A stretch of DNA of 64,000 nt, taken from contig JAAXKN010000017.1 in NCBI GenBank assembly GCA_025612375.1, positions 1 to 64,000 of the forward strand, in the 5' to 3' direction. Made by a program: the position numbers and the translations under genes. Below the pieces are notes generated by a model that did not search any database, had not been told where the DNA came from, and saw only the letters and a list, made by a program, of their open reading frames with translations. The number at the start of each line of letters is the position of its first letter. Position 1 is the first letter of the stretch. This document shows, piece by piece, positions 1 through 64,000 of this stretch. The DNA comes from Ignavibacteria bacterium. Its GTDB lineage: Bacteria > Bacteroidota > Ignavibacteria > Ignavibacteriales > SURF-24.

Positions 1-1
1 C

Positions 2-14
2 GCCCCTCCGGGGC
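2..14 (-). terminator. GC hairpin after the hydroxylase stop codon
   Basis: A GCCCC arm (2-6) and a GGGGC arm (10-14) flank a 3-nt loop directly beyond the stop codon of the leftward gene at 15-659. The window ends before any T-tract could be seen, so this may be a terminator or one of the GC-rich hairpins found elsewhere in the window (2620, 21837, 52905). Confidence 0.35.
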
Positions 15-659
15 TTAATATCTGAGCTTATGAGCCTTCTTCTCTGCCTCAAAATTGGTTCTGTAGACAATATCCCACAAAGGCTGGCTTACACCGAAGC
101 CTCTTGTCGCATCCTTATAATGATGCCTCATGTGGTGCTTTTTTATAAAGAGGAATAATCCGCTTTTTATGTTAAAGTGATGAATGGCGTAGTGCGTCAT
201 ATCATAAAAAAGGTATCCCGTAAGGAACCCAGAGAAGAAGGGATACACAAACTTTGCTCCCAGAATGTAATAGAATAATGCGTAGAAAGTAAATGCAAGA
301 GGAACGCTCACAGACGGCGGCATAACAAGCCTTCTCGAGTCCTTCGGGTAAGCATGATGCACACCGTGAAAAATAAAATGCATCCTCTGCCCGATTGAGT
401 TGTTCGGGACATAGTGGAAGATGAACCTGTGAAGTGTGTATTCTGTAAACGTCCAGATGAAGGTCCCAAGTACAAAGAGCAGTATTATGCTTTCATATTT
501 TATGTCCGGATTTATATAAGAATAATAGAGCAGGTATAGAACTAAGGGCAGATACATTATAACGGGAACAGAGGGATGGACTCTGCTCAAGGCTTCCATA
601 AAATTGCTTTCAAACATTCTTGCTGTTTTATCTTCATTTGAAATATATTTCTTTTCCAT
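15..659 (-). CDS. Sterol desaturase / fatty acid hydroxylase family membrane protein
   Basis: A 214-residue membrane protein of the di-iron fatty acid hydroxylase superfamily, whose members hydroxylate or desaturate lipid chains at the membrane. The histidine clusters that bind the two irons are visible: HRFIFH near residue 77, HGVHH near 98, and late clusters HYAIHH and KKHHMRHH. At least four hydrophobic segments flank them. The N-terminal cytochrome b5 domain of eukaryotic fatty acid 2-hydroxylase is absent, as usual in bacterial homologues. The ATG has a GGAG about 9 nt upstream. The substrate cannot be read from sequence; 2-hydroxylation of sphingolipid or lipid A acyl chains is a reasonable guess. 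It lies divergent to the MFS gene. Confidence 0.85.
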   Translation of the reverse strand: MEKKYISNEDKTARMFESNFMEALSRVHPSVPVIMYLPLVLYLLYYSYINPDIKYESIILLFVLGTFIWTFTEYTLHRFIFHYVPNNSIGQRMHFIFHGVHHAYPKDSRRLVMPPSVSVPLAFTFYALFYYILGAKFVYPFFSGFLTGYLFYDMTHYAIHHFNIKSGLFLFIKKHHMRHHYKDATRGFGVSQPLWDIVYRTNFEAEKKAHKLRY

Positions 660-841
660 ATGAGTTTTCTCCGGAAATTTATTTCGCTGAGTTCAATTGT
701 ATATTAAAGAATAAAAAAGAAGAAAGAAAATTTTAAGGCAGTAAGAAATCCTTTGACTTCGGGACATATCTTTTCTTATTGAGCGGAAAATTAACTATTT
801 TTACTCCCGGACTTTTTACAGAACCCAAAAATGGACCTCAA

Positions 842-2041
842 ATGAAAGAGCCGTCACCTGAAAAATCCCGTTCCGGCAAGGGCGTTGTAATCCTTGCCTT
901 TATTGCTTTCATATCCTTGGGACTTCCCGATGGCCTTTTGGGCGTTGCCTGGCCCTCGATGAGGGAAAGCTTCTCCAGGTCACTGGATTCACTTGGAATG
1001 CTGCTTGTAGCTTCCATGGCGGGATATCTCCTTTCAAGTTTCTACAGCGGGCTGGTGACCTCACGCCTGGGTGTCGGGTGGCTCCTGTCATTAAGCTGCC
1101 TTGCAACGGGTGCCTCTCTTCTGGGCTACACGCTTGCGCCGCACTGGTGGATGATGATTCCTCTTGCAGTTGTGGCGGGCTTGGGGGCCGGGGCAATTGA
1201 TGGCGGGATCAATACCTATGTCGCAAGCAATTTCGGCGAACACCTGATGCAGTGGGTACACGCAAGCTACGGTATAGGCATAACCATGGGACCGGTAATT
1301 ATGACCACGGGACTGAGCTATTTTTCCTCGTGGCGCCCGGGCTACATTGTGGTGGGAGGCCTGCAGATTGCCCTTGCAGCCTCATTTGCGCTGACCGTTT
1401 CAATGTGGCAGACAGGGAAAAGCGGCGAGGAGAAAAAACAGGTATTATCCGATTATAAAACGCCCATGATGGAAACACTCAGGCAGCCTGACGTATGGAT
1501 AAGCATACTCCTCTTTTTTATTTATGCCGGAATTGAAGCTACAATAGGAAGCTGGGCATATACACTGCTTACTGAGTCGCGCGGCATTTCTTCAGAAATT
1601 GCGGGATTTTTTGTCGGTAGCTACTGGGCTACATTTACCGTTGGGCGGATACTTGCGGGAATTTTCACAAGGCGCTTCAGGATGCATTCACTGATTAGAG
1701 GAAGCCTTGCAGGAGCCTTCGCGGGGGCTTTGCTCTTAATATGGAGCCCGTTTAAGGCAATGAGCCTAATAGGAGTAGTAATAATTGGTTTTGCAATTGC
1801 CCCGATATTTCCCGGCATGGTGTCTCTTACAACAAGGCGCGTAGGTGCGCGTTTTGCGGCAAATACGATAGGAATGCAGATCAGCGCCGCGGGCCTCGGG
1901 GTTGCAGCAATTCCGGGATTAACGGGAGTCCTGGCTCAGCGCACGTCTTTGGAAGTAATCCCGGCCTTAGTTCTTCTCTGGATTATCTCCCTGTTTATTT
2001 TATATTCCTTGTCCATACGGAGGGAGAAAACACCCGAATAA
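842..2041 (+). CDS. Major facilitator superfamily transporter (fucose-permease-like)
   Basis: A polytopic membrane protein of about 400 residues with the two six-helix halves of an MFS carrier. The region around GLPDGLLGVAWPSM and the loop TSRLGVGW resemble sugar permease/FucP-like members, but the substrate is unknown. The frame is open from a TTG at 779. I prefer the ATG at 842 because the intervening 21 residues do not look like part of an MFS N-terminus; neither start has a strong ribosome-binding site. The stop codon abuts the stop of the convergent reductase gene (2041/2042) with no room for a terminator between them. Confidence 0.85.
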   Translation: MKEPSPEKSRSGKGVVILAFIAFISLGLPDGLLGVAWPSMRESFSRSLDSLGMLLVASMAGYLLSSFYSGLVTSRLGVGWLLSLSCLATGASLLGYTLAPHWWMMIPLAVVAGLGAGAIDGGINTYVASNFGEHLMQWVHASYGIGITMGPVIMTTGLSYFSSWRPGYIVVGGLQIALAASFALTVSMWQTGKSGEEKKQVLSDYKTPMMETLRQPDVWISILLFFIYAGIEATIGSWAYTLLTESRGISSEIAGFFVGSYWATFTVGRILAGIFTRRFRMHSLIRGSLAGAFAGALLLIWSPFKAMSLIGVVIIGFAIAPIFPGMVSLTTRRVGARFAANTIGMQISAAGLGVAAIPGLTGVLAQRTSLEVIPALVLLWIISLFILYSLSIRREKTPE

Positions 2042-2581
2042 CTACTGACTAGCCCTGATTCTCTTGTAAAAGCTCTTTGTAAATCTTTTATCAAAGACTT
2101 CTGTCTTTACGTACTCAAATTTCAGCTCGCGTTCTATAGTGCCGAATAATGGAATGCCGCTTCCAAGAATAATCGGGATTGTTGATATGATAAGCTCATC
2201 TATAAGGTCTTCCTTCAGGAAGTTCTGAATTGTCATGCCGCCGTCGACATAAAAATTCCTGTAGCCCATAGAGTTAAGCTTACGTATAACTTCTTCGGGA
2301 CTTCCATTTATGATTTCAGCTTTACCGGAAAGTTTCTTTGGGATTTCTTTAAGGCTGCCGGAGAGAACAAAGAGGGGTTTAGTGTACATCCACTCGTCGA
2401 AAGAAAGGACTTTTTCAAAAGTGTTCCTTCCCATTATCACTGCGTCAATCATATTCATGAACTCCCCAAAGCCCCAGTCGCTTCCTTCCGGGTTGGGAAT
2501 TTCAATCAGCCAGTCTATATCCCCGTCCTTTTTTGCAATAAATCCGTCGAGGCTCTGTGCTATAAAAACATATGCGGACAT
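2042..2581 (-). CDS. Dihydrofolate reductase family protein (RibD C-terminal domain-like)
   Basis: A 179-residue NADPH-dependent reductase-fold protein of the DHFR/RibD-C superfamily (YyaP/YwjB type). Visible hallmarks are the N-terminal strand AQSLDGFIA, the GDIDWL segment, the VIMGRNTFEKVL nucleotide-binding motif, YVDGGMTIQNFL and the C-terminal IPLFG. The length fits stand-alone single-domain members, and there is no deaminase domain as in RibD. The physiological substrate of this group is not established. It is transcribed in the same direction as pckA, 80 nt downstream of it, across a strong GC hairpin, so co-transcription is uncertain. Confidence 0.85.
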   Translation of the reverse strand: MSAYVFIAQSLDGFIAKKDGDIDWLIEIPNPEGSDWGFGEFMNMIDAVIMGRNTFEKVLSFDEWMYTKPLFVLSGSLKEIPKKLSGKAEIINGSPEEVIRKLNSMGYRNFYVDGGMTIQNFLKEDLIDELIISTIPIILGSGIPLFGTIERELKFEYVKTEVFDKRFTKSFYKRIRASQ

Positions 2582-2619
2582 AGTGTGCTTTCAAAATAGT
2601 TACGGGAACAATCAATGCC

Positions 2620-2648
2620 GTAGAAAGGCGGCCGCCGGCCGCCCCTAC
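2620..2648. repeat. GC-rich intergenic hairpin
   Basis: GGCGGCC (2627-2633) and GGCCGCC (2637-2643) form a 7-bp stem over a GCC loop, extended by GTAG/CTAC (2620-2623/2645-2648) across a small internal loop. It sits between pckA and the DHFR-like gene. Read leftward it is followed only by TTTCT, so it is a weak terminator at best. It resembles other GC hairpins in this window's spacers. Confidence 0.55.
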
Positions 2649-2661
2649 AGCAATTATTTAA

Positions 2662-4266
2662 TTAACCGTTTGTTCTGGGACCAGCCGTGCGGACGTCTTC
2701 TGTAACGTCTTCTGCAAACTGCTTGAAATTGTCCTGGAACATCTTTGCGAGCTTCTGAGCCATAACATCGTATCTATCCTTGTCTTTCCATGTGTTCTTC
2801 GGATTTAATACTTCCGAAGGAACTTCCGGGCATGAAACAGGGACTTCAACGCCGAAGACAGGATCAGTGCAGGTCTCAACGTTATCAAGGGCTCCGCTTA
2901 AAATTGCATTAAGCATTGCGCGTGTGTAACGGATCTTCATTCTCTGTCCTTCTCCGTACGGGCCGCCGCTCCAGCCTGTGTTAAGGAGCCAGCACTTAAC
3001 ATCGTGCTTTATTATCTTCTCTCCCAAAAGCTTTGCGTAAACTGAAGGGTGGAGTACCATAAAAGGAGCTCCGAAGCATGTGCTGAAAGTAGCCTTTGGT
3101 TCGGTTACACCCTTTTCAGTTCCGGCAACCTTTGCAGTGTAGCCCGAAAGGAAGTGGTACATTGCCTGATTATAGTTCAGCTTTGAGACCGGAGGAAGCA
3201 CACCGAAAGCATCTGCTGTAAGCATGATGATATTCTTCGGGTGGCCGCCCATTCCGTCAGGCTTTATGTTGTCGATGAATGTAAGCGGATATGCAGCTCT
3301 TGTATTTTCGGTCAGTGTGTCGTCATCCAGATCAAGAAGGCGTGAATTGGCATCCATTGACACGTTTTCAAGCACTGTTCCGAATTTCTTTGTAACACCG
3401 TAGATTTCTGGTTCAGCTTCTTCTGAAAGACGGATCATCTTGGCATAGCAGCCGCCTTCAAAGTTAAATATGCCGTTTTCGCTCCAGCCATGCTCGTCGT
3501 CGCCGATGAGCCTTCTGTTTGCATCTGCTGAAAGAGTGGTCTTGCCTGTTCCTGACAATCCGAAAAGAACTGCAACGTCGCCGTCCTTGCCGATATTGGC
3601 CGAGCAGTGCATAGACATTACACCCTTCTGAGGAAGCATGTAGTTGAGCACAGTGAAGATCGATTTTTTAATTTCACCGGCGTAGCTTGTTCCGCCGATA
3701 AGTACCAGCTTTTCCTTGAAGTTAATGGTAACAAATACTTCTGAATTTGTTCCGTCAATCTTAGGATTAGCATGGAAGTTAGGCATGTCAATAACGGTAA
3801 ATTCCGGATTGTGCTCTTCGAGCTCTGCCGCGCTTTTTGCTCTAATAAAAAGGTTATGGGCAAAAAGGTTGTGCCATGCTGTTTCTGTAATTACCCTTAA
3901 ATGCATCTTGTATTCCGGATCGGCACCTGCATAACAGTCCTGAACATAAATGTCCTTGTTCTGAATGTATGCCTGCATTTTGTGGTAAAGGTGTGTGAAT
4001 TTTTCCTCGTCAAGAGCCGAGTTAACTTTTCCCCACCAGATTTTATCCTGGTTTGTAGGCTCTTTAACGATGAACTTATCGTTAGGGCTGCGGCCCGTGT
4101 GCTGGCCTGTTCTTACGACCAGGGGACCATAGTGTGAAAGTGTACCTTCGCGTCTGTAAAGAGCGCGTTCAACAAGCTGGGCTGTACTGAGGTTATAGAA
4201 AACATCATTAATGTTCCTGATCCCAAGTTTATCCAACTGACTGAGAATCTTATCTTTTGGTATCAT
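2662..4266 (-). CDS. pckA: Phosphoenolpyruvate carboxykinase (ATP)
   Basis: Converts oxaloacetate and ATP to PEP, ADP and CO2, the entry step of gluconeogenesis; some bacteria run it in the carboxylating direction. About 534 residues, the normal length of the ATP-dependent family. Seen are the substrate loop RTGQHTGRSPNDKF, the kinase P-loop GLSGTGKTTLS, the metal site around DDEHGW and the adenine region near RMKIRYTRAMLNAI. The frame is open 15 codons further upstream (to 4311), but the ATG at 4266, giving MIPKDKIL with AGGA about 12 nt upstream, fits homologues better. It is isolated behind a long upstream spacer. Together with ppdK and fbp in this window it points to an active gluconeogenic route. 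Confidence 0.97.
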   Translation of the reverse strand: MIPKDKILSQLDKLGIRNINDVFYNLSTAQLVERALYRREGTLSHYGPLVVRTGQHTGRSPNDKFIVKEPTNQDKIWWGKVNSALDEEKFTHLYHKMQAYIQNKDIYVQDCYAGADPEYKMHLRVITETAWHNLFAHNLFIRAKSAAELEEHNPEFTVIDMPNFHANPKIDGTNSEVFVTINFKEKLVLIGGTSYAGEIKKSIFTVLNYMLPQKGVMSMHCSANIGKDGDVAVLFGLSGTGKTTLSADANRRLIGDDEHGWSENGIFNFEGGCYAKMIRLSEEAEPEIYGVTKKFGTVLENVSMDANSRLLDLDDDTLTENTRAAYPLTFIDNIKPDGMGGHPKNIIMLTADAFGVLPPVSKLNYNQAMYHFLSGYTAKVAGTEKGVTEPKATFSTCFGAPFMVLHPSVYAKLLGEKIIKHDVKCWLLNTGWSGGPYGEGQRMKIRYTRAMLNAILSGALDNVETCTDPVFGVEVPVSCPEVPSEVLNPKNTWKDKDRYDVMAQKLAKMFQDNFKQFAEDVTEDVRTAGPRTNG

Positions 4267-4887
4267 GTTATAAATTAATCCTGAATATGTAACTCTCCGC
4301 GGAGAGTCCATGTATTTAATGTATTTTACTGTAATTAGAACCGCTGCACTCCAGTTAATCTAAACAAACTAAAGCAAATCATTGATAGCTTCAATAGCAA
4401 TTCATAACTTCATTTTCAGCGGTAATCTTTTGAGAAGTATACAACTAATGCTCTATAGGGGGCCTGCCGCGGTAAGTTCAAGATAACTCATTCATTCCCC
4501 CGAAATCCAGAGCCTCAAAAGCCAATGAAAAAATAACGATAGATTTTGAAAATTTCCAGAAATTGGACTGTTTTATCTTTTAAAAAATTTCTCTTGAAAT
4601 TTAATTCAAATTTAGCAGTCCCGTTTTTTTTGCACAAAAATCTTTTCCGGGCCAATTCTTTACAGGAGAACCGAAGAAAAAAATTATCCCGGAAGGTGCC
4701 TGTTTTCTATGATATGCTAAATCGGGCGAAAATTCAAGAATAGAAGTCAGGATGTCTTATTTTTTGTATAACTGGAAAAGAATTTTAACCAGGCGCAAAG
4801 CACTTGCGATTTAGTTAAAAAAATTCAAATTTAAAATAATCCCTTTATCCATATCTTTATCTGTCCATAAAACTAACAGGATGAATT
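4267..4887. other. 621-bp divergent spacer between pckA and the rhomboid gene
   Basis: AT-rich, with promoters expected for both flanking genes. A 65-codon open frame at 4546-4743 on the plus strand has lysine/asparagine-rich, low-complexity content and no convincing ribosome-binding site, so I do not call it. I see no tRNA, clear terminator or long repeat. A short GC island (4459-4475, containing CCGCGG) stands out. Confidence 0.5.
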
Positions 4888-5619
4888 ATGATTTTCCCGA
4901 TTGGTGACGACAATACCGACCGTACCATGTTTCCCTTGACGAATTACCTGATCATTCTGCTTAATGTATTTGTGTTTGTATTTCTGCAGGGCCTGGGCTC
5001 AAATATAAAGTTTACTTATGCCTATTCAACCGTGCCTGCCGAGATCGTTACGGGTAAGGATATTATTACAGAGGACAGGGTGATGGTGGATCCTGAAACT
5101 GATGAGAGGGTGGAGGTGCCGGGGCTGCAGAAGACACCTATAAACGTATATCTTACAATTTTTACTTCAATGTTCATGCACGGGGGCATTGCGCACATTT
5201 TCGGCAACATGATTTTTCTTTGGGTATTTGGCGATAATATAGAAAATAAGCTCGGACACATGCGCTATCTCATATTCTATCTCGTCTGCGGCGCTCTGTC
5301 GTCACTTTCACAGGTCACTGCTACTATTATGTTCAACGGCAATCCTTACGTTCCTACACTAGGGGCCTCCGGCGCAATTTCAGGCGTGCTCGGGGGCTAT
5401 ATGCTCCTTTACCCCAGAAGACGCGTAAGAGTGGTCCTTTTCTATATACTTACCGTGGTCCCTGCCATCGTGGCTATAGGCATGTGGTTCGCATTCCAGG
5501 TTATTGCGGGTCTGGGCGGCCTGGGCTCTCAGGGCGGAGGAGTTGCTTATGCGGCGCACGTGGGCGGATTTATTGCGGGCTTTATTCTGATTAAGATATT
5601 TGCTATTGGACGGCCTTAA
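4888..5619 (+). CDS. Rhomboid family intramembrane serine protease
   Basis: A 243-residue membrane protease that cleaves substrates within or near their transmembrane segments. The catalytic serine lies in GASGAISG (about residue 160) and the catalytic histidine in AAHVGG (about 223). The HGGIAHIFGNM segment supplies the conserved His/Asn of the L1/TM2 region. Around six hydrophobic helices are present. After TM1 there is an unusually polar insertion of some 50 residues (about 45-95, ending in VPGLQKTPIN) before the amphipathic L1 region. The start ATG follows AGGATGAATT. The 3' end overlaps the convergent gene at 5616-5987 by 4 bp. Confidence 0.93.
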   Translation: MIFPIGDDNTDRTMFPLTNYLIILLNVFVFVFLQGLGSNIKFTYAYSTVPAEIVTGKDIITEDRVMVDPETDERVEVPGLQKTPINVYLTIFTSMFMHGGIAHIFGNMIFLWVFGDNIENKLGHMRYLIFYLVCGALSSLSQVTATIMFNGNPYVPTLGASGAISGVLGGYMLLYPRRRVRVVLFYILTVVPAIVAIGMWFAFQVIAGLGGLGSQGGGVAYAAHVGGFIAGFILIKIFAIGRP

Positions 5620-5987
5620 ACGGACATATTGACTAGCGAGCCTGTAAGGTCCTTTGCCGAAGGATTAAACGAACTGAAAAGCTTTTCCTGCCTTGTTTCA
5701 GCCTGCGCTGGCTGAAGCTTCCTCAGGTGCTCCTGCGGAACCGTAATTATGTATCCGGTTGCAGAAAGGTTAATCTTATCTTCCAGGGACTCATTTTCCT
5801 GAAACCCTGCCTTGCTTAACATCTCCGGAAACTGCGTGCTTATTGCGTCGTGAAAAACTTCCCTGAAGGATTGGAAACGGCTCTTGTAATTTACCTGAGA
5901 AGGGCTGCCGGGGTAAAGCCTGTCCACAACTTTCCCGCCTGCATACGATGCAGAAGCGGAAAAAGAATGGCTGATATTACCGATCAA
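5616..5987 (-). CDS. Unknown 123-residue protein downstream of waaA
   Basis: I do not recognise a family. The product is soluble-looking, with no signal peptide or membrane helix. It is serine-rich at the N-terminus (SHSFSASASYAGG), with a middle helical part (SRFQSFREVFHDAIS) and a Gln/Ala-rich segment near residue 90. There is no ATG; the frame starts at a TTG (5987) preceded by GAGGT about 6 nt upstream, and a stop in frame just above confines it. It lies 65 nt behind waaA in the same direction and its last 4 bp overlap the rhomboid stop. Amino-acid composition and the ribosome-binding site favour a real gene. Confidence 0.5.
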   Translation of the reverse strand: MIGNISHSFSASASYAGGKVVDRLYPGSPSQVNYKSRFQSFREVFHDAISTQFPEMLSKAGFQENESLEDKINLSATGYIITVPQEHLRKLQPAQAETRQEKLFSSFNPSAKDLTGSLVNMSV

Positions 5988-6052
5988 GCTCTACCTCATA
6001 AAAGTAATTTACCTGAAATATCACAATTGCCCCGGTAAAGAGCAACAAAAAA

Positions 6053-7330
6053 TTAAACTATTTTATGAATTTCCTCTAATATCCTGTCCGTGGCACCCAG
6101 GTTCTCATTTACGAACATGGATGAAATTTTCCCCATCTTCTTTCTTAAATCGTCATCCTGCAGGAGCGTCCTCAGCCAGCGGTAGGCTTCTTTTTTATTT
6201 CTCAGGACTTTTGAGGCTCCGATCTTAACGAGCTTCTGTGCCTCCTGGGAGTTTTCAATCCTTGGGCCGAAAAGAACAGGTATGCCGTATACGGCCGGTT
6301 CAAGCACGTTATGGATCCCCTGCTTAAAGCTTCCTCCCACGTATGCAAGATCTGCATAGTAGTAAAGCGTAAGAAGTATTCCTATGGAATCGACAATTAT
6401 TATTCTTTCACCCTTATACTCATTTAAGTAAGAGAACCTGATTGAAGTGCACTTATTTCTAAGCTGGTCTTCCAGCTTCTCCAGGTGCTGTACCGTGGGC
6501 TCGTGCGGCACAAGTATCATTACAACATTCGGGTCGTACTTTGCAATCTTAAGGAATGCAGGCAGAAGGACTTCCTCGTCAGCTTCCCAGGAGCTTCCGG
6601 CAACAAAAACTTTCTTTCCCTCAAAAAATCCGTCCTTAAAGAGCTTCTTTTCCTTTGCCGCAAGGCTCTTCTGGTAAACACGGTCGTACCTTGTGTCGCC
6701 GGCGGTTTCAAGCTGTCCGTTTTTTATGTCAAAGGCGCGGAAGCTTTCCATGTCGCCTTTTGAAACGGTGAATATTTTTGAAATGTTTTTGTAGAGTGAC
6801 TTATGGAAACTGATTGATACGGGAAGCTTTCGGTTGGAATTATCTCTCATTGTGGCATCGATAATAAAACAGGGGATGCTGCGTGCCTTAAGCTGCCAGA
6901 TGAAGTTAGGCCATATGTCATAGCGCATCATAATTGCAAGATCCGGATTTACTATGTCAAGAAACCTCTTTGCCAGTGCCGGGGTGTCAAAAGGCATGTA
7001 GGAAACAACGTCGGCATAAGGGTAATTCTTTGAATTCTCGTAGCCAGAAGGAGAAAAGAAAGTGGCAATAATGTTCACGTCCTTTTCAGCCTTTAGCTTC
7101 TGTATTACGGGCTTTGCCTGCTCAAACTCTCCCATGGAAGAGGAGTGGAACCAGACCATCTGTTTTTTCTTATCCAGCTGCACGAATGCAAGTATGAGGT
7201 TTTCAAAAAGCCTCTGCCTGTCTTTTATTCCCTTTTTTATCTTGGCGTTAAAAAGTCCTGCCAGCTGAAAAACCAGATACAAAAAGGGGAGTATAATAAC
7301 ATTATAAATGAGATACCAAAATTTCATCAT
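6053..7330 (-). CDS. waaA: 3-deoxy-D-manno-octulosonic acid (Kdo) transferase
   Basis: Transfers Kdo from CMP-Kdo to lipid IVA at the inner face of the cytoplasmic membrane, the first step of LPS inner core synthesis. 425 residues, full length. An N-terminal hydrophobic anchor (YNVIILPFLYLVF) is followed by a GT-B glycosyltransferase. Family marks are HSSSMGEFEQAKPVI with its catalytic Glu, IMMRYDIWPNF in the acceptor domain, and GGSFKQGIHNVLEPAVYG plus GPRIENSQEA in the donor domain. The start overlaps the stop of the preceding glycosyltransferase in an ATGA, so the two are translationally coupled. Whether it adds one or two Kdo residues cannot be told. Confidence 0.95.
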   Translation of the reverse strand: MMKFWYLIYNVIILPFLYLVFQLAGLFNAKIKKGIKDRQRLFENLILAFVQLDKKKQMVWFHSSSMGEFEQAKPVIQKLKAEKDVNIIATFFSPSGYENSKNYPYADVVSYMPFDTPALAKRFLDIVNPDLAIMMRYDIWPNFIWQLKARSIPCFIIDATMRDNSNRKLPVSISFHKSLYKNISKIFTVSKGDMESFRAFDIKNGQLETAGDTRYDRVYQKSLAAKEKKLFKDGFFEGKKVFVAGSSWEADEEVLLPAFLKIAKYDPNVVMILVPHEPTVQHLEKLEDQLRNKCTSIRFSYLNEYKGERIIIVDSIGILLTLYYYADLAYVGGSFKQGIHNVLEPAVYGIPVLFGPRIENSQEAQKLVKIGASKVLRNKKEAYRWLRTLLQDDDLRKKMGKISSMFVNENLGATDRILEEIHKIV

Positions 7331-8316
7331 GACAAATCTAAAATTCTTTTTACGTTATCGAGTACTGCTTCGGGAGTAATCTCAAGCATACACTTAAAGT
7401 GTCCTAAAGGGCATTTTTCCCGTCCAATGTGAGAACACGGTCTGCAAGATAACGAATTGTTTTCTAAAATTAAATTCTTATTCTTATATGGCGTAAAGCC
7501 GAATTCTTTTACTGTGGAGCCGAAAATAGCCAGAACCGGCGCTCCGGCAGCGCAGGCTATATGCATAAGGCCCGAATCGTTGCAAACAACCATGCGGCAC
7601 TGCTTCATAAGGGCCGCGGTCTGGAACAGGTCGTCGTCGTTACTCATGTCTAAAGATCCGGGTATGGTTTCCGAGAGCCTGCGGCAAATTTCGCGGTCGG
7701 ACCTTCCCCCGAGGAGAACAACGTTAAAACCCTCATTTTTCAGCAGTTTCCCCAAGGCGGTAAAATATTCCGGGGGCCACATTTTTGTAAAATGCCTGGA
7801 GCCCGGGCATAAGGCGACGTAATTATCCTGAGCTTTAAGATCTAAAGATACATTTTCAGGCAGAAAAAGGTCCAGCCCCTTATCATCCAGCTCAAAGCCC
7901 GGAATGGAAAATGCGTAGCGAACCGGGATCTGAGGCAGGTTTTTAAGCCTGTTAATCTTAAATTTTACCAGGAGGAACTTATCAAAAGACCTTTTTTCAA
8001 ACCTGAATGCCGGGGCCTGAAGGGCTTTTACAACCTTCCGGCTTCTCAGGTTATTCTGAAGGTCAATTACGGCGTCGTACTTTTTTTCTTTAAGAAGCTT
8101 AAAAAGCGCCTTATTATCGTCTCTTTTATAGAGGAGGACGTCATTTACATAAGGGTTAAACTTCAATATATCGGCGTACTCATTCCTTATGAGAAAGTCT
8201 ATCTTTTTTTCAGGATAGAGTCTCTTAAGGCTGCGCAGAAGAGGTGTAGTAAGAAGAATGTCTCCCAGTGAGCTAAGTCTAATAATTAAAATATTTTCAG
8301 CGTCGCCTATATTCAC
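7327..8316 (-). CDS. Glycosyltransferase family 9 (ADP-heptose:LPS heptosyltransferase-like)
   Basis: 329 residues of GT9 type. The N-terminal ILIIRLSSLGDILLTTPLLR is the classic acceptor-side motif. CPGSRHFTKMWPPEYF and CNDSGLMHIACAAGAP form the ADP-heptose site. A cysteine-bearing tail (CRPCSHIGREKCPLG) resembles WaaF-like proteins. It likely adds heptose to Kdo2-lipid A, consistent with being the first gene of the operon with waaA (4-nt overlap). The start is GTG at 8316 with AGGA 9-10 nt upstream; no ATG fits. Because no heptose biosynthesis gene is in view, WaaF versus another GT9 activity is left open. Confidence 0.88.
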   Translation of the reverse strand: MNIGDAENILIIRLSSLGDILLTTPLLRSLKRLYPEKKIDFLIRNEYADILKFNPYVNDVLLYKRDDNKALFKLLKEKKYDAVIDLQNNLRSRKVVKALQAPAFRFEKRSFDKFLLVKFKINRLKNLPQIPVRYAFSIPGFELDDKGLDLFLPENVSLDLKAQDNYVALCPGSRHFTKMWPPEYFTALGKLLKNEGFNVVLLGGRSDREICRRLSETIPGSLDMSNDDDLFQTAALMKQCRMVVCNDSGLMHIACAAGAPVLAIFGSTVKEFGFTPYKNKNLILENNSLSCRPCSHIGREKCPLGHFKCMLEITPEAVLDNVKRILDLS

Positions 8317-8456
8317 AAAAAACGTCCTAAACTAATCAAATTTGAGACCTCAAATTTACTCAAATAACAGCTATTCTTCCAATTAAAGTTTATTGTAGTT
8401 TTCCTCAGACTTGTTTATTTTTGAGAAAATAATAAAAAAGATAAGGACCGATTAAG

Positions 8457-8723
8457 ATGACTACTTTACCGCCGCCTTCAGTAAAGCCTTTCCCGGAAGA
8501 TTCACTGGAAAAGCAGGTTTATAATATAGTGGAAAAGTACAAGGAAAACATTCCTATTATGAACGACAGGAACCGCCTGGGCTATAACCTGTTCAAATAT
8601 ATGAGCGGAGAAGGGGACAGCCCTGAAATTCTGGTTAAATCCACAAAAATCAAGATCGTGGGTATGACTAAAGAAGAACTGGCAGCCAAACTTACCGCGG
8701 ACTTAAAGACCGTTAAAAAATAA
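8457..8723 (+). CDS. Small conserved-looking protein, unknown function
   Basis: 88 residues, soluble and charged, with no signal peptide or membrane segment. It opens with a proline-rich stretch (PPPSVKPFPED), then a helix containing KQVYNIVEKYKENIP and a C-terminal helix (TKEELAAKLTADLKTVKK). I do not recognise a domain. The ATG at 8457 follows an AAGGACCGATTAAG leader with usable Shine-Dalgarno spacing, and good codon structure on an otherwise leftward stretch supports a real gene. It stands alone between the LPS operon promoter and the fbp terminator region. Confidence 0.6.
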   Translation: MTTLPPPSVKPFPEDSLEKQVYNIVEKYKENIPIMNDRNRLGYNLFKYMSGEGDSPEILVKSTKIKIVGMTKEELAAKLTADLKTVKK

Positions 8724-8747
8724 GATTTAGCACTGCTCCTTTTTATT

Positions 8748-8774
8748 CCCCCTCCCCGGTAAAAGAGAGGGGGG
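8748..8774. terminator. Possible convergent terminator hairpin
   Basis: CCCCCTC (8748-8754) pairs with GAGGGGG (8767-8773). It lies between the convergent 88-residue gene and fbp. Neither side has a strong T-tract, so termination efficiency is doubtful. Confidence 0.4.
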
Positions 8775-8784
8775 TAAGGGATAT

Positions 8785-9822
8785 TTATTTGGATACCTCG
8801 GGAATGCTGATTTCCTCCTCAGTAATAAATTTTTCCACCATCAGAACGTCTTCCTTATTGCCAATAAAAACAGGTGTGCGCTGGTGCAGACTGTCTGGCA
8901 CTATATCAAGTATCCTCTTCTTTCCGTTTGAAGCCATGCCCCCGGCTGACTCAACAATAAAAGCCATCGGGTTGCACTCGTAAAGAAGCCTCAGTTTTCC
9001 ATTTGGGTTGCGGCTGTCGGCAGGATACATGAAAATGCCGCCGTAGAGCAGGTTGCGGTGAATGTCGGCAACCATGGAGCCGATGTAGCGCGTGGAATAC
9101 GGCCTTCTTGTCTTTTCATCTTCTTCCTGCAGGTACTTAATGTACTTCTTAAGCCCGGGGTGCCAGTACTTGTAGTTCCCCTCGTTAATGCTGTAGATTT
9201 TGGATTTCCCGGGGATCCTGATGTTGTTATGCGACAGCAGGAACTCTCCCAGTGCGGGGTCAAGCGTAAAGCCGTAAACCCCGTGCCCTGTAGTGTAAAC
9301 CAGAATTGTGCTGGAGCCGTAAAGGACGTATCCTGAAGCCACCTGCTTAATGCCGGGCTGCAGGCAGTCCTGAAGTGTTCCGTCGCTTCCGCCGTCCGGT
9401 GTAACCCTTTTAAGAATAGAAAAAATTGTCCCCACGCTTACATTTGCGTCGATATTTGACGATCCGTCCAGGGGGTCAAAAAGAAGGACATATTTCCCCT
9501 TTACGAAATCTTTTGGTATAGGGATGGCGTTTTCCTCTTCCTCTGAAGCCATAACGCAGAGGTGCCCCCCGTGCTCCATTGCCTTAAAGAGCACTTCGTG
9601 CGAAAAAACGTCGAGCTTTTTTACCTTTTCTCCCTGAACATTTGTTGTTCCTGTGTAGCCGATGATGTCAACAAGTCCTGCCTTATTGACCTCGAGAGAG
9701 ATGATTTTTGCCGCCAGTACCAGATCCGAAAGGAGGGCCGAAAGCTCACCCGTGGCCTCGGGGTGCTTTCTTTCCTCTTCCAGAATGTGTCTTTGTATGG
9801 TCATCAGACTCTGTGCCGCCAT
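8785..9822 (-). CDS. fbp: Fructose-1,6-bisphosphatase, class I
   Basis: Hydrolyses fructose 1,6-bisphosphate to fructose 6-phosphate and phosphate, the committed gluconeogenic step. 345 residues, usual for class I. The metal-binding core LLFDPLDGSSNIDAN is intact, as are MASEEEENAI (metal loop), LYGSSTILVYTTG and the substrate-binding EGNYKYW. The ATG is preceded by CAGGAGG, an excellent ribosome-binding site. It lies 35 nt behind the ABC transporter gene, so it could be the last gene of that transcript, a pairing with no obvious functional logic. Its companions in metabolism here are pckA and ppdK. Confidence 0.97.
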   Translation of the reverse strand: MAAQSLMTIQRHILEEERKHPEATGELSALLSDLVLAAKIISLEVNKAGLVDIIGYTGTTNVQGEKVKKLDVFSHEVLFKAMEHGGHLCVMASEEEENAIPIPKDFVKGKYVLLFDPLDGSSNIDANVSVGTIFSILKRVTPDGGSDGTLQDCLQPGIKQVASGYVLYGSSTILVYTTGHGVYGFTLDPALGEFLLSHNNIRIPGKSKIYSINEGNYKYWHPGLKKYIKYLQEEDEKTRRPYSTRYIGSMVADIHRNLLYGGIFMYPADSRNPNGKLRLLYECNPMAFIVESAGGMASNGKKRILDIVPDSLHQRTPVFIGNKEDVLMVEKFITEEEISIPEVSK

Positions 9823-9857
9823 AATTTCCTCCTGTGGATGATTTAATGAAGGTTTTA

Positions 9858-11651
9858 TTACGCGGTTTTTGTAATCTCCTGATCTTTGTATTGCAGCTGA
9901 TAAAGCTTGTAGTAGATACCGCGTTTTGCGAGCAGTTCCTGGTGCGTACCTATCTCCCTGACCTCACCCTTATGCATAACAATTATCTGATCGGCATTCT
10001 GAATTGTTGAAAGCCTGTGCGCAATTACAATGGCAGTCCTGTCAACCAGCAGCTTTTCAATAGCCCTCTGTATAAGGATTTCGGTTTCCGTGTCCACACT
10101 GGATGTCGCTTCATCTAAGATAAGGATTTGCGGGTTATAAGCAAGAGCCCTTGCAAAGGACAAAAGCTGCTTCTGCCCCACGCTTAAGGTTGCACCCTTC
10201 TCCTTTACCTCCTCGTCGTATTCATGCGGAAGAAGAGATATGAACTTGTGGGCTCCTACGCTTTGGGCGGCTTCAATAATTTTCTCATCCGAAATCCCGG
10301 GGTTGTTAAGGCTGATATTTGACTTAATTGTGCCCGAGAAGAGAAAAACGTCCTGCAGCACGATGGAAATAAACTTCCTCAGTTCGCGCTTGTCAATATC
10401 CTTAATATCAATGCCGTCTAAGCAGATCTTTCCCTTATTAATGTCGTAGAAACGCGTAAGTATGCTTATGAGGCTTGTTTTCCCGGCACCCGTAGCACCA
10501 ACGATTGCCACGGTCTGCCCCGGGCTGATGCTGAAGGAGACGTCCTTTAATACGTAATCATCCCCGTTGTAAGCAAACCACACGTTCCTGAACTCGATTT
10601 TCCCCTCCACTTTCTTAAGGTCAACGGGGTTTTCCGGATTCTTAACAAATGTATCGTTATCCAGGAGCTTAAAGACCCTTTCACTTGACGCCATTGCCGT
10701 CTGCATGATGTTATACTTATCCGACAGGTCCCTTATCGGGCGGAAGAACTGGTCTATAAGCTGAATGAATGCAAAGAGAACGCCTATAGTCATGGCGTTA
10801 TGTATAATTTCGCCTCCGCCGTACCAGATGATAAGGGCAAGCGCAATTGAGCTTAAAAATTCAACCGCAGGATAGAAGACTGCATAATAGAAAATTGAAT
10901 CGACGTTGACTTTTCTGTAGTCGGCGTTAATTGAAGAAAACCTGTTAAGCTCTTCTTTTTCCTTGTTGAATATCTGCACCACGTTCATGCCCGTTACGTG
11001 CTCCTGCATGTAGGAATTTAAGCGCGCCAGGTGGAAGCGCACGTCCCTGTATGAATCCCTGACCTTCCTGCGGAAGAGGAATGTGCCGTAAATTAAAAAC
11101 GGAAAAACAGAGAGCGTTACAAATGAAAGCTTCCAGTCCATTAAGAACATAAACCCAAGTATCCAGAGCACAATAAAAACGTCGCTGAAGACGTTAACAA
11201 TTCCCGAGGAGAACATTTCGTTTAAGGATTCAATGTCGTTTGTCACACGGGTAACAATTCTTCCGATCGGGGTCTTGTCGAAATACTTCAGGGCAAGCCT
11301 TTCCACGTGCGCAAAGAGCTTTACCCTCAGGTCGTAAATTATTTTCTGCCCCATGTACTGCGTATAGTAGGTAAGAAAGTACTGCATAACGGCCTGGAAC
11401 AGGAGTGTCCCTATCATAGCCATCGTTACGAGCATGAGGCCGTGGTAATCCTTGTTTTTTATATTATCGTCAATTGCTACTTTTGTAAGCACGGCTCTTA
11501 AGGGTCCGAAAGCCGCAACAATAATGTTTAATATAATGGCGAAGGCCATATATTTTTTATACGGCTTTACGTAGCCCAAGAGGCGTTTCATCAGCTTTGA
11601 ATCATACGCCTTGCCTAAGACTTCATCATCTGCTTTATAATCCTGTGCCAT
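9858..11651 (-). CDS. ABC exporter half-transporter, catalytic-site subunit of a heterodimer
   Basis: 597 residues: six-helix type IV exporter membrane domain (about 30-320) followed by an ATPase domain. Walker A is GATGAGKTS, the Q-loop VLQDVFLF, Walker B ILILDEATSSVD with the catalytic Glu, and the H-loop IAHRLS. The signature motif is altered to LSVGQ instead of LSGGQ. Its partner gene upstream has the reciprocal pattern, so together they form one competent and one degenerate ATP site, as in YheH/YheI, LmrCD and TM287/288. The substrate is unknown; multidrug or lipid export is typical. Gap to the upstream partner is 57 nt. Confidence 0.93.
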   Translation of the reverse strand: MAQDYKADDEVLGKAYDSKLMKRLLGYVKPYKKYMAFAIILNIIVAAFGPLRAVLTKVAIDDNIKNKDYHGLMLVTMAMIGTLLFQAVMQYFLTYYTQYMGQKIIYDLRVKLFAHVERLALKYFDKTPIGRIVTRVTNDIESLNEMFSSGIVNVFSDVFIVLWILGFMFLMDWKLSFVTLSVFPFLIYGTFLFRRKVRDSYRDVRFHLARLNSYMQEHVTGMNVVQIFNKEKEELNRFSSINADYRKVNVDSIFYYAVFYPAVEFLSSIALALIIWYGGGEIIHNAMTIGVLFAFIQLIDQFFRPIRDLSDKYNIMQTAMASSERVFKLLDNDTFVKNPENPVDLKKVEGKIEFRNVWFAYNGDDYVLKDVSFSISPGQTVAIVGATGAGKTSLISILTRFYDINKGKICLDGIDIKDIDKRELRKFISIVLQDVFLFSGTIKSNISLNNPGISDEKIIEAAQSVGAHKFISLLPHEYDEEVKEKGATLSVGQKQLLSFARALAYNPQILILDEATSSVDTETEILIQRAIEKLLVDRTAIVIAHRLSTIQNADQIIVMHKGEVREIGTHQELLAKRGIYYKLYQLQYKDQEITKTA

Positions 11652-11708
11652 AAACCTTTCTAAATTCTTTATTATGAAATAGAAGCCGGGAAGGGAATAG
11701 TTACCCTT

Positions 11709-13457
11709 TTAGCTCAATTCTTCCAGTTCTTTTTCAAGCAGCTGCTTAAAGTGCAGTCCTGCATAAATCCCCTGTTTGCGCACCAGATCCTCGTGCGTGC
11801 CCTGTTCGGCAATCCTGCCCTCGCTTAGGACAAATATAATGTCGGCATCCTTAACCGTTGAAATTCTGTGGCTGATGATTATGCTTGTCCTTTCCTTCAT
11901 AAAATTCCTCAGGTTCTTAAGTATTCCTTCCTCGGTCCTTGTATCCACGGCCGAGAAGGAGTCGTCAAGTATCAGAATTGCAGGGTCAATTGCAAGCGCC
12001 CTTGCAAGGCAAGTCCTCTGCTTCTGCCCGCCCGAGAGAGTAATGCCGCGTTCTCCCAGCATGGTTTCGTATCCGTGGGGGAAAGCATCAATGTCCTTTG
12101 TAAGCTGTGCAATTTCCGCCGAGGAGGTAACCACTTTCATGTCTGTTTCCTTTAGGCCGTATGCAATGTTGTTAGCCAGCGTGTCGGAGAAAAGGAAAGT
12201 TTCCTGCGGAACAAGCCCGATATTTTTTCTTAAAGACTTAAGAGGGATTTTCTTAATATTGTGCCCGTCAATTAAAACCTCGCCATCGGTTACGTCGTAA
12301 AGCCTCGGTATCAGGTCGACGAGCGTGGTTTTCCCGGCTCCGGTCTGTCCTATTATTGCGGCAGTCATTCCGGCAGGTATTTTCAGGCTGATATCCTTAA
12401 ATACATACGGCAGCTCAGGTGCGTAACGGAAGCTCACATTCTTAAATTCAACCGTACCTTTAATATTCTCAACGGAATAGTCCGTAGTTTCGCTATCCTC
12501 AATTTCATACTTTTCAGCAAGCATTTTGTTAAGGCGCTTCATGCTGGCTGAAGCCTGCTGGATCAGGTTTACCACCCAGCCAATTGCAATCATAGGCCAA
12601 ATTAAAAGCCCAAGATAAATAACAAAGGCCGAGATCTCGCCCAGGTTCATCGTGCCGTTTATTACCTGTATGCCGCCAAGCCAGATTACAAGAATTATTG
12701 AAATCCCTGTTACAAGATACAGCGCGGGCTGGAACATGGACTCGATTTTAACCATATCCATATTTTTTTCAAGATAGTCGTGGCTCAGAGCCTCGTACTC
12801 CTGTATCTCGTTATCTTCCCTTACATACGACTTTATTACGCGTATGCCTGAGAAGCTTTCCTGCGCCTTGGTTGTAAGTTCCGAGAACTTCTCCTGTATG
12901 TAGGTATACTTAATGTGTATTTTCTTCCCCAGCTTATAGACGAGGTATGAAAGTACCGGAAGCGGCAGAAGCGAATAAATTGTAAGCGTGGTGCTCAAGG
13001 ATACCATTATAACGATAACCATTATAAGGCGCACAAGCGTGTCTATGGAATACATAACCGCAGGACCCACAAATGTTCTTACCGCGTTAAGGTCGTTTGT
13101 GGCATGAGCCATTATGTTGCCCGTGGAGTTATTCTGGAAGTATCTGAGCGAAAGCCTCTGTATGTGGCTCCAGAAGTCCTGCCTCAGGTCGTACTCAATT
13201 TCGCGAGAGACCACAATAATGGTTTCCCTGATCAGAAATCTGAATACGCCGCTTAAGAAAGATGTAGCTATAATAAGCAGCCCGTAACGGACCAGCACAG
13301 AATACTCCACACTTTTCTGCAGGGCGTTAATGCTGTCCTTTAAGAACAAAGGGACGTACACTGTACCCAGATTCGAAAGTAAAATAAATAAAACTCCCAG
13401 AAGGAGTTTAACTTTATATCTTATAAAATATTTTTTTAACGCTAAAAGACTTTTCAT
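11709..13457 (-). CDS. ABC exporter half-transporter, degenerate-site subunit of a heterodimer
   Basis: 582 residues with six predicted membrane helices and a C-terminal ATPase. Walker A is GQTGAGKTT, the Q-loop LVPQETFLF, the signature canonical LSGGQKQR and the H-loop ISHRIS. In Walker B the catalytic glutamate is replaced by aspartate (ILILDDSFSAVD, near residue 500). This Asp substitution is the hallmark of the non-hydrolysing site in heterodimeric exporters. Together with the LSVGQ of the next gene it builds the degenerate site. First gene of a probable transcript with the partner and perhaps fbp. The ribosome-binding site is weak. Confidence 0.93.
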   Translation of the reverse strand: MKSLLALKKYFIRYKVKLLLGVLFILLSNLGTVYVPLFLKDSINALQKSVEYSVLVRYGLLIIATSFLSGVFRFLIRETIIVVSREIEYDLRQDFWSHIQRLSLRYFQNNSTGNIMAHATNDLNAVRTFVGPAVMYSIDTLVRLIMVIVIMVSLSTTLTIYSLLPLPVLSYLVYKLGKKIHIKYTYIQEKFSELTTKAQESFSGIRVIKSYVREDNEIQEYEALSHDYLEKNMDMVKIESMFQPALYLVTGISIILVIWLGGIQVINGTMNLGEISAFVIYLGLLIWPMIAIGWVVNLIQQASASMKRLNKMLAEKYEIEDSETTDYSVENIKGTVEFKNVSFRYAPELPYVFKDISLKIPAGMTAAIIGQTGAGKTTLVDLIPRLYDVTDGEVLIDGHNIKKIPLKSLRKNIGLVPQETFLFSDTLANNIAYGLKETDMKVVTSSAEIAQLTKDIDAFPHGYETMLGERGITLSGGQKQRTCLARALAIDPAILILDDSFSAVDTRTEEGILKNLRNFMKERTSIIISHRISTVKDADIIFVLSEGRIAEQGTHEDLVRKQGIYAGLHFKQLLEKELEELS

Positions 13458-13612
13458 AAACTCTGCTTATAACTGCTTGTTAAGATACTAAACTACTAAA
13501 GTACGGTAAAAGTTGCTTAAAATTTGTACTAATTTAATATTCAGCGAATTTTTTAATTTAAGATTTCATGCTTAAAAAGGAAAGTCCTTTGTTTTGAAAC
13601 CCTTTAAAAACA

Positions 13613-13653
13613 AAAAATCCCGACATTCCGGCCGATGGGAAAGCGGGATTTTT
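13613..13653 (-). terminator. Rho-independent terminator of leuS-serS
   Basis: AAAAATCCCG (13613-13622) pairs perfectly with CGGGATTTTT (13644-13653). The loop contains a further TTCC/GGAA pairing. Read leftward it sits 18 nt past the serS stop and ends in a T-run. Confidence 0.85.
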
Positions 13654-13670
13654 GTATTAAAAACGCAGGT

Positions 13671-14948
13671 TTAGTCTATAACTTCAAAACCCGTGTATTT
13701 ATGCAGAACCTTCGGAACTATTATCTTGCCTTCGGGAGTCTGGTAGTTCTCAAGCAGAGAAACCATCAGGCGGCTTGTTGCAAGGCCCGAACCGTTAAGC
13801 GTATGCACAAATTCCGGCTTTTTGGTCTCCTCGTTGCGGAAGCGTATGTTGGCACGCCTTGCCTGGAAGTTCTCGAAGTTGCTGCATGAAGAAGCCTCAA
13901 GCCATCTTTTTTCAGCCGGCGACCATGTCTCGATGTCGTAGCACTTTGCAGCCGAGAAGCTCAAATCCCCCGTGCAGAGCATGAGTATTCTGTATGGGAT
14001 CTTAAGCGCCTGCAGAATATCTTCGGCATCACGCACCAGCTTTTCAAGCTCATCGTAGGAGTTCTCAGGCCTGGTGAATTTAACCATTTCAACCTTGTTG
14101 AACTGGTGAACCCTTAAGAAACCCTTCGATTCCTTTCCGTATGAACCGGCCTCACGCCTGAAACAGGCCGAGTAAGCGCAGTATTTAATCGGGAGCTCTT
14201 TTTCTTCAATGATCTCACCCCTTAAGAGGTTTGTAACAGGCACTTCGGCCGTTGGAATCGGGTAAAGGCCGTCTTTATCTATTGAATACATGTCCTCTTC
14301 CATTTTAGGAAGCTGCCCTGTACCCTTCATCGAGTCCTCGTTTACGAGGAACGGGGGGAAGACTTCCTTATATCCGTGCTCGTGAATGTGCTTGTCGAGC
14401 ATGAAGTTTATAAGTGCGCGTTCAAGTGTTGCACCCTTGCCCATATAGACAGGGAAGCCCGAGCCCGTAATCTTGGCTCCGCGCTCAAAGTCCAGGATCT
14501 TAAGCTTTTTGCCGAGCTCAATGTGATCCATTACTTTTTCTTCAGTCTCAAATGAGAACCCTTCCGGAAGCCAGCGCCTTACCTCTACGTTATCGGCGGC
14601 GGATTTTCCCACCGGCACTGATGCATTCGGCATATTCGGTATATACATCAGTATGTCGTTTAAGTCTTTTTCAACCTGACGCAGCTGGTCGTCAAGAGAA
14701 GTGATCTCATCTGAAACTCTTTTCATTTCTGCCAGGACGGAAGAGGTATCCTGCCCGGCTTTTTTCATCTGCGGGATCTGGCTTGAGGCCTGGTTGCGCT
14801 TAGCCTTCAGCTCATCGGCATTCAGCACGAGCTCACGCCTCTGCGTGTCAAGAGCCAGAAGCTCATCTACCCGCGCGGTTTCATTTTTATTCTCAATTCC
14901 TTTCTTTACAAGATCGGGGTTCTCCCGTATGAATTTAAGGTCTAACAT
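13671..14948 (-). CDS. serS: Serine--tRNA ligase
   Basis: Charges tRNA-Ser with serine in the cytoplasm. 425 residues, standard length. The N-terminal antiparallel coiled-coil arm that grips the tRNA long variable arm spans about residues 30-100 (heavily charged, with [10 protein letters not shown]). The class II core shows the serine site [13 protein letters not shown], motif 2 around [14 protein letters not shown] and motif 3 near [10 protein letters not shown]. The ATG has AGAAGG upstream. It lies 12 nt behind leuS, so the two synthetase genes form one transcript ending at the hairpin at 13613-13653. Confidence 0.98.
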
Positions 14949-14960
14949 ATTTGCCTTCTG

Positions 14961-17429
14961 TTATTTTACTACAATATTATAAATTTTATTCTTCACGTAG
15001 ATTTCTTTAACTATGGTCTTTCCGTCTATGTGCTTTTTAACCCCGTCGGCCGAGAATACTAGAGCCTTAACCGACGCCTGGTCGTTTTCAGCAGGGACTT
15101 CAAGCGTTGCCCTCAGCTTTCCGTTTACCTGTACTGCAACGGTTACCCTGTCTACAGTAAGTGCGTCTGGATCGGGCGAGTACCAGTTGGCCTGCTCGAA
15201 GATGGAGCCTTTTTTGCCGATCATCTCCCAGCACTCTTCCCCCATGTGAGGCGCAACAGGAGCAATGAGGCATGCAAAGCGCTCAAGCACATAGCTCTGA
15301 AGATTGGGCCTGCACTTCTCCAGGTTTTTCGCAAGCTCGTTTACAAGTTCCATCAATGCCGCAACGGCAGTATTGAAACGGAAATTATTAATCTCTTCGT
15401 CGTATTTAACTATGGTCTGATTGATCTTTCTGTAAACGCTCTTTTCCTCTTCCGAAAGCGTCTGAACGCTGAACTTGTCGGGAGCGGGGCTGTTTATTAC
15501 GACGTTTTCAAACTTCTGGAAAATGTCGTAGGACCTCTGAACAAACCTGTCCACTCCAACGATACCCGAATCGCTCCAGTCGCCGCCTGCCTCGTATGGG
15601 CCCATGAACATCAGGTAAAGACGGAAGACGTCGCTTCCATACTTGCTTATAAATACATCGGGGTTAACGACGTTGCCTTTGGACTTGGACATCTTGGCGC
15701 CCTGGTTTGTAATGGTGCCCTGATGAATAAGGTTTGAAAATGGCTCGTCGCTGTGCGCCATTCCAAGGTCCCTTAAGAACTTGTGTATGAATCTTGCGTA
15801 CAAAAGGTGCATCGTTGCGTGCTCGGCTCCGCCCACGTACATGTCCACCGGTGTCCAGTCGTCTGCAAGCTTCTTATTGAACATATTTCCTTTTTCGTGA
15901 GGATCGAGGTATCTGAAATAATACCAGCTTGAATCGACAAATGTATCCATTGTGTCGGGATCCCTCTGTGCCTGGCCCCCGCATTTGGGGCAGGTGACGT
16001 TCATGAATTCCTTGTTTGTTGTAAGGGGCGACTTTCCTGAGGTTGAGAATTCCACGTTATATGGAAGTTCAACCGGAAGGTCTTTTTCTTCAACTAAAAC
16101 CTCGCCGCACTTCTCGCAGTGTATTACGGGTATTGGTGTTCCCCAGTACCTCTGGCGCGAGATTAACCAGTCTCTTAACCTGTAGTTGGTTTTTCTTTTT
16201 CCGTTGCCTTCTTTTTCGAGGAAGTCCGTTATGCCCTCAATTGCCTTGTCTGAAGGCGTGCCTGAAAAAGCGCCTGAGTTAATGAGCTGTCCCACTTCGG
16301 TATAGGCTTCATTTAAGGGATCAGCCTCACCTGTGCCCGGCTGAAGCACAACCTTGCGGATGGGGAGGCTATACTTATGTGCAAATTCAAAATCGCGCTC
16401 ATCGTGGCCCGGAACTGCCATAACGCATCCCGTTCCGTAGGTAGCAAGTACGTAATCTGCCACCCAGATCGGTATCTTCTCACCGTTTACAGGGTTAATT
16501 GCGTATGAGCCAGTGGGGACGCCTGTTTTTTCTTTTGTGGTTGAAGTCCTGTCGATCTCAGAAAGCGACTTAACAGAGTCAAGGTAAGCAGCAACCTGTT
16601 CCTTATATTCAGGCCTGGTCAGTTTCTGCACCAATGGCTGCTCAGGAGCCAGAACGACGTAAGTTACGCCGAAAAGCGTGTCGGGGCGTGTGGTGAAAAC
16701 CGTAATTTCATCTTCATGGCCTTCAATCCTGAATTTCACTTCCGTACCCGTGCTTTTACCGATCCAGTTGCGCTGCATGAGCTTTGTTTTCTCTGGCCAG
16801 TTTATTTTCTCCAGGCCTGACAAGAGCTCCTCGGCATACTCGGTGATCTTAAAGAACCACTGTGTAAGGTTTTTGTGAATGACTGTAGTTCCGCAGCGTT
16901 CGCAGGTTCCGTCTGAAAGCACCTGCTCGTTTGCAAGCACGGTCTGGCAGCTGGGGCACCAGTTAACGGGCGCGTTTTTCCTGTAAGCCAGCCCCTTTTT
17001 ATAAAGCTGTATAAAAAGCCACTGGTTCCACTTGTAGTATTCCGGTACGCAGGTCATCAGTTCCGAATCCCAGTCGTACATGTTACCCATATTTTTAAGC
17101 TGCACGCGTATGTCTTCAATATTTTTCATCGTGCTGTCGTATGGGTGAATTCCCGTCTTAATGGCGTAGTTCTCAGCCGGTAGTCCGAAGGCGTCGTAGC
17201 CTATAGGCTCGAAGACGTTAAAGCCTTTAAGTTTTTTGTATCTTGCCCACGAATCCGTCGGTCCGTAGTTATACCAGTGTCCGCAGTGCAGTTTTGCACC
17301 CGAAGGGTAAATAAACATTACGAGGCAATAAAGCTTGCTTTCTTTTTTAGAAAGGTTGGTTTTATATATCTTATTCTCTTCCCAATAAGACTGCCATTTC
17401 TTTTCAACTTCAGAAAAAGGGTATCTCAT
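14961..17429 (-). CDS. leuS: Leucine--tRNA ligase
   Basis: Class I synthetase that charges tRNA-Leu. 822 residues. The HIGH-type signature is HCGH in SGAKLHCGHWYNYGPTD, and the second signature is KMSKSKGNV. The inserted editing (CP1) domain has the threonine-rich TTRPDTLFGVTYV and the Asp region GTGCVMAVPGHDERD that hydrolyses mischarged tRNA. Zinc-type cysteine pairs occur at CPSC...CERC and again at CEKC...CPKC. It leads the leuS-serS transcript. About 110 nt upstream on the same strand lies a terminator-like hairpin closing the candidate RNA at 17537-17654, so the leuS promoter probably lies between 17430 and 17536. Confidence 0.98.
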   Translation of the reverse strand: MRYPFSEVEKKWQSYWEENKIYKTNLSKKESKLYCLVMFIYPSGAKLHCGHWYNYGPTDSWARYKKLKGFNVFEPIGYDAFGLPAENYAIKTGIHPYDSTMKNIEDIRVQLKNMGNMYDWDSELMTCVPEYYKWNQWLFIQLYKKGLAYRKNAPVNWCPSCQTVLANEQVLSDGTCERCGTTVIHKNLTQWFFKITEYAEELLSGLEKINWPEKTKLMQRNWIGKSTGTEVKFRIEGHEDEITVFTTRPDTLFGVTYVVLAPEQPLVQKLTRPEYKEQVAAYLDSVKSLSEIDRTSTTKEKTGVPTGSYAINPVNGEKIPIWVADYVLATYGTGCVMAVPGHDERDFEFAHKYSLPIRKVVLQPGTGEADPLNEAYTEVGQLINSGAFSGTPSDKAIEGITDFLEKEGNGKRKTNYRLRDWLISRQRYWGTPIPVIHCEKCGEVLVEEKDLPVELPYNVEFSTSGKSPLTTNKEFMNVTCPKCGGQAQRDPDTMDTFVDSSWYYFRYLDPHEKGNMFNKKLADDWTPVDMYVGGAEHATMHLLYARFIHKFLRDLGMAHSDEPFSNLIHQGTITNQGAKMSKSKGNVVNPDVFISKYGSDVFRLYLMFMGPYEAGGDWSDSGIVGVDRFVQRSYDIFQKFENVVINSPAPDKFSVQTLSEEEKSVYRKINQTIVKYDEEINNFRFNTAVAALMELVNELAKNLEKCRPNLQSYVLERFACLIAPVAPHMGEECWEMIGKKGSIFEQANWYSPDPDALTVDRVTVAVQVNGKLRATLEVPAENDQASVKALVFSADGVKKHIDGKTIVKEIYVKNKIYNIVVK

Positions 17430-17536
17430 AGCTGTGTGTATATATTTTGTGAAAAAATAAAATTAAAATTATCGAAAAAGGAGCGGTTTATCAAGGCAAA
17501 GGGGGAGTTTGACATAATTATAGATATATAAATAAC

Positions 17537-17654
17537 AAAAAAATCCCCATAAGATGGGGAAAATTCCGTTTTGGATCGTCAAATGTATACTAAACCGCTG
17601 CTTTTTAGGCGCGGCAGAATTATTTCCGCCTTTTATGGCAGCGGTCGGAATTTT
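17537..17654 (-). ncRNA. Candidate structured small RNA with its own terminator
   Basis: Read on the minus strand, the arms nest as follows. P1 is 9 bp: AAAATTCCG (17654-17646) with CGGAATTTT (17568-17560). P2 is 8 bp: ACCGCTGC (17645-17638) with GCAGCGGT (17601-17594). P3 is 7 bp: GGCGGAA (17630-17624) with TTCTGCC (17619-17613) over an ATAA loop. P3 contains a G-U wobble that pairs only on the minus strand. A 25-nt one-sided bulge (17593-17569) carries TACATTTG. Immediately after P1 come CCCCAT-CTT-ATGGGG and seven Ts (17559-17537), a standard terminator. A TATATTTG box (17700-17693) could be its promoter element. A 6S-like RNA is one hypothesis; a leuS leader is another. Confidence 0.6.
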
Positions 17655-17662
17655 AGCTTATT

Positions 17663-17680
17663 TTTAGCATTAATGCTAAA
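17663..17680. promoter_or_regulatory. Perfect 18-bp palindrome upstream of the M16C protease gene
   Basis: TTTAGCATT followed by AATGCTAAA is a perfect two-fold palindrome. It lies 21 bp before the AAGGAGGT ribosome-binding site of the protease gene and just outside the candidate RNA on the other strand. It could be a repressor operator or fold as a hairpin in the 5' leader. Confidence 0.45.
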
Positions 17681-17717
17681 CTATGTATTCTTCAAATATA
17701 CAAGGAGGTCAACTTCA

Positions 17718-20708
17718 ATGAAATCAACACAGCTCTTATTACCTCTATTGCTGGTGTTTATGGCTGTAGTAAGCTCAGCCCTTTACGCCGGATTCAAAAA
17801 AGGAGAAACCTATCACGGTTTCAAACTCCTGGAAAAACGTTTTGTAAAGGAAGTAAACGCCGAATGCCTTTACTTTGAACACGTTAAATCGGGTGCAAGG
17901 CTCCTTAAGATTGCAGCAGGCGATCCGAATAAGACTTTCGGCGTGGGCTTTAAGACCGTGCCCAATTCAGATTGCGGAACGCCGCACATCATAGAACACT
18001 CGGTCCTTAACGGATCAAAAAATTATCCCGTTAAAAGCCCCTTCGACGTCCTGTCCAAAGGCTCACTTAAAACATTCCTTAACGCTTTTACAGGAAGCGA
18101 CAGGACGTTTTATCCTTTTGCCAGCATGAACGACAAGGACTACTTTAACCTCATGAGGATCTATCTTGATGCGGTTTTTAACCCCCTCATCTATAACGAT
18201 CCCAGAATTCTTAAGCAGGAAGGGTGGCATTATGAACTGGAAAATAAGGATGCCCCTGTCGTCTATAAAGGCGTAGTGTATAACGAAATGAAGGGCGCTT
18301 ACTCAAGCCCCCAGCGCGAACTTGACTATGAGATAAATAAAATCCTTTTTCCCGATAACGGCTACAGGTTCTCCTCGGGCGGTTACCCCACGGCAATACC
18401 TAAACTTACCTACGAGGATTTCCTTAATTTCCATAAGACTTACTACCATCCCGTCAACAGCCACATAGTTCTTTACGGCGATGCCGACCTGGATAAGGAG
18501 CTTGCGCTTATTGATTCGGAATACCTTACAAAGTTTGAGAAGTCAGGCGGACGCCCGCAGATACCCCTGCAGAAGCCTTTCGACAAGATGAAGGAAAAAA
18601 CAGCCTGGTATTCAATCGGTGAAAACGACAAGCCGGAAGGTCAGACTTTCCTTTCGCTTAGCTTTGTTGCAGGGCTTAATTCCGACCAGGCGCTTGTTAT
18701 GTCTTTGAACGTTTTAACTGACGTGCTTGTAAACCAGGAAGCTGCTCCTGTGCGCCTTGCGCTTCAGAAGGCGGGAATTGGAAAAGATGTATACGCTGCT
18801 GTCGACGACATTCAGCAGAACGTCTTCCAGATTGTTGTTCAGAATGCCAACCCTTCTGATAAGGACAAATTCCGTGAGGTTGTAATGCAGGCTCTGAAGG
18901 AAGCAGCTGAAAAAGGTCTGGACAAAAAGGCCGTTGAAGGCACCTTGAACCGCATTGAATTCCAGCTGCGCGAAGGCGACGACGCTCAGAAAGGTTTAAC
19001 CTACGGCTTCCAGGCCCTTCCCGGCTGGTTCTTTGCCGACGACCCCTTCTTAACACTGGAATATGAAAAGCCATTGGCTCAGGTTAAAACAGCCCTTACA
19101 AGCAGGTATCTTGAAAACATAATCCAGAAAGATTTAATTGATAACCCTCACTCGCTTCTTCTTACTCTTGAACCCAAGCCGGGACTTGAAAAAGAGAACA
19201 TTGCAAAGATGAACGGTGAACTGGCTGAATATAAAAAGTCACTTTCACCCGAAAAGATAGATGCCCTTGTTAAGGAGACAAAGGACCTGATTGCTTACCA
19301 GAAAAGAGAGGATACGCCCGAGGCCCTGGCAACTATACCGATGCTTGAAAGAAAGGACATAAACCCCAAGGCTGAATTCTATTCGCTGGAGGAAAAGAAA
19401 GTTGCAGGCGTCACTGTCTTAAGCCGCGAGGAGTTTTCAAACCAGGTTGAATACATAAGATTTTTGTTTGACGCCCGCGTGCTGCCTACAGAGCTTGTTC
19501 CTTATGCGGCATTGTTAACAGAAGTCCTTGGAAGCCAGAACACCGATAACTATTCTTACGGCGATCTGGATCAGGCACTAAACATCCATACCGGCGGCTT
19601 CAGAAGCTATCTCTCAACTTTCCTTGAGGACAGGGATGACAACAAGATGATGCCGAAATTTGTACTGGACTCTAAAGCCATGAACAGCAAGACTGACAAG
19701 CTCTTTGAACTGGCCTCTGAAATTGTAAACCATACTCGCTATCAGGACCTTGACCGCCTGAAGGATATAATAGTCCGCTACCAGTCGCGCCTCGAGTCCC
19801 AGGTGAAAGAAGACGGACGGGGCTTTGCGCTTAAGCGCCTGCAGGCATATTTCACTAATGCCGGAAAATTCAAGGAGGCTACAGGAGGCTTTGATTACTA
19901 CTGGTTCATTTCAGACCTCGCTAAGAATTTCGACGCCAGATCCAAAGAGATCAGTGACAATCTGGCTAAAACGGCGGCGCTCCTTTTTACAAAAGACAAT
20001 ATGATTGTAACTGTAACTGGTGCCAGGGAAGACTACGAAAAAACTGCAGGCAAAATTGAAGAGTTCACAAAGAAACTCCCCGAAGGAAAAAGCCAGTACA
20101 AAACCTGGTCTTTCAAAATGGATAAGAAGAACGAGGGATTCCTTTCACCCTCAAAAGTACAGTTCGTTCTGCAGGGCTACGACTTCAGGCAGCTCGGCTA
20201 CTCATGGAGCGGAAAGATGAGGGTCCTCGATCAGATACTTTCAACAGATTATCTGCACAAACGCTTGAGAGTTATCGGCGGCGCCTACGGCGGATACTCA
20301 AACTTCTCTCCCGAGGGCGGAGTTCTCCTGGCTTCATACCGCGACCCGAACCTGAAGGAAACTTTGGACAATTACATGGGAACTCCGGAATATCTTGAAA
20401 AGTTTCAGGCCGACGAAAAGGAAATGACACGCTTTATCATAGGCACAGTTGCAAGAATGGATATGCCTTATACACCTTCGCAAAGAGGCAGTATTGCGGT
20501 TAAATATTTCCTTGAAAAAACAAAGCCTGAGGACCTGCAGAAAGAGCGCGATGAGGTTCTTTCCACAACGGTTCAGGACATTCGTGAAATGAAGAAACTG
20601 GTCTCAGACGTGGTTGCAAAGAAGACCTACTGCGTATATGGAAACGAAGAAAAGCTGAAGTCGCAGAAGGATCTTTTCGGAAGCCTCGAAAACATTAATC
20701 ACCAGTAA
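17718..20708 (+). CDS. M16C (PreP-like) zinc metalloprotease, exported
   Basis: 996 residues. Family M16C enzymes degrade unstructured peptides inside a closed clamshell chamber. The inverted zinc motif HIIEH holds His90, Glu93 and His94, and the third ligand Glu190 lies in NEMKG, 96 residues later as in PreP. The C-terminal half carries the Arg/Tyr region near RVIGGAYGGYSNFS that completes the active site. The ATG at 17718 is chosen because AAGGAGGT sits 8 nt before it and it begins a signal peptide (LLLPLLLVFMAVVSSALYA), implying periplasmic action. The frame stays open to 17571, but that stretch overlaps the candidate RNA and does not look like protein. A terminator follows at 20735. Confidence 0.93.
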   Translation: MKSTQLLLPLLLVFMAVVSSALYAGFKKGETYHGFKLLEKRFVKEVNAECLYFEHVKSGARLLKIAAGDPNKTFGVGFKTVPNSDCGTPHIIEHSVLNGSKNYPVKSPFDVLSKGSLKTFLNAFTGSDRTFYPFASMNDKDYFNLMRIYLDAVFNPLIYNDPRILKQEGWHYELENKDAPVVYKGVVYNEMKGAYSSPQRELDYEINKILFPDNGYRFSSGGYPTAIPKLTYEDFLNFHKTYYHPVNSHIVLYGDADLDKELALIDSEYLTKFEKSGGRPQIPLQKPFDKMKEKTAWYSIGENDKPEGQTFLSLSFVAGLNSDQALVMSLNVLTDVLVNQEAAPVRLALQKAGIGKDVYAAVDDIQQNVFQIVVQNANPSDKDKFREVVMQALKEAAEKGLDKKAVEGTLNRIEFQLREGDDAQKGLTYGFQALPGWFFADDPFLTLEYEKPLAQVKTALTSRYLENIIQKDLIDNPHSLLLTLEPKPGLEKENIAKMNGELAEYKKSLSPEKIDALVKETKDLIAYQKREDTPEALATIPMLERKDINPKAEFYSLEEKKVAGVTVLSREEFSNQVEYIRFLFDARVLPTELVPYAALLTEVLGSQNTDNYSYGDLDQALNIHTGGFRSYLSTFLEDRDDNKMMPKFVLDSKAMNSKTDKLFELASEIVNHTRYQDLDRLKDIIVRYQSRLESQVKEDGRGFALKRLQAYFTNAGKFKEATGGFDYYWFISDLAKNFDARSKEISDNLAKTAALLFTKDNMIVTVTGAREDYEKTAGKIEEFTKKLPEGKSQYKTWSFKMDKKNEGFLSPSKVQFVLQGYDFRQLGYSWSGKMRVLDQILSTDYLHKRLRVIGGAYGGYSNFSPEGGVLLASYRDPNLKETLDNYMGTPEYLEKFQADEKEMTRFIIGTVARMDMPYTPSQRGSIAVKYFLEKTKPEDLQKERDEVLSTTVQDIREMKKLVSDVVAKKTYCVYGNEEKLKSQKDLFGSLENINHQ

Positions 20709-20734
20709 TTATTATAGGTATTTACTTACTACCG

Positions 20735-20762
20735 GCCCTGAAGGCGTAAAAACCTTCAGGGC
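20735..20762 (+). terminator. Terminator of the M16C protease gene
   Basis: GCCCTGAAGG (20735-20744) pairs perfectly with CCTTCAGGGC (20753-20762) over an 8-nt A-rich loop, followed by ACTTTTAT. It begins 27 nt after the stop codon. Confidence 0.85.
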
Positions 20763-20789
20763 ACTTTTATAAATTAACTTTGGACAGCA

Positions 20790-21764
20790 ATGCAGTATAA
20801 CATAATAGCTACGCTTGGCCCCGCTTCACAAAGTGAAGACACATGGCGTAATATGATTTCGCTGGGAGCTACATCCTTCCGCCTTAACACCTCGCATATG
20901 GAAATTGAAGAAACCGAAGTGTTGTTAAAAAGAGTTTCAGAGTTTTGTTCAAAAGAAAACCTTGATGTACCCGTTGTGCTCGATCTTCAGGGGAGCAAGT
21001 GGCGCATAGGAACAATTAGGCCGTATGAATTAAAAGATGGTGAAGCCGTAGAACTGACACTTTCTGAAAAAACTGATTCCCGTAATGTCCTTCCCGTTCC
21101 CCATGGGGATTTCCTTAAGGCAGCACAAACTTCAGGAAAAGAGATTGTGCTTAATGATGCAAAAGTGGTATTGACTGTTGAATCGGTAAACGATCATTTA
21201 ATAAGAGCGCGCGTTACAAAAGGGGGCCCTGTTTCATCAAGAAAAGGGATAACGTTTTCATCTACAGGTTACAGGAGTGAAAGCCTAAAGAAAAAAGATG
21301 AAGAGATTATTAAAAATACATCCAAATATAAAAATGTAAGGTATGCGGTTTCTTACCTCAGGGATGCCGAAGAAATGAAGCGCTACCGCGGGCTTATTGG
21401 TGAAGGCGCATATATTATTGCAAAGCTGGAAAGGGGAGAGGCGCTCCGGGATGCAATAAAGATAAAGGATTACTGCAATGAACTCTGGCTGTGCCGCGGG
21501 GACCTGGGTGCCGAACTGGGCTTAAGGAAAATGGCAGAGGCTGCGGCTGATTTTTCAAATATTGTTAAAGACATTCCGCGCCCGGTAATATTAGCAGGGC
21601 AGGTACTGGAGCACATGGCACATCACCCAGAGCCCACGCGTTCAGAAATAACCTGCATTTACGAAGCCCTTCAGAAAGGCTACTCTGGAATAGTATTATC
21701 CGACGAAACCGCCGTAGGAAAATATCCATTAGACGCCTGCCGCACCGCCGCAATGTTCAGGTAA
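20790..21764 (+). CDS. Pyruvate-kinase-like protein lacking the C-terminal domain
   Basis: 324 residues against about 470 for bacterial pyruvate kinase. The barrel is recognisable: ATLGPAS at the N-terminus, RLNTSH with the phosphate-binding Arg, LDLQGSKWRIG, a B-domain insertion (about 75-155), SYLRDAEEM, AKLERGEA with the catalytic Lys and metal Glu, CRGDLGAE with the metal Asp, AGQVLEHM (normally TQMLESM), PEPTRSE and SDETAVGKYP. It ends where the C-terminal allosteric/tetramer domain should begin. No remnant follows in the 99-bp gap, so this is a domain loss and not a recent frameshift. It may still convert PEP and ADP to pyruvate and ATP, or have diverged; several core motifs are altered. 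Confidence 0.85.
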   Translation: MQYNIIATLGPASQSEDTWRNMISLGATSFRLNTSHMEIEETEVLLKRVSEFCSKENLDVPVVLDLQGSKWRIGTIRPYELKDGEAVELTLSEKTDSRNVLPVPHGDFLKAAQTSGKEIVLNDAKVVLTVESVNDHLIRARVTKGGPVSSRKGITFSSTGYRSESLKKKDEEIIKNTSKYKNVRYAVSYLRDAEEMKRYRGLIGEGAYIIAKLERGEALRDAIKIKDYCNELWLCRGDLGAELGLRKMAEAAADFSNIVKDIPRPVILAGQVLEHMAHHPEPTRSEITCIYEALQKGYSGIVLSDETAVGKYPLDACRTAAMFR

Positions 21765-21818
21765 AAAATATTTATATTTGTGTAGCTCAAAAAGTCTACT
21801 ATATGCCGCGGCCAGCGG

Positions 21819-21867
21819 TCCTCCGCAGGAGGATTGATAGCCCCCGGGCGCAGCCCGGCGGGGCTAT
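21819..21867. repeat. Pair of GC-rich hairpins at the end of the histidine kinase gene
   Basis: TCCTCC-GCA-GGAGGA (21819-21833) is followed by a longer hairpin. Its arms are ATAGCCC (21837-21843) plus CCGGGC (21844-21849), a GCA loop, and GCCCGG (21853-21858) plus GGGCTAT (21861-21867), with a 2-nt bulge. The kinase stop codon (21864-21866) lies inside the outer arm. No T-tract on either side. Confidence 0.6.
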
Positions 21868-24218
21868 GGAATTGTAAAGCAGACTGAAGTGCCGTGGACA
21901 GGCTCCGGGTCAATCCATATCCTGCCCCCATGCCGTTCAACAATTTTTTTGCATAAGGCCAGGCCGATCCCTGTGCCGGGATATTTATCGCGGTCGTGCT
22001 GCAGTCTCTGAAAAATCAGAAAAACCTTGTCGAAATATTCCGGCTCTATTCCGATCCCGTTATCCTTAACACAGAAGACCCATTCGCTGCCTTTGCGGCG
22101 TACCGTAATATCAATTACCGGCTTTTCTTTCCCCCTGAACTTAATGGAGTTTGAAATGAGGTTAAGAAAAAGCTGCCGCATTTGAATTGGGTCTGCCTTG
22201 ATTTCCGGGAGGTCCTTAAATATTATGGAAGCACCGCTTTCTTCAATTGCATACTGAAGGTTCCGTATTGCGTCTTCTACAATGGCGTTCATATTAGTCA
22301 GAATGAAAGCTTCGCCTCTTGTAGCTACACGTGAAAAGGTAAGCAGGTCGCTGATCAGCTGGCGCATTCTCCTTGCGCCGTCAATAATATAGTCCATAAA
22401 TTCCTGTGCATCGCCATCCAGGCGGTCCTTATATCTGGAAGACAAAAGGCTTGTGAAGCTGGAAACCATTCTTAAGGGTTCCTGAAGGTCGTGAGAGGCA
22501 ACGTATGCAAACTGCTCAAGCTCCTTATTCGATACTTCAAGTTCATGCTCAAGAACCTTTTGTTCATGAATATCTGTGCAGGTGCCAAGCCATTTGACAA
22601 CTTCCCCCTTCTCATCCAGCTGTGGGATTGCTCTTATCAAAAACCAGCGGTATTCTCCGTCGTGCCGCCTGATGCGGCTGGAGGTCTCGTAAGTGGATTT
22701 TGCCTGCAGAGATTCCGACCAGACCGTAGTTATATTTTCCTTATCGGCAGGGTGCACGTTATTAATCCATTCCCAGTTTAAGGCGTCTTCACTACCTAAT
22801 CCTGAATAGATATTCCACTGTTTGTTTGTATAATTAATATTCCCTTCATTGTCTGCCGTCCACACTATCTGCGGCATGGCGTCTGCCAGCTGCCTGTAGC
22901 TTTCCTCGTAAATTTCAGCCTCTTCCTTTGCCCGCTTCAATTCTTCCATGGCGCGAACGCGCTCTGTTATTACCTCTGAAAAAATAATTAAGCCGCCTAC
23001 CTGGCCGGGAAGCTCATACCAGGGGCGGATCTCCCATCTCACCCAGTCTGTATGTCCGTCGAGCCTTGGGAACGGGTCCGCTTCGCATTTTTCAATGACT
23101 CCGCTCATGCACCTTTTATGGATCTCTTTCCAGCGATCGGGTATTTCAGGGAAGATTTCATAATGGTTCCGCCCAGTGAGGTCCTGCTCTTCCAGTTTAT
23201 AATCAGCCAAGTATCGCTTGCTGGCTATTATGTAGTTCATGTCATGGTCCAGCATTGCAATTGCCGCCGGGCTGTGTTCAATAAAAAGCTTCAAAAGCTG
23301 CTGATTCCTTTGGATATTTCCTGCCTGCTCCAGAAGAATATCATCTTTCCTGCTGAACTCTGTTATGTCCTGATTTACGATAATTGTCCCGAGTAAGTTA
23401 TTGTCTTCATCACGAACAGGAACAGCTGAATTCAGTATAGTCTTGAATGAGCCGTCGAAGCACTGGATAGTTAATTTGTCATTAATTATTGTTTTACCGC
23501 TCCTAAGCGCCCGGTAGGCCGCCCAGTCCTCAGGCTTGAGCTTTTCTCCGGTTTCCTTCCACCAGGCATTGTATTCAGCGTAATCATCAACTCCAACGTA
23601 GCGGGCTCCCTGCCAGATAGATCTGGCTACGGGGTTGCCGTATATGATCGCCCCGGTAGAGTCGGTCTGCCATATCCCTATCGGGAGGTTGTCCAGTATT
23701 GTCCGCAGCTGGGTTTCGGTTTCTTTCTGCGAGGTGATCTCCTGGCGCATATTATCATTCGACTGCCCGAGCTCTGCATTAATACGGGCCAGTTCATCTG
23801 CATACTTCTTCTGTTCTGTAATGTCATCAAAGGCAACGAAGACCTGGAAGGGCATCTCCTCGGTATTATGATGCAAAGGCTCTGCCGTAATTCTGATCCA
23901 TCGGTAGTTTTTCTCGGCAGGATTCCTGACTCCCATTATTACATTGCTTACCTTTCTGTTTTCTTTCAATGCGGTCATAGCCGGATGAGTGTTTCCCGGA
24001 AAGACGGACCCGTCCTCATGTATTGTTTCCCACGCCGGATCGAGCGATGTGCGCCCATAGATCTGCTCTTCAGTAAGGCCCAGAATTTCCAAAGCGGCAG
24101 GATTGGCAGAAATTATTCTTCCATCAGCAGCGTGGAAGATTGCTCCCTGTGTCATTTTATTAAATAAAACACTAAAGCTCTCCCCGGACTGAAGGGAAAC
24201 TCTTTCCGTATTTTTCAT
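21864..24218 (-). CDS. Cytoplasmic sensor histidine kinase with four PAS domains
   Basis: 784 residues from the ATG at 24218, which has AAAGGAA upstream; the frame is open 26 codons further without a better site. Four PAS/PAC modules occupy roughly residues 12-135, 170-300, 310-430 and 440-560 (openings such as FNKMTQGAIFHAADG, ILDNLPIGIWQTDS, FIEHSPAAIAMLD and LADAMPQIVWTAD). HisKA has the phospho-acceptor in ASHDLQEPLRM. The HATPase has the N-box NLISNSIKFR, G1 VKDNGIGIEPEY and G2 GTGIGLALCKKI. No membrane helix is visible, so it senses a cytoplasmic or diffusible signal. No response regulator is adjacent: an orphan kinase. Confidence 0.93.
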   Translation of the reverse strand: MKNTERVSLQSGESFSVLFNKMTQGAIFHAADGRIISANPAALEILGLTEEQIYGRTSLDPAWETIHEDGSVFPGNTHPAMTALKENRKVSNVIMGVRNPAEKNYRWIRITAEPLHHNTEEMPFQVFVAFDDITEQKKYADELARINAELGQSNDNMRQEITSQKETETQLRTILDNLPIGIWQTDSTGAIIYGNPVARSIWQGARYVGVDDYAEYNAWWKETGEKLKPEDWAAYRALRSGKTIINDKLTIQCFDGSFKTILNSAVPVRDEDNNLLGTIIVNQDITEFSRKDDILLEQAGNIQRNQQLLKLFIEHSPAAIAMLDHDMNYIIASKRYLADYKLEEQDLTGRNHYEIFPEIPDRWKEIHKRCMSGVIEKCEADPFPRLDGHTDWVRWEIRPWYELPGQVGGLIIFSEVITERVRAMEELKRAKEEAEIYEESYRQLADAMPQIVWTADNEGNINYTNKQWNIYSGLGSEDALNWEWINNVHPADKENITTVWSESLQAKSTYETSSRIRRHDGEYRWFLIRAIPQLDEKGEVVKWLGTCTDIHEQKVLEHELEVSNKELEQFAYVASHDLQEPLRMVSSFTSLLSSRYKDRLDGDAQEFMDYIIDGARRMRQLISDLLTFSRVATRGEAFILTNMNAIVEDAIRNLQYAIEESGASIIFKDLPEIKADPIQMRQLFLNLISNSIKFRGKEKPVIDITVRRKGSEWVFCVKDNGIGIEPEYFDKVFLIFQRLQHDRDKYPGTGIGLALCKKIVERHGGRIWIDPEPVHGTSVCFTIP

Positions 24219-24399
24219 ATTAAATCTGTTCCTTTGAAAATTTCTGATCATAACAGCGGATGGTAAAAAGTTAAAGCTAATTTTTATCAAGTTCAATGGC
24301 GCGGAAAATGTACAGAATTACGGCGCAGATAAGCCGGCAAAAATGAAAAGCTGAGCAATATGTATGAGGCTTTTTTCTGAGGGCGGAATTTTCCGCGTC

Positions 24400-25200
24400 T
24401 TAGTGAAATACCTGCATAAGCGATGGCCCTATTACATGCAGAATTATATCAGTCGAAAAGTGTGCAATCATTGCGCTTAACAGGCCGTATCTGAAAAACA
24501 GATAACCAAAAGACATTCCGGCAATTAAATTAAGTGTGATGGTAAATATGATGGTTGAAAAGTTTATTTCTGCACCTATAACTGCTAAATTGGAAATATG
24601 AGCAATGCCGAAAATAACTCCGCTGAGGAGATTGGCCGTCCAGAATAACAGCCTGGCTGATTTCACATATTCGCCTTTAATAAGAAACATTCCAAGCCAG
24701 ATAAAAACCTGCAGCAGAAAGAACCTGAACAAAGTCTCTTCCGATATCCCTGCGGAAATTGAGATCATAACACCATAAAGAGGACCCGGAGTATTCATAT
24801 GCTTTACTGAAGGGACGGGGAAAAGGAATGTCCAGATAAATGAAAGAACCATAAGAAAAATGCCGACACTGATGCCCGCAAGAAAACTGTAAGAGAGAAT
24901 TTGTTTGATATTCTCAGGGTAGTCCTTTTTATAAAGAAATGATTTGAATACCGGCTCATCATATCCATATCTCTCTGAGAGGTTAATGCCTATGGATATT
25001 ACAATTGTATATATGAATAATGTCAGTATAATCTGTAGGGGAACGACATAAACCAGCCTATTCGGATCAATTGCAGGCCTGCCGGAAAGAATGTTGCCAT
25101 AAGGAATTGCAAGCAGTGCCGCAATAATATTCAGTACGAGCAGAAGGCTAAAAAGCCTGGGGTCGAAATTATCTCCTTTAACCGGTTCAGCAGCTTCCAT
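24400..25200 (-). CDS. CPBP family intramembrane metalloprotease
   Basis: 266 residues with about eight hydrophobic segments. The three CPBP (Abi/Rce1-like) motifs are present in order: EETLFR (motif 1, EExxxR), FGIAH (motif 2) and AHFSTD (motif 3). These polar residues form the metal-dependent active site within the membrane. Bacterial members process peptides or prenylated proteins, but the substrate here is unknown. AGAGGT lies before the ATG. It is a single-gene unit between the kinase and an AT-rich spacer. Confidence 0.88.
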   Translation of the reverse strand: MEAAEPVKGDNFDPRLFSLLLVLNIIAALLAIPYGNILSGRPAIDPNRLVYVVPLQIILTLFIYTIVISIGINLSERYGYDEPVFKSFLYKKDYPENIKQILSYSFLAGISVGIFLMVLSFIWTFLFPVPSVKHMNTPGPLYGVMISISAGISEETLFRFFLLQVFIWLGMFLIKGEYVKSARLLFWTANLLSGVIFGIAHISNLAVIGAEINFSTIIFTITLNLIAGMSFGYLFFRYGLLSAMIAHFSTDIILHVIGPSLMQVFH

Positions 25201-25589
25201 ACAGACCTCTGTTTTTGTGGGTATGAATATCCGGGCTGATGATATTTACACTAATCTGCCATAAATGAGGCAATGCTGGCAAAGATTGAAAAGAAAATTA
25301 AAATATTTTCTTCCCAGAGTCAATCATTAGGAAACTCAGATGCAAAGTCACTTCAAAAGGAGCAGTTTCCTGAACTGCATTTCCCCATAAAGCCGAATAT
25401 GTTTTATTCCTTTACCAGCGACCTGATGCCTTTTGCTCCCGGAGCCTGTTTGGGCTGACCTTTGAATTAATTAATTTTATGGGTATATTTTACTATCTAA
25501 TCAATAAAAGTTAGAATGTTTAGCTGTCGGCTGACAAATTTTTCTGCGGAAAAGGATAAATATTTTACAATAGATCCGGGAATAATAAA
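25201..25589. other. 389-bp spacer with no supported gene
   Basis: AT-rich region upstream of both the CPBP gene and the small membrane protein. A 61-codon open frame at 25273-25458 lacks a ribosome-binding site and family resemblance. I see no RNA gene or strong hairpin. Confidence 0.45.
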
Positions 25590-25787
25590 ATGGCTAAGAT
25601 CAGAAGCAGTATTTTCATTGCGCTGGGAAGTATTCTAATTGTTTCAGGCTTAATATATTTGTCGGCTAACTTAAATGATCGGGCAGCATTATATGCTATA
25701 CCGTTTACGCTGGTTGGAGTAGCAATAATTTTAATAGATGTTTTCATGTACTCCCAAAGAAGTACTCCAAAGCAAATGAAACGATGA
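25590..25787 (+). CDS. Small two-helix membrane protein
   Basis: 65 residues: a short basic N-terminus, helix one (FIALGSILIVSGLIYLSA), a polar turn (NLNDRAA), helix two (AIPFTLVGVAIILIDVFMY) and a positively charged tail (STPKQMKR). This hairpin topology is characteristic of real small membrane proteins and is unlikely by chance. The ribosome-binding site is weak (CCGGGAATAATAAA). No family recognised and no operon partner. Confidence 0.55.
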   Translation: MAKIRSSIFIALGSILIVSGLIYLSANLNDRAALYAIPFTLVGVAIILIDVFMYSQRSTPKQMKR

Positions 25788-26210
25788 AAAAGATGCCAGG
25801 TATTTATCCCTGGTCATCAAAATTTTAGAAATACTGTCTTGAATTTAGTTATAAATATGTTTAACCACTCCACCCGGCCTGCAACGGGCAAATAGATAAA
25901 AATGCTGTGGCGTATTGTTCTGATGTTGTTCTTAGGGTTCTGATGCTGCAGTTTATCTTAAGTACCTATAGAAAACCACAATATATATTGAACTTCAAAC
26001 ATTAAGTAAACACTTAATTTTCAATCTGGTTCCCTTAAAGTCTGAAATAAACACGTCAGGTTCTGCTTTCACTTCAGGAATTCTTCTTATTACACACGTA
26101 AGATTCTCTAAGCATTCTTCCTTAACTAATTAAAACTGGTTTGAATATTCAATATTGCAGTTTCCGGCCATATTGGTTCAAACTATGATTCTCTTTAATT
26201 TGGAGGTAAA
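25788..26210. promoter_or_regulatory. 423-bp upstream region of the beta-barrel/chemoreceptor pair, with repeats
   Basis: No gene seen. GTTCTGATGTTG (25917-25928) recurs with one mismatch at 25937-25948, a repeat period of exactly 20 bp (two helical turns). ATTAAGT (26001-26007) and ACTTAAT (26012-26018) form an inverted repeat with a 4-bp spacer. Both look like possible protein-binding sites for control of the genes at 26211 and 27012, though neither is demonstrated. A strong TTTGGAGGT ribosome-binding site follows at about 26200. Confidence 0.4.
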
Positions 26211-26984
26211 ATGAACTTCTTTTACAGCTATGCCCCTAAATATCTGTTTACTGTTTTCTTATTTTTAGCTTTAACCTTTTCTAATCTGTATTCACAGGAA
26301 GAATCAAAAGGAATTCACGTGGGTACCGGAGTTGATATTGTCAGCAGTTATAACTGGAGGGCAATCGACTTTGGAAATTCACCAGCAATTCAGCCCTATA
26401 TTGCGTTATCAGCGTACAATTTTGAACTCGTCGGCTGGGGATCATATGCCCTGGTAGCACAGGAGGAGAGGGAAGGAAAGAATGTCCCGTTTTCAGAAAT
26501 TGACCTGGTCCTGAAATATTCAATCCCTACCTCAATCGGAACGTTTTCTCCGGGAGTGGTGGACTTCTTTTACCCGTACGAAAACATGAGGTATTCAGAT
26601 TTCAAAGGAGTTGAAAACAATGAAAGCCGTGGAGCCCATTGGGTAAATGTCAACCTGACATACACGGGACCTGAATCATTTCCGGTTACTCTTACTGCAG
26701 ACTATGCGGCACATAATGACCCGGACAAGCCGGTATATTTTGAAGCCAGCTATCCTGTAAAGATTAAAGAGACTAACCTGAGCATTTTTCTGGGTGCCGC
26801 AAAAGGAAAAGATAAAACTTCTTTGTATGGTATTGAGGACGGCAAGATCGGTATTGTTAATGCCGGGGTAACTGTTGCAAAGGACATGAAAATAACAAAT
26901 GAGTTCTCTTTGCCTCTTAGCACGTCATTTGTTGTGAACCCGTATTTAAGTAAAGCCTTTTTAGTATTTAAGGTTAGCCTTTAA
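26211..26984 (+). CDS. Outer-membrane beta-barrel protein (TorF-type putative porin-like)
   Basis: 257 residues with a signal peptide (hydrophobic core LFTVFLFLALTFSNLYS, cleavage near SQEES). The mature part shows alternating aromatic and polar strands (VDIVSSYNWRAIDFG, YNFELVGWGSYAL, GAHWVNVNLTYTGP) and ends in an aromatic/hydrophobic strand (AFLVFKVSL), as expected for a barrel. The segment around VSSYNWRAIDFGNSPAIQP resembles the putative porin family Gcw_chp/TorF. TTTGGAGG precedes the ATG. It lies 27 nt before a chemoreceptor gene and is likely co-transcribed, suggesting uptake of a compound that the receptor senses; that link is inference. Confidence 0.7.
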   Translation: MNFFYSYAPKYLFTVFLFLALTFSNLYSQEESKGIHVGTGVDIVSSYNWRAIDFGNSPAIQPYIALSAYNFELVGWGSYALVAQEEREGKNVPFSEIDLVLKYSIPTSIGTFSPGVVDFFYPYENMRYSDFKGVENNESRGAHWVNVNLTYTGPESFPVTLTADYAAHNDPDKPVYFEASYPVKIKETNLSIFLGAAKGKDKTSLYGIEDGKIGIVNAGVTVAKDMKITNEFSLPLSTSFVVNPYLSKAFLVFKVSL

Positions 26985-27011
26985 TAAACGAAAATTTCCA
27001 AAGGAATAATA

Positions 27012-29480
27012 ATGAAACTGGAACTAAATACAATCAAAAGCAAGATGCTCCTTTATATACTCGGGGGTGTTTTTGCGTTATTCTTGGTTTTGTCTTTGAT
27101 CATACTTTCTATCGTATATAACAAGCAGAAAACTGTTGCCTGTCAGAGCACACAGGAGATGACAGAGAAAATTGCAATGGATATTACTTCGGATATACTA
27201 AGCGCAGATAATGGATTAAAAGCATTCAATAAGGTAGTCGAAACCTACTCGAGCAAAAACCGGCATGAATTGAGCCAGATGACTAAAGAATTCTTTCTCG
27301 ACAATGAACAGTTCGCCGGTGTGTTTACGGTCTTTGAACCGAATGCCTTTGATGGGAATGACGCAAAATACATAAACAATGCCGACATGCCGGGCAATGA
27401 GAGCGGAAGGTTTACGGCATACTGGAATAAAAACGGCGGAGCCGTAGTGCTTAAAAGATCCTCTGACCAGTCATTTGCTTCTGGAGATTATTATCAGCTC
27501 CCCAAGTCTACCGGCAGGGAACTCATAATGGAACCTTATCTCTACGACGGCGTTTTGATGACCTCAATTGTCTATCCCATCATGAAGGATGGCCAATTTA
27601 ACGGCGTGACGGGGGCGGATATTTCAATCGACTATCTGGACAAAAAGATCTCGAAGCAGAAAGTCCTGGAGACCGGGCGCGTTGAGGTCGTAAGCGCGAA
27701 CGGGACTTATCTTGCATCCAGGAATAAAGAATACCTTGGAAAGAAGAAGATCTCGGACCTTGTGCAGGAAGCCGGCTATGACGGCTTAAAAGAAGTAGGA
27801 GACAACCTGAGAAATAACAATCACGGCTATATTGAAACATATGATCCTGTAAATAAATGTGACGTGGCTATTTTCTATGCGCCTGTTAATAAGGCCGGAT
27901 GGGGCGTAATTGTAACGGTCCCTATCAGTGAGGTCCTGGCCGGGGCCGGAAGCGTAAGGAATACGCTGATTGTTATTGAAATCCTTTTCTTACTGGTCAT
28001 TGCATTGATCGTTTACTATATATCTGTAAAAATCACAGACCCAATCAAAAAACTGACCGTCCTGACTTCTGAACTTTCTAAGGGACATGTAAAATACAGG
28101 GCGGAAATTGTTTCTAATGATGAGATCGGAACTATGGGAAAACAGCTCAACAGTTTCGCCAATCAGCTGGAAGATGTATCGGATAAAATGTATAAGATAT
28201 CTCAGGGAGAAGTGGATGTCACTATTCAGGTCCAGGATGAAAAAGATGAATTTTCTCCTGCAATAAATGCAATACCGGTGACACTGAAAAAACTTCTTTC
28301 CGAGACGGACAAGATTACCTCTGCTGCTGCTGAGGGTATTCTTTCGGTGCGCGGAAATGAGGGATTGTTCAGCGGAGGATACAAAAGTATTGTCCAGGGA
28401 ATCAATTTGACTTTGGAGGAAATTGTAAAACCTATACAGGAGAGCAGTCACATACTTGAGAAAATTGCCTCTGGAGATTTAACTGCAAGAATGAATGGCG
28501 AATACAAGGGCGATTATCAAATAATTAAGCACAGTGTTAACCAGCTTGCCAACTCAATCAACACTGCACTTTCTGAGGTATCTGAGGCCGTTCACGCCAC
28601 AGCCTCTGCTGCAAATGAAATCTCCTCTTCATCCGAGCAGATGGCAGCAGGAGCACAGGAGCAGAGCCAGCAGGCAACTGAGGTGGCAGGAGCCATTGAA
28701 GAAATGACTAAAACTGTCTATGAAACAGCCAGGAATGCAAATGAAGCTTCAAGCGTCTCTATGGGGGGCAGCCAGGCTGCTGAAAGAGGAGCTAAGAAGA
28801 TTGAGGAAACAAAGAAGGGCATAAGTAAAATTGTTTCTTCTTCAGATGAGACTGCAAGGATAGTTGCTTCACTTTCAAAAAGAACTGAGCAGATAGGCGA
28901 GATCACTCAGGTAATTGACGACATTGCAGACCAGACGAACCTGCTTGCCTTAAACGCCGCAATTGAGGCTGCGCGTGCCGGCGAGCAGGGACGCGGCTTT
29001 GCAGTTGTAGCCGACGAGGTGCGTAAACTTGCCGAGCGTACTACAAAGGCTACAAAGGAAATTGCAGATACTATTATGTCAATTCAGCTGGAAGCCAGGG
29101 AGGCCGATTCTTCAATGAATGATGCAAAACAGGCCGTGGAGGAAGGAATGAAGCTGACAGAAGAGGTCTCTGAGGTGCTTGGTGAAATACTCGGCGGAGC
29201 CCGGAAGACAACTGACGTGGTCTTGCAGGTTGCAGCTGCCAGCGAGGAGCAGTCCAGCGCCGCAGAACAGATCAGTAAAAATATAGAAGGCATATCTTCT
29301 GTTACACAGCAGTCTGCAGCTGGAACAGAACAGATTGCGCGTGCTGCAGAAGACTTAAACCGTCTTACAGTAAATCTGCAGGGGCTCGTTTCAAGGTTTA
29401 AGTTGGAAGAAATACGCCTGGAAAAAAATGGTGCCGCATTTAACGGCAGGCATGCTAAGGCCCTGTTGTATAATAATTAA
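27012..29480 (+). CDS. Methyl-accepting chemotaxis protein with periplasmic Cache domain
   Basis: 822 residues: TM1 (about 12-33), a double-Cache-like periplasmic sensor (about 35-310, with the [12 protein letters not shown] turn), TM2 (about 316-338), HAMP (about 340-390), a second HAMP-like segment (about 475-525, [12 protein letters not shown]) and the signalling coiled coil. The hairpin tip that contacts CheA/CheW is intact ([20 protein letters not shown], near residue 640, then [18 protein letters not shown]). The C-terminus (ALLYNN) lacks the CheR-tethering pentapeptide. It is co-directional with the upstream barrel gene and ends at a strong terminator. No che genes are in view. Confidence 0.95.
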
Positions 29481-29541
29481 GGATGCATTCGTTGACTTAT
29501 AATAAAAAGTAACTTTTGCAGCCGGCAAAACCTATCTCTGT

Positions 29542-29572
29542 AAAGCGGCTAAGGCTTACCTTTAGCCGCTTT
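29542..29572 (+). terminator. Terminator of the chemoreceptor gene
   Basis: AAAGCGGCTAA (29542-29552) pairs perfectly with TTAGCCGCTTT (29562-29572), an 11-bp stem followed by ATATTTC. Confidence 0.8.
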
Positions 29573-29621
29573 ATATTTCGAGCAATCTTCTGTCAGTTAT
29601 AATTTTTTCAGCACGCGTTTC

Positions 29622-30284
29622 TTAAGATTTTGCCAGTGCCCTGATGTCCTTTACTTCCAGTATCTGTTTGGGGTAACCTTTCAGTACGCTGTTTATCATG
29701 GCAAGGCCCACCTCGCGCATTGTTAAAACAAAATTCGGGAAAAGCCTAATCAATATGGGAAACAAGCTGAGAATGGGCTTGTAAATACTTTGAATATTCT
29801 TCTGCCCCGGAAAAGGCTTCATAAAGCCGGGACGGAAATTGTATGCTCTCTTAAACGGCATACGCAAAAGGGCGTTTTCAGTTTTGCCTTTTACACGTGC
29901 CCACATAACTTTTCCTTTTTCTGTGCTGTCCGTCCACGCGCCTGAGACGTAAACAAACGTCATCCCATGATTAACTTCCGAAAGTTTCCTGGCAAAGTGA
30001 GTTGTTATGTCGTAAGTGATATGACTATATTCTTCTTCCTTCATTCCCCTTGAACTTATCCCGGCGCAGAAGAAGCAGGCATCATAGCCAGTAAGCCAGA
30101 CTGTAAAATCATCCAGTGATAAGAAGTCTGGAATAATCACTTCCTGCACTTTAGGATTAGTTAAATTGTAATGCCTGCGGTTTACCATCAGCACCTTCTC
30201 TACATCAGGATGCTCCATGCACTCAAAGAGCACACCTTCCCCCACCATGCCCGTAGAGCCGGTGATAATTACTTTTATTCCCAT
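29622..30284 (-). CDS. NAD(P)-binding Rossmann-fold epimerase/dehydratase-like protein
   Basis: 220 residues with the extended-SDR nucleotide motif GSTGMVGEG at the N-terminus and a second strand ending in VNRRHYN, which suggests NADP(H). CFFCAGISSRGM and VYVSGAWTDS correspond to the strands bearing active-site Ser. The usual YxxxK is not clear (MWARVKGKTENALL occupies that position), as in atypical SDR members such as the HTATIP2/YbjT type. The substrate is unknown. It starts 9 nt after the thioredoxin gene stop with AGGAAAGG upstream, so the two form an operon. Confidence 0.8.
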   Translation of the reverse strand: MGIKVIITGSTGMVGEGVLFECMEHPDVEKVLMVNRRHYNLTNPKVQEVIIPDFLSLDDFTVWLTGYDACFFCAGISSRGMKEEEYSHITYDITTHFARKLSEVNHGMTFVYVSGAWTDSTEKGKVMWARVKGKTENALLRMPFKRAYNFRPGFMKPFPGQKNIQSIYKPILSLFPILIRLFPNFVLTMREVGLAMINSVLKGYPKQILEVKDIRALAKS

Positions 30285-30293
30285 AAACCTTTC

Positions 30294-31184
30294 CTATTTT
30301 GTAATCAGATTTTCAATAATCTTTTCCAATTCTTTATATTCATCAACCCAGCCGCCGGGTACATTATAAACGATGTTATTATTGCCGTCAACTATAACGT
30401 GGCGGGGAAATGAATTCCCGAAATATTTCGCCGCTTCTTTGTCCGAATAGCATTGCTCGTAGGCAAATGTATTTGTCTTAAGAAACTGATCTAACTTTTC
30501 ATTGTCTCCAACAATAGCTATGAAATCAATATCCTTCCCCTTGTATTTTTCCACGAGCTTATTTAGCCCCGGAATCTCCTCCCGGCAGGGAAGGCAGGTG
30601 GTCGCCCACCAGTTAATCACTTTAATTCTGTTGTCTTTTAATTTTACTTCTTTCCCTTCTATTGATTTGAACTTTATGTCAGGGAACTGTGATCCCGGAA
30701 GCAGCGTATTCTTATCTGAAATAGACGGCTCATTCTTTCCCGTTGGATTAATCCATTTGTAATACAGGACCTTGTTCTTAAGGTCAAGTGCCAGGTTTAT
30801 ATTATTTAAGTAGAGATTATCTTTGGTGCGCAGGTCAGTGCTGCAGTAATAAATACCGCCGCTGACTTTATTCATGTCTGGCTTACTGAAGTATAAAGAG
30901 CCATCCTTAAAATTGCATATAACTGTAGTCTGCATTTTTGCAGTATCGGCTGTAATGAACATTTCTGAAAAGTACTTGTTTGCATCTAATCTGTACCAGT
31001 CCCCGTTTGGGGACATTTTGAGGAGGAAATTCCTCTCCGACTTATCTTCAAGATTTTCAACTTTAATTGGTGTGGTCTTCAGGTATGAAATGTTTAACGA
31101 ATCAGTTGAAGCAAATATTCCTGACGTCACGAGTAACATCATCAGAACTGCAAATGAGCCGCAAAGAAAAAAAGAATGCCGCAT
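30294..31184 (-). CDS. TlpA-like thioredoxin family protein, exported
   Basis: 296 residues. An N-terminal signal/anchor (CGSFAVLMMLLVTSGIFAS) is followed by an N-terminal region of about 140 residues with beta-strand character. Then comes a TlpA/AhpC-TSA redox domain starting at GSQFPDIKFKSIEGKEV, with the active site WWATTCLPCREE (CLPC near residue 197) and a cis-Pro region at FPRHVIVDG. It probably reduces disulfides in the periplasm or acts in cytochrome c maturation. The large N-terminal extension is typical of Bacteroidetes TlpA-like proteins. First gene of a two-gene operon with the Rossmann protein. Confidence 0.88.
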   Translation of the reverse strand: MRHSFFLCGSFAVLMMLLVTSGIFASTDSLNISYLKTTPIKVENLEDKSERNFLLKMSPNGDWYRLDANKYFSEMFITADTAKMQTTVICNFKDGSLYFSKPDMNKVSGGIYYCSTDLRTKDNLYLNNINLALDLKNKVLYYKWINPTGKNEPSISDKNTLLPGSQFPDIKFKSIEGKEVKLKDNRIKVINWWATTCLPCREEIPGLNKLVEKYKGKDIDFIAIVGDNEKLDQFLKTNTFAYEQCYSDKEAAKYFGNSFPRHVIVDGNNNIVYNVPGGWVDEYKELEKIIENLITK

Positions 31185-31617
31185 GAGATCTCCTTTTGAG
31201 TTAGTATAAATTGAATTTCAAAAGAGAACAGAATTAAAACGTGCAGGAATATACAACTTTTCCCGTTAAGATGAATCAGTACAGGCACTGACGGGAGTTT
31301 GAAAGATGGCTTCTGCCCCTTACAAAGTCAACTTAATTCAAGAATCATAATAGGGATTAAAGAACCCCGGAGAGGCTAGTTGCCTGTAGCAATAACATAA
31401 GAAAAAATAATTCTGAGCTCCGGAGGACTTAAGCGTAAATTCCAGGACGGTTTTTTGAAGCGTAGCCTGATTGTGACCATTTTCAAATAACTCCCTTGAC
31501 AATAAGTAAAATATGAAATAACTTACATTTGCAATTCTTCAAAAACCAATTTGAGGTATATTATCGGCAATAATGCTACTGTACTTATTACATTTTCACA
31601 ACTCTTGGAGGAAAATA
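31185..31617. other. 433-bp divergent spacer with two base-pairing elements
   Basis: No gene supported. Element 1: TCCCG (31261-31265) with CGGGA (31292-31296) and TCAGT (31276-31280) with ACTGA (31287-31291), a bulged hairpin. Element 2: CCGGAG (31367-31372) with CTCCGG (31418-31423) enclosing the stem AGGC/GCCT (31373-31376/31382-31385) and an A-rich stretch. A strong GGAGGA (31607-31612) precedes the lipoprotein ATG. No known riboswitch consensus was recognised. Confidence 0.4.
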
Positions 31618-32643
31618 ATGTACAGGTTAAGCATCCTTTTGACTTTAGCTCTTTCTTCCGTTATTATCCTTTCCGGCTGTTCAAAATCAACCGAGCCCCA
31701 AAATCCAAAACCAGATTATTTTACAAGCACTGGAATTGCTTATCCAAACTGGCACGATACAGGCTCTCCTGAGGGAATAATGCCTGAACTATCTTTGGTC
31801 AAGAAAATGGATTTTAAAGCAAGGACTTATTACTACAATATTTTGCCCTCAGATGTGCTGCTGAACACGATTCTAAATCAGGTCCCTGATGGTTATTCAG
31901 GGGATGAAAATGTCCTTGTCCTGGATGTTGTATATGATCCATCCTTGAAGGGAACTTACAATTATACCCCGGATCTGTCTGATCCAACAAAATGCTGGGG
32001 AGGGCTGCAGAGACTTGTAGGTGAGGATGAGCTAAAGGGAGATGTAAATTCTTACCAGGTCCAGGTGTGGATGAATGTTCAGCAGGCGCCAAAAGGTGCA
32101 AAGCTCTATATTGACCTTGGGAGAATAAGTGAGGACGTGATACCAAACTATGTTCTGAGCACGGAGGATAAAAATGGTAACCTGCTCCTTGAACCCGGGG
32201 AAGATACCGGCCTTGACGGGCTCGCTGACCAGCAGGAGCCATTCTATAATGCATTAACAAATCCCGATCCTTCAGGGGATAATTATTCATATTCTCCCGG
32301 TTCAGCTGATTATACCCACTTTAACGGAAATGAAAACAATGCGCTTTCATCAGAAAATGGAAAAGTGCCGGAAACTGAAGATATAGATAATAACGGCAAC
32401 CTGGACAGACGAAATGGCTTTTTTAGATACGAAATTCCACTCGATTCACTGGATGCCGATAAAAGATTTATTGTCGAAAAGGGGAAGAATGGATGGGTAA
32501 ATGTCAGAATACCGGTGTCTGCCTTTACGAATACTATTGGGCAGCCAGCCCTCAGCGCGCCCATTATAATGAGGTTATGGTTCAGCGGAGTACAAAGCAC
32601 TATCCGCCTGAGGTTTGCTGAATTGAGACTTATATCTAAATAG
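31618..32643 (+). CDS. Lipoprotein of unknown function
   Basis: 341 residues. The frame is open from 31573, but the ATG at 31618 has TTGGAGGA 5 nt upstream and opens a lipoprotein signal (LTLALSSVIILSGC; lipobox LSGC). The mature part is acidic and rich in Asp, Asn, Gly and Pro, with a calcium-site-like stretch (EDKNGNLLLEPGEDTG and DIDNNGNLDRRNG) and a C-terminal beta-rich domain (MRLWFSGVQSTIRLRFAEL) such as seen in cell-surface proteins. I do not recognise a family. It is monocistronic, and a 223-bp spacer separates it from lysA. Confidence 0.75.
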   Translation: MYRLSILLTLALSSVIILSGCSKSTEPQNPKPDYFTSTGIAYPNWHDTGSPEGIMPELSLVKKMDFKARTYYYNILPSDVLLNTILNQVPDGYSGDENVLVLDVVYDPSLKGTYNYTPDLSDPTKCWGGLQRLVGEDELKGDVNSYQVQVWMNVQQAPKGAKLYIDLGRISEDVIPNYVLSTEDKNGNLLLEPGEDTGLDGLADQQEPFYNALTNPDPSGDNYSYSPGSADYTHFNGNENNALSSENGKVPETEDIDNNGNLDRRNGFFRYEIPLDSLDADKRFIVEKGKNGWVNVRIPVSAFTNTIGQPALSAPIIMRLWFSGVQSTIRLRFAELRLISK

Positions 32644-32866
32644 AAATTAGTTTTTTATTCTCCGGGTTTGCGCTGGAAATTTTACATCGGGTTGACCCTC
32701 TTCCCCCTGAGAGACTTCCTTTGTGGAAATTGTCCTCCTTTCCCGGAGATTTTTTCTATATGAGATTTCCGAAAATGCCCGATTTTGTGGCTCCCGCTTT
32801 GTCCTTTGAACGTATTTTACGTATTTTATGAACTGTTAAATAAAATCTTTAAGGAATCGGGATATA

Positions 32867-34129
32867 ATGGATTTTTTTGAAATTGGTACTTTTCACTACC
32901 TGAATAACAAGCTCTACTGCGAACATAAGGCAGTCGGGGAAATTATCGATGAAGTAGGCACACCGGCTTACATATACAGCAAAAAACATTTCGTCGACCA
33001 GTTTAAGACTTTCGACGAGGCTTTTAAGGACGTAAAACATTCAATCTTTTATGCCGCTAAAGCTAACTTTAACCTGAATGTACTTAAAACCTTTGCCGAC
33101 TTAGGCGGCGGAATTGACGTCAACTCGGCAGGCGAACTCTACCGCGCTAAGAAAATCGGAGTCGATCCTTCCAAAATCATCCTCTCAGGCGTGGGAAAAA
33201 CCGCGGATGAAATAAAACTTGCGCTTGAATATGGCATTAAGCTTATTAAGGCTGAATCCTTTGAGGAACTCCTCCTTATAAACAAGGTCGCAGGCCAGGC
33301 AAACGCTGTAGCCCATGTGGCCTTAAGGATCAATCCTAACGTCGATCCTAAAACACACCCGTACATTTCTACAGGACTTGCTGAAAACAAATTCGGTATC
33401 GATGCCTCAGAGGCCGAAAGTGTCTACCTGGAAGGCTTAAAGCTGGAAAACGTCATGCTCACAGGCCTCGATATGCATATAGGATCCCAGATTACTACAA
33501 TCGCACCTTATGCCGAGGCAATTGGCAAAATGGCAGAACTTTTCAAAAAAATTAAGGCAAAGGGCGTTCCACTCCAGCACTTCGACGTCGGCGGCGGCAT
33601 GGGCGTGCGCTACAATAATGAGAACTTATTCTCCCCGGCCGAACTGGCAGCCTCCGTTAAGGATACCTTAAAGGACCTCAACTGCGAGATCATGTTCGAA
33701 CCTGGCAGATTCCTTACCGCTAACGGCGGCATTCTTGTTACTGAAGTGCTCTATACAAAGAAAAACAGGGAAAAGAATTTTATTATCGTCGATGCCTCAA
33801 TGACTGAACTCATAAGGCCCAGCCTATACAGCGCTTACCACCACGTTCAGCCTGTAACACTTGCTTCACGCAGGGATATTAAGGCCGATATTGTGGGTCC
33901 TGTCTGCGAAAGCGGCGACTTTTTGGCCAAAAACCGCACTATACAGGAATGCTCTCAGGGCGACAAACTGGCTGTTATGACCGCAGGCGCATACGGAATG
34001 GTAATGTCTTCTAACTATAACGGCAGAAGACGCCCGCCGGAAATCCTGGTCGACGGCGACAAGTTCAATGTTATACGCAGCCGCGAAAGCTTTGAGCACC
34101 TCCTGTGGGACGAAGAGCTGATTAAATAG
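32867..34129 (+). CDS. lysA: Diaminopimelate decarboxylase
   Basis: PLP enzyme that converts meso-diaminopimelate to lysine and CO2. 420 residues, alanine-racemase-like barrel plus beta domain. The PLP lysine is in FYAAKANFN. HIGSQ, the glycine-rich phosphate site FDVGGGMGVRY, EPGRFLTANGG and CESGDFLAKNR (active-site Cys-Glu of the second subunit) are all intact. AAGGAATC lies about 13 nt before the ATG. It is followed 72 nt later by the S66 carboxypeptidase gene on the same strand, a plausible link through peptidoglycan precursors. Confidence 0.97.
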   Translation: MDFFEIGTFHYLNNKLYCEHKAVGEIIDEVGTPAYIYSKKHFVDQFKTFDEAFKDVKHSIFYAAKANFNLNVLKTFADLGGGIDVNSAGELYRAKKIGVDPSKIILSGVGKTADEIKLALEYGIKLIKAESFEELLLINKVAGQANAVAHVALRINPNVDPKTHPYISTGLAENKFGIDASEAESVYLEGLKLENVMLTGLDMHIGSQITTIAPYAEAIGKMAELFKKIKAKGVPLQHFDVGGGMGVRYNNENLFSPAELAASVKDTLKDLNCEIMFEPGRFLTANGGILVTEVLYTKKNREKNFIIVDASMTELIRPSLYSAYHHVQPVTLASRRDIKADIVGPVCESGDFLAKNRTIQECSQGDKLAVMTAGAYGMVMSSNYNGRRRPPEILVDGDKFNVIRSRESFEHLLWDEELIK

Positions 34130-34201
34130 GTAGAGGTAAAGGCAAAGGCTGATTGTTTAATACACGGGTGAATTATTATTAAGGGGTATTTTTTAATTAC
34201 A

Positions 34202-35260
34202 ATGCATAGAAGAAATTTTATAAAGACCGTTTCGGCAGCATCTGCAATTTCAATGCTGCCTCATACACTCTTCGCGGAGGATAACCTTAAAAAGCCTGAG
34301 GATACTCCCGTAATTAAACCCCGCCGCCTTAAGGCAGGGGATACTATTGGACTTATTACTCCGGGCAGCTATATAACTGAAGATGAACTGAAGGAATCCG
34401 TTAAAAACCTGGAGGACCTGGGCTTTAAGGTAGTCTATACCGATAACGTTACGGCAAGATTCGGCTACCTGGGCGGCAAAGATGACCTGAGGGCTCAGGA
34501 CGTGAACCTCATGTTCTCAAGAAAAGACGTCGACGGCATTATCTGCACAAGAGGCGGCTACGGATGCGCAAGGCTTCTTCCTTATCTCGATTATAATATG
34601 ATAAGGAATAACCCCAAAGTCCTTTGCGGCTACAGCGATATTACCTCGCTCCTTTATGCAATAACAGCCAGAACCAATATGGTGACCTTCCACGGCCCTG
34701 TTGGAATTTCTACTTTCAACGAATTTTCTTTATCTTATTTTAAGAATACACTGATGGATCCGGCTGATTCACTCAGGTTCTGGAACGCAAGGGACGAAAA
34801 GCCCGACGATAAAAGCCGCCAGGTTATCCCTATCCGCGGCGGCAAGGCAAAGGGCAGGCTTGCAGGCGGCAACCTCTCTATTGTGGTCTCTTTGATCGGT
34901 ACGCCTTATGACATAAATACCAACGGGAAAATTGTTTTCCTCGAAGAAATTGGTGAAGAGCCGTACAGAATAGACAGAATGCTCACACAGATGATTGAAG
35001 CCGGGAAATTTGAGAAGGCTGCCGGAATCGCCCTGGGCGTTTTTGAAAAATGTGAGGCCAAAGAATCTGCCCCGGCTGAACCCAGGTCGCTTACTTTGCA
35101 GGAGGTCCTTATGGACCGGCTGTTTAATCTGAATATACCTGTAATTTACGGGCTTTCTTTCGGTCACATTACTAATAAGTTTACACTGCCTCTTGGCGTT
35201 ATGGCAGAACTGGACGTCGACAACCAGAACCTGACGCTCCTTGAGCCCGCAGTTGTCTGA
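34202..35260 (+). CDS. LD-carboxypeptidase (peptidase family S66), Tat-exported
   Basis: 352 residues. Removes the terminal D-amino acid from murein tetrapeptides during peptidoglycan recycling; some relatives (MccF) inactivate microcin. The catalytic Ser lies in CGYSDITSLL, the Glu in FLEEIGEEPYRIDRM and the His in LSFGHITNKFTLPLG. The N-terminus HRRNFIKTVSAASAISML matches a twin-arginine signal, unlike the cytoplasmic E. coli LdcA, so it probably acts in the periplasm. It sits between lysA and a lipoprotein gene, all rightward. Confidence 0.92.
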   Translation: MHRRNFIKTVSAASAISMLPHTLFAEDNLKKPEDTPVIKPRRLKAGDTIGLITPGSYITEDELKESVKNLEDLGFKVVYTDNVTARFGYLGGKDDLRAQDVNLMFSRKDVDGIICTRGGYGCARLLPYLDYNMIRNNPKVLCGYSDITSLLYAITARTNMVTFHGPVGISTFNEFSLSYFKNTLMDPADSLRFWNARDEKPDDKSRQVIPIRGGKAKGRLAGGNLSIVVSLIGTPYDINTNGKIVFLEEIGEEPYRIDRMLTQMIEAGKFEKAAGIALGVFEKCEAKESAPAEPRSLTLQEVLMDRLFNLNIPVIYGLSFGHITNKFTLPLGVMAELDVDNQNLTLLEPAVV

Positions 35261-35315
35261 AAGTCCTTTGTTCCGCTTGAAATAGAGTTGATAAATATAA
35301 AAGAAAGGGGTTCCC

Positions 35316-35858
35316 ATGAAAAAATTATTTCTTTCCGCGTTTCTTTTGCTGCCTTTATTATTGAGCGGATGCCTTGTAGGCAACAAAATCGTTTATAATA
35401 TCGTGCCCGCAAAGGGAGGCAGCGGTACGGCAACGGTATTCTACACCAACATCAGAAGCGATGCCAGTGACGATCAGCAGTTTAAGGAAGACCAGAAACT
35501 CCTTTTTGACTTTATGCTCAAAAGCCGTGAATTCCTGAAGGAAAGAAAGGATAAGGGGCAGGATATCATATCAAGGGAGCTTTACCTCGATAACGGCAGG
35601 CTTAACGGAAAGGCCACTTATAAATTTGAAAAGCTCAGCGACGTTGAAAAAACACTCTCCTTCGAAGACGGGTTTTATTTCCTCACACTTGCCTTGGACG
35701 ACAGCGTCATTACAACAAACGGCGAGATAATAAAATCTTCTAACTATAAAAGAATTCTCTGGGATGATAGGGTCGATACGCTTAAATTTGAGATCTCAAT
35801 TGAACCTGCTGAAGGTACACAGTTAAAAGACCTTGCGCCCTTCTATAAGGGCCAATAA
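35316..35858 (+). CDS. Lipoprotein of unknown function
   Basis: 180 residues with a clear lipoprotein signal (LFLSAFLLLPLLLSGC; lipobox LSGC). The mature protein is charged, with mixed alpha/beta character (QFKEDQKLLFDFMLKSREFL). No domain recognised. The GAAAGGGG ribosome-binding site and the position 55 nt behind the S66 gene suggest one transcript, ended by the terminator at 35872. Confidence 0.75.
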   Translation: MKKLFLSAFLLLPLLLSGCLVGNKIVYNIVPAKGGSGTATVFYTNIRSDASDDQQFKEDQKLLFDFMLKSREFLKERKDKGQDIISRELYLDNGRLNGKATYKFEKLSDVEKTLSFEDGFYFLTLALDDSVITTNGEIIKSSNYKRILWDDRVDTLKFEISIEPAEGTQLKDLAPFYKGQ

Positions 35859-35871
35859 AAGTTAATCCTTT

Positions 35872-35896
35872 AAGCCCCCTCTTTACGCGGGGGCTT
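35872..35896 (+). terminator. Terminator after the lipoprotein gene
   Basis: AAGCCCCC (35872-35879) pairs with GGGGGCTT (35889-35896) over a 9-nt loop and is followed by TCTG; short T-tract. Confidence 0.75.
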
Positions 35897-35918
35897 TCTG
35901 AGAGCCTGGAAGATAATT

Positions 35919-38384
35919 ATGTTTGCTGAGATCGTTTTTCCGCTTCCCTTCAGGAACGTGTTTACATATTCGGTTCCAAATGAACTCATCCCTCTGGCAA
36001 GGACGGGTGTAAGAGCCGTCGTGCCCTTCGGTAAAAGAATTCTTACCGGCTTCATCATTAATGTTACAGATAAAACCACGGTTGAAGATAAAGTTAAGCC
36101 CATTCAGGATATTCTAGACGCAAGCCCCATCTTCACACAGGAATCACTCAAATTTTATGAATGGATTTCAGGCTACTACCTGAGCTCGCTTGGCGAAGCC
36201 CTCAGAAACTCCGTGCCCTACGGCCTTGACGTTGAATCGAAAAAAAAGATTGTAAGCGATAAACTCTTCTGCCAGAAGCTCCTTTCAGAGGAAACCGACA
36301 AGTCGTCAGTAAAAAGCCGGATCTTAAAAATATTGTCGGAGCAGGAAGTCGTAACTCTCAGCTTTCTGCAGAAGGAAGTAAAAAAGAAAAATATCTATTC
36401 CTTACTCCGCAGCCTCGAAAAATCCGGCGCCCTGACGGTCCTGGATGAGCTGGAAAAAGCAAAGGTGTCGGTTAAGAAGGTTAAATTTGTTAAGCTTGCA
36501 CTTTCAGCCGATGAAACCTACGAGGCTTTTCCTGAAATTGAAAAACGCTCGCCAAAACAGCTCGTAATCCTTATGGAACTGCTTTCAGATAAAGGAGATG
36601 GCGTGGCCCTGGCCGATATACTGAAAAAAACAAACACTTCCAAAAGCTCTGTCGATGCACTCGTGGAAAAGAATCTCGTTGAAATATTCGATCGCGAGGT
36701 GGAACGCAGCTACTCTGAAGCCTATTCTGAAGAATTCCAGGAGCTTACGCTTACCCCGGCCCAGGAGGCCATTAGACAGGAAGTCTCCTGCAGCATTAAG
36801 GAGCAGAACTTCCAGACATTCCTTCTCCACGGCGTAACTGGAAGCGGGAAGACGCAGGTCTATATTGAACTGGCAAAAGAGGCGCACGCAATAGGTAAAA
36901 ACGTCTTAATCCTTGTGCCTGAAATTTCCCTTACCCCCCAGATCACCTCCCGGCTTTATAACAATTTCGGCAGCAAGGTTGCCGTCGTCCATAGCCGCAT
37001 GTCCCTGGGTGAAAGATACGACACATGGCGGGGAATTATTGCAGGCCGGTTCACCGTCGTCGTAGGCGCGCGCTCCGCACTCTTTGCACCGCTGGACAAT
37101 ATAGGACTCATTGTAGTCGATGAAGAGCACGACTCGAGCTACAAAAACCACGAGAACGTTCCAAAGTACCAGGCCCGCGATGCTGCCGTAATAAGGGGCA
37201 GCATATGCCAGTGCCCCGTTGTTCTCGGCTCTGCCACGCCTTCGGTTGAAAGCATGTATAACGCCAGGCTCGGCAAGTACAGGCTTCTTGAACTTAAGGA
37301 AAGAGTTGATGAGGCCAGGCTGCCCGAAATCAGGCTCGTCAACGTTTCGGTCGAAAAAAAGAAAAAGCAGATGGAAAGCGTTTTTTCCAAACCTCTTTTA
37401 AACGAAATTGAAAAAAGGCTCAAGAAAAAAGAAGGCGTTATAATTCTTCAGAACCGCAGGGGATTTGCAACACAGGTATACTGCGAGGACTGCGGAGAGG
37501 TGGAAACGTGCGAAAACTGCTCGGTCCCCCTTGTATTCCATATTAACCGGAACATCCTCCAGTGCCATTACTGCGGCTACTACAAACCCGTTCCGAATGC
37601 CTGCACACACTGCGGGTCGTTAAAAATTAAATATTACGGCACGGGTACGCAAAGAGTGGAAGACGAGATCTCATACTACTTCCCCGAGGCAAGGATTGAA
37701 AGAATTGACTCCGACTCCACGAGCAAAAAAGGCGCCCTGGGCTTCATACTGAATAAGTTCAGAAAAGGGGAGGTCGATATCCTTGTCGGAACACAGATGG
37801 TCTCCAAAGGGCTGGACTTCTCAAACGTCACGCTCGTTGGCGTTGTGGCCGCCGAGACGAGCCTCTGGCTTCCGGACTTCAGGGCTGATGAGAGAACTTT
37901 TCAGCTATTGACACAGGTATCCGGTCGCGCGGGACGAAGCAAGGCAGAAGGGGAAGTTGTTATACAGACGCAGAACGACAAGCATTTTGTGCTGCAGAAG
38001 GTTGTTGAAAACGATTATCTCTCTTTCTATGAAAGGGAAATTGAGGTGCGCGAAAAGATGGATTATCCCCCTTTCAGCCGCCTCTGCCTTATCGAAGCGC
38101 GCGATGAAAGCGATGAGATGGCCCGTGGAGCCATAAACGATTTCTATGAGCACCTTCAGAAGTACCGCAATGGACTTATGATCACACCTCCATCTGAGGC
38201 TATGATAGCAAAGCTCAAGAACAATTACAGGTTCCACATCCTGATCAAAAGCGATAAAAAAACTGACCCCGGCGGCGCAATTCTCAGAAACGCGGTCCTT
38301 AACTCATTTATTAATTTTAACCGGATGTCGCGCTATAGAAATATCAGGCTCTTCTTCGATATTGACCCGCAGAGCATAGTATAA
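35919..38384 (+). CDS. priA: Primosomal replication protein N' (PriA helicase)
   Basis: Reloads the replicative helicase at stalled forks; a 3'-5' superfamily 2 helicase. 821 residues. An N-terminal DNA 3'-end-binding domain (FPLPFRNVFTYSVP) is followed by winged-helix-like parts. Then come Walker A GVTGSGKTQVY, Walker B VVDEEHDSSYK, motif III GSATPS and the zinc-binding cysteines CEDCGEVETCENC...CHYC...CTHC. Late helicase motifs are LVGTQMVSKGLDF and QVSGRAGRS. The ATG follows TGGAAGA. It stands between two terminators as a single unit. Confidence 0.97.
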   Translation: MFAEIVFPLPFRNVFTYSVPNELIPLARTGVRAVVPFGKRILTGFIINVTDKTTVEDKVKPIQDILDASPIFTQESLKFYEWISGYYLSSLGEALRNSVPYGLDVESKKKIVSDKLFCQKLLSEETDKSSVKSRILKILSEQEVVTLSFLQKEVKKKNIYSLLRSLEKSGALTVLDELEKAKVSVKKVKFVKLALSADETYEAFPEIEKRSPKQLVILMELLSDKGDGVALADILKKTNTSKSSVDALVEKNLVEIFDREVERSYSEAYSEEFQELTLTPAQEAIRQEVSCSIKEQNFQTFLLHGVTGSGKTQVYIELAKEAHAIGKNVLILVPEISLTPQITSRLYNNFGSKVAVVHSRMSLGERYDTWRGIIAGRFTVVVGARSALFAPLDNIGLIVVDEEHDSSYKNHENVPKYQARDAAVIRGSICQCPVVLGSATPSVESMYNARLGKYRLLELKERVDEARLPEIRLVNVSVEKKKKQMESVFSKPLLNEIEKRLKKKEGVIILQNRRGFATQVYCEDCGEVETCENCSVPLVFHINRNILQCHYCGYYKPVPNACTHCGSLKIKYYGTGTQRVEDEISYYFPEARIERIDSDSTSKKGALGFILNKFRKGEVDILVGTQMVSKGLDFSNVTLVGVVAAETSLWLPDFRADERTFQLLTQVSGRAGRSKAEGEVVIQTQNDKHFVLQKVVENDYLSFYEREIEVREKMDYPPFSRLCLIEARDESDEMARGAINDFYEHLQKYRNGLMITPPSEAMIAKLKNNYRFHILIKSDKKTDPGGAILRNAVLNSFINFNRMSRYRNIRLFFDIDPQSIV

Positions 38385-38390
38385 AAAAAT

Positions 38391-38420
38391 ACCCTGAAAG
38401 CCTTTTCCATCTTTCAGGGT
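38391..38420. terminator. Bidirectional terminator between priA and the Yip1-family gene
   Basis: ACCCTGAAAG (38391-38400) and CTTTCAGGGT (38411-38420) form a perfect 10-bp stem. A-rich sequence on the left serves as a T-tract for leftward transcripts; the right side is AAATAAAATG. Confidence 0.8.
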
Positions 38421-38446
38421 AAATAAAATGATCCCATTCTTTCAGG

Positions 38447-39280
38447 CTACATAGCCAGGAAACTTAATGCCGGTACCGCCTTTGCAATTCCGAGCGTGAT
38501 AAAGCTCCAGATGATCCAGATGCCGAAGACCACGGCGAAGTATTTGCCCATGGCTTTTGAATGAAACATCCTGGCCAGTCCTATGCTTGTAATTGCAAGT
38601 CCCCATATCCCTATCACGTCCAGCTTATACATCAGCATTCCTGCAAGTGTATTTTTATCCGCATTCATGAATGCGCCAACGCTGGTACCCATGAGGAACT
38701 TCCTCGTCAAAAGGGAAGCCAGGACCATCAGAACCGTTCCTATGATGGCAATGTAATATGACATTCCGTTTGCAGAAAGCGCCGACTGGTACGTACCCTC
38801 TCCTTTAAGCACAAAGCGGCTGAAGAGAAAGTATATCCCCGTTACAATAAAGAACATAATGGAAACGGCGAACAGCGTGGATATGGCTCCGAAGATTGCC
38901 GCTGCTGCACCCGTGCCGAATTCATCCATCCTTTCGCGGTTCTTTTCAATCTGCTCATCTGCCATTTCGCGCGTAAGCTGCCCTTTTTCAACCATCTCGT
39001 TAAATGTCTTTTCAATTGAGGCAATCTGCTTTTGCCTTATTTCGTATCTGATATCAGGGTTGCTCATTAGAATGATGTTTGCAAGTATTGCAATAACTAT
39101 CATCAGGCTTAAAGGCATAAGCCAGTCAGTTACGCGTGGCGGAAACTTTGACATCTGCTCAAAAGTCCGCACGGGGTTTGTAATAATACCAACAACTTTG
39201 TCGGAATGGCTAAGTTCTTCCTGGTCGGTTTCCGGTGCCTGTTCAGGAATCAATGGTTCAGGATTATGAATCTCATCCAT
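38447..39280 (-). CDS. Yip1 family membrane protein
   Basis: 277 residues. A cytoplasmic acidic N-terminus (NPEPLIPEQAPETDQEE) is followed by about five hydrophobic helices. The pattern VVGIITNPVRTFEQM near residue 30 and the polar-interrupted helices match bacterial Yip1-domain (DUF1282-like) proteins. A charged, coiled-coil-prone loop (about 80-125, with EKNRERMDEF) separates helices one and two. Function is unknown in bacteria. Good ribosome-binding site (GGAGAG). Monocistronic. Confidence 0.75.
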   Translation of the reverse strand: MDEIHNPEPLIPEQAPETDQEELSHSDKVVGIITNPVRTFEQMSKFPPRVTDWLMPLSLMIVIAILANIILMSNPDIRYEIRQKQIASIEKTFNEMVEKGQLTREMADEQIEKNRERMDEFGTGAAAAIFGAISTLFAVSIMFFIVTGIYFLFSRFVLKGEGTYQSALSANGMSYYIAIIGTVLMVLASLLTRKFLMGTSVGAFMNADKNTLAGMLMYKLDVIGIWGLAITSIGLARMFHSKAMGKYFAVVFGIWIIWSFITLGIAKAVPALSFLAM

Positions 39281-39443
39281 ATTTGACCTCTCTCCGGTTG
39301 TTAAAAAATTTTACGGAAGGGCTCAAGAGTAAAAAAGATAAATTATCTGACATAATTTACTGAAATATTTTTAAAAGTAAACACACATCCGGCACAAATG
39401 TAATATTATTAAGCTTCCCAGACAAGCCTCAGAAACCTTAGAA

Positions 39444-39785
39444 TCAGCGGAATTTGTTCATAAAAAGCCCCGCCATACCGTGAAAAAAAACGATGAGTGC
39501 CATAAGAATCCCCTTCCAGTTATCGCCTACGGTCTGTCCATGGATGCTTGTCTGTGAGAATTTATAAATTACAAAGACCGAAATAATAATAATGCCGAGT
39601 GTTAGATTGCCTGTTTTGTAGAACAGAGTAAGTTCGCGTTCGCCAGGCTGAACTCTGCGTGCTCTCAGGTACAAAGGCAGAAAAGCCAGCAGGGCAAGCG
39701 AGGCAAGCCCCTTCATCCCGAAGAGAAGAACCAGAGTAATTGCAATTGCGCCTACAATAGCCTCATAGAAATACCTGAACAGCAT
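39444..39785 (-). CDS. Small membrane protein, unknown function
   Basis: 113 residues with four hydrophobic segments (IVGAIAITLVLLFGM, LASLALLAFLPLYL, LTLGIIIISVFVIY and GILMALIVFFHGMAGLFM) separated by short polar loops (RARRVQPGERE). AAAGGAGG precedes the ATG with good spacing. No family recognised. It is divergent to the tryptophanase operon across a 207-bp spacer holding a G-quadruplex motif. Confidence 0.65.
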   Translation of the reverse strand: MLFRYFYEAIVGAIAITLVLLFGMKGLASLALLAFLPLYLRARRVQPGERELTLFYKTGNLTLGIIIISVFVIYKFSQTSIHGQTVGDNWKGILMALIVFFHGMAGLFMNKFR

Positions 39786-39892
39786 TTTTATCCCTCCTTT
39801 GAAGTTGATGCATCATGGATGTTCGTAGTAAAATGTAGGTTATGCGCAATATATTGTCAAGCCCCAAAGGCCCCGGGCTAATCATTTCAGCT

Positions 39893-39913
39893 CCCATCCT
39901 CCCACCCCCTCCC
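39893..39913 (-). promoter_or_regulatory. G-quadruplex-forming motif in the divergent promoter region
   Basis: On the minus strand four runs of at least three Gs are separated by loops of 1, 1 and 5 nt (plus-strand C-runs at 39893-39895, 39901-39903, 39905-39909 and 39911-39913). It lies 80 bp before the tryptophanase ATG and 108 bp before the ATG of the divergent membrane protein gene. Confidence 0.5.
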
Positions 39914-39992
39914 AAATTGTTTACTTGCCTTCTAAAGCTTAAAGCGCTATGTTTAAGATTACAAAAAGCCAATCTTAAACTTAAGGGAGAAT

Positions 39993-41363
39993 ATGAAAAC
40001 CATTATTGAACCTTTTAAGATTAAATCTGTTGAACCGATCAGATTTACTACAAAAGAAGAAAGGATTGAAATCCTGAAAACCGCAGGCTACAACCCATTC
40101 TTAATCCATGCTGAAGACGTGATAATTGACCTCCTTACCGATAGCGGCACTTCTGCTATGAGCGCCAAACAGTGGGCAGGCATTATGGACGGTGATGAAT
40201 CCTACGCGGGCGCAAAAAGCTTCTTCCGCTTTGAAGCCGCCGTTAAGAAAATAACAGGAATGAAATATATCATCCCTACACATCAGGGCAGGGCAGCCGA
40301 AAAGATCCTCTTCTCCATTACAGGAGGCGAAGGAAAATATTTCCCCAATAATACACATTTTGACACCACAAGGGCTAATGTTGAATTTACAAAGGCTGAG
40401 GCATTCGACCTTCTCAACGAGGTTGGCAAACATCCTGAAATCAGGGCCGATTTCAAGGGAAATATGGATATTGAGGCACTTGAGAGGTTTATTAAGGAAA
40501 AGGGAAGTCAGAATATCCCCCTCTGCATGATTACCGTTACTAACAATTCCGGCGGCGGCCAGCCGGTATCAATGCAGAATATCAGGGAAACTAAAGCCGT
40601 CTGCCAGAAGTACGGCATCCCGCTCTTTCTGGACGCATGCCGCTTTGCCGAGAACGCTTATTTTATAAAGAAAAGGGAAAAAGGCTACGAAAATAAATCT
40701 GTGCTCGAAATCGCTCAGGAAATGTTTTCCTATGCCGACGGATGCACAATGAGCGCAAAGAAAGATGCCCTCGTCAATATCGGCGGATTCCTCGCAATGA
40801 ATGACGACACGCTTGCTATGCTCTGCCGAAACCTCCTTATTGTAACAGAAGGGTTCCCGACATATGGCGGCCTGGCAGGACGCGACCTTGAGGCTATTGC
40901 ACAGGGGCTCGAAGAGGTCCTCGACGAGCATTACCTTCAGTACAGAATCAGAAGCGTTGAGTACCTGGGAGAAAAACTCCTCTCGGCCGGTGTCCCGATG
41001 ATCGAACCCCCGGGCGGGCACGCAATTTATCTCGACGCAAAAAGATTTCTGCCCAATGTTCCGCAGAGTGAGTTCCCGGGACAGTCAATTGTATGCGAGC
41101 TCTACACAGAGGGCGGCATAAGGTCGGTTGAAATCGGAAGCGTCATGTTCGGCAAGTACGGCTCTGATGGAAAACTCATTCCGCCTCCAATGGAACTCGT
41201 GCGCCTTGCAATTCCAAGACGCGTTTATACGCAAAGCCATATAGATTATGTGGCCGAGATAGTAATTGATGTTTTTAATAAAAGGGAATGCTTGAAGGGC
41301 TACAGGCTTACTTATGAGGCCCCTATGCTCAGGCATTTTACCGCCAGATTTGAACAATTATAA
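39993..41363 (+). CDS. tnaA: Tryptophanase (tryptophan indole-lyase)
   Basis: PLP enzyme that splits tryptophan into indole, pyruvate and ammonia. 456 residues, the same length and numbering as tyrosine phenol-lyase. The PLP lysine lies in MSAKKD (256-257); THQGRAAE binds the phosphate. The three specificity positions are tryptophanase-type: Asp124 (FDTT; Thr in the phenol-lyase), Ile381 (VEIGS; Arg in the phenol-lyase) and His448 (LRHFTARF; Phe in the phenol-lyase). It is the first gene of a five-gene operon; the next gene starts 6 nt later. AAGGGAGA lies before the ATG. No tnaB permease is nearby. Confidence 0.93.
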   Translation: MKTIIEPFKIKSVEPIRFTTKEERIEILKTAGYNPFLIHAEDVIIDLLTDSGTSAMSAKQWAGIMDGDESYAGAKSFFRFEAAVKKITGMKYIIPTHQGRAAEKILFSITGGEGKYFPNNTHFDTTRANVEFTKAEAFDLLNEVGKHPEIRADFKGNMDIEALERFIKEKGSQNIPLCMITVTNNSGGGQPVSMQNIRETKAVCQKYGIPLFLDACRFAENAYFIKKREKGYENKSVLEIAQEMFSYADGCTMSAKKDALVNIGGFLAMNDDTLAMLCRNLLIVTEGFPTYGGLAGRDLEAIAQGLEEVLDEHYLQYRIRSVEYLGEKLLSAGVPMIEPPGGHAIYLDAKRFLPNVPQSEFPGQSIVCELYTEGGIRSVEIGSVMFGKYGSDGKLIPPPMELVRLAIPRRVYTQSHIDYVAEIVIDVFNKRECLKGYRLTYEAPMLRHFTARFEQL

Positions 41364-41369
41364 AAGTAT

Positions 41370-42194
41370 ATGGAAGTTAAAAAGAAATATTCGTTTACAA
41401 ATAACAGGCAGCTCTGGAGAATTCTCCTTTCGGAATCAAATAAGCTGATTATTGAAGACCGCAGCCCGGAAGAAAAACAGGCTTTCTTCAACTGCCTCGA
41501 CGCCGCAACGGGCGGGGAAATATTCAGGAATTTTCAGCTTGATGAAAAATTCTGGGTCGGCATTGAAGCTATATATAAAGACATAATTTATTTCCATAAG
41601 TACGCTAAACCCGATATGCCGGGCCACAAGGAAATTATTGCCTTCGACATCGTGGAACAGAAGATCCTCTGGCACGAAGAGAACCTCTCATGGCTTTTTG
41701 TACATGAGGATAAGGTCTACGCCTTCAGACAGAAGTTTGAAGGATGGGATTTCTTCAGCCTCGATTACAGAACAGGAGAGGTGACGGAAGAACTTGGAAA
41801 TGACGCCGAAAAGGTGAACTCCATCAGAGACTCAATAGACGAAATGGAGAAATACCGCGGATACCTTTTCCCTGAGACTTTTCACCAGGATAAAATTGAA
41901 GACATTGAAATAAAGCAGATAATTGAAGAAATTACTAATGGCCGCGACGTTGCCGGAAACATTGAATATATTAAGTACAGTCACCTCCTTTTATTCAGTT
42001 TCTATGCAAGGGTGTTTGAACAAAGCCTGGTTAACAGGTTCCTGTGCGCGGATACAAGGACGGGGAAAATAATTTTTGAAGACGTGCTCAACGCAAACGC
42101 AAATGCATTTGTGCCCGATTCATTTTTTATGAAAGATAACCTTATTTTCCTACTTAAGGAAAAAAAGGAACTCATAGTTTGCTCAGTTGAATAA
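41370..42194 (+). CDS. DUF4905 family protein
   Basis: 274 residues, soluble, rich in Trp, Phe and Tyr and in beta-strands. The repeated pattern FNCLDAATGGEIFRNFQL, IIAFDIVEQKILWHE, FFSLDYRTGEVTEEL and LCADTRTGKIIFED looks like PQQ/beta-propeller blades. I match it to the Bacteroidetes family DUF4905 from memory. The function is unknown. It is packed between tnaA (6 nt) and the AMMECR1 gene (15 nt), so it is translated from the same message. Confidence 0.75.
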   Translation: MEVKKKYSFTNNRQLWRILLSESNKLIIEDRSPEEKQAFFNCLDAATGGEIFRNFQLDEKFWVGIEAIYKDIIYFHKYAKPDMPGHKEIIAFDIVEQKILWHEENLSWLFVHEDKVYAFRQKFEGWDFFSLDYRTGEVTEELGNDAEKVNSIRDSIDEMEKYRGYLFPETFHQDKIEDIEIKQIIEEITNGRDVAGNIEYIKYSHLLLFSFYARVFEQSLVNRFLCADTRTGKIIFEDVLNANANAFVPDSFFMKDNLIFLLKEKKELIVCSVE

Positions 42195-42209
42195 ATAAGG
42201 GAACGTTTA

Positions 42210-42773
42210 ATGGAATTGTCAGATGAAGAGAAAAGGATCCTCTTAGAAGCCGCACGTGAGTCCATTATAGGCTACTTTAAGGGCGAAGGCCTTCCCCCGC
42301 AGGCGGATTACGAAAACCACCCGGTCTTAAAGGAACATGCAGGGGCTTTTGTAACGCTTACTAAGGATAAGGCCCTGCGGGGCTGCATTGGCTATATTAT
42401 AGCTGATGACCCTCTTTTTCTGACAGTCTGCGACGCGGCCCGCAAGGCTGCATTTACCGACCCGAGGTTTGATGCCCTCGGTCAGAATGAACTTGATAAG
42501 GTGGAACTCGAAATTTCTGTCCTTTCCCCTCCTTTTAAGATGAAAAGCTACGATGAGATTGTGCTTGGAAAACATGGAGTTATTCTGGAAGACCTGGGAC
42601 GAAGAGCACTTCTTCTGCCGCAGGTTCCCATTGAACACCGTATGAATAAGGACGAGTACCTCTCGGCCCTCTGCGAAAAGGCCGGACTGCCATCTAATCT
42701 CTGGCAGAAGAGGAACTTAAATATGCTGCTCTTTACGGCAAGTGTTTTTTCTGAAGAGGAAATGGGAGGTTAG
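42210..42773 (+). CDS. amrA: AMMECR1 domain protein (AmmeMemoRadiSam system protein A)
   Basis: 187 residues. The invariant LRGCIGYI motif of AMMECR1 is present (residues about 58-65), followed by DARKAAFTDPRF and the C-terminal IEHRMNKDEYLSALC region. The family occurs with MEMO and a radical SAM protein in a conserved but biochemically undefined system. AAGGGAACG precedes the ATG. The MEMO gene begins 4 nt after the stop. The usual third partner, the radical SAM protein, is not in this window. Confidence 0.92.
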   Translation: MELSDEEKRILLEAARESIIGYFKGEGLPPQADYENHPVLKEHAGAFVTLTKDKALRGCIGYIIADDPLFLTVCDAARKAAFTDPRFDALGQNELDKVELEISVLSPPFKMKSYDEIVLGKHGVILEDLGRRALLLPQVPIEHRMNKDEYLSALCEKAGLPSNLWQKRNLNMLLFTASVFSEEEMGG

Positions 42774-42777
42774 AAGT

Positions 42778-43596
42778 ATGGAGACAGTCAGACCGCCTGC
42801 TGTTGCGGGCATGTTTTATCCGTCAGATGAAAAAAAGTTAAAAGACGAAGTCAGGTTTCTTCTCGATGCCGCAGGAAGCGAAGAAGCCCCCGGAAGCGTT
42901 ACTGCTATTGTGGTCCCGCACGCGGGATATATATATTCCGGCAGAACGGCCGCTTATGCATATAATATGGTAAGGAATAAAACCTATGAGACCGTGGTCA
43001 TAATCTCCCCCAGCCACAGGGAGTATTTCCCCGGTGTCTCGGTCTACAGCGGGGATGCCTACAGTACCCCCCTTGGAGTTGTTCCTGTCAATAAGACAAT
43101 GCGCGAGGAGCTTACACGCGATGCAAAGCTGATCTTTCAGGGCGTCGAGGGCCACCGCCAGGAGCACGCTCTCGAAGTACAGCTCCCTTTTTTACAGATG
43201 GTGCTTAAGGATTTTAATATACTCCCTATTGTCATTGGCGACCAGAAGGAGGAGTTCTTGAATGAGCTTTCCGAACGTCTCTCTAAAGTTGTTAACGATA
43301 AAACTCTCATAGTTGCAAGTTCCGACCTGTCGCACTTCCATTCGAAAATGGAGGCCGACCGCCTGGATTCAATTGTGGAGAAAAGAATCAGCCAGTTCGA
43401 TTACCAGACTCTCTTAAGGGATCTGCATAACAACAATTGCGAAGCCTGCGGCGGAGGCCCTATTGTGGCCGCAATGAGAACGGCTGACCTCCTGAACGTC
43501 AGAAAAGCAAAGGTTCTTAACCGCAGCGATTCCGGTGACGTGACGGGTGATAATTCAGAAGTCGTGGGATATCTTTCGGCTGTAATATATGAGTGA
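42778..43596 (+). CDS. amrB: MEMO family protein (AmmeMemoRadiSam system protein B)
   Basis: 272 residues from the ATG at 42778, chosen over the 12-codon-longer frame because GGGAGG lies 9 nt upstream and homologues begin near RPPAVAGMFYP. MEMO proteins share the fold of class III extradiol dioxygenases. The histidines expected at the metal site are visible in VVPHAGYIYSG, SPSHREY and SDLSHFHSKM, with CEACGGGP near the C-terminus. GHRQEHALEVQLPFLQ is the family signature. Bacterial substrates are unknown. The stop overlaps the start of the DUF2520 gene by 8 nt. Confidence 0.93.
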   Translation: METVRPPAVAGMFYPSDEKKLKDEVRFLLDAAGSEEAPGSVTAIVVPHAGYIYSGRTAAYAYNMVRNKTYETVVIISPSHREYFPGVSVYSGDAYSTPLGVVPVNKTMREELTRDAKLIFQGVEGHRQEHALEVQLPFLQMVLKDFNILPIVIGDQKEEFLNELSERLSKVVNDKTLIVASSDLSHFHSKMEADRLDSIVEKRISQFDYQTLLRDLHNNNCEACGGGPIVAAMRTADLLNVRKAKVLNRSDSGDVTGDNSEVVGYLSAVIYE

Positions 43597-44554
43597 TATA
43601 GCAGTTGTTGGAGCCGGAAAGGCAGCGGCGTCTCTTGCAAACGGCCTGGTGACAAAAAATGAGAACGTGGCCTGCATTATAAGCAAAAGCCTCAGGTCTG
43701 CACGCGACCTTGCAAACAGATTAGGGATCAGAAATTATTCGGACTCTCTGGCAGATATCCCAAAGTGGATCCGTATCGTTTTTATCGCTGTACCCGACAG
43801 GGCTATATCCCGCATAGCCGAAGAACTTTCCATGTACGACCTGGACTTTCCGAACACACTTTTCTGCCACCTTTCAGGTGCGCAGAATATTTCACTTCTT
43901 GAACCCTTGAGGGAAAAAGGAGCCCATACGGCATCACTGCACATTATGCAGTCGTTCCCTTCAAAAAACTTCGTTGAATTAAGGGGCGCATTTGCAGCAG
44001 TTGAATCTTCCACACCCGAGGCTGAGAAGACGTTCTTCGAACTTGCTGAAAAGCTCGAGATGCGCCCTTTTGTAATAGGCTCTGAAGACAAGATATTCTA
44101 TCACATTGCTGGCGTGTTTGCTTCCAACTTCCTCATCGCAAACCTTTACCACGCCCAGCAGGCCTTTAACAAAAGCAGAATTGAAGGCGTGGATTTCTTT
44201 TCACTCATAAAGCCGATCGTAAAATCAACACTTGCAAACGCGGATAAGGACGGCGTTATCAGGGCGCTTTCAGGACCCGTGGAAAGAAACGACCTGGAAG
44301 TAGTTAAAAATCATCTTTCTGTCCTGAAAAAGGCCTCAAGGGAAAACGGGGAGGAAGGGGGGATGGATAACATTTACCTCAACTATATCTGCCAGTCCTT
44401 AAGCCTTCTTGAAATTACAAAAATTAAAAACCCGTCTGATGTGGAAAGCTACAAAAAGCTGCGCGAGCTTTTAATCTGCGAGCTTAAGGAAGCGGTGGAA
44501 AAGGAAGCCCGGTGTCCAAAGCCCAAAGTCCATAACAATACAAAAAAGCCGTAA
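43589..44554 (+). CDS. Rossmann / DUF2520 domain oxidoreductase-like protein
   Basis: 321 residues: an N-terminal NADP-type Rossmann fold (IAVVGAGKAAASLANGL, VFIAVPDRAISRIAEEL) and a helical C-terminal DUF2520 domain resembling the dimerisation domain of ketopantoate reductase-like enzymes (FYHIAGVFASNFLIANL, LSGPVERND). The reaction is not established. It is translationally coupled to the MEMO gene (8-nt overlap) and closes the operon at the terminator at 44548. Its tail (KEARCPKPKVHNNTKKP) is basic and probably disordered. Confidence 0.85.
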   Translation: MSDIAVVGAGKAAASLANGLVTKNENVACIISKSLRSARDLANRLGIRNYSDSLADIPKWIRIVFIAVPDRAISRIAEELSMYDLDFPNTLFCHLSGAQNISLLEPLREKGAHTASLHIMQSFPSKNFVELRGAFAAVESSTPEAEKTFFELAEKLEMRPFVIGSEDKIFYHIAGVFASNFLIANLYHAQQAFNKSRIEGVDFFSLIKPIVKSTLANADKDGVIRALSGPVERNDLEVVKNHLSVLKKASRENGEEGGMDNIYLNYICQSLSLLEITKIKNPSDVESYKKLRELLICELKEAVEKEARCPKPKVHNNTKKP

Positions 44555-44577
44555 AGAATCTTCCTTACGGCTTTTTT
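44548..44577. terminator. Bidirectional terminator closing the tryptophanase operon
   Basis: GCCGTAA (44548-44554) pairs with TTACGGC (44565-44571), followed by six Ts rightward and preceded by six As for leftward transcripts of the PEGA gene. The left arm contains the DUF2520 stop codon. Confidence 0.88.
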
Positions 44578-44600
44578 AATTATATCAGAATTTTTGAATC

Positions 44601-45344
44601 TTAGAACCTTCTGTCGCCGGCCTGCTGGTTGTAGACCACCACTACGTCAACCCATGCCGGTTCGCCCGGTACTCCGCCTCCCTTGTTGACAATCCTGATC
44701 TTTGAATAATGCTGGTCGTTGTCGTAAACGAAAATATAATTACTCTCCGTATCCGGTACGCTCTTAACCCAGCTCTGGTCCTTTGCGGGAGCCGAAACCG
44801 TATCTGTGAGTGTAGTCGAATTGCCAACCTTAAAGAATGTTACCCTTGTTAATCCGCTTGCCTGGTCGGCTGAGGCAAGCACAAAGCCGGAACTCGAATA
44901 GTAAAGGTCAACCTTTGCCCTGTCGGGAGCAGTTGAACTGATACCCGAGGGCTGCCCCGTAGAAAGGATCAGTCCGCTCGGTTTCCCGGTTGTGCCTATC
45001 GTCTCATAGATCCTTACCACGGGATAGGTTACAGTTGAAAGGGGCATCTTTACGCTAAGCTTCGTCGTCTCTCCTGCATTAACTGCAACGGAAATGGTCG
45101 TGTCACGCAGCCCCTGGTATTTAAGCGTAATTGAATATGAACCTGCATCAAGGCCTGTAAGGCTGTCGGGCGTAATCTTATTTGTGTTTGTGTTGTTATT
45201 CCAGATCTGGGCTCCGCTCGGGTTTGATGTTATATAAATGCTTCCTTTTTGTGCCGCAGGCTCTGGATTGGTTGAATTATCGCTGCATGAATAAAACGCA
45301 AAAGAAATAAGCAGGGCAATTGCAAGTAGATAATACTTTTTCAT
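44601..45344 (-). CDS. PEGA-domain lipoprotein
   Basis: 247 residues with a lipoprotein signal (LAIALLISFAFYSC; lipobox FYSC). A PEGA surface-layer-type domain spans about 35-105 (GSIYITSNPSGAQIWNN, GLDAGSYSITLKY, SVKMPL), the short beta-sandwich often found next to cell-surface modules. The remaining 140 residues are beta-rich and unrecognised. AGAGGAGAAG precedes the ATG. It starts 16 nt after the preceding lipoprotein gene, so the two are an operon of envelope lipoproteins. Confidence 0.82.
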   Translation of the reverse strand: MKKYYLLAIALLISFAFYSCSDNSTNPEPAAQKGSIYITSNPSGAQIWNNNTNTNKITPDSLTGLDAGSYSITLKYQGLRDTTISVAVNAGETTKLSVKMPLSTVTYPVVRIYETIGTTGKPSGLILSTGQPSGISSTAPDRAKVDLYYSSSGFVLASADQASGLTRVTFFKVGNSTTLTDTVSAPAKDQSWVKSVPDTESNYIFVYDNDQHYSKIRIVNKGGGVPGEPAWVDVVVVYNQQAGDRRF

Positions 45345-45360
45345 TTAACTTCTTCTCCTC

Positions 45361-45855
45361 TTACTTTTTAGCTAAATTAAAATTAAACTTTGATCCGTCG
45401 AGTGACATGGTGAATGTCCCCGATAACTTTTTCATGTCGTCAGAAACCTTCCCGGCATATTTCCCCTGAAATCTGCTGTGCAGAAGGTCCTGCATTGTAA
45501 ATTTCTTTGTCGCGGGGTCAAAGGTTCCGCTTACCTGCTGGTTTATGACCTCCCTGTAATTAATTGTAATGCTTCCCTTAAAATCGTTTCCGTTCTGTTC
45601 TGTAATTTTAAGAGTTGTAGAACGCTGGTCGAAAGTTCCCCTGTAAGTCCCTTTAAGGTCCGGAACTGCGGCTGTCTTTGCTGTAGTATCGGCTTTTTTT
45701 GTCGTATCAGCCATTTTGGTCGTATCCCCCTGCTGAACGTTCTGCTTCGGCTGTTCCTGCTTTTTACCGCAGCCCGTGGAAACTATGAGGGAAAACAGAA
45801 GCACAAGTGACAAAGTGGATTTAGCAAACCATTTTATTGTGTAGTTTTTTTTCAC
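45361..45855 (-). CDS. Lipoprotein with a repetitive Asp-Thr-Lys linker
   Basis: 164 residues. The signal ends in a lipobox STGC. A linker of about 35 residues repeats short units (DTTKMADTTKKADTTAKTAA), giving a tether from the membrane. The C-terminal 95 residues form a beta-rich domain (GTYRGTFDQRSTTLKITEQ, GTFTMSLDGSKFNFNL), probably a small barrel. No named family. First gene of the pair with the PEGA lipoprotein, divergent to glyS across 211 bp. Confidence 0.72.
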   Translation of the reverse strand: MKKNYTIKWFAKSTLSLVLLFSLIVSTGCGKKQEQPKQNVQQGDTTKMADTTKKADTTAKTAAVPDLKGTYRGTFDQRSTTLKITEQNGNDFKGSITINYREVINQQVSGTFDPATKKFTMQDLLHSRFQGKYAGKVSDDMKKLSGTFTMSLDGSKFNFNLAKK

Positions 45856-46066
45856 AAAGCCTCCTATCTGATTTTTATGTGGTATTATGGTTATAATTTG
45901 AATTTTAAGAAGTTTTCATAATTTTTTTGTGCGCGGGAACAAATCAGCGGCTGTTTTATTATAATTTATCAAAAGACAGATGCAAAACAACAGAAAACCG
46001 TCAGGCTGTTTCTTAAAATAAATCCTAAAAATCTGTATTTTTTGCTATATTTATATAATGTAAAAT

Positions 46067-47605
46067 TTGGAGGATCTGGCTATCGAAAAGCAAAATAAAA
46101 CCCAGAATGATATAGTTGAGAAAATTGTTTCTCTGGCTAAAAGAAGAGGATTTGTATTCCAGTCGAGCGAAATCTACGGAGGCCTTAACGGCTGCTGGGA
46201 TTACGGCCCGCTTGGAGTTGAACTCCTTAAAAATATAAAGGAAGAATGGTGGAAATTCATGACCTACAGGAAAAATATCGAGGGGATTGACGCCGCCATA
46301 CTTATGCACCCAAGAGTTTGGGAAGCCTCAGGACATGTGGCTAATTTTACCGATCCAATGATCGACTGCAAACAGTGCAAGGCGCGTTTCCGCCTCGATA
46401 CACTGGCAGAACTGATTTCAGCCAAGAAAAAAGAAAAGGCGGTTAAAGCCCTGCACGAAGTTGTGGCAGAACATCCTGAGCAGATCCGGAAGCTTGATGA
46501 ACTCACACAGGGCAAGTTTACCGATGAGGCTTCAATGAATGAGGCTTTTGACGCCGTCTTGGAGGACCAGGATCTTGGCAAAAAGCTTTTATCAATTCTT
46601 AACTGCCCGCAGTGCGGAAATGCAGGCACTTTTACCTCGGCAAGGCAGTTTAACCTCATGTTCAAAACTTTCATCGGCCCGGTTGAAGATTCAGGCGCCG
46701 TAGTTTACTTGAGGCCTGAGACCGCACAGGGCATATTTGTAAATTTCCTGAACGTCCAGAACTCCAGCCGCCAGAAGCTCCCATTTGGAATTGCACAGAT
46801 CGGCAAGGCGTTCAGAAATGAAATTAATACGAAGAACTTCCTCTTCCGTACACGTGAATTTGAACAGATGGAAATGCAGTTCTTCATTAAGCCTTCTGAT
46901 GACGATAAGTGGTACGAATACTGGAAAGAACAGCGCATAGAGTGGTTCAAGGCTCTGGGTATGACCCCCGACAAGCTGAGATTCCATGACCATCCGCAGG
47001 ATAAGCTGGCTCACTATGCTAAAAAAGCTACTGATATAGAATACCTCTTCCCCTTCGGCTGGGGTGAAATTGAGGGTATTCATAACAGGAAGGACTGGGA
47101 CCTCAGCCAGCACCAGAAATTTTCCAATAAATCTCTTCAGTATTTTGACGAGGAATCAAAGGAAAAATTCGTTCCTTATGTAATTGAAACTTCAGCCGGC
47201 GCAAGCCGCTCATTTATGGCATTCTTAATCGATTCTTACTACGAAGAAGAAGTTAACGGCGAGCAGAGGTCTGTTCTTAAATTCCACCCGCGCCTGGCTC
47301 CCATTAAGGCTGCCGTTTTACCGCTCGTAAATAAGGACGGTATGCCTGAAATAGCTCAGAAGATAGACCGCGACTTAAGGCCTTTCCTCAGGGTGTTCTA
47401 CGACGACAAGGGTGCCATAGGCCGCAGATACAGAAGAATGGACGAGGTTGGTACTCCGTACTGCATTACCGTTGATACACAGACACTCGAGGACCAGACG
47501 GTTACAATTAGGGAAAGAGACTCCATGCAGCAGGAAAGGGTCGCAATTGACCAGCTGCTGTCCTATTTCCAGAAAAAACTTGTTAACAGCAGCCTCGATT
47601 TCTGA
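46067..47605 (+). CDS. glyS: Glycine--tRNA ligase (dimeric type), non-ATG start
   Basis: About 510 residues, alpha2-type class II synthetase. Motif 1 region SSEIYGGLNGCWDYGPLG, a zinc-type CKQC...CPQC pair, motif 2 FRNEINTKNFLFRTREFEQME and motif 3 SAGASRSFMAFL are all present, with an anticodon-binding domain at the end (GIGRRYRRMDEVG-like region). No ATG is available: the first internal Met falls past the conserved N-terminus. A TTG at 46067 begins the frame, but it lies in the Shine-Dalgarno GGAGGA (46069-46074). CTG at 46076 or ATC at 46082 (7 nt after that site) would be better placed. Confidence 0.95.
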   Translation: MEDLAIEKQNKTQNDIVEKIVSLAKRRGFVFQSSEIYGGLNGCWDYGPLGVELLKNIKEEWWKFMTYRKNIEGIDAAILMHPRVWEASGHVANFTDPMIDCKQCKARFRLDTLAELISAKKKEKAVKALHEVVAEHPEQIRKLDELTQGKFTDEASMNEAFDAVLEDQDLGKKLLSILNCPQCGNAGTFTSARQFNLMFKTFIGPVEDSGAVVYLRPETAQGIFVNFLNVQNSSRQKLPFGIAQIGKAFRNEINTKNFLFRTREFEQMEMQFFIKPSDDDKWYEYWKEQRIEWFKALGMTPDKLRFHDHPQDKLAHYAKKATDIEYLFPFGWGEIEGIHNRKDWDLSQHQKFSNKSLQYFDEESKEKFVPYVIETSAGASRSFMAFLIDSYYEEEVNGEQRSVLKFHPRLAPIKAAVLPLVNKDGMPEIAQKIDRDLRPFLRVFYDDKGAIGRRYRRMDEVGTPYCITVDTQTLEDQTVTIRERDSMQQERVAIDQLLSYFQKKLVNSSLDF

Positions 47606-47629
47606 AAATAAGAAACAATTTTGACTTTC

Positions 47630-47677
47630 ATATTAGTAAAGACACAAGTAATATAAATTGTATGTCTTTACTAATAT
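47630..47677. promoter_or_regulatory. Perfect 15-bp inverted repeat next to a ribosome-binding site
   Basis: ATATTAGTAAAGACA (47630-47644) and TGTCTTTACTAATAT (47663-47677) are perfect reverse complements with an 18-bp spacer. The right arm directly abuts GGGAGGA (47678-47684), the ribosome-binding site of the lipoprotein gene at 47689. There is no T-tract, so it does not look like the glyS terminator. It may be an operator or an RNA hairpin. Confidence 0.6.
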
Positions 47678-47688
47678 GGGAGGATTGA

Positions 47689-48585
47689 ATGAAAATTGTT
47701 AACGTTCTTTTATTTTTTGTCGTGCTTGCAGTCTCAGGCATGGTTTTTCTGGAAGGCTGCTCCAGTAACGATTCAGGTACTAATCCCGTTTCTCCCGGCG
47801 GCCCTGCCGCCCCGGCGGATGTTAATGTCGTCTTGTCGGCAATTCCGGGCGGGGGAAGTAATGCCAGGGTTTCCTGGACTAAATCCACCAGCAACTCTGC
47901 AGGAGACTTTGCAGGATACCAGGTTATTACAAATAAAGTTGATACTACCGGTAAAGTATTGAGCCGCGCCGATTCTGCCCTCGTGGTAAAATCCGACAGC
48001 TCTTTTCATATTGTTAACCTGGATCCCGGCCGCAGCACCAGGTACCAGACGAAAGTCTATGCCGTAAATGGTGACGGCACAAGAAGCCAGGCTGCAACTT
48101 CGGTTATCTATGCCGCCATCTATGAGTATACCAACCAGACTATTGACGAGTTCTCGGCTGCCTCTAATGCGGCTAAAAGCGGCTTCGGATGGGACCCGTT
48201 CCTGGGCGGGGGCACACAGCTGGCATATAGCTCCGATAATGCCTCCAGAATCGACCTTAATATGAGAATGGACAACACTGACGGAGCAATGAAATTCTAT
48301 TCGCCTTCTTCAGCCAAAGCGCCGCTGACAAACGGGCACGATACCAAACTTTCACTCATTGGAACAGGGCAGGCGGCTTATGATAAGGCGGAAGGACTTG
48401 CTGAACCAACTTTAAGTGAAATTGCAATTACTCCCGATAACGTATATCTCATTAAAACACAGGCCGGCAACTACATTAAACTGTGGGTCAAAAGCCTCGG
48501 AAAACTTTCGGGAAACTCGTATAATACCGCTACATTCGACTATAAACTTCAGCCTTTTGCGGGTTTAAGAGTCCTTAAAAGATAG
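47689..48585 (+). CDS. Lipoprotein with fibronectin type III domain
   Basis: 298 residues. The signal runs from MKIVNVLLFFVVLAV to a lipobox LEGC. A Ser/Gly/Pro linker leads to a fibronectin type III domain (about 40-145: APADVNVVLSAIPGG, ARVSWTKSTS, HIVNLDPGRSTRYQTKVYA). The C-terminal 150 residues are beta-rich and unrecognised. It is probably surface-exposed on the outer membrane. GGGAGGA precedes the ATG, next to the inverted repeat at 47630-47677, and a terminator follows at 48604. Confidence 0.8.
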   Translation: MKIVNVLLFFVVLAVSGMVFLEGCSSNDSGTNPVSPGGPAAPADVNVVLSAIPGGGSNARVSWTKSTSNSAGDFAGYQVITNKVDTTGKVLSRADSALVVKSDSSFHIVNLDPGRSTRYQTKVYAVNGDGTRSQAATSVIYAAIYEYTNQTIDEFSAASNAAKSGFGWDPFLGGGTQLAYSSDNASRIDLNMRMDNTDGAMKFYSPSSAKAPLTNGHDTKLSLIGTGQAAYDKAEGLAEPTLSEIAITPDNVYLIKTQAGNYIKLWVKSLGKLSGNSYNTATFDYKLQPFAGLRVLKR

Positions 48586-48603
48586 TTCCTTGTTACTAAA
48601 CTG

Positions 48604-48633
48604 AACCCGGTTTATACTCAACCGGGTTTTTTT
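48604..48633 (+). terminator. Terminator of the FN3 lipoprotein gene
   Basis: AACCCGG (48604-48610) pairs with CCGGGTT (48622-48628), followed by an uninterrupted T-run to 48633. Confidence 0.88.
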
Positions 48634-48646
48634 ATATGGAGACGTT

Positions 48647-49786
48647 TTGAAAAGATTAGCTGTTATCCTTTTTGTCCTCCTGATGGCAGGACAGGCTTTC
48701 TCACAAAACGGGGATTTTGATTCCCGCGTGAAAAATGGAATCCGGCAGATATATAACATAAAGTTCGACGAGGCCGACAGGACCTTTAAGGAGGTTATTG
48801 CCGACTACCCGAAACATCCGGCAGGAAAATTCTTCCTTGCTATGATTGACTGGTGGAAGATTCTGCTGGACCTGGACAATGAAAGCTACGACGACATCTT
48901 TTTTGCGAAACTGGAAGACGTTATTTTTCAGTGCGACCAGATACTCGATAAGGACCCTTCTAATGTGGATGCCCTTTTCTTTAAGGGGGGCTCTATCGGC
49001 TTCCGCGGACGCTTAAGAGCCATGAGGGAAAGCTGGATTAAGGCCGCCGACGACGGGCGCGAGGCGCTCCCTATTGTAAACCATGCCTATAAGCTTAATC
49101 CGAATAACGTGGACGTGCAGCTGGGCTTTGGAATTTACGATTACTATGCTGCCGTAATTCCGGCAAAATACCCCATGATAAAGCCTCTTATGATGTTCTT
49201 CCCATCGGGAGACAAGGAAAAGGGAATTAAGGAACTGACCAACGTCGCAATGAACGGCAAGTACGCTAAAACAGAATCGAGATATTTCCTTATGCAGCTC
49301 TACTACCAGTTTGAGGAGAATTTCCAGAAAGCAGAGGAATTTGCAAAGATGCTTACTTCGGAATATCCCGATAACCCTCTTTTTGAGCGCTACCAGGGAA
49401 GAATTAATATAAGAAAAGGAAGCCTTTTTACGGCAGACAGCATTTTTTCCGACGTCTACAGGAAATACCAGCAGAAATTCCCCGGCTATAATGAACAGTC
49501 TAGAAGGGAAGCAACCTATTACCTGGGATACTACAGGCGCAACATGGGGCAGACGGATGCCGCTATTCAATATTTCCAGGAATGTGAAAATGCATCAAGA
49601 AAGCTGGACAAAGATGAGGCCTCTGGTTTCATGGTAAATACGCTGCTTTACCTCGGGAACCTTTACGACCAGAAAGGGGAGCGCGACAGGGCGGTTAAAT
49701 ACTATAAAGAGGTGCTTGACGTTAAGGAGTTCGGCCATTCGCATAACCTTGCCGGGCAGTATCTGCAGAAACCGTATCAGAGATAA
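48647..49786 (+). CDS. Exported tetratricopeptide repeat protein
   Basis: 379 residues. The start is TTG at 48647, with TGGAGA about 4-9 nt upstream; it is needed for the signal peptide (LAVILFVLLMAGQAFSQ). TPR-like helical pairs run through the mature protein (IYNIKFDEADRTFKEVIADYPKHP, ILDKDPSNVDALFFKG, and C-terminal DAAIQYFQECENASRKL and DRAVKYYKEVLDVKEF). It is likely a periplasmic or outer-membrane scaffold; the partner is unknown. It lies between two hairpin terminators, so it is monocistronic. Confidence 0.8.
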   Translation: MKRLAVILFVLLMAGQAFSQNGDFDSRVKNGIRQIYNIKFDEADRTFKEVIADYPKHPAGKFFLAMIDWWKILLDLDNESYDDIFFAKLEDVIFQCDQILDKDPSNVDALFFKGGSIGFRGRLRAMRESWIKAADDGREALPIVNHAYKLNPNNVDVQLGFGIYDYYAAVIPAKYPMIKPLMMFFPSGDKEKGIKELTNVAMNGKYAKTESRYFLMQLYYQFEENFQKAEEFAKMLTSEYPDNPLFERYQGRINIRKGSLFTADSIFSDVYRKYQQKFPGYNEQSRREATYYLGYYRRNMGQTDAAIQYFQECENASRKLDKDEASGFMVNTLLYLGNLYDQKGERDRAVKYYKEVLDVKEFGHSHNLAGQYLQKPYQR

Positions 49787-49790
49787 AAAA

Positions 49791-49814
49791 AAGCCGCTTT
49801 AACATAAGCGGCTT
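49791..49814. terminator. Bidirectional terminator between the TPR gene and porQ
   Basis: AAGCCGCTT (49791-49799) pairs perfectly with AAGCGGCTT (49806-49814), flanked by an A-run on the left and AAAATTTTAAT on the right. Confidence 0.85.
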
Positions 49815-49820
49815 AAAATT

Positions 49821-50759
49821 TTAATAGCTGAAAGTTATTCCGATCCGGTGTATGGCATCTATAAATCCGTATGAGGAGTAGGAATAATCGAAGTTGTAGC
49901 CGCTTATAAGTGCTCCCACTCCTATATTAAATCCTGCCAGTCCGGTTGATGTATCGAGTTTCATCTCCCTGCGTTTTTCATTGTCGTAGCCCAGGCGCAG
50001 CCTTAAGACGCGGCTTAAGTTAAATTCGGCGCCAAGGGAGAATACTTTTAGCTTGTCACCTAACTCCTGGTTCTCATTAAGCTTGTTAAAGCTAAGGGCA
50101 ATTGTAAGAGGGATGTGCGCCATCTTCTTTGAAATCCCGAACCTGAGGTCTACAGGAAGGCTTTCCCTGTGCGAATCGTAGTAGGGTTTTATCTGTGTCC
50201 CAAGGTTCAGGGCTGAAAGCCCAAAGACGATCTGCTGATCGGGGAACAGGTACTGAAGTCCCAGGTCAACTCCCGCGGCGGAAGATGCTACCTCAGCGAT
50301 CGATGAATATATAAATTTAACGTTTACGCCGTAGTAGAAATTCTGATCCAGGGCGTTGGCATAGCCCAGCATAAAAGCTACGTCGCCGGCGCTGAATTCG
50401 CCAAGCTTGTTCTTAAATTCGTCTGCGCGCGTAAAGGTGCCGTAGTTTATATAATTAACTCCCAGTGCAAAGCGTCCTGCATTTTCAAATTCCTTTGAAA
50501 CCGCCAGCCCGCCCATGTTGATATCCAGGAAGTAATTGACGTAGGAGATTGAAACCGGGGTTTCTTTAAGGGAATTAATACCTGCCGGATTATAGAATAC
50601 CACGTTCGGGTCGTCTGTATTTGTTACAAAGCTTCCGGCCAGGGCAGCAGCTCTCGGATTCAGGTCCAGACGCAGAAAGTCGTATGCCGACTGCGCATGG
50701 AGCCCGCTTAGAAACGGTAAAGACAAAAATATCAGCAGAAAAATCCGGTAAAACTTCAT
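49821..50759 (-). CDS. porQ: Type IX secretion system PorQ-like outer-membrane protein
   Basis: 312 residues from the ATG at 50759 (GAGGAAATTA just upstream; a TTG four codons earlier lies in that ribosome-binding site). Signal peptide IFLLIFLSLPFLSGLHAQ. The mature start SAYDFLRLDLNPRAAALAGS followed by PNVVFYNPAGI is the hallmark of the PorV/PorQ family of FadL-like T9SS barrel proteins, and the C-terminal HRIGITFSY ends in an aromatic residue. PorQ over PorV is chosen on overall pattern. PorQ acts with PorZ in shuttle/attachment of T9SS cargo at the surface; a cargo gene with the sorting domain is at 63239. Confidence 0.85.
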   Translation of the reverse strand: MKFYRIFLLIFLSLPFLSGLHAQSAYDFLRLDLNPRAAALAGSFVTNTDDPNVVFYNPAGINSLKETPVSISYVNYFLDINMGGLAVSKEFENAGRFALGVNYINYGTFTRADEFKNKLGEFSAGDVAFMLGYANALDQNFYYGVNVKFIYSSIAEVASSAAGVDLGLQYLFPDQQIVFGLSALNLGTQIKPYYDSHRESLPVDLRFGISKKMAHIPLTIALSFNKLNENQELGDKLKVFSLGAEFNLSRVLRLRLGYDNEKRREMKLDTSTGLAGFNIGVGALISGYNFDYSYSSYGFIDAIHRIGITFSY

Positions 50760-50965
50760 TAATTTCCTCAAAATTGATACGGTATTTTAAGTATATTTGC
50801 AAATAATGGCAAGGCAAATGTGGAAAAGGAGTGTGATTAGTTTCACAGGGCGTTTTTAAGGAAACAAAAGGGTATGAAAATATGTTAAATATTCAGAAAT
50901 TGGCATTGTATTTTTATACTGTTTTGCACAAAAGCTCATAAATATTAAAAAAATAGAGAAAAGAA

Positions 50966-51817
50966 ATGAATACATTAAAAACCGTGTTTTTTATGACCCT
51001 CATGATGGTACTATTCCTCTTTGTAGGGGGGCTGCTTGGAGGAGAAAGAGGGATAATGGTGGCTTTTATATTTTCACTCGTGATGAATTTCGGCTCGTAC
51101 TGGTTTTCCGACAAGATTGTGCTTACAATGTACGGAGCCAAACAGGTCTCCGAAAATGAATTCCCTGCTCTTTACAGGATTGTTCGCGGCCTGGCAGAAA
51201 ACGCTAAGCTCCCGATGCCTAAGGTTTACGTAATGGAAAACCCTACGCCCAACGCGTTTGCCACGGGAAGAAACCCTGAGCACGCTGCTGTTGCAGTTAC
51301 GACGGGAATCCTTAATATGTTAACAGATGAAGAGCTCTCAGGCGTAATAGGCCATGAACTTGCGCACGTAAAGCACCGCGATATACTTATCGGCACCATT
51401 GTAGCCACGCTTGTAGGTACAATTACATTTGTAGCCCGTATGGCAGGCTGGGCTTTGATGTTCGGCGGCGGGCGCGACCGCGACCGCGACGGAGAGGGGA
51501 TAGGCGGCATATTCCTGCTCGTTTTGTCACCCATAATTGCAATGCTCATTCAGCTCGCAATTTCAAGATCCAGGGAATACCTGGCAGACGAGGGAGGATC
51601 CGAAATATCAGGAAAGCCCTTAATGCTGGCCTCAGCCTTAAACAAGCTCAACGTATACAATGAAAGGATGCCGATGCTTAATGCTCAGCCTTCATCAGCG
51701 CACCTGTTCATAGTAAGCCCCCTTTCAGGCAAATCCTTCTTAAAGGTATTCTCCACCCATCCTCCCATCGAGGAAAGGATCAAACGCCTCCAGGCCCTTG
51801 CCGCAAAGCAGGCATAA
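50966..51817 (+). CDS. htpX: Membrane zinc metalloprotease HtpX
   Basis: 283 residues, M48B family protease that degrades misfolded membrane proteins. Two N-terminal helices are followed by the zinc motif HELAHVKH (near residue 130) and the third ligand Glu in SREYLADEGG. Two further hydrophobic segments sit between them. A glycine/Arg/Asp cluster (FGGGRDRDRDGEGIGG) replaces part of the usual loop. Weak AGAGAAAAG ribosome-binding site. Monocistronic, ending at the terminator at 51836. Family members are commonly stress-induced; no operator was recognised here. Confidence 0.95.
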   Translation: MNTLKTVFFMTLMMVLFLFVGGLLGGERGIMVAFIFSLVMNFGSYWFSDKIVLTMYGAKQVSENEFPALYRIVRGLAENAKLPMPKVYVMENPTPNAFATGRNPEHAAVAVTTGILNMLTDEELSGVIGHELAHVKHRDILIGTIVATLVGTITFVARMAGWALMFGGGRDRDRDGEGIGGIFLLVLSPIIAMLIQLAISRSREYLADEGGSEISGKPLMLASALNKLNVYNERMPMLNAQPSSAHLFIVSPLSGKSFLKVFSTHPPIEERIKRLQALAAKQA

Positions 51818-51835
51818 TCTGAATTGATTAAAATA

Positions 51836-51862
51836 AAAAACCCGCATTTAAGGCGGGTTTTT
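51836..51862. terminator. Bidirectional terminator between htpX and gpsA
   Basis: AAAAACCCGC (51836-51845) pairs with GCGGGTTTTT (51853-51862) over a 7-nt loop; T-runs on both strands. Confidence 0.9.
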
Positions 51863-51871
51863 ATTTTGAAA

Positions 51872-52867
51872 TTACTCTGACTTCATATCTCGCGTCATGA
51901 GGTCCGTTGTGGCCTTGACGGGATCTTTGTCCTCAAATAAAACCGAATATACTTCATTTACTATCGGCGTGCTTACCTTGTGAACTTCCGCCAGGTTCTT
52001 GACCGAACGGCAGGTCTCAACCCCTTCGGCTACCATGGTCATCGACTTTAATACCTGCTTTAACGTCTTTCCTTCGCCAATCTTTTCCCCAACAAACCTG
52101 TTGCGGCTGTGGCGGCTCATGCACGTTACTATTAAATCCCCCATGCCTGAAAGACCAGCAAACGTTTCGGCTTTTGCCCCCATTGCAGCCCCCAGCCTCG
52201 AGATCTCTGCTATGCCGCGCGTCATAATGGCGGCTTTTGTGTTGTCACCGAACTTGGCGCCATCTATAATACCGGCACCAATTGCAATTACATTTTTTAC
52301 CGCGCCACCAAGCTCAACGCCCAGAATATCGGTGGATGAATAGACTCTGAAATATGAGACTATAAACGCTCCCTGTATGCTTTTACTTGTGGCATCCGAC
52401 TTTGATGCGGCTACAACGGCCGTCGGAATGCGGCGGCTTACCTCTTCGGCATGGCTCGGGCCTGAAAGGACTCCTATCTGCTCTTCGCTTAACTGCGGTA
52501 TCTCGTCTTTTAACATCTGCGACATCGTAAGAAGCGACTTGTTCTCAATTCCCTTTGCAACACTTACAAGAATTGAGTTTTTTATCTGCGCAAAATCGAT
52601 TTTCTTTACCACGCTCCTTAAGAACTGCGACGGAACGGCCATTACTGTCATATGGTTGTTATCAAGGGCATCATCCAGGTCGTGCGTAATTATCATCTCC
52701 TGCGGAATCTGAATGCCAGGCAGGTAAAGTTTGTTCTCCCTTATTTTATCCAGGGTTTTTGCATACTGGCGGTCATACTCCCAAAGAGAAACCTTGTGCC
52801 CGTTATAATGAAGCAGTATTGCCAGGGTTGTTCCCCAGCCGCCTGCGCCTAAAACTGTAATATTCAT
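51872..52867 (-). CDS. gpsA: NAD(P)H-dependent glycerol-3-phosphate dehydrogenase
   Basis: Reduces dihydroxyacetone phosphate to sn-glycerol 3-phosphate, the backbone for phospholipids. 331 residues. Nucleotide motif VLGAGGWGTTLA at the N-terminus, VSVAKGIE and LSGPSHAEEV in the middle, the catalytic-Lys region ELGGAVKNVIAIGAG, and the substrate site SRHSRNRFVGEKIGEG near the C-terminus. The product feeds PlsY, encoded 207 bp upstream on the same strand. A GC hairpin (52905-52917) and a strong plsY terminator between the two argue for separate promoters. Confidence 0.97.
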   Translation of the reverse strand: MNITVLGAGGWGTTLAILLHYNGHKVSLWEYDRQYAKTLDKIRENKLYLPGIQIPQEMIITHDLDDALDNNHMTVMAVPSQFLRSVVKKIDFAQIKNSILVSVAKGIENKSLLTMSQMLKDEIPQLSEEQIGVLSGPSHAEEVSRRIPTAVVAASKSDATSKSIQGAFIVSYFRVYSSTDILGVELGGAVKNVIAIGAGIIDGAKFGDNTKAAIMTRGIAEISRLGAAMGAKAETFAGLSGMGDLIVTCMSRHSRNRFVGEKIGEGKTLKQVLKSMTMVAEGVETCRSVKNLAEVHKVSTPIVNEVYSVLFEDKDPVKATTDLMTRDMKSE

Positions 52868-52904
52868 ATTCTCTTAATTCTCATGTATTAAAAATCCGGA
52901 TCCT

Positions 52905-52917
52905 GCCCCGCCGGGGC
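52905..52917. repeat. GC-rich intergenic hairpin upstream of gpsA
   Basis: GCCCC (52905-52909), GCC loop, GGGGC (52913-52917), flanked by AT-rich sequence. Same layout as the hairpin at 2-14 (GCCCC-TCC-GGGGC). Confidence 0.5.
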
Positions 52918-53011
52918 GGAATTTAACTAAAATATTCCGGCAATTAAAAATATCTTTTTTACTGAAAAATGTAAACGGGTAAAGTATGGAGAAATGCGGA
53001 AACATAAAAAA

Positions 53012-53053
53012 AAGAGAGAAAGTCCGCCGTAAATAATGCGTCCAGTCTCTCTT
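53012..53053 (-). terminator. Terminator of plsY
   Basis: Read leftward, AAGAGAGA (53053-53046) pairs with TCTCTCTT (53019-53012), followed by a T-run. An inner GGAC/GTCC pairing can extend it. It starts 20 nt after the plsY stop codon. Confidence 0.78.
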
Positions 53054-53073
53054 AAAAATAAATTCCAGGCAAT

Positions 53074-53742
53074 CTAAGCTTTTTTCCTGCCGGATAAAGA
53101 TATTCTGCTTTCTTTTCCGCTGAAGATTCTGCCGAGATTTGCACGGTGCGTATAGAGTATCAGTAAACAGATTCCAATTGAGAAGGGGAGTACAACGCCG
53201 TATCCCTGTATGTTCGCGTGGAAAATGTTCTCACGGATAAACAAAATTAAAGGTACCGATATGGCGCCCAGAATCGATCCGAGCGAAATATACTTTGAAA
53301 CTACTACAACAATAATAAAGACCCCGATTGCAAAGAGCATGTCGACTGTAATGATTGACATAAGCATGCCGAGAGCCGTTGCAATTCCTTTTCCGCCCCT
53401 GAAACCGGCGAAAATCGTCCAGATGTGCCCTATAACGGCGGCAACACCTGCAATGATCTGTACTAGCGTAAAGTCGTCAAAAGGTGTGGCGTTCTCGAAG
53501 GGGAAGCTGCCGTAATGCAGTCTTGCCACAAGAACAACTGCAAGAGCCCCCTTAAGGGCATCCAGAAGAATGACCAGTATGCCATACTTCCAGCCTAAAA
53601 TCCTGTATACGTTCGTTCCTCCGGCATTTCCGCTGCCGTAGTTTCTGATGTCGATTCCTTTAACAAGTTTTCCCACTATAATGCTTGTGGGTATAGATCC
53701 GATCAGATACGATAATAATATGATTGTTGTTAAGAGATACAT
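53074..53742 (-). CDS. plsY: Glycerol-3-phosphate acyltransferase PlsY
   Basis: 222-residue integral membrane enzyme that acylates the sn-1 position of glycerol 3-phosphate from acyl phosphate, starting phospholipid synthesis. The three conserved loops are visible: GSIPTSIIVGKLVKGIDIRN with SGNAGGTNVYR (loop 1), HIWTIFAGFRGGKGIATALG (loop 2) and the C-terminal THRANLGRIFSGKESR (loop 3). About seven hydrophobic segments. A PlsX gene is not in the window. Its substrate comes from GpsA, encoded next downstream. Confidence 0.97.
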   Translation of the reverse strand: MYLLTTIILLSYLIGSIPTSIIVGKLVKGIDIRNYGSGNAGGTNVYRILGWKYGILVILLDALKGALAVVLVARLHYGSFPFENATPFDDFTLVQIIAGVAAVIGHIWTIFAGFRGGKGIATALGMLMSIITVDMLFAIGVFIIVVVVSKYISLGSILGAISVPLILFIRENIFHANIQGYGVVLPFSIGICLLILYTHRANLGRIFSGKESRISLSGRKKA

Positions 53743-53896
53743 ATCAAAAATGCTTAAAATGATTGACTTCTAAAAAAATTATATAAATAACGGTGTATAA
53801 TATCAATATAAAATTATATTATAGCTACTGTTAATTGAGCGAAATTTTCAGTATAATCCGGAAAATTGATTAATTCCGTGCCTCGCGGCACAAAAA

Positions 53897-54577
53897 TTAC
53901 AAAATCCCGCTTAACTTTTCAAATAGTTCAAAGTCGGGTCTGGTAGTAATCTTAAAATTAAGTACCGAACCTTCCACAATTTTCACCTTAAATCCGGCTC
54001 TTGTTACCAGCATTGATTCATCAGTCCCGTAAAAATTTGCCTCAAAGGCATCTTCAAGCGCCTTTCTGATAATGTGGTACTTGAAGATTTGCGGAGTCTG
54101 GGCGTAAAATACGTCACTCCTGTCGAGGAACGAAGAGACAAACTCCTCTCCCTTCAGCAGCGTATCGCGCGCCTTAATGCAGACCAGCACGCTCTGGAAC
54201 TCTTCGGCCTGTTTTATGGCTTCAGTTAAAATCTTCTGGCTTAAGAGGGGCCGTGCGGCATCGTGTACCGCAATGAGATCCTCTTTATCGGCCTTTATTG
54301 AAGTGATGGCATTGAAGACGGAGTCCTGCCTTTCTTTGCCTCCGTTTACAATAGATTTTAGCTTTGTAAACTGATATTTAGCTGCAACATTCTCAAGGAG
54401 TTCAAAATAATCGGGCTGCGCAGCTACAACTATTTCATCAATTAAATCTGATTTCTGGAACACTTCAAGCGTATAGGCGATCAGTTCCCGCCCGTGTATT
54501 TTCTGATACTGCTTGGGAACCTCACAACCGAAACGCTTTCCCTGCCCGCCGGCAGGTATAACTGCAATAGTCCTCAT
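53897..54577 (-). CDS. ispD: 2-C-methyl-D-erythritol 4-phosphate cytidylyltransferase
   Basis: MEP (non-mevalonate) isoprenoid pathway: transfers CMP from CTP to MEP. 226 residues. The nucleotide motif is [11 protein letters not shown] with [19 protein letters not shown], followed by [14 protein letters not shown] and [22 protein letters not shown] and TDESMLV close the active site. The start overlaps the queA stop by 4 nt, so the two are coupled. A GTGCC-TCGC-GGCAC hairpin (53878-53891) lies just beyond the stop codon but lacks a T-tract. Confidence 0.96.
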
Positions 54578-55608
54578 ATGATCAGCATCGCGTCGCCATA
54601 ACTTAAGAATCTGTAGTTTTCCTTTAATGCTTTCTTGTATGCCTTCATCAGCAGGTCGTAACCTGCAAATGCCGAGGCAAGCATGATAAGTGTAGATTCA
54701 GGCGCATGGAAGTTGGTTATAAGTCTCTGTACTATCTTAAAGTCGTAAGGCGGAAAGATAAATTTATCCGTCCAGCCATGGTTCGGCTTTACGAACCCTT
54801 CGGCCGTAACGCTGCTCTCAAGGGCGCGCGTTGAACTGGTGCCGGTTACAAAAACCCTGTGCTTGTTCTGTATTGCCTTGTTTATTGTATCTGCGGACTG
54901 TGTCGAAATTTCAAAATATTCGGAATCCATTTTGTGCTTCGTCAGGTCTTCAACCTCAACGGGACGGAAAGTGCCAAGTCCTATGTGCAGCACTACGGGT
55001 GCAATTTTGATCCCTTTTTTCTTTATTTTGTCAAGGAGCTCTTCTGTAAAGTGGAGCCCTGCTGTCGGGGCTGCAACGGCACCGTCAACTTTCGCATAGA
55101 CAGTCTGGTAATTTTCCTTGTCTTCCGGCACCGGATCCCTTTTAATGTATGGCGGAAGGGGAGTAAGCCCGATTTTCTCGACAGCCTTAAAAACGTTGCC
55201 CGGCTGGTTGAAACGGACCGTACGGCCGCGTGAGGTCGTATTGTCAATTACTTCGCACCAGAGCTTGTCGTTAAAGTATATCCTGTTGCCGATTCTTACC
55301 TTCCGTGCAGGATCGACAATAACATCCCATATGCATTCTTCCTTGTTCAGTTCTCTTAATAAAAAGACCTCGATCTTTGCATTGGTTCTTTCTTTTTTTC
55401 CATATAAGCGCGCCTGAATAACTTTTGTTTCGTTTACAACCAGGACGTCTCCTTTTTCCATGTAATCAATCACATCGCTGAACACTTTGGATTCTATAGT
55501 CTGATGTTCCCTGTCGAGCACCAACAGTTTGGCGCTATCCCTGGGTTCAACCGGAAATTTGGCTATTTGAGTCTTTGGTAAGTTGAAATTAAAGTCCGAT
55601 AGTTTCAT
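54574..55608 (-). CDS. queA: S-adenosylmethionine:tRNA ribosyltransferase-isomerase
   Basis: Transfers and isomerises the ribosyl of SAM onto preQ1-modified tRNA to give epoxyqueuosine. 344 residues, full length. Marks: [16 protein letters not shown] near the N-terminus, [44 protein letters not shown] and the C-terminal [26 protein letters not shown] lies just before the ATG. First gene of a pair with ispD, which acts in an unrelated pathway. Confidence 0.97.
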
Positions 55609-55699
55609 TTGGTCTCCTTACTATCATGAATAAAGCCAATTTAATAAGAAAGCAGCAGTCCCGGCCATTACTGCCCGGGCTGCTGCCTCATCTGATCAT

Positions 55700-58600
55700 T
55701 TATTTTTTCTTGTTCGTTTTCTTAGCTGCTGTCTTGACGTTTCCTTTTCCAGCCTTTTTAGCAACTACGGCTTTCTTAGGAGCGGCCTTTGCCTGGGCAG
55801 CTTTCTTTGCGGCAGGTTTAGCTGCTGTCTTTACAGCTGCCTTCACAGCTGCCTTCACAGCTGCCTTTGCTGCCGGTTTGGCTGAAGCCTTGGCTGCAGT
55901 TTTAGCAGCAGTTTTAGCAGCAGTTTTAGCAGCAGTTTTAACTGCCGGCTTGGCTGCAGGTTTCTTGGCTGCTGCTTTTTTTGCAACCGGCTTTGCAGCC
56001 TTCTTTGCAGCTGTCTTTGCCACTGCCTTAACTGCCGGCTTTGCAGCAGTGACTGCCTTTGACTGCTGTTCCTTCAGTGCAGCTCTTGCAGCGGCAAGGC
56101 GTGCAATTGGAACTCTGAATGGTGAACAGCTTACATAGTTGAGACCTGCCCTGTGGCAGAATTCAACTGAAGCCGGATCGCCTCCGTGCTCGCCGCAGAT
56201 ACCAACCTTAAGCTCAGGTCTTACTGAACGGCCTTTCTGCGTGCCGATCTCAACCAGCTGTCCGACACCTTCAACGTCAATTGAGATGAAAGGATCAATC
56301 GGGAGGATTTCCTTCTCAACGTAAAGAGGCAGGAACTTGCCGGCGTCATCTCTTGAAAGACCGAATGTGGTCTGTGTAAGGTCGTTGGTTCCAAAGCTGA
56401 AGAACTGAGCGCGTTCTGCAATCTTGTCTGCTGTTACGGCAGCTCTCGGCAGCTCGATCATGGTTCCTACCAGAAAATCGATCTTTACGCCCTTCTCCTT
56501 CATGACTTCAGCTGCAACCCTTCTTACGATCTCTTCCTGGAGCTTCAGTTCTTCAACTGTGCTTACAAGAGGAATCATAATTTCAGGCTTAACCTTGATC
56601 TTCTTCTTTGAAACGTTGCATGCGGCTTCGAAGATAGCCCTTGCCTGCATTTCAGTGATTTCAGGATAGCTGATGCCAAGGCGGCAGCCCCTGAAACCGA
56701 GCATCGGGTTGAATTCCTTGAGGGATTCGATCTTATCGATTACTCTCTGTGCAGGAACGTTCAGCGAATTTGCAACTTCCTGGATCTCATCTGCTTCGTG
56801 AGGCAGGAATTCATGCAAAGGTGGATCCAGAGTTCTGATTGTTGCAGGTCTTCCGCCCATGGCCATGAAGAGTCCTTCAAAATCGTCTCTCTGATAAGGA
56901 AGCAGTTTTGCAAGCGCAGCCTGTCTTTCCTCGTGTGTCTCGGCAAGTATCATCTCTCTTACAGAAAGAATCCTGTTCTCGCCGAAGAACATGTGCTCTG
57001 TACGGCAAAGGCCTATACCTTCGGCTCCGAATGCAATTGCATTCTGTGCCTGATCAGGCTGGTCGGCGTTGGTTCTGATGCCAAGGCGCCTTACCTTGTC
57101 GGCCCATGTCATAAGATCATTGTATGTCTTGAATACGGCTGATTCCTGGGGCTTCATGGTCTTTGTAATAAGAACCTGAACAACCTCTGAAGGCTTGGTC
57201 TCAAGTTTTCCAACAATAACTTCACCTGTGGATCCGTCGATTGATATATATTCGCCACGGTTGATAACAACGTCTTTGCCTGATACCCTGATAGTTCCGG
57301 CAGCGTAGTTGATGAGGAGGTTACCGCATCCTGCAACGCAAACCTTGCCCATCTGGCGTGCAACCAAAGCAGCGTGTGAAGTCATACCGCCTCTTGCTGT
57401 TAAGATACCTACTGCAGCGTTCATACCTTTGATATCTTCAGGAGAGGTTTCAATTCTGACAAGAACAACTTTTTCGCCCTTGGCTGCTTCTTCTTCAGCT
57501 TCTTCAGCCGAGAAGACAACTTTGCCTGAAGCGGCGCCCGGACCTGCGTTGAGGCCTTTGGCAATAAGCCTTCCTTCGTCAACGGCTTTTTTCTTTTCCT
57601 TTGAATCGAAGATAGGCCTTAAGAGCTGGTTCAGCTGATCGGGCTCAATTCTCATTAAAGCTTCTTCGCGCGAAATGAGTCTTTCCTTTACCATATCATA
57701 AGCGATTTTGATGGCGGCAAAGCCTGTTCTCTTTCCAACGCGGCACTGGAGCATCCAGAGCTTGCCCTGCTGGATTGTGAACTCGATATCCATCATATCC
57801 TTGTAATGCTTTTCGAGCTTCTTTCTGATGTCGTCAAGCTGCCTGTAGATTTTTGCGTTGTCTTCCTTCAGTTTTGCAATGGGAAGAGGAGTGCGTACGC
57901 CGGCAACGACGTCTTCGCCCTGTGCGTTAAAGAGGTATTCTCCGTAGAATACATTTTCGCCCGATGCCGCGTCTCTTGTAAATGCAACGCCTGTACCTGA
58001 ATCTTCTCCCATGTTGCCGAATACCATCGACTGAACGTTAACGGCTGTACCCCAGCTGGCAGGTATGTCATTAAGCTTTCTGTAAACGATGGCTCTTTCG
58101 TTCATCCATGAACCGAATACAGCGCCGATTGCGCCCCAGAGCTGTGTCATAGGATCATCGGGGAAACTGTTGCCGGTCTTGGCCAGGATTTCAGCTTTGA
58201 ATTCCTGTACCAGTTCTTTCAGGTGATCAGCTGTAAGGTCTGTATCTTTTGTAATTCCGTTCTCGTGCTTTTTCTTGTCCAGGATAACTTCAAACGGATC
58301 GAGTTCATGCTTTTCGACCGGTTTAAGTCCCAAAACAACGTCGCCATACATCTGAACAAATCTTCTGTATGAATCGTAGGCAAATCTCGGATTATTTGTC
58401 TTGGCAATCAGGCCTTCAACTGTAGTATCATTCAAGCCGAGGTTTAAGATTGTATCCATCATACCAGGCATTGAAGCTCTGGCGCCGCTCCTGACAGAAA
58501 CCAAAAGCGGGTTTTTAGGATCGCCAAATTTGGCTCCCATTTCCTTTTCAACTTTCTTGAGAGCGTCCAGCACCGACTTCTGCAGCTCTGCTGGATACTT

Positions 58601-58786
58601 CTTCTTGTTGTCATAGTAATATGTACATACGTCAGTGGTGATTGTAAAGCCGGCTGGTACTGGCAGTCCGATGTTAACCATTTCGGCCAGGTTTGCACCC
58701 TTGCCGCCGAGCAGGTTTTTCATGTCTGCTTTGCCTTCAGCTTTCCCGGCACCAAAGAAATAAACATACTTTGGGGTCTTAGCCAT
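55700..58786 (-). CDS. ppdK: Pyruvate, phosphate dikinase with a lysine/alanine-rich C-terminal tail
   Basis: Interconverts pyruvate, ATP and phosphate with PEP, AMP and PPi. 1028 residues against about 880-910 for the family. The N-terminal ATP-grasp opens with [12 protein letters not shown]. The phospho-histidine domain carries [18 protein letters not shown] (His near 470), and the PEP/pyruvate barrel has [17 protein letters not shown] and [12 protein letters not shown]. The catalytic part ends at [18 protein letters not shown]. Then follow about 123 residues almost only of Lys, Ala, Pro, Val and Thr (units AAKT, AVKA, PAAK), like histone H1 or mycobacterial HupB tails. GGAGG before the ATG. 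The frame is unbroken. Confidence 0.96.
55833..55943 (-). repeat. 12-bp tandem repeats within the ppdK tail
   Basis: On the plus strand, ACAGCTGCCTTC is repeated three times (55833-55868, last copy one change), encoding A-V-K-A units. GCAGTTTTAGCA is repeated three times plus a partial fourth (55896-55943), encoding A-K-T-A units. Because the unit is 12 bp, copy changes keep the frame. Confidence 0.85.
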
Positions 58787-59006
58787 TAATTTTCCTCCAT
58801 TCCATTGTTAATTAAAATTACATAATCCTTTGACCATTTAAGTCAGATTATATTAGTACAGTTATTTACGGTACCGCCCCGGGTCTTTTTCTTTTCCTGT
58901 CCCCGGAGCATTTTAGGGCCTCTGTACTGTAAATTCCATACAGCACAAGTAAGAAAAAATCAAACAGTTAATTTAAACCGCAATTATAATTTTACAAACT
59001 TTATTA

Positions 59007-60053
59007 CTAAACTTCTATTTTATTCAGCAGGAATTCTTCAAATTCTGCCCTGTTTTCAATGTCCATCTCAATTTTGAGATAGTAAATGTCTATGTCATCC
59101 AGCTCTTTTGAAAAACGCGAAAGCTTTACGGCATCCTTCTGCGTCGTAATGACAGAGTGCGAATTGGTCGAGTAAAATGCTTTCCTTATTGCCTGCACGT
59201 CTCTGAGCGTATAATCCTTATGGTCCTTAAAGAGGAGCTGGTTCTCGGTATCAATATTGGACTGTATTAAAATGTTCAGGAACGACTGCGGGTTCGCAAT
59301 CCCGCTGATTACCAGGCTCTTCTGCCCCCTGAAATCCTGCAGGTCGTAATACCTGTGGCTCTTTACGTCAAAAAGCCCTGCGGCCCTGTAAAAGGCGTTA
59401 AATATTTTTTTCTTGTCGAAGTATCCCCTCAGCTGGGGAGGTAAAAATCCTATCGTTGAAAATTTCCTGTTAATGATAACCGCATCGGCACGCCTGACTG
59501 AAGTGAACGGCTCACGCATCAGCCCCACGGGCAGAAGATTCTGATCCATGCCTCCTGACTTCAGAAGGAAACTGTTGTCAAAGATGAGTATGTTAAGATC
59601 CCTGTGTATCCACCTGTGCTGGAATGCGTCATCAAGAACAATTACTTCAACGTTCGTATCCCTCAGCATGCGGCGCGCTCCTTCAACCCTTTTTTCACTT
59701 ACTGCCGCAGGCACGCTGCACTCCAGTGCCGTAAGGTATATCTCGTCGCCGCAGGCACTGACCTCACTCTGAATTTCATTTCCTTCGGAGACAAGGCGGT
59801 AGCCTTTTGAATTTCTTCCGTAACCGCGGCTTAATACGCCTACTTTCTTTCCTGCTTTCTTCAGTATGTCGGTTACCATTATTACAGCAGGGGTTTTCCC
59901 CGATCCGCCCACAGTAATATTTCCAATTGATATTACCCTGGCGTCAACTCTTTCCGACTTGTATATACCCTTGTCGAAAAGATAATTGCGTATCCCTATG
60001 ATCCACCTGTATACCGGGGTCAGAGGGAATAAAATAATTCTTAAAAACAACAT
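59007..60053 (-). CDS. lpxK: Tetraacyldisaccharide 4'-kinase
   Basis: Phosphorylates the 4' position of the lipid A precursor at the inner membrane, giving lipid IVA. 348 residues. N-terminal membrane-associated helix (FLRIILFPLTPVYRWII), P-loop ITVGGSGKTP, then GVLSRGYGRNSKGY, the catalytic-Asp region VIVLDDAFQHRWIHRDLNIL and a C-terminal base-binding part (VISGIANPQSF). Start and preceding stop overlap in TGATG, so translation is coupled to the acyltransferase gene upstream. Its product is the acceptor for WaaA, encoded at 6053-7330. Confidence 0.96.
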   Translation of the reverse strand: MLFLRIILFPLTPVYRWIIGIRNYLFDKGIYKSERVDARVISIGNITVGGSGKTPAVIMVTDILKKAGKKVGVLSRGYGRNSKGYRLVSEGNEIQSEVSACGDEIYLTALECSVPAAVSEKRVEGARRMLRDTNVEVIVLDDAFQHRWIHRDLNILIFDNSFLLKSGGMDQNLLPVGLMREPFTSVRRADAVIINRKFSTIGFLPPQLRGYFDKKKIFNAFYRAAGLFDVKSHRYYDLQDFRGQKSLVISGIANPQSFLNILIQSNIDTENQLLFKDHKDYTLRDVQAIRKAFYSTNSHSVITTQKDAVKLSRFSKELDDIDIYYLKIEMDIENRAEFEEFLLNKIEV

Positions 60054-60709
60054 CAGAAATTACCTGCCTCTTCCTGTAAATCATTCAGCTTACGTTCACA
60101 TTCTTCAATGAGTTTTGTTGTTTCCTCATAGCTCAGTTCGCTGCAGACAGAAACCGGGTCAGAAAAAACCAGATTAATACTCGTAAAAAACTTCGGCAAT
60201 TCAAAACGGTCCCAGCTTCCTAAAATTCTTTTTTTCTTAACCCCCACGCCTACAAGTATGAGCGGTATGCCTGCTTTCTTTGCCACCACCACCGCACCGG
60301 CCTTAAGCTTGTGGTAAGGCCCTTTGGGACCGTCGGGCGTTATGGCAACCGGGCGGCCTGAAGACGCTGCCTGAAGCAGAAGCTTCAGCGCCATGCTTCC
60401 TCCGTCGTTGCTTGATCCGCGGATAACCCTGTAGTTCCATTTCGTCAGTATCTTATCAAGTAGTCTTCCGTCTTTGCTTCTGCTTACAAGTGCCGAAAAA
60501 TCAAGATCCTTATTTATATACCACGGAATAAGCATTGAGCCGTGCCAGAATGCAAAAACAAAATTCTTATTCTCCTTAATTAGACGGTCGAAGTGCTCCC
60601 TGTTCCTGGAATTGATCTTCAGTGTCTTTAAGAGCAACGATATTCCGGAATAAAGGAAATAATTGCCCAGGAATCTTAATATGTCCTGTCCAAGCTTTTT
60701 CAGCTTCAT
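60053..60709 (-). CDS. DUF374 lysophospholipid acyltransferase family protein
   Basis: 218 residues. The acyltransferase motif appears in atypical form as FAFWHGSML (H-x-x-x family position), then ALVSRSKDGRLLDKIL, GSSNDGGSMALKLLL and ITPDGPKGPYHKLKAGAV, the DUF374 signature. An N-terminal hydrophobic segment (FLYSGISLLLKTL) anchors it. Placement between lpxB and lpxK, with a 1-nt overlap to lpxK, suggests it adds a secondary acyl chain to lipid A or Kdo-lipid A where LpxL is absent; this is an inference from context. Confidence 0.88.
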   Translation of the reverse strand: MKLKKLGQDILRFLGNYFLYSGISLLLKTLKINSRNREHFDRLIKENKNFVFAFWHGSMLIPWYINKDLDFSALVSRSKDGRLLDKILTKWNYRVIRGSSNDGGSMALKLLLQAASSGRPVAITPDGPKGPYHKLKAGAVVVAKKAGIPLILVGVGVKKKRILGSWDRFELPKFFTSINLVFSDPVSVCSELSYEETTKLIEECERKLNDLQEEAGNF

Positions 60710-60749
60710 ATATGATATCTTCCTCTGTGATCCGGAAAATTCTTAAATC

Positions 60750-61880
60750 TCAGTTCAGGTATCCCAGGACAATCTCGGCTGACCTTTCAGATACACCCGT
60801 ATTTCCCAGCTTCTCTTCCAATGCCTTCAGCCTGTTTCTCATTGCCTCGAGGCTTTCTTCGCTTGACAGGACTGAAGCGCAGGCTGAATAAATCCTTCCG
60901 CTGTTTACATCCTTCTGTATCAGCTCTTCCACAATCTTCTCACCGGCTATAATATTTACCAGGCTTATCTTGTCAATTTCAATTACACTCTTTCCGATCA
61001 TATAAGTAAGATAGCTAGTGGCATAAACAACCACCATTGGAAGATGGAACAGTGCCGCCTCTAAAGTCGATGTCCCTGATTTTATTATTCCGAACTTTGA
61101 ATACCTGAAAAGGTCATACGTATGATCCTTTACAACCTTAAAGGGAACTTCAGGAGCAAGCTGCCTGAAAATTCCTTCATCAATATTTGAAGAACAAGCT
61201 ACAACAGTCTCGAGGTTAAATTTCTCCGAGACTTTTGCCGCGGCCTTGATTGTCTCCGGGAATATGCGCCCGATCTCCTGATGACGGCTGCCCGGAAGAA
61301 CTACGAGAAGATCCTTGCTTTTGTCAAAATGAAAAAGCCCGTAGAGATCTTCCTTTGTTAGATAGTCATACCTTTCAATTTGTTCCAGAAGAGGATGCCC
61401 GACGTATTCAACGTCGATGCCCGCATCCTTAAAGAACTTTTCCTCGAAGGGCAGAATTACTATCATCTTGTCTACAACTTTTTTTATCTTCCTGAGCCTG
61501 CCTTTTCCCCAGGCCCATACCTGCGGGGAGATATAATAAATAACCTTAAGCCCGAGGGCCTTGAACTTTTTAGCAATGCTCAGGTTGAACCCTGGATAAT
61601 CTATAAGAACAACTGTATCTATGTTTTTATTTTTAACTTCTTCAATTAAAGCTGCCTGAACTTTTTTTATGAACGGGAGATGCCTTACAACCTCGGCAAA
61701 CCCGAGGAAAGCCATCTGCCTTATGTGAAATAGTATTTCCATTCCTTCGGCTTCCATCTTCGGGCCACCGATGCCTGAAATGGAAACTCCGGGACTCTTT
61801 CTTTTAATTTCCCTTACCAGTGAGGCCCCGTGCATATCCCCCGAGGCTTCGCCTGCTACGATCAGCAAATTTTTTGTCAA
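60750..61880 (-). CDS. lpxB: Lipid-A-disaccharide synthase
   Basis: Condenses UDP-2,3-diacylglucosamine with lipid X to the lipid A disaccharide. 376 residues, GT19. AGEASGDMHGASLV at the N-terminus, FAEVVRHLPFIKK, IDYPGFNLSIAKKFK, YISPQVWAWGKGRLRKI, VVLPGSRHQEIGRI and SGTSTLEAALFHLPMVVVY. The only start that keeps the N-terminus is TTG at 61880, overlapping the stop of the upstream methyltransferase-like gene as TTGA, so translation probably depends on coupling. Confidence 0.96.
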   Translation of the reverse strand: MTKNLLIVAGEASGDMHGASLVREIKRKSPGVSISGIGGPKMEAEGMEILFHIRQMAFLGFAEVVRHLPFIKKVQAALIEEVKNKNIDTVVLIDYPGFNLSIAKKFKALGLKVIYYISPQVWAWGKGRLRKIKKVVDKMIVILPFEEKFFKDAGIDVEYVGHPLLEQIERYDYLTKEDLYGLFHFDKSKDLLVVLPGSRHQEIGRIFPETIKAAAKVSEKFNLETVVACSSNIDEGIFRQLAPEVPFKVVKDHTYDLFRYSKFGIIKSGTSTLEAALFHLPMVVVYATSYLTYMIGKSVIEIDKISLVNIIAGEKIVEELIQKDVNSGRIYSACASVLSSEESLEAMRNRLKALEEKLGNTGVSERSAEIVLGYLN

Positions 61881-62464
61881 TATCTGCTCACAAACCAGAT
61901 TATGATAATTGTCAGCGAAACTATGCTGAAGGCCTGGAGCGTTCTTCTTTCAGACTTAAGGCCTGCTGCAATGTTATACTTGGGCTGAGTGACGTTATTA
62001 TTTTTATAAGCCGATATCCTGGGCAGAAAGCGCGGAACATTTTTGTAATACTCCTCGTACTGCGCGCCGAAAGCTTTCTTTAAATATGTTTCCTCTTCAT
62101 TTATAATAAACTTGTACTGAAGGTAGAAGAAAACAAATGCCGCAATCTGCAGGTAAGGAAACAGGGCTAAAGACATGATCCCGATACCCATGTAAAGAAG
62201 AATGTTGCCTACATAGAGGGGATTCCTCGTATGGGCAAAGGGGCCGCTTATAACCAGGTAAGTCCCGCCCACGGCTCCTGTCGTCCTGGTTTCGCTTCCT
62301 GCGTAGCTTACGCCCCAGAGCCTTATCAGCTCGCCCGAGGCCGCAACAATAAAGCCTATTATAATGCTGTAGATATTAGGAGACCTGAATAATAACATAA
62401 GAACCAGAAACGGAATTGGAGTGTAGCTTCTGTATTTAAAAATTTTAGCCTGAATGCTGCTCAT
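61877..62464 (-). CDS. Isoprenylcysteine carboxyl methyltransferase (ICMT)-like membrane protein
   Basis: 195 residues with about five hydrophobic helices and the SAM-binding motif shared by ICMT and phospholipid methyltransferases: RLWGVSYAG, the GPFAHTRNPLYVGNILLYMG segment and the C-terminal EETYLKKAFGAQYEEYYKNV. The bacterial substrates of this group are mostly unknown; a lipid is likely given the location directly upstream of lpxB (4-nt overlap). Ribosome-binding site weak. Confidence 0.85.
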   Translation of the reverse strand: MSSIQAKIFKYRSYTPIPFLVLMLLFRSPNIYSIIIGFIVAASGELIRLWGVSYAGSETRTTGAVGGTYLVISGPFAHTRNPLYVGNILLYMGIGIMSLALFPYLQIAAFVFFYLQYKFIINEEETYLKKAFGAQYEEYYKNVPRFLPRISAYKNNNVTQPKYNIAAGLKSERRTLQAFSIVSLTIIIIWFVSRY

Positions 62465-62497
62465 TTATTTCTTAACCCTGTTTAATTGATGAATAAA

Positions 62498-63217
62498 TTA
62501 TCCCTGCTTGAACACTTCAAATCTTTTCAGTTCAGCCTGGTATCTTTTCTTTAACCGTTTTTTATTTCTTAGCTCCTCCAGTTTCTTCCTTACGTCCTGA
62601 AAGTCCCTGAAGGGGAAGTATGTGATCCTGTTGACTTCACAATATTTTAAGAGCGAGGCCTTTGCAAAAATAAAATCGCAGTACTGCACGGGGCACTTGT
62701 CGGAGTACCCGTCGCCGATGTAGACTATATAGTCTTCGTCGCCCGACTTACTGAGCAGGTGATTTCTCTTGCAGTTGCCGCAGAACCGGCAGTGTTCGTC
62801 GCCATAAGGGAAGAACGGCTTTAACCTGCCTTCATTTATCTCGGCCCTGTTGCAGTAGACTTCCAGGTCTCCAAGGCCTTCGCGCTCAAGAATTCTTTTA
62901 ATATAAATATCAAAGCCGTCGCTTAAGACTCTTATTTCAAACCTGTTTTCCCGGCAGTATTCCACAAAGTCCCTGAATGTGGGGTCAATTTCAATTTCTT
63001 CAAGGAACTCCAGGAATTTATCAAAGTCCAGAGCCTTTATGGTGTCAAACATCAGGTACCAGCTCTCGGGAGAAGTGATCTTCTCCTCAATCCAGTCCTC
63101 CACTATCTGGCGGATTTTTACCGGGTCGCCGAAAGTATTGACAAAAGCCTCTCCAACGTCGCGCTTTGTAATAGTACCGTCAAAATCTATAAATATTTTA
63201 AAAACCTTGTCCTGCAT
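62498..63217 (-). CDS. HAD-superfamily phosphatase, MtnX-like
   Basis: 239 residues. HAD motif I is DFDGTITKRDVGEAF, motif II VLSDGFDIYIKRIL, and motif III GDGYSDKCPVQYCDFIFA, the pattern of the MtnX/phosphoserine-phosphatase-like group. A cysteine/histidine cluster HCRFCGNCKRNHLL (about 143-156) could bind a metal and is the odd feature. MtnX acts in methionine salvage, but no other salvage gene is here, so the substrate stays open. It lies 33 nt before the ICMT-like gene and may head the lipid A transcript. Confidence 0.82.
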   Translation of the reverse strand: MQDKVFKIFIDFDGTITKRDVGEAFVNTFGDPVKIRQIVEDWIEEKITSPESWYLMFDTIKALDFDKFLEFLEEIEIDPTFRDFVEYCRENRFEIRVLSDGFDIYIKRILEREGLGDLEVYCNRAEINEGRLKPFFPYGDEHCRFCGNCKRNHLLSKSGDEDYIVYIGDGYSDKCPVQYCDFIFAKASLLKYCEVNRITYFPFRDFQDVRKKLEELRNKKRLKKRYQAELKRFEVFKQG

Positions 63218-63238
63218 TCCTTCTCTTCACATTCAAAA

Positions 63239-64000
63239 TTATCTTATAATTATCATCTTCTTTACGTCCACAAATTCTCCCGCCTTCATGCGGTAGAAGT
63301 ACACCCCGCCCGGAAGTTTCCCGTAGCTTCCCTCTGCATTAAAGGTAAGGCTGTGCTCGCCTTTCGACTGGAAGCCGTTTACCGGCACGGTTACGGTTGC
63401 AATTTTATCTGAATATATTTCAATTATAACATTGTTGTCTTCGGGAAGGTAATATTTAATTACCGTTGAATCAGAAAAAGGATTCGGGAAATTCTGCGCA
63501 AGGGCGTAGCTGTTTGCGTTAAAGCTGAAGTAATTCAGCTTAACCGGAGCCGACTTCATTTCATCGCCGTCGTTATCTACCTGAACGAGCCTGTAATATA
63601 CTTCGGAGCCCGAGGGGACGGTTTCAGAAAAGTCATACGTGTTCATTCCTTTCTGGTTCTTTGCCGGGATGAATTTAATCCTTTCCCAGGATGTATCCGA
63701 ATCCTTGGAGCGTTCTACATAGAATCCCTTGTTGAACTGTTCGTTGTTTGTCTGCCATGAGGCCCTTACCAGGCTGCCGTCTAAAATCGCATTGAATCCC
63801 GTAATTTCATGGCTGTACTTGCCGCTGCTTAAGATCCTCTGGCCGAATATGCCGTTCTGACCGTTCCTGTTTTCCTTAAAGACTGCGGTTATGCTTTTGC
63901 CCTTTGCGGGGATGAGGTTCAGATAACTTTTTTCAGAGTTCGCATTTGAGGCAAGCGCAACTCCGGAAGAATCCCAGAGCCTTTTGCCGTCACTGCTTAT
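63239..64000 (-). CDS. T9SS cargo protein with C-terminal sorting domain (5' part outside the window)
   Basis: Partial: the frame stays open to the right edge, so the N-terminus is missing; the ATG at 63646 is internal. The visible 253 residues comprise a region with KGKSITAVFKENRNGQNGIF, a fibronectin-like segment (FNKGFYVERSKDSD, YYRLVQVDNDGDE) and the type A T9SS sorting domain of about 85 residues. That domain starts at ALAQNFPNPFSDSTVIKYYL and ends PGGVYFYRMKAGEFVDVKKM. The domain directs export through the outer membrane by T9SS and is usually removed. Downstream of it, 21 nt away, is the HAD phosphatase gene. Confidence 0.9.
   Translation of the reverse strand: MSSDGKRLWDSSGVALASNANSEKSYLNLIPAKGKSITAVFKENRNGQNGIFGQRILSSGKYSHEITGFNAILDGSLVRASWQTNNEQFNKGFYVERSKDSDTSWERIKFIPAKNQKGMNTYDFSETVPSGSEVYYRLVQVDNDGDEMKSAPVKLNYFSFNANSYALAQNFPNPFSDSTVIKYYLPEDNNVIIEIYSDKIATVTVPVNGFQSKGEHSLTFNAEGSYGKLPGGVYFYRMKAGEFVDVKKMIIIR

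Follow-up and report, generated by a model that had tools for sequence, protein, structure and literature searches.

The question raised by the divergent intergenic spacer between leuS and an M16C (PreP-like) metallopeptidase gene, whose product matched the Pfam models M16C_assoc and PreP_C, is whether the hairpin helices P1-P4 that it harbors (Table 1) belong to a maintained structured RNA. The initial annotation had favored such an RNA with a terminator of its own, either a 6S-type polymerase-binding RNA or, alternatively, a leuS leader attenuator. The coordinates, the helices and the T7 tract that it listed were recovered in our analysis of the window (the whole stretch of 64,000 nucleotides), as was the 25-nt bulge with its TAnnTTTG-like box; the four pairings are not all nested, since P4 adjoins P1 and shares base 17560 with it. 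The arms of P1 and P2 are contiguous on the high-coordinate side.

Table 1. Features of the leuS/M16C spacer and its flanking genes (positions in the window).
Feature	Position	Strand	Remarks
leuS, leucyl-tRNA synthetase	14961..17429	minus	
Predicted leuS promoter, TTG-N20-TAATTTTA (full box TTGATAAACCGCTCCTTTTTCGATAATTTTA)	17494-17464	minus	65 nt before leuS start codon
P4, intrinsic-terminator-like hairpin	17544..17560	minus	7 bp, loop of 3, then T7 at 17537-17543
Imperfect inverted repeat, helices P1-P3 with 25-nt one-sided bulge	17560..17654	minus	folds on either strand
P1	17654-17646/17568-17560	minus	9 bp
P2	17645-17638/17601-17594	minus	8 bp
P3	17630-17624/17619-17613	minus	7 bp, one G-U on minus strand
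TACATTTG, -7-like box inside the 25-nt bulge	17587-17580	minus	TGTATTTG in congener
Predicted M16C promoter -7 TATTTTTA and overlapping palindrome TTAGCATTAATGCTAA	17659..17681	plus	palindrome identical in congener; promoter role putative
TATATTTG, proposed -7 box	17700-17693	minus	no TTG 18-22 nt upstream; not kept in congener
M16C (PreP-like) metallopeptidase gene	17718..20708	plus	AAGGAGGT immediately 5' of start codon

Both parts of this arrangement, P1-P3 and the terminator, exceed chance. In 1000 dinucleotide shuffles of the spacer, contiguous nested helices of at least 16 bp arose six times and a comparable terminator (7-bp stem, T-rich tail) once, with the reservation that both tests were framed after the feature had been seen and the figures flatter the hairpin and the terminator. 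The fold of the minus strand has a z-score of -4.25, none of 200 shuffles being equally stable. The fold of the plus strand is just as good (z -4.0) and, over a 130-nt segment, even slightly more stable (MFE -43.7 vs -40.8 on the minus strand), so that the G-U pair in P3, which had been offered as evidence for the minus strand, does not settle the orientation; the T tract alone gives the hairpin a direction, namely minus. When 130-nt segments were slid along the 64 kb, the locus came out on either strand as one of the few with the lowest energies, without being the lowest. In the same slide, the regions 47561-47750 and 55781-56010 folded more stably than the hairpin locus, also on both strands.

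Conservation was assessed against Ignavibacteria bacterium isolate bin-C14 (G001; M16C locus L125), the sole congener compared, so that the following values describe one genome pair. The congener possesses the same divergent gene pair in the same order, with 89% identity for leuS and 85% for M16C. Within the spacer, identity amounts to 87% in the M16C-side promoter block and 89% in the leuS promoter block, against 55% in the P1-P3 segment and approximately 46% at the four-fold degenerate sites of leuS and of M16C alike; the rate of change in the hairpin segment is therefore close to neutral, in contrast to the constraint on the two promoters. Only four of the nine P1 pairs, three of the eight P2 pairs, four of the seven P3 pairs and three of the seven P4 pairs can form in the congener (14 of 31 in total, 17 being broken), and no compensatory pattern was detected in these pairs. 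Its spacer folds unremarkably (z -1.7 and -1.2), no terminator was found in it, and neither of the two TAnnTTTG boxes (TACATTTG and TATATTTG) is kept. Conservation or compensation of P1-P3 in relatives, on which the initial annotation had staked its RNA, was not seen in this comparison, and with 17 pairs broken and the terminator missing a structured RNA under conservation finds no support.

The wider search led to the same genus. BLAST against 391 genomes of the class matched only this genome and the congener, and none beyond the genus. A covariance model gave a credible score among the relatives only for the congener spacer, which it matched mainly via its unpaired 5' part; by both methods, the match to this syntenic spacer rests mainly on the conserved M16C promoter block. 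Neither BLAST nor the single-sequence covariance model of the window sequence detected a second copy in the genome, and the congener holds a diverged sequence of similar length instead of an empty site; a mobile or repeated palindromic element was rejected on these grounds. A spacer shared with other M16C homologues was likewise discarded, because leuS adjoins M16C only in this genome and the congener among the M16C loci fetched.

The promoter of leuS is recognizable well beyond this genome pair. Bacteroidota promoters have TAnnTTTG at -7 and TTTG at -33 as their consensus (PMC7366714), and a TTG-N18-22-TAnnTT box or close variant is present in all 27 leuS upstream regions compared (this genome, the congener and 25 relatives, mostly from other families of the order), with the promoter-type box located at -57 to -67 from the start codon in 25 of the 27. 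A TTGA-N-TAnnTTT promoter is seen order-wide at an almost fixed distance from leuS. In the present genome, this box sits downstream of the P4 terminator, and the usual -7 geometry predicts that leuS transcription starts near 17457; with the start placed after the terminator, P1-P4 should be absent from the leuS mRNA. The attenuator that had been proposed as the alternative reading, suggested by the position of a terminator-bearing structure upstream of an aminoacyl-tRNA synthetase gene, is contradicted by this order of elements, the more so as the promoter box occupies its order-wide position. In T-box and leuS leader attenuators the leader is placed between the leuS promoter and the start codon, an interval outside which P1-P4 lie, and Rfam searches of the window, run with gathering and with permissive thresholds, gave no match to a T-box or aminoacyl-tRNA-synthetase leader family. 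We regard a leuS leader attenuator as extremely improbable.

On the opposite side of the hairpin, TATTTTTA (17659-17666) is a plausible -7 box of the M16C promoter, a proposal drawn from one genome pair: the block GCTTATTTTTAGCATTAATGCTAAA, which contains it, is identical in the congener, and no TTG was found at the right distance from the box. The overlapping TTAGCATTAATGCTAA (17664-17679) is a perfect palindrome at the presumed M16C start site, which is predicted near 17673; it lies within a 26-nt block invariant in the congener and occurs as a single copy in the genome even when two mismatches are allowed. The palindrome resembles an operator of the M16C gene or a hairpin close to its start site. 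The M16C reading frame remains open for 49 codons 5' of its start (17571-17717), spanning the hairpin, and is closed in the congener. As a coding extension this frame was rejected in view of the ribosome-binding site at the start at 17718 and the closure of the congener frame just 5' of the start; it is probably open by chance. Given that the plus-strand fold is equally stable, the hairpin could also be conceived as a regulatory element in the 5' UTR of M16C, but the conserved TATTTTTA and its surrounding block are downstream of the hairpin, which would place it upstream of the M16C start site, and the hairpin itself is not conserved. This possibility therefore appears improbable, if less remote than an attenuator of leuS.

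The 6S-type RNA idea has in its favor a long interrupted hairpin, as in 6S RNA (RF00013) and 6S-Flavo (RF01685), with a TAnnTTTG-like box in the bulge, as well as the fact that the Rfam 6S models give no other candidate 6S RNA in this genome. It fails on Rfam matching, on bubble architecture and on the conservation of the promoter-like boxes. Rfam models, those for 6S and 6S-Flavo included, matched nothing in the window above chance at gathering and permissive thresholds, and neither RF00013 nor RF01685 exceeded the cut-off over the whole genome; of two sub-threshold genomic matches, the better one (RF00013) falls inside a coding frame, and failure of 6S models in this phylum does not prove that the organism is devoid of a 6S RNA. 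The central bubble of 6S RNA, which separates the closing from the terminal stem, is open on both strands, in contrast to the one-sided 25-nt bulge of this locus, whose 5' side, formed by the contiguous 5' arms of P1 and P2, holds no unpaired base. Finally, both sequence and structure are lost within the genus. We give the 6S reading practically no credence.

What remains to be explained is the terminator. Like intrinsic (Rho-independent) terminators, P4 is a stable hairpin (G+C-containing 7-bp stem, 3-nt loop) directly followed by a tract of seven T; unlike them, it stands in a divergent intergenic region where no annotated gene ends. A minus-strand intrinsic terminator in this position is supported by its sequence features and may represent either the end of a local minus-strand transcript, or a shield of leuS, or a relic. 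Among the relatives, leuS-strand terminators within 450 nt of leuS were confined to loci whose nearest long frame upstream is co-directional with leuS (e.g. L044, L045, L047, L061 and L063); none of approximately 17 divergent leuS upstream regions, as delimited by crude ORF calls, has one, which makes this window the exception among divergent arrangements and speaks against insulation as a general need.

The explanation that we prefer, and hold to be moderately probable, is that a lineage-specific intrinsic terminator shielding leuS and an unconserved hairpin share a divergent-promoter spacer, with no maintained RNA structure involved. The hairpin segment would then be the spacer between two divergent promoters, one for leuS (minus strand) and one for the PreP-like M16C peptidase (plus strand); P4, if used, would end any minus-strand transcription that begins within or beyond the spacer ahead of the leuS promoter, which lies approximately 50 nt further on; and P1-P3 would be a hairpin without conservation, in spacer DNA that evolves rapidly. 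We observe directly a terminator sequence, a leuS promoter box situated downstream of it, and pairing that is lost in the congener; that the terminator works and that insulation is its role we infer.

Since the terminator exceeds chance and insulation is not a general need, there is room for a real local RNA, namely a lineage-specific small RNA of approximately 100-150 nt that the minus strand of the spacer would encode and whose 3' end would lie at the P4 terminator. The strong fold and the terminator are consistent with it, and so is the frequency of strain-specific, terminator-bearing intergenic small RNAs in Bacteroides: 27 of the 49 high-confidence intergenic small RNAs of B. thetaiotaomicron are strain-specific (PMC7366714), so that a young small RNA need not be conserved. 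The locus resembles these RNAs, many of which are limited to a single strain, in its intergenic position, its 3' terminator and its narrow distribution; it differs in its weak promoter and in being known from sequence alone. The promoter search yielded only -7-like boxes, none with a correctly spaced -33 element and none conserved in the congener, and thus no well-formed Bacteroidota promoter. In particular TATATTTG, which the initial annotation had placed as the promoter of an RNA of roughly 130-150 nt, adjoins the M16C ribosome-binding site and, unlike the leuS promoters, has no TTG 18-22 nt upstream. With structure and terminator also lost in the congener, a lineage-specific small RNA is possible but unlikely, and slightly more doubtful still is the narrower proposal that this uncultured Ignavibacteria-related bacterium has, between leuS and M16C, a minus-strand small RNA that is young, specific to the species and equipped with its own terminator.

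If the preferred reading, that of a shielding terminator beside an unconserved hairpin, is true, the locus would be an ordinary terminator in a divergent-promoter spacer, from which little follows. The leuS promoter traced across the order (TTGA...TAnnTTT) is a useful by-product: it suggests that these bacteria follow the Bacteroidota-type promoter consensus, and it speaks against a leader that regulates leuS at this locus.
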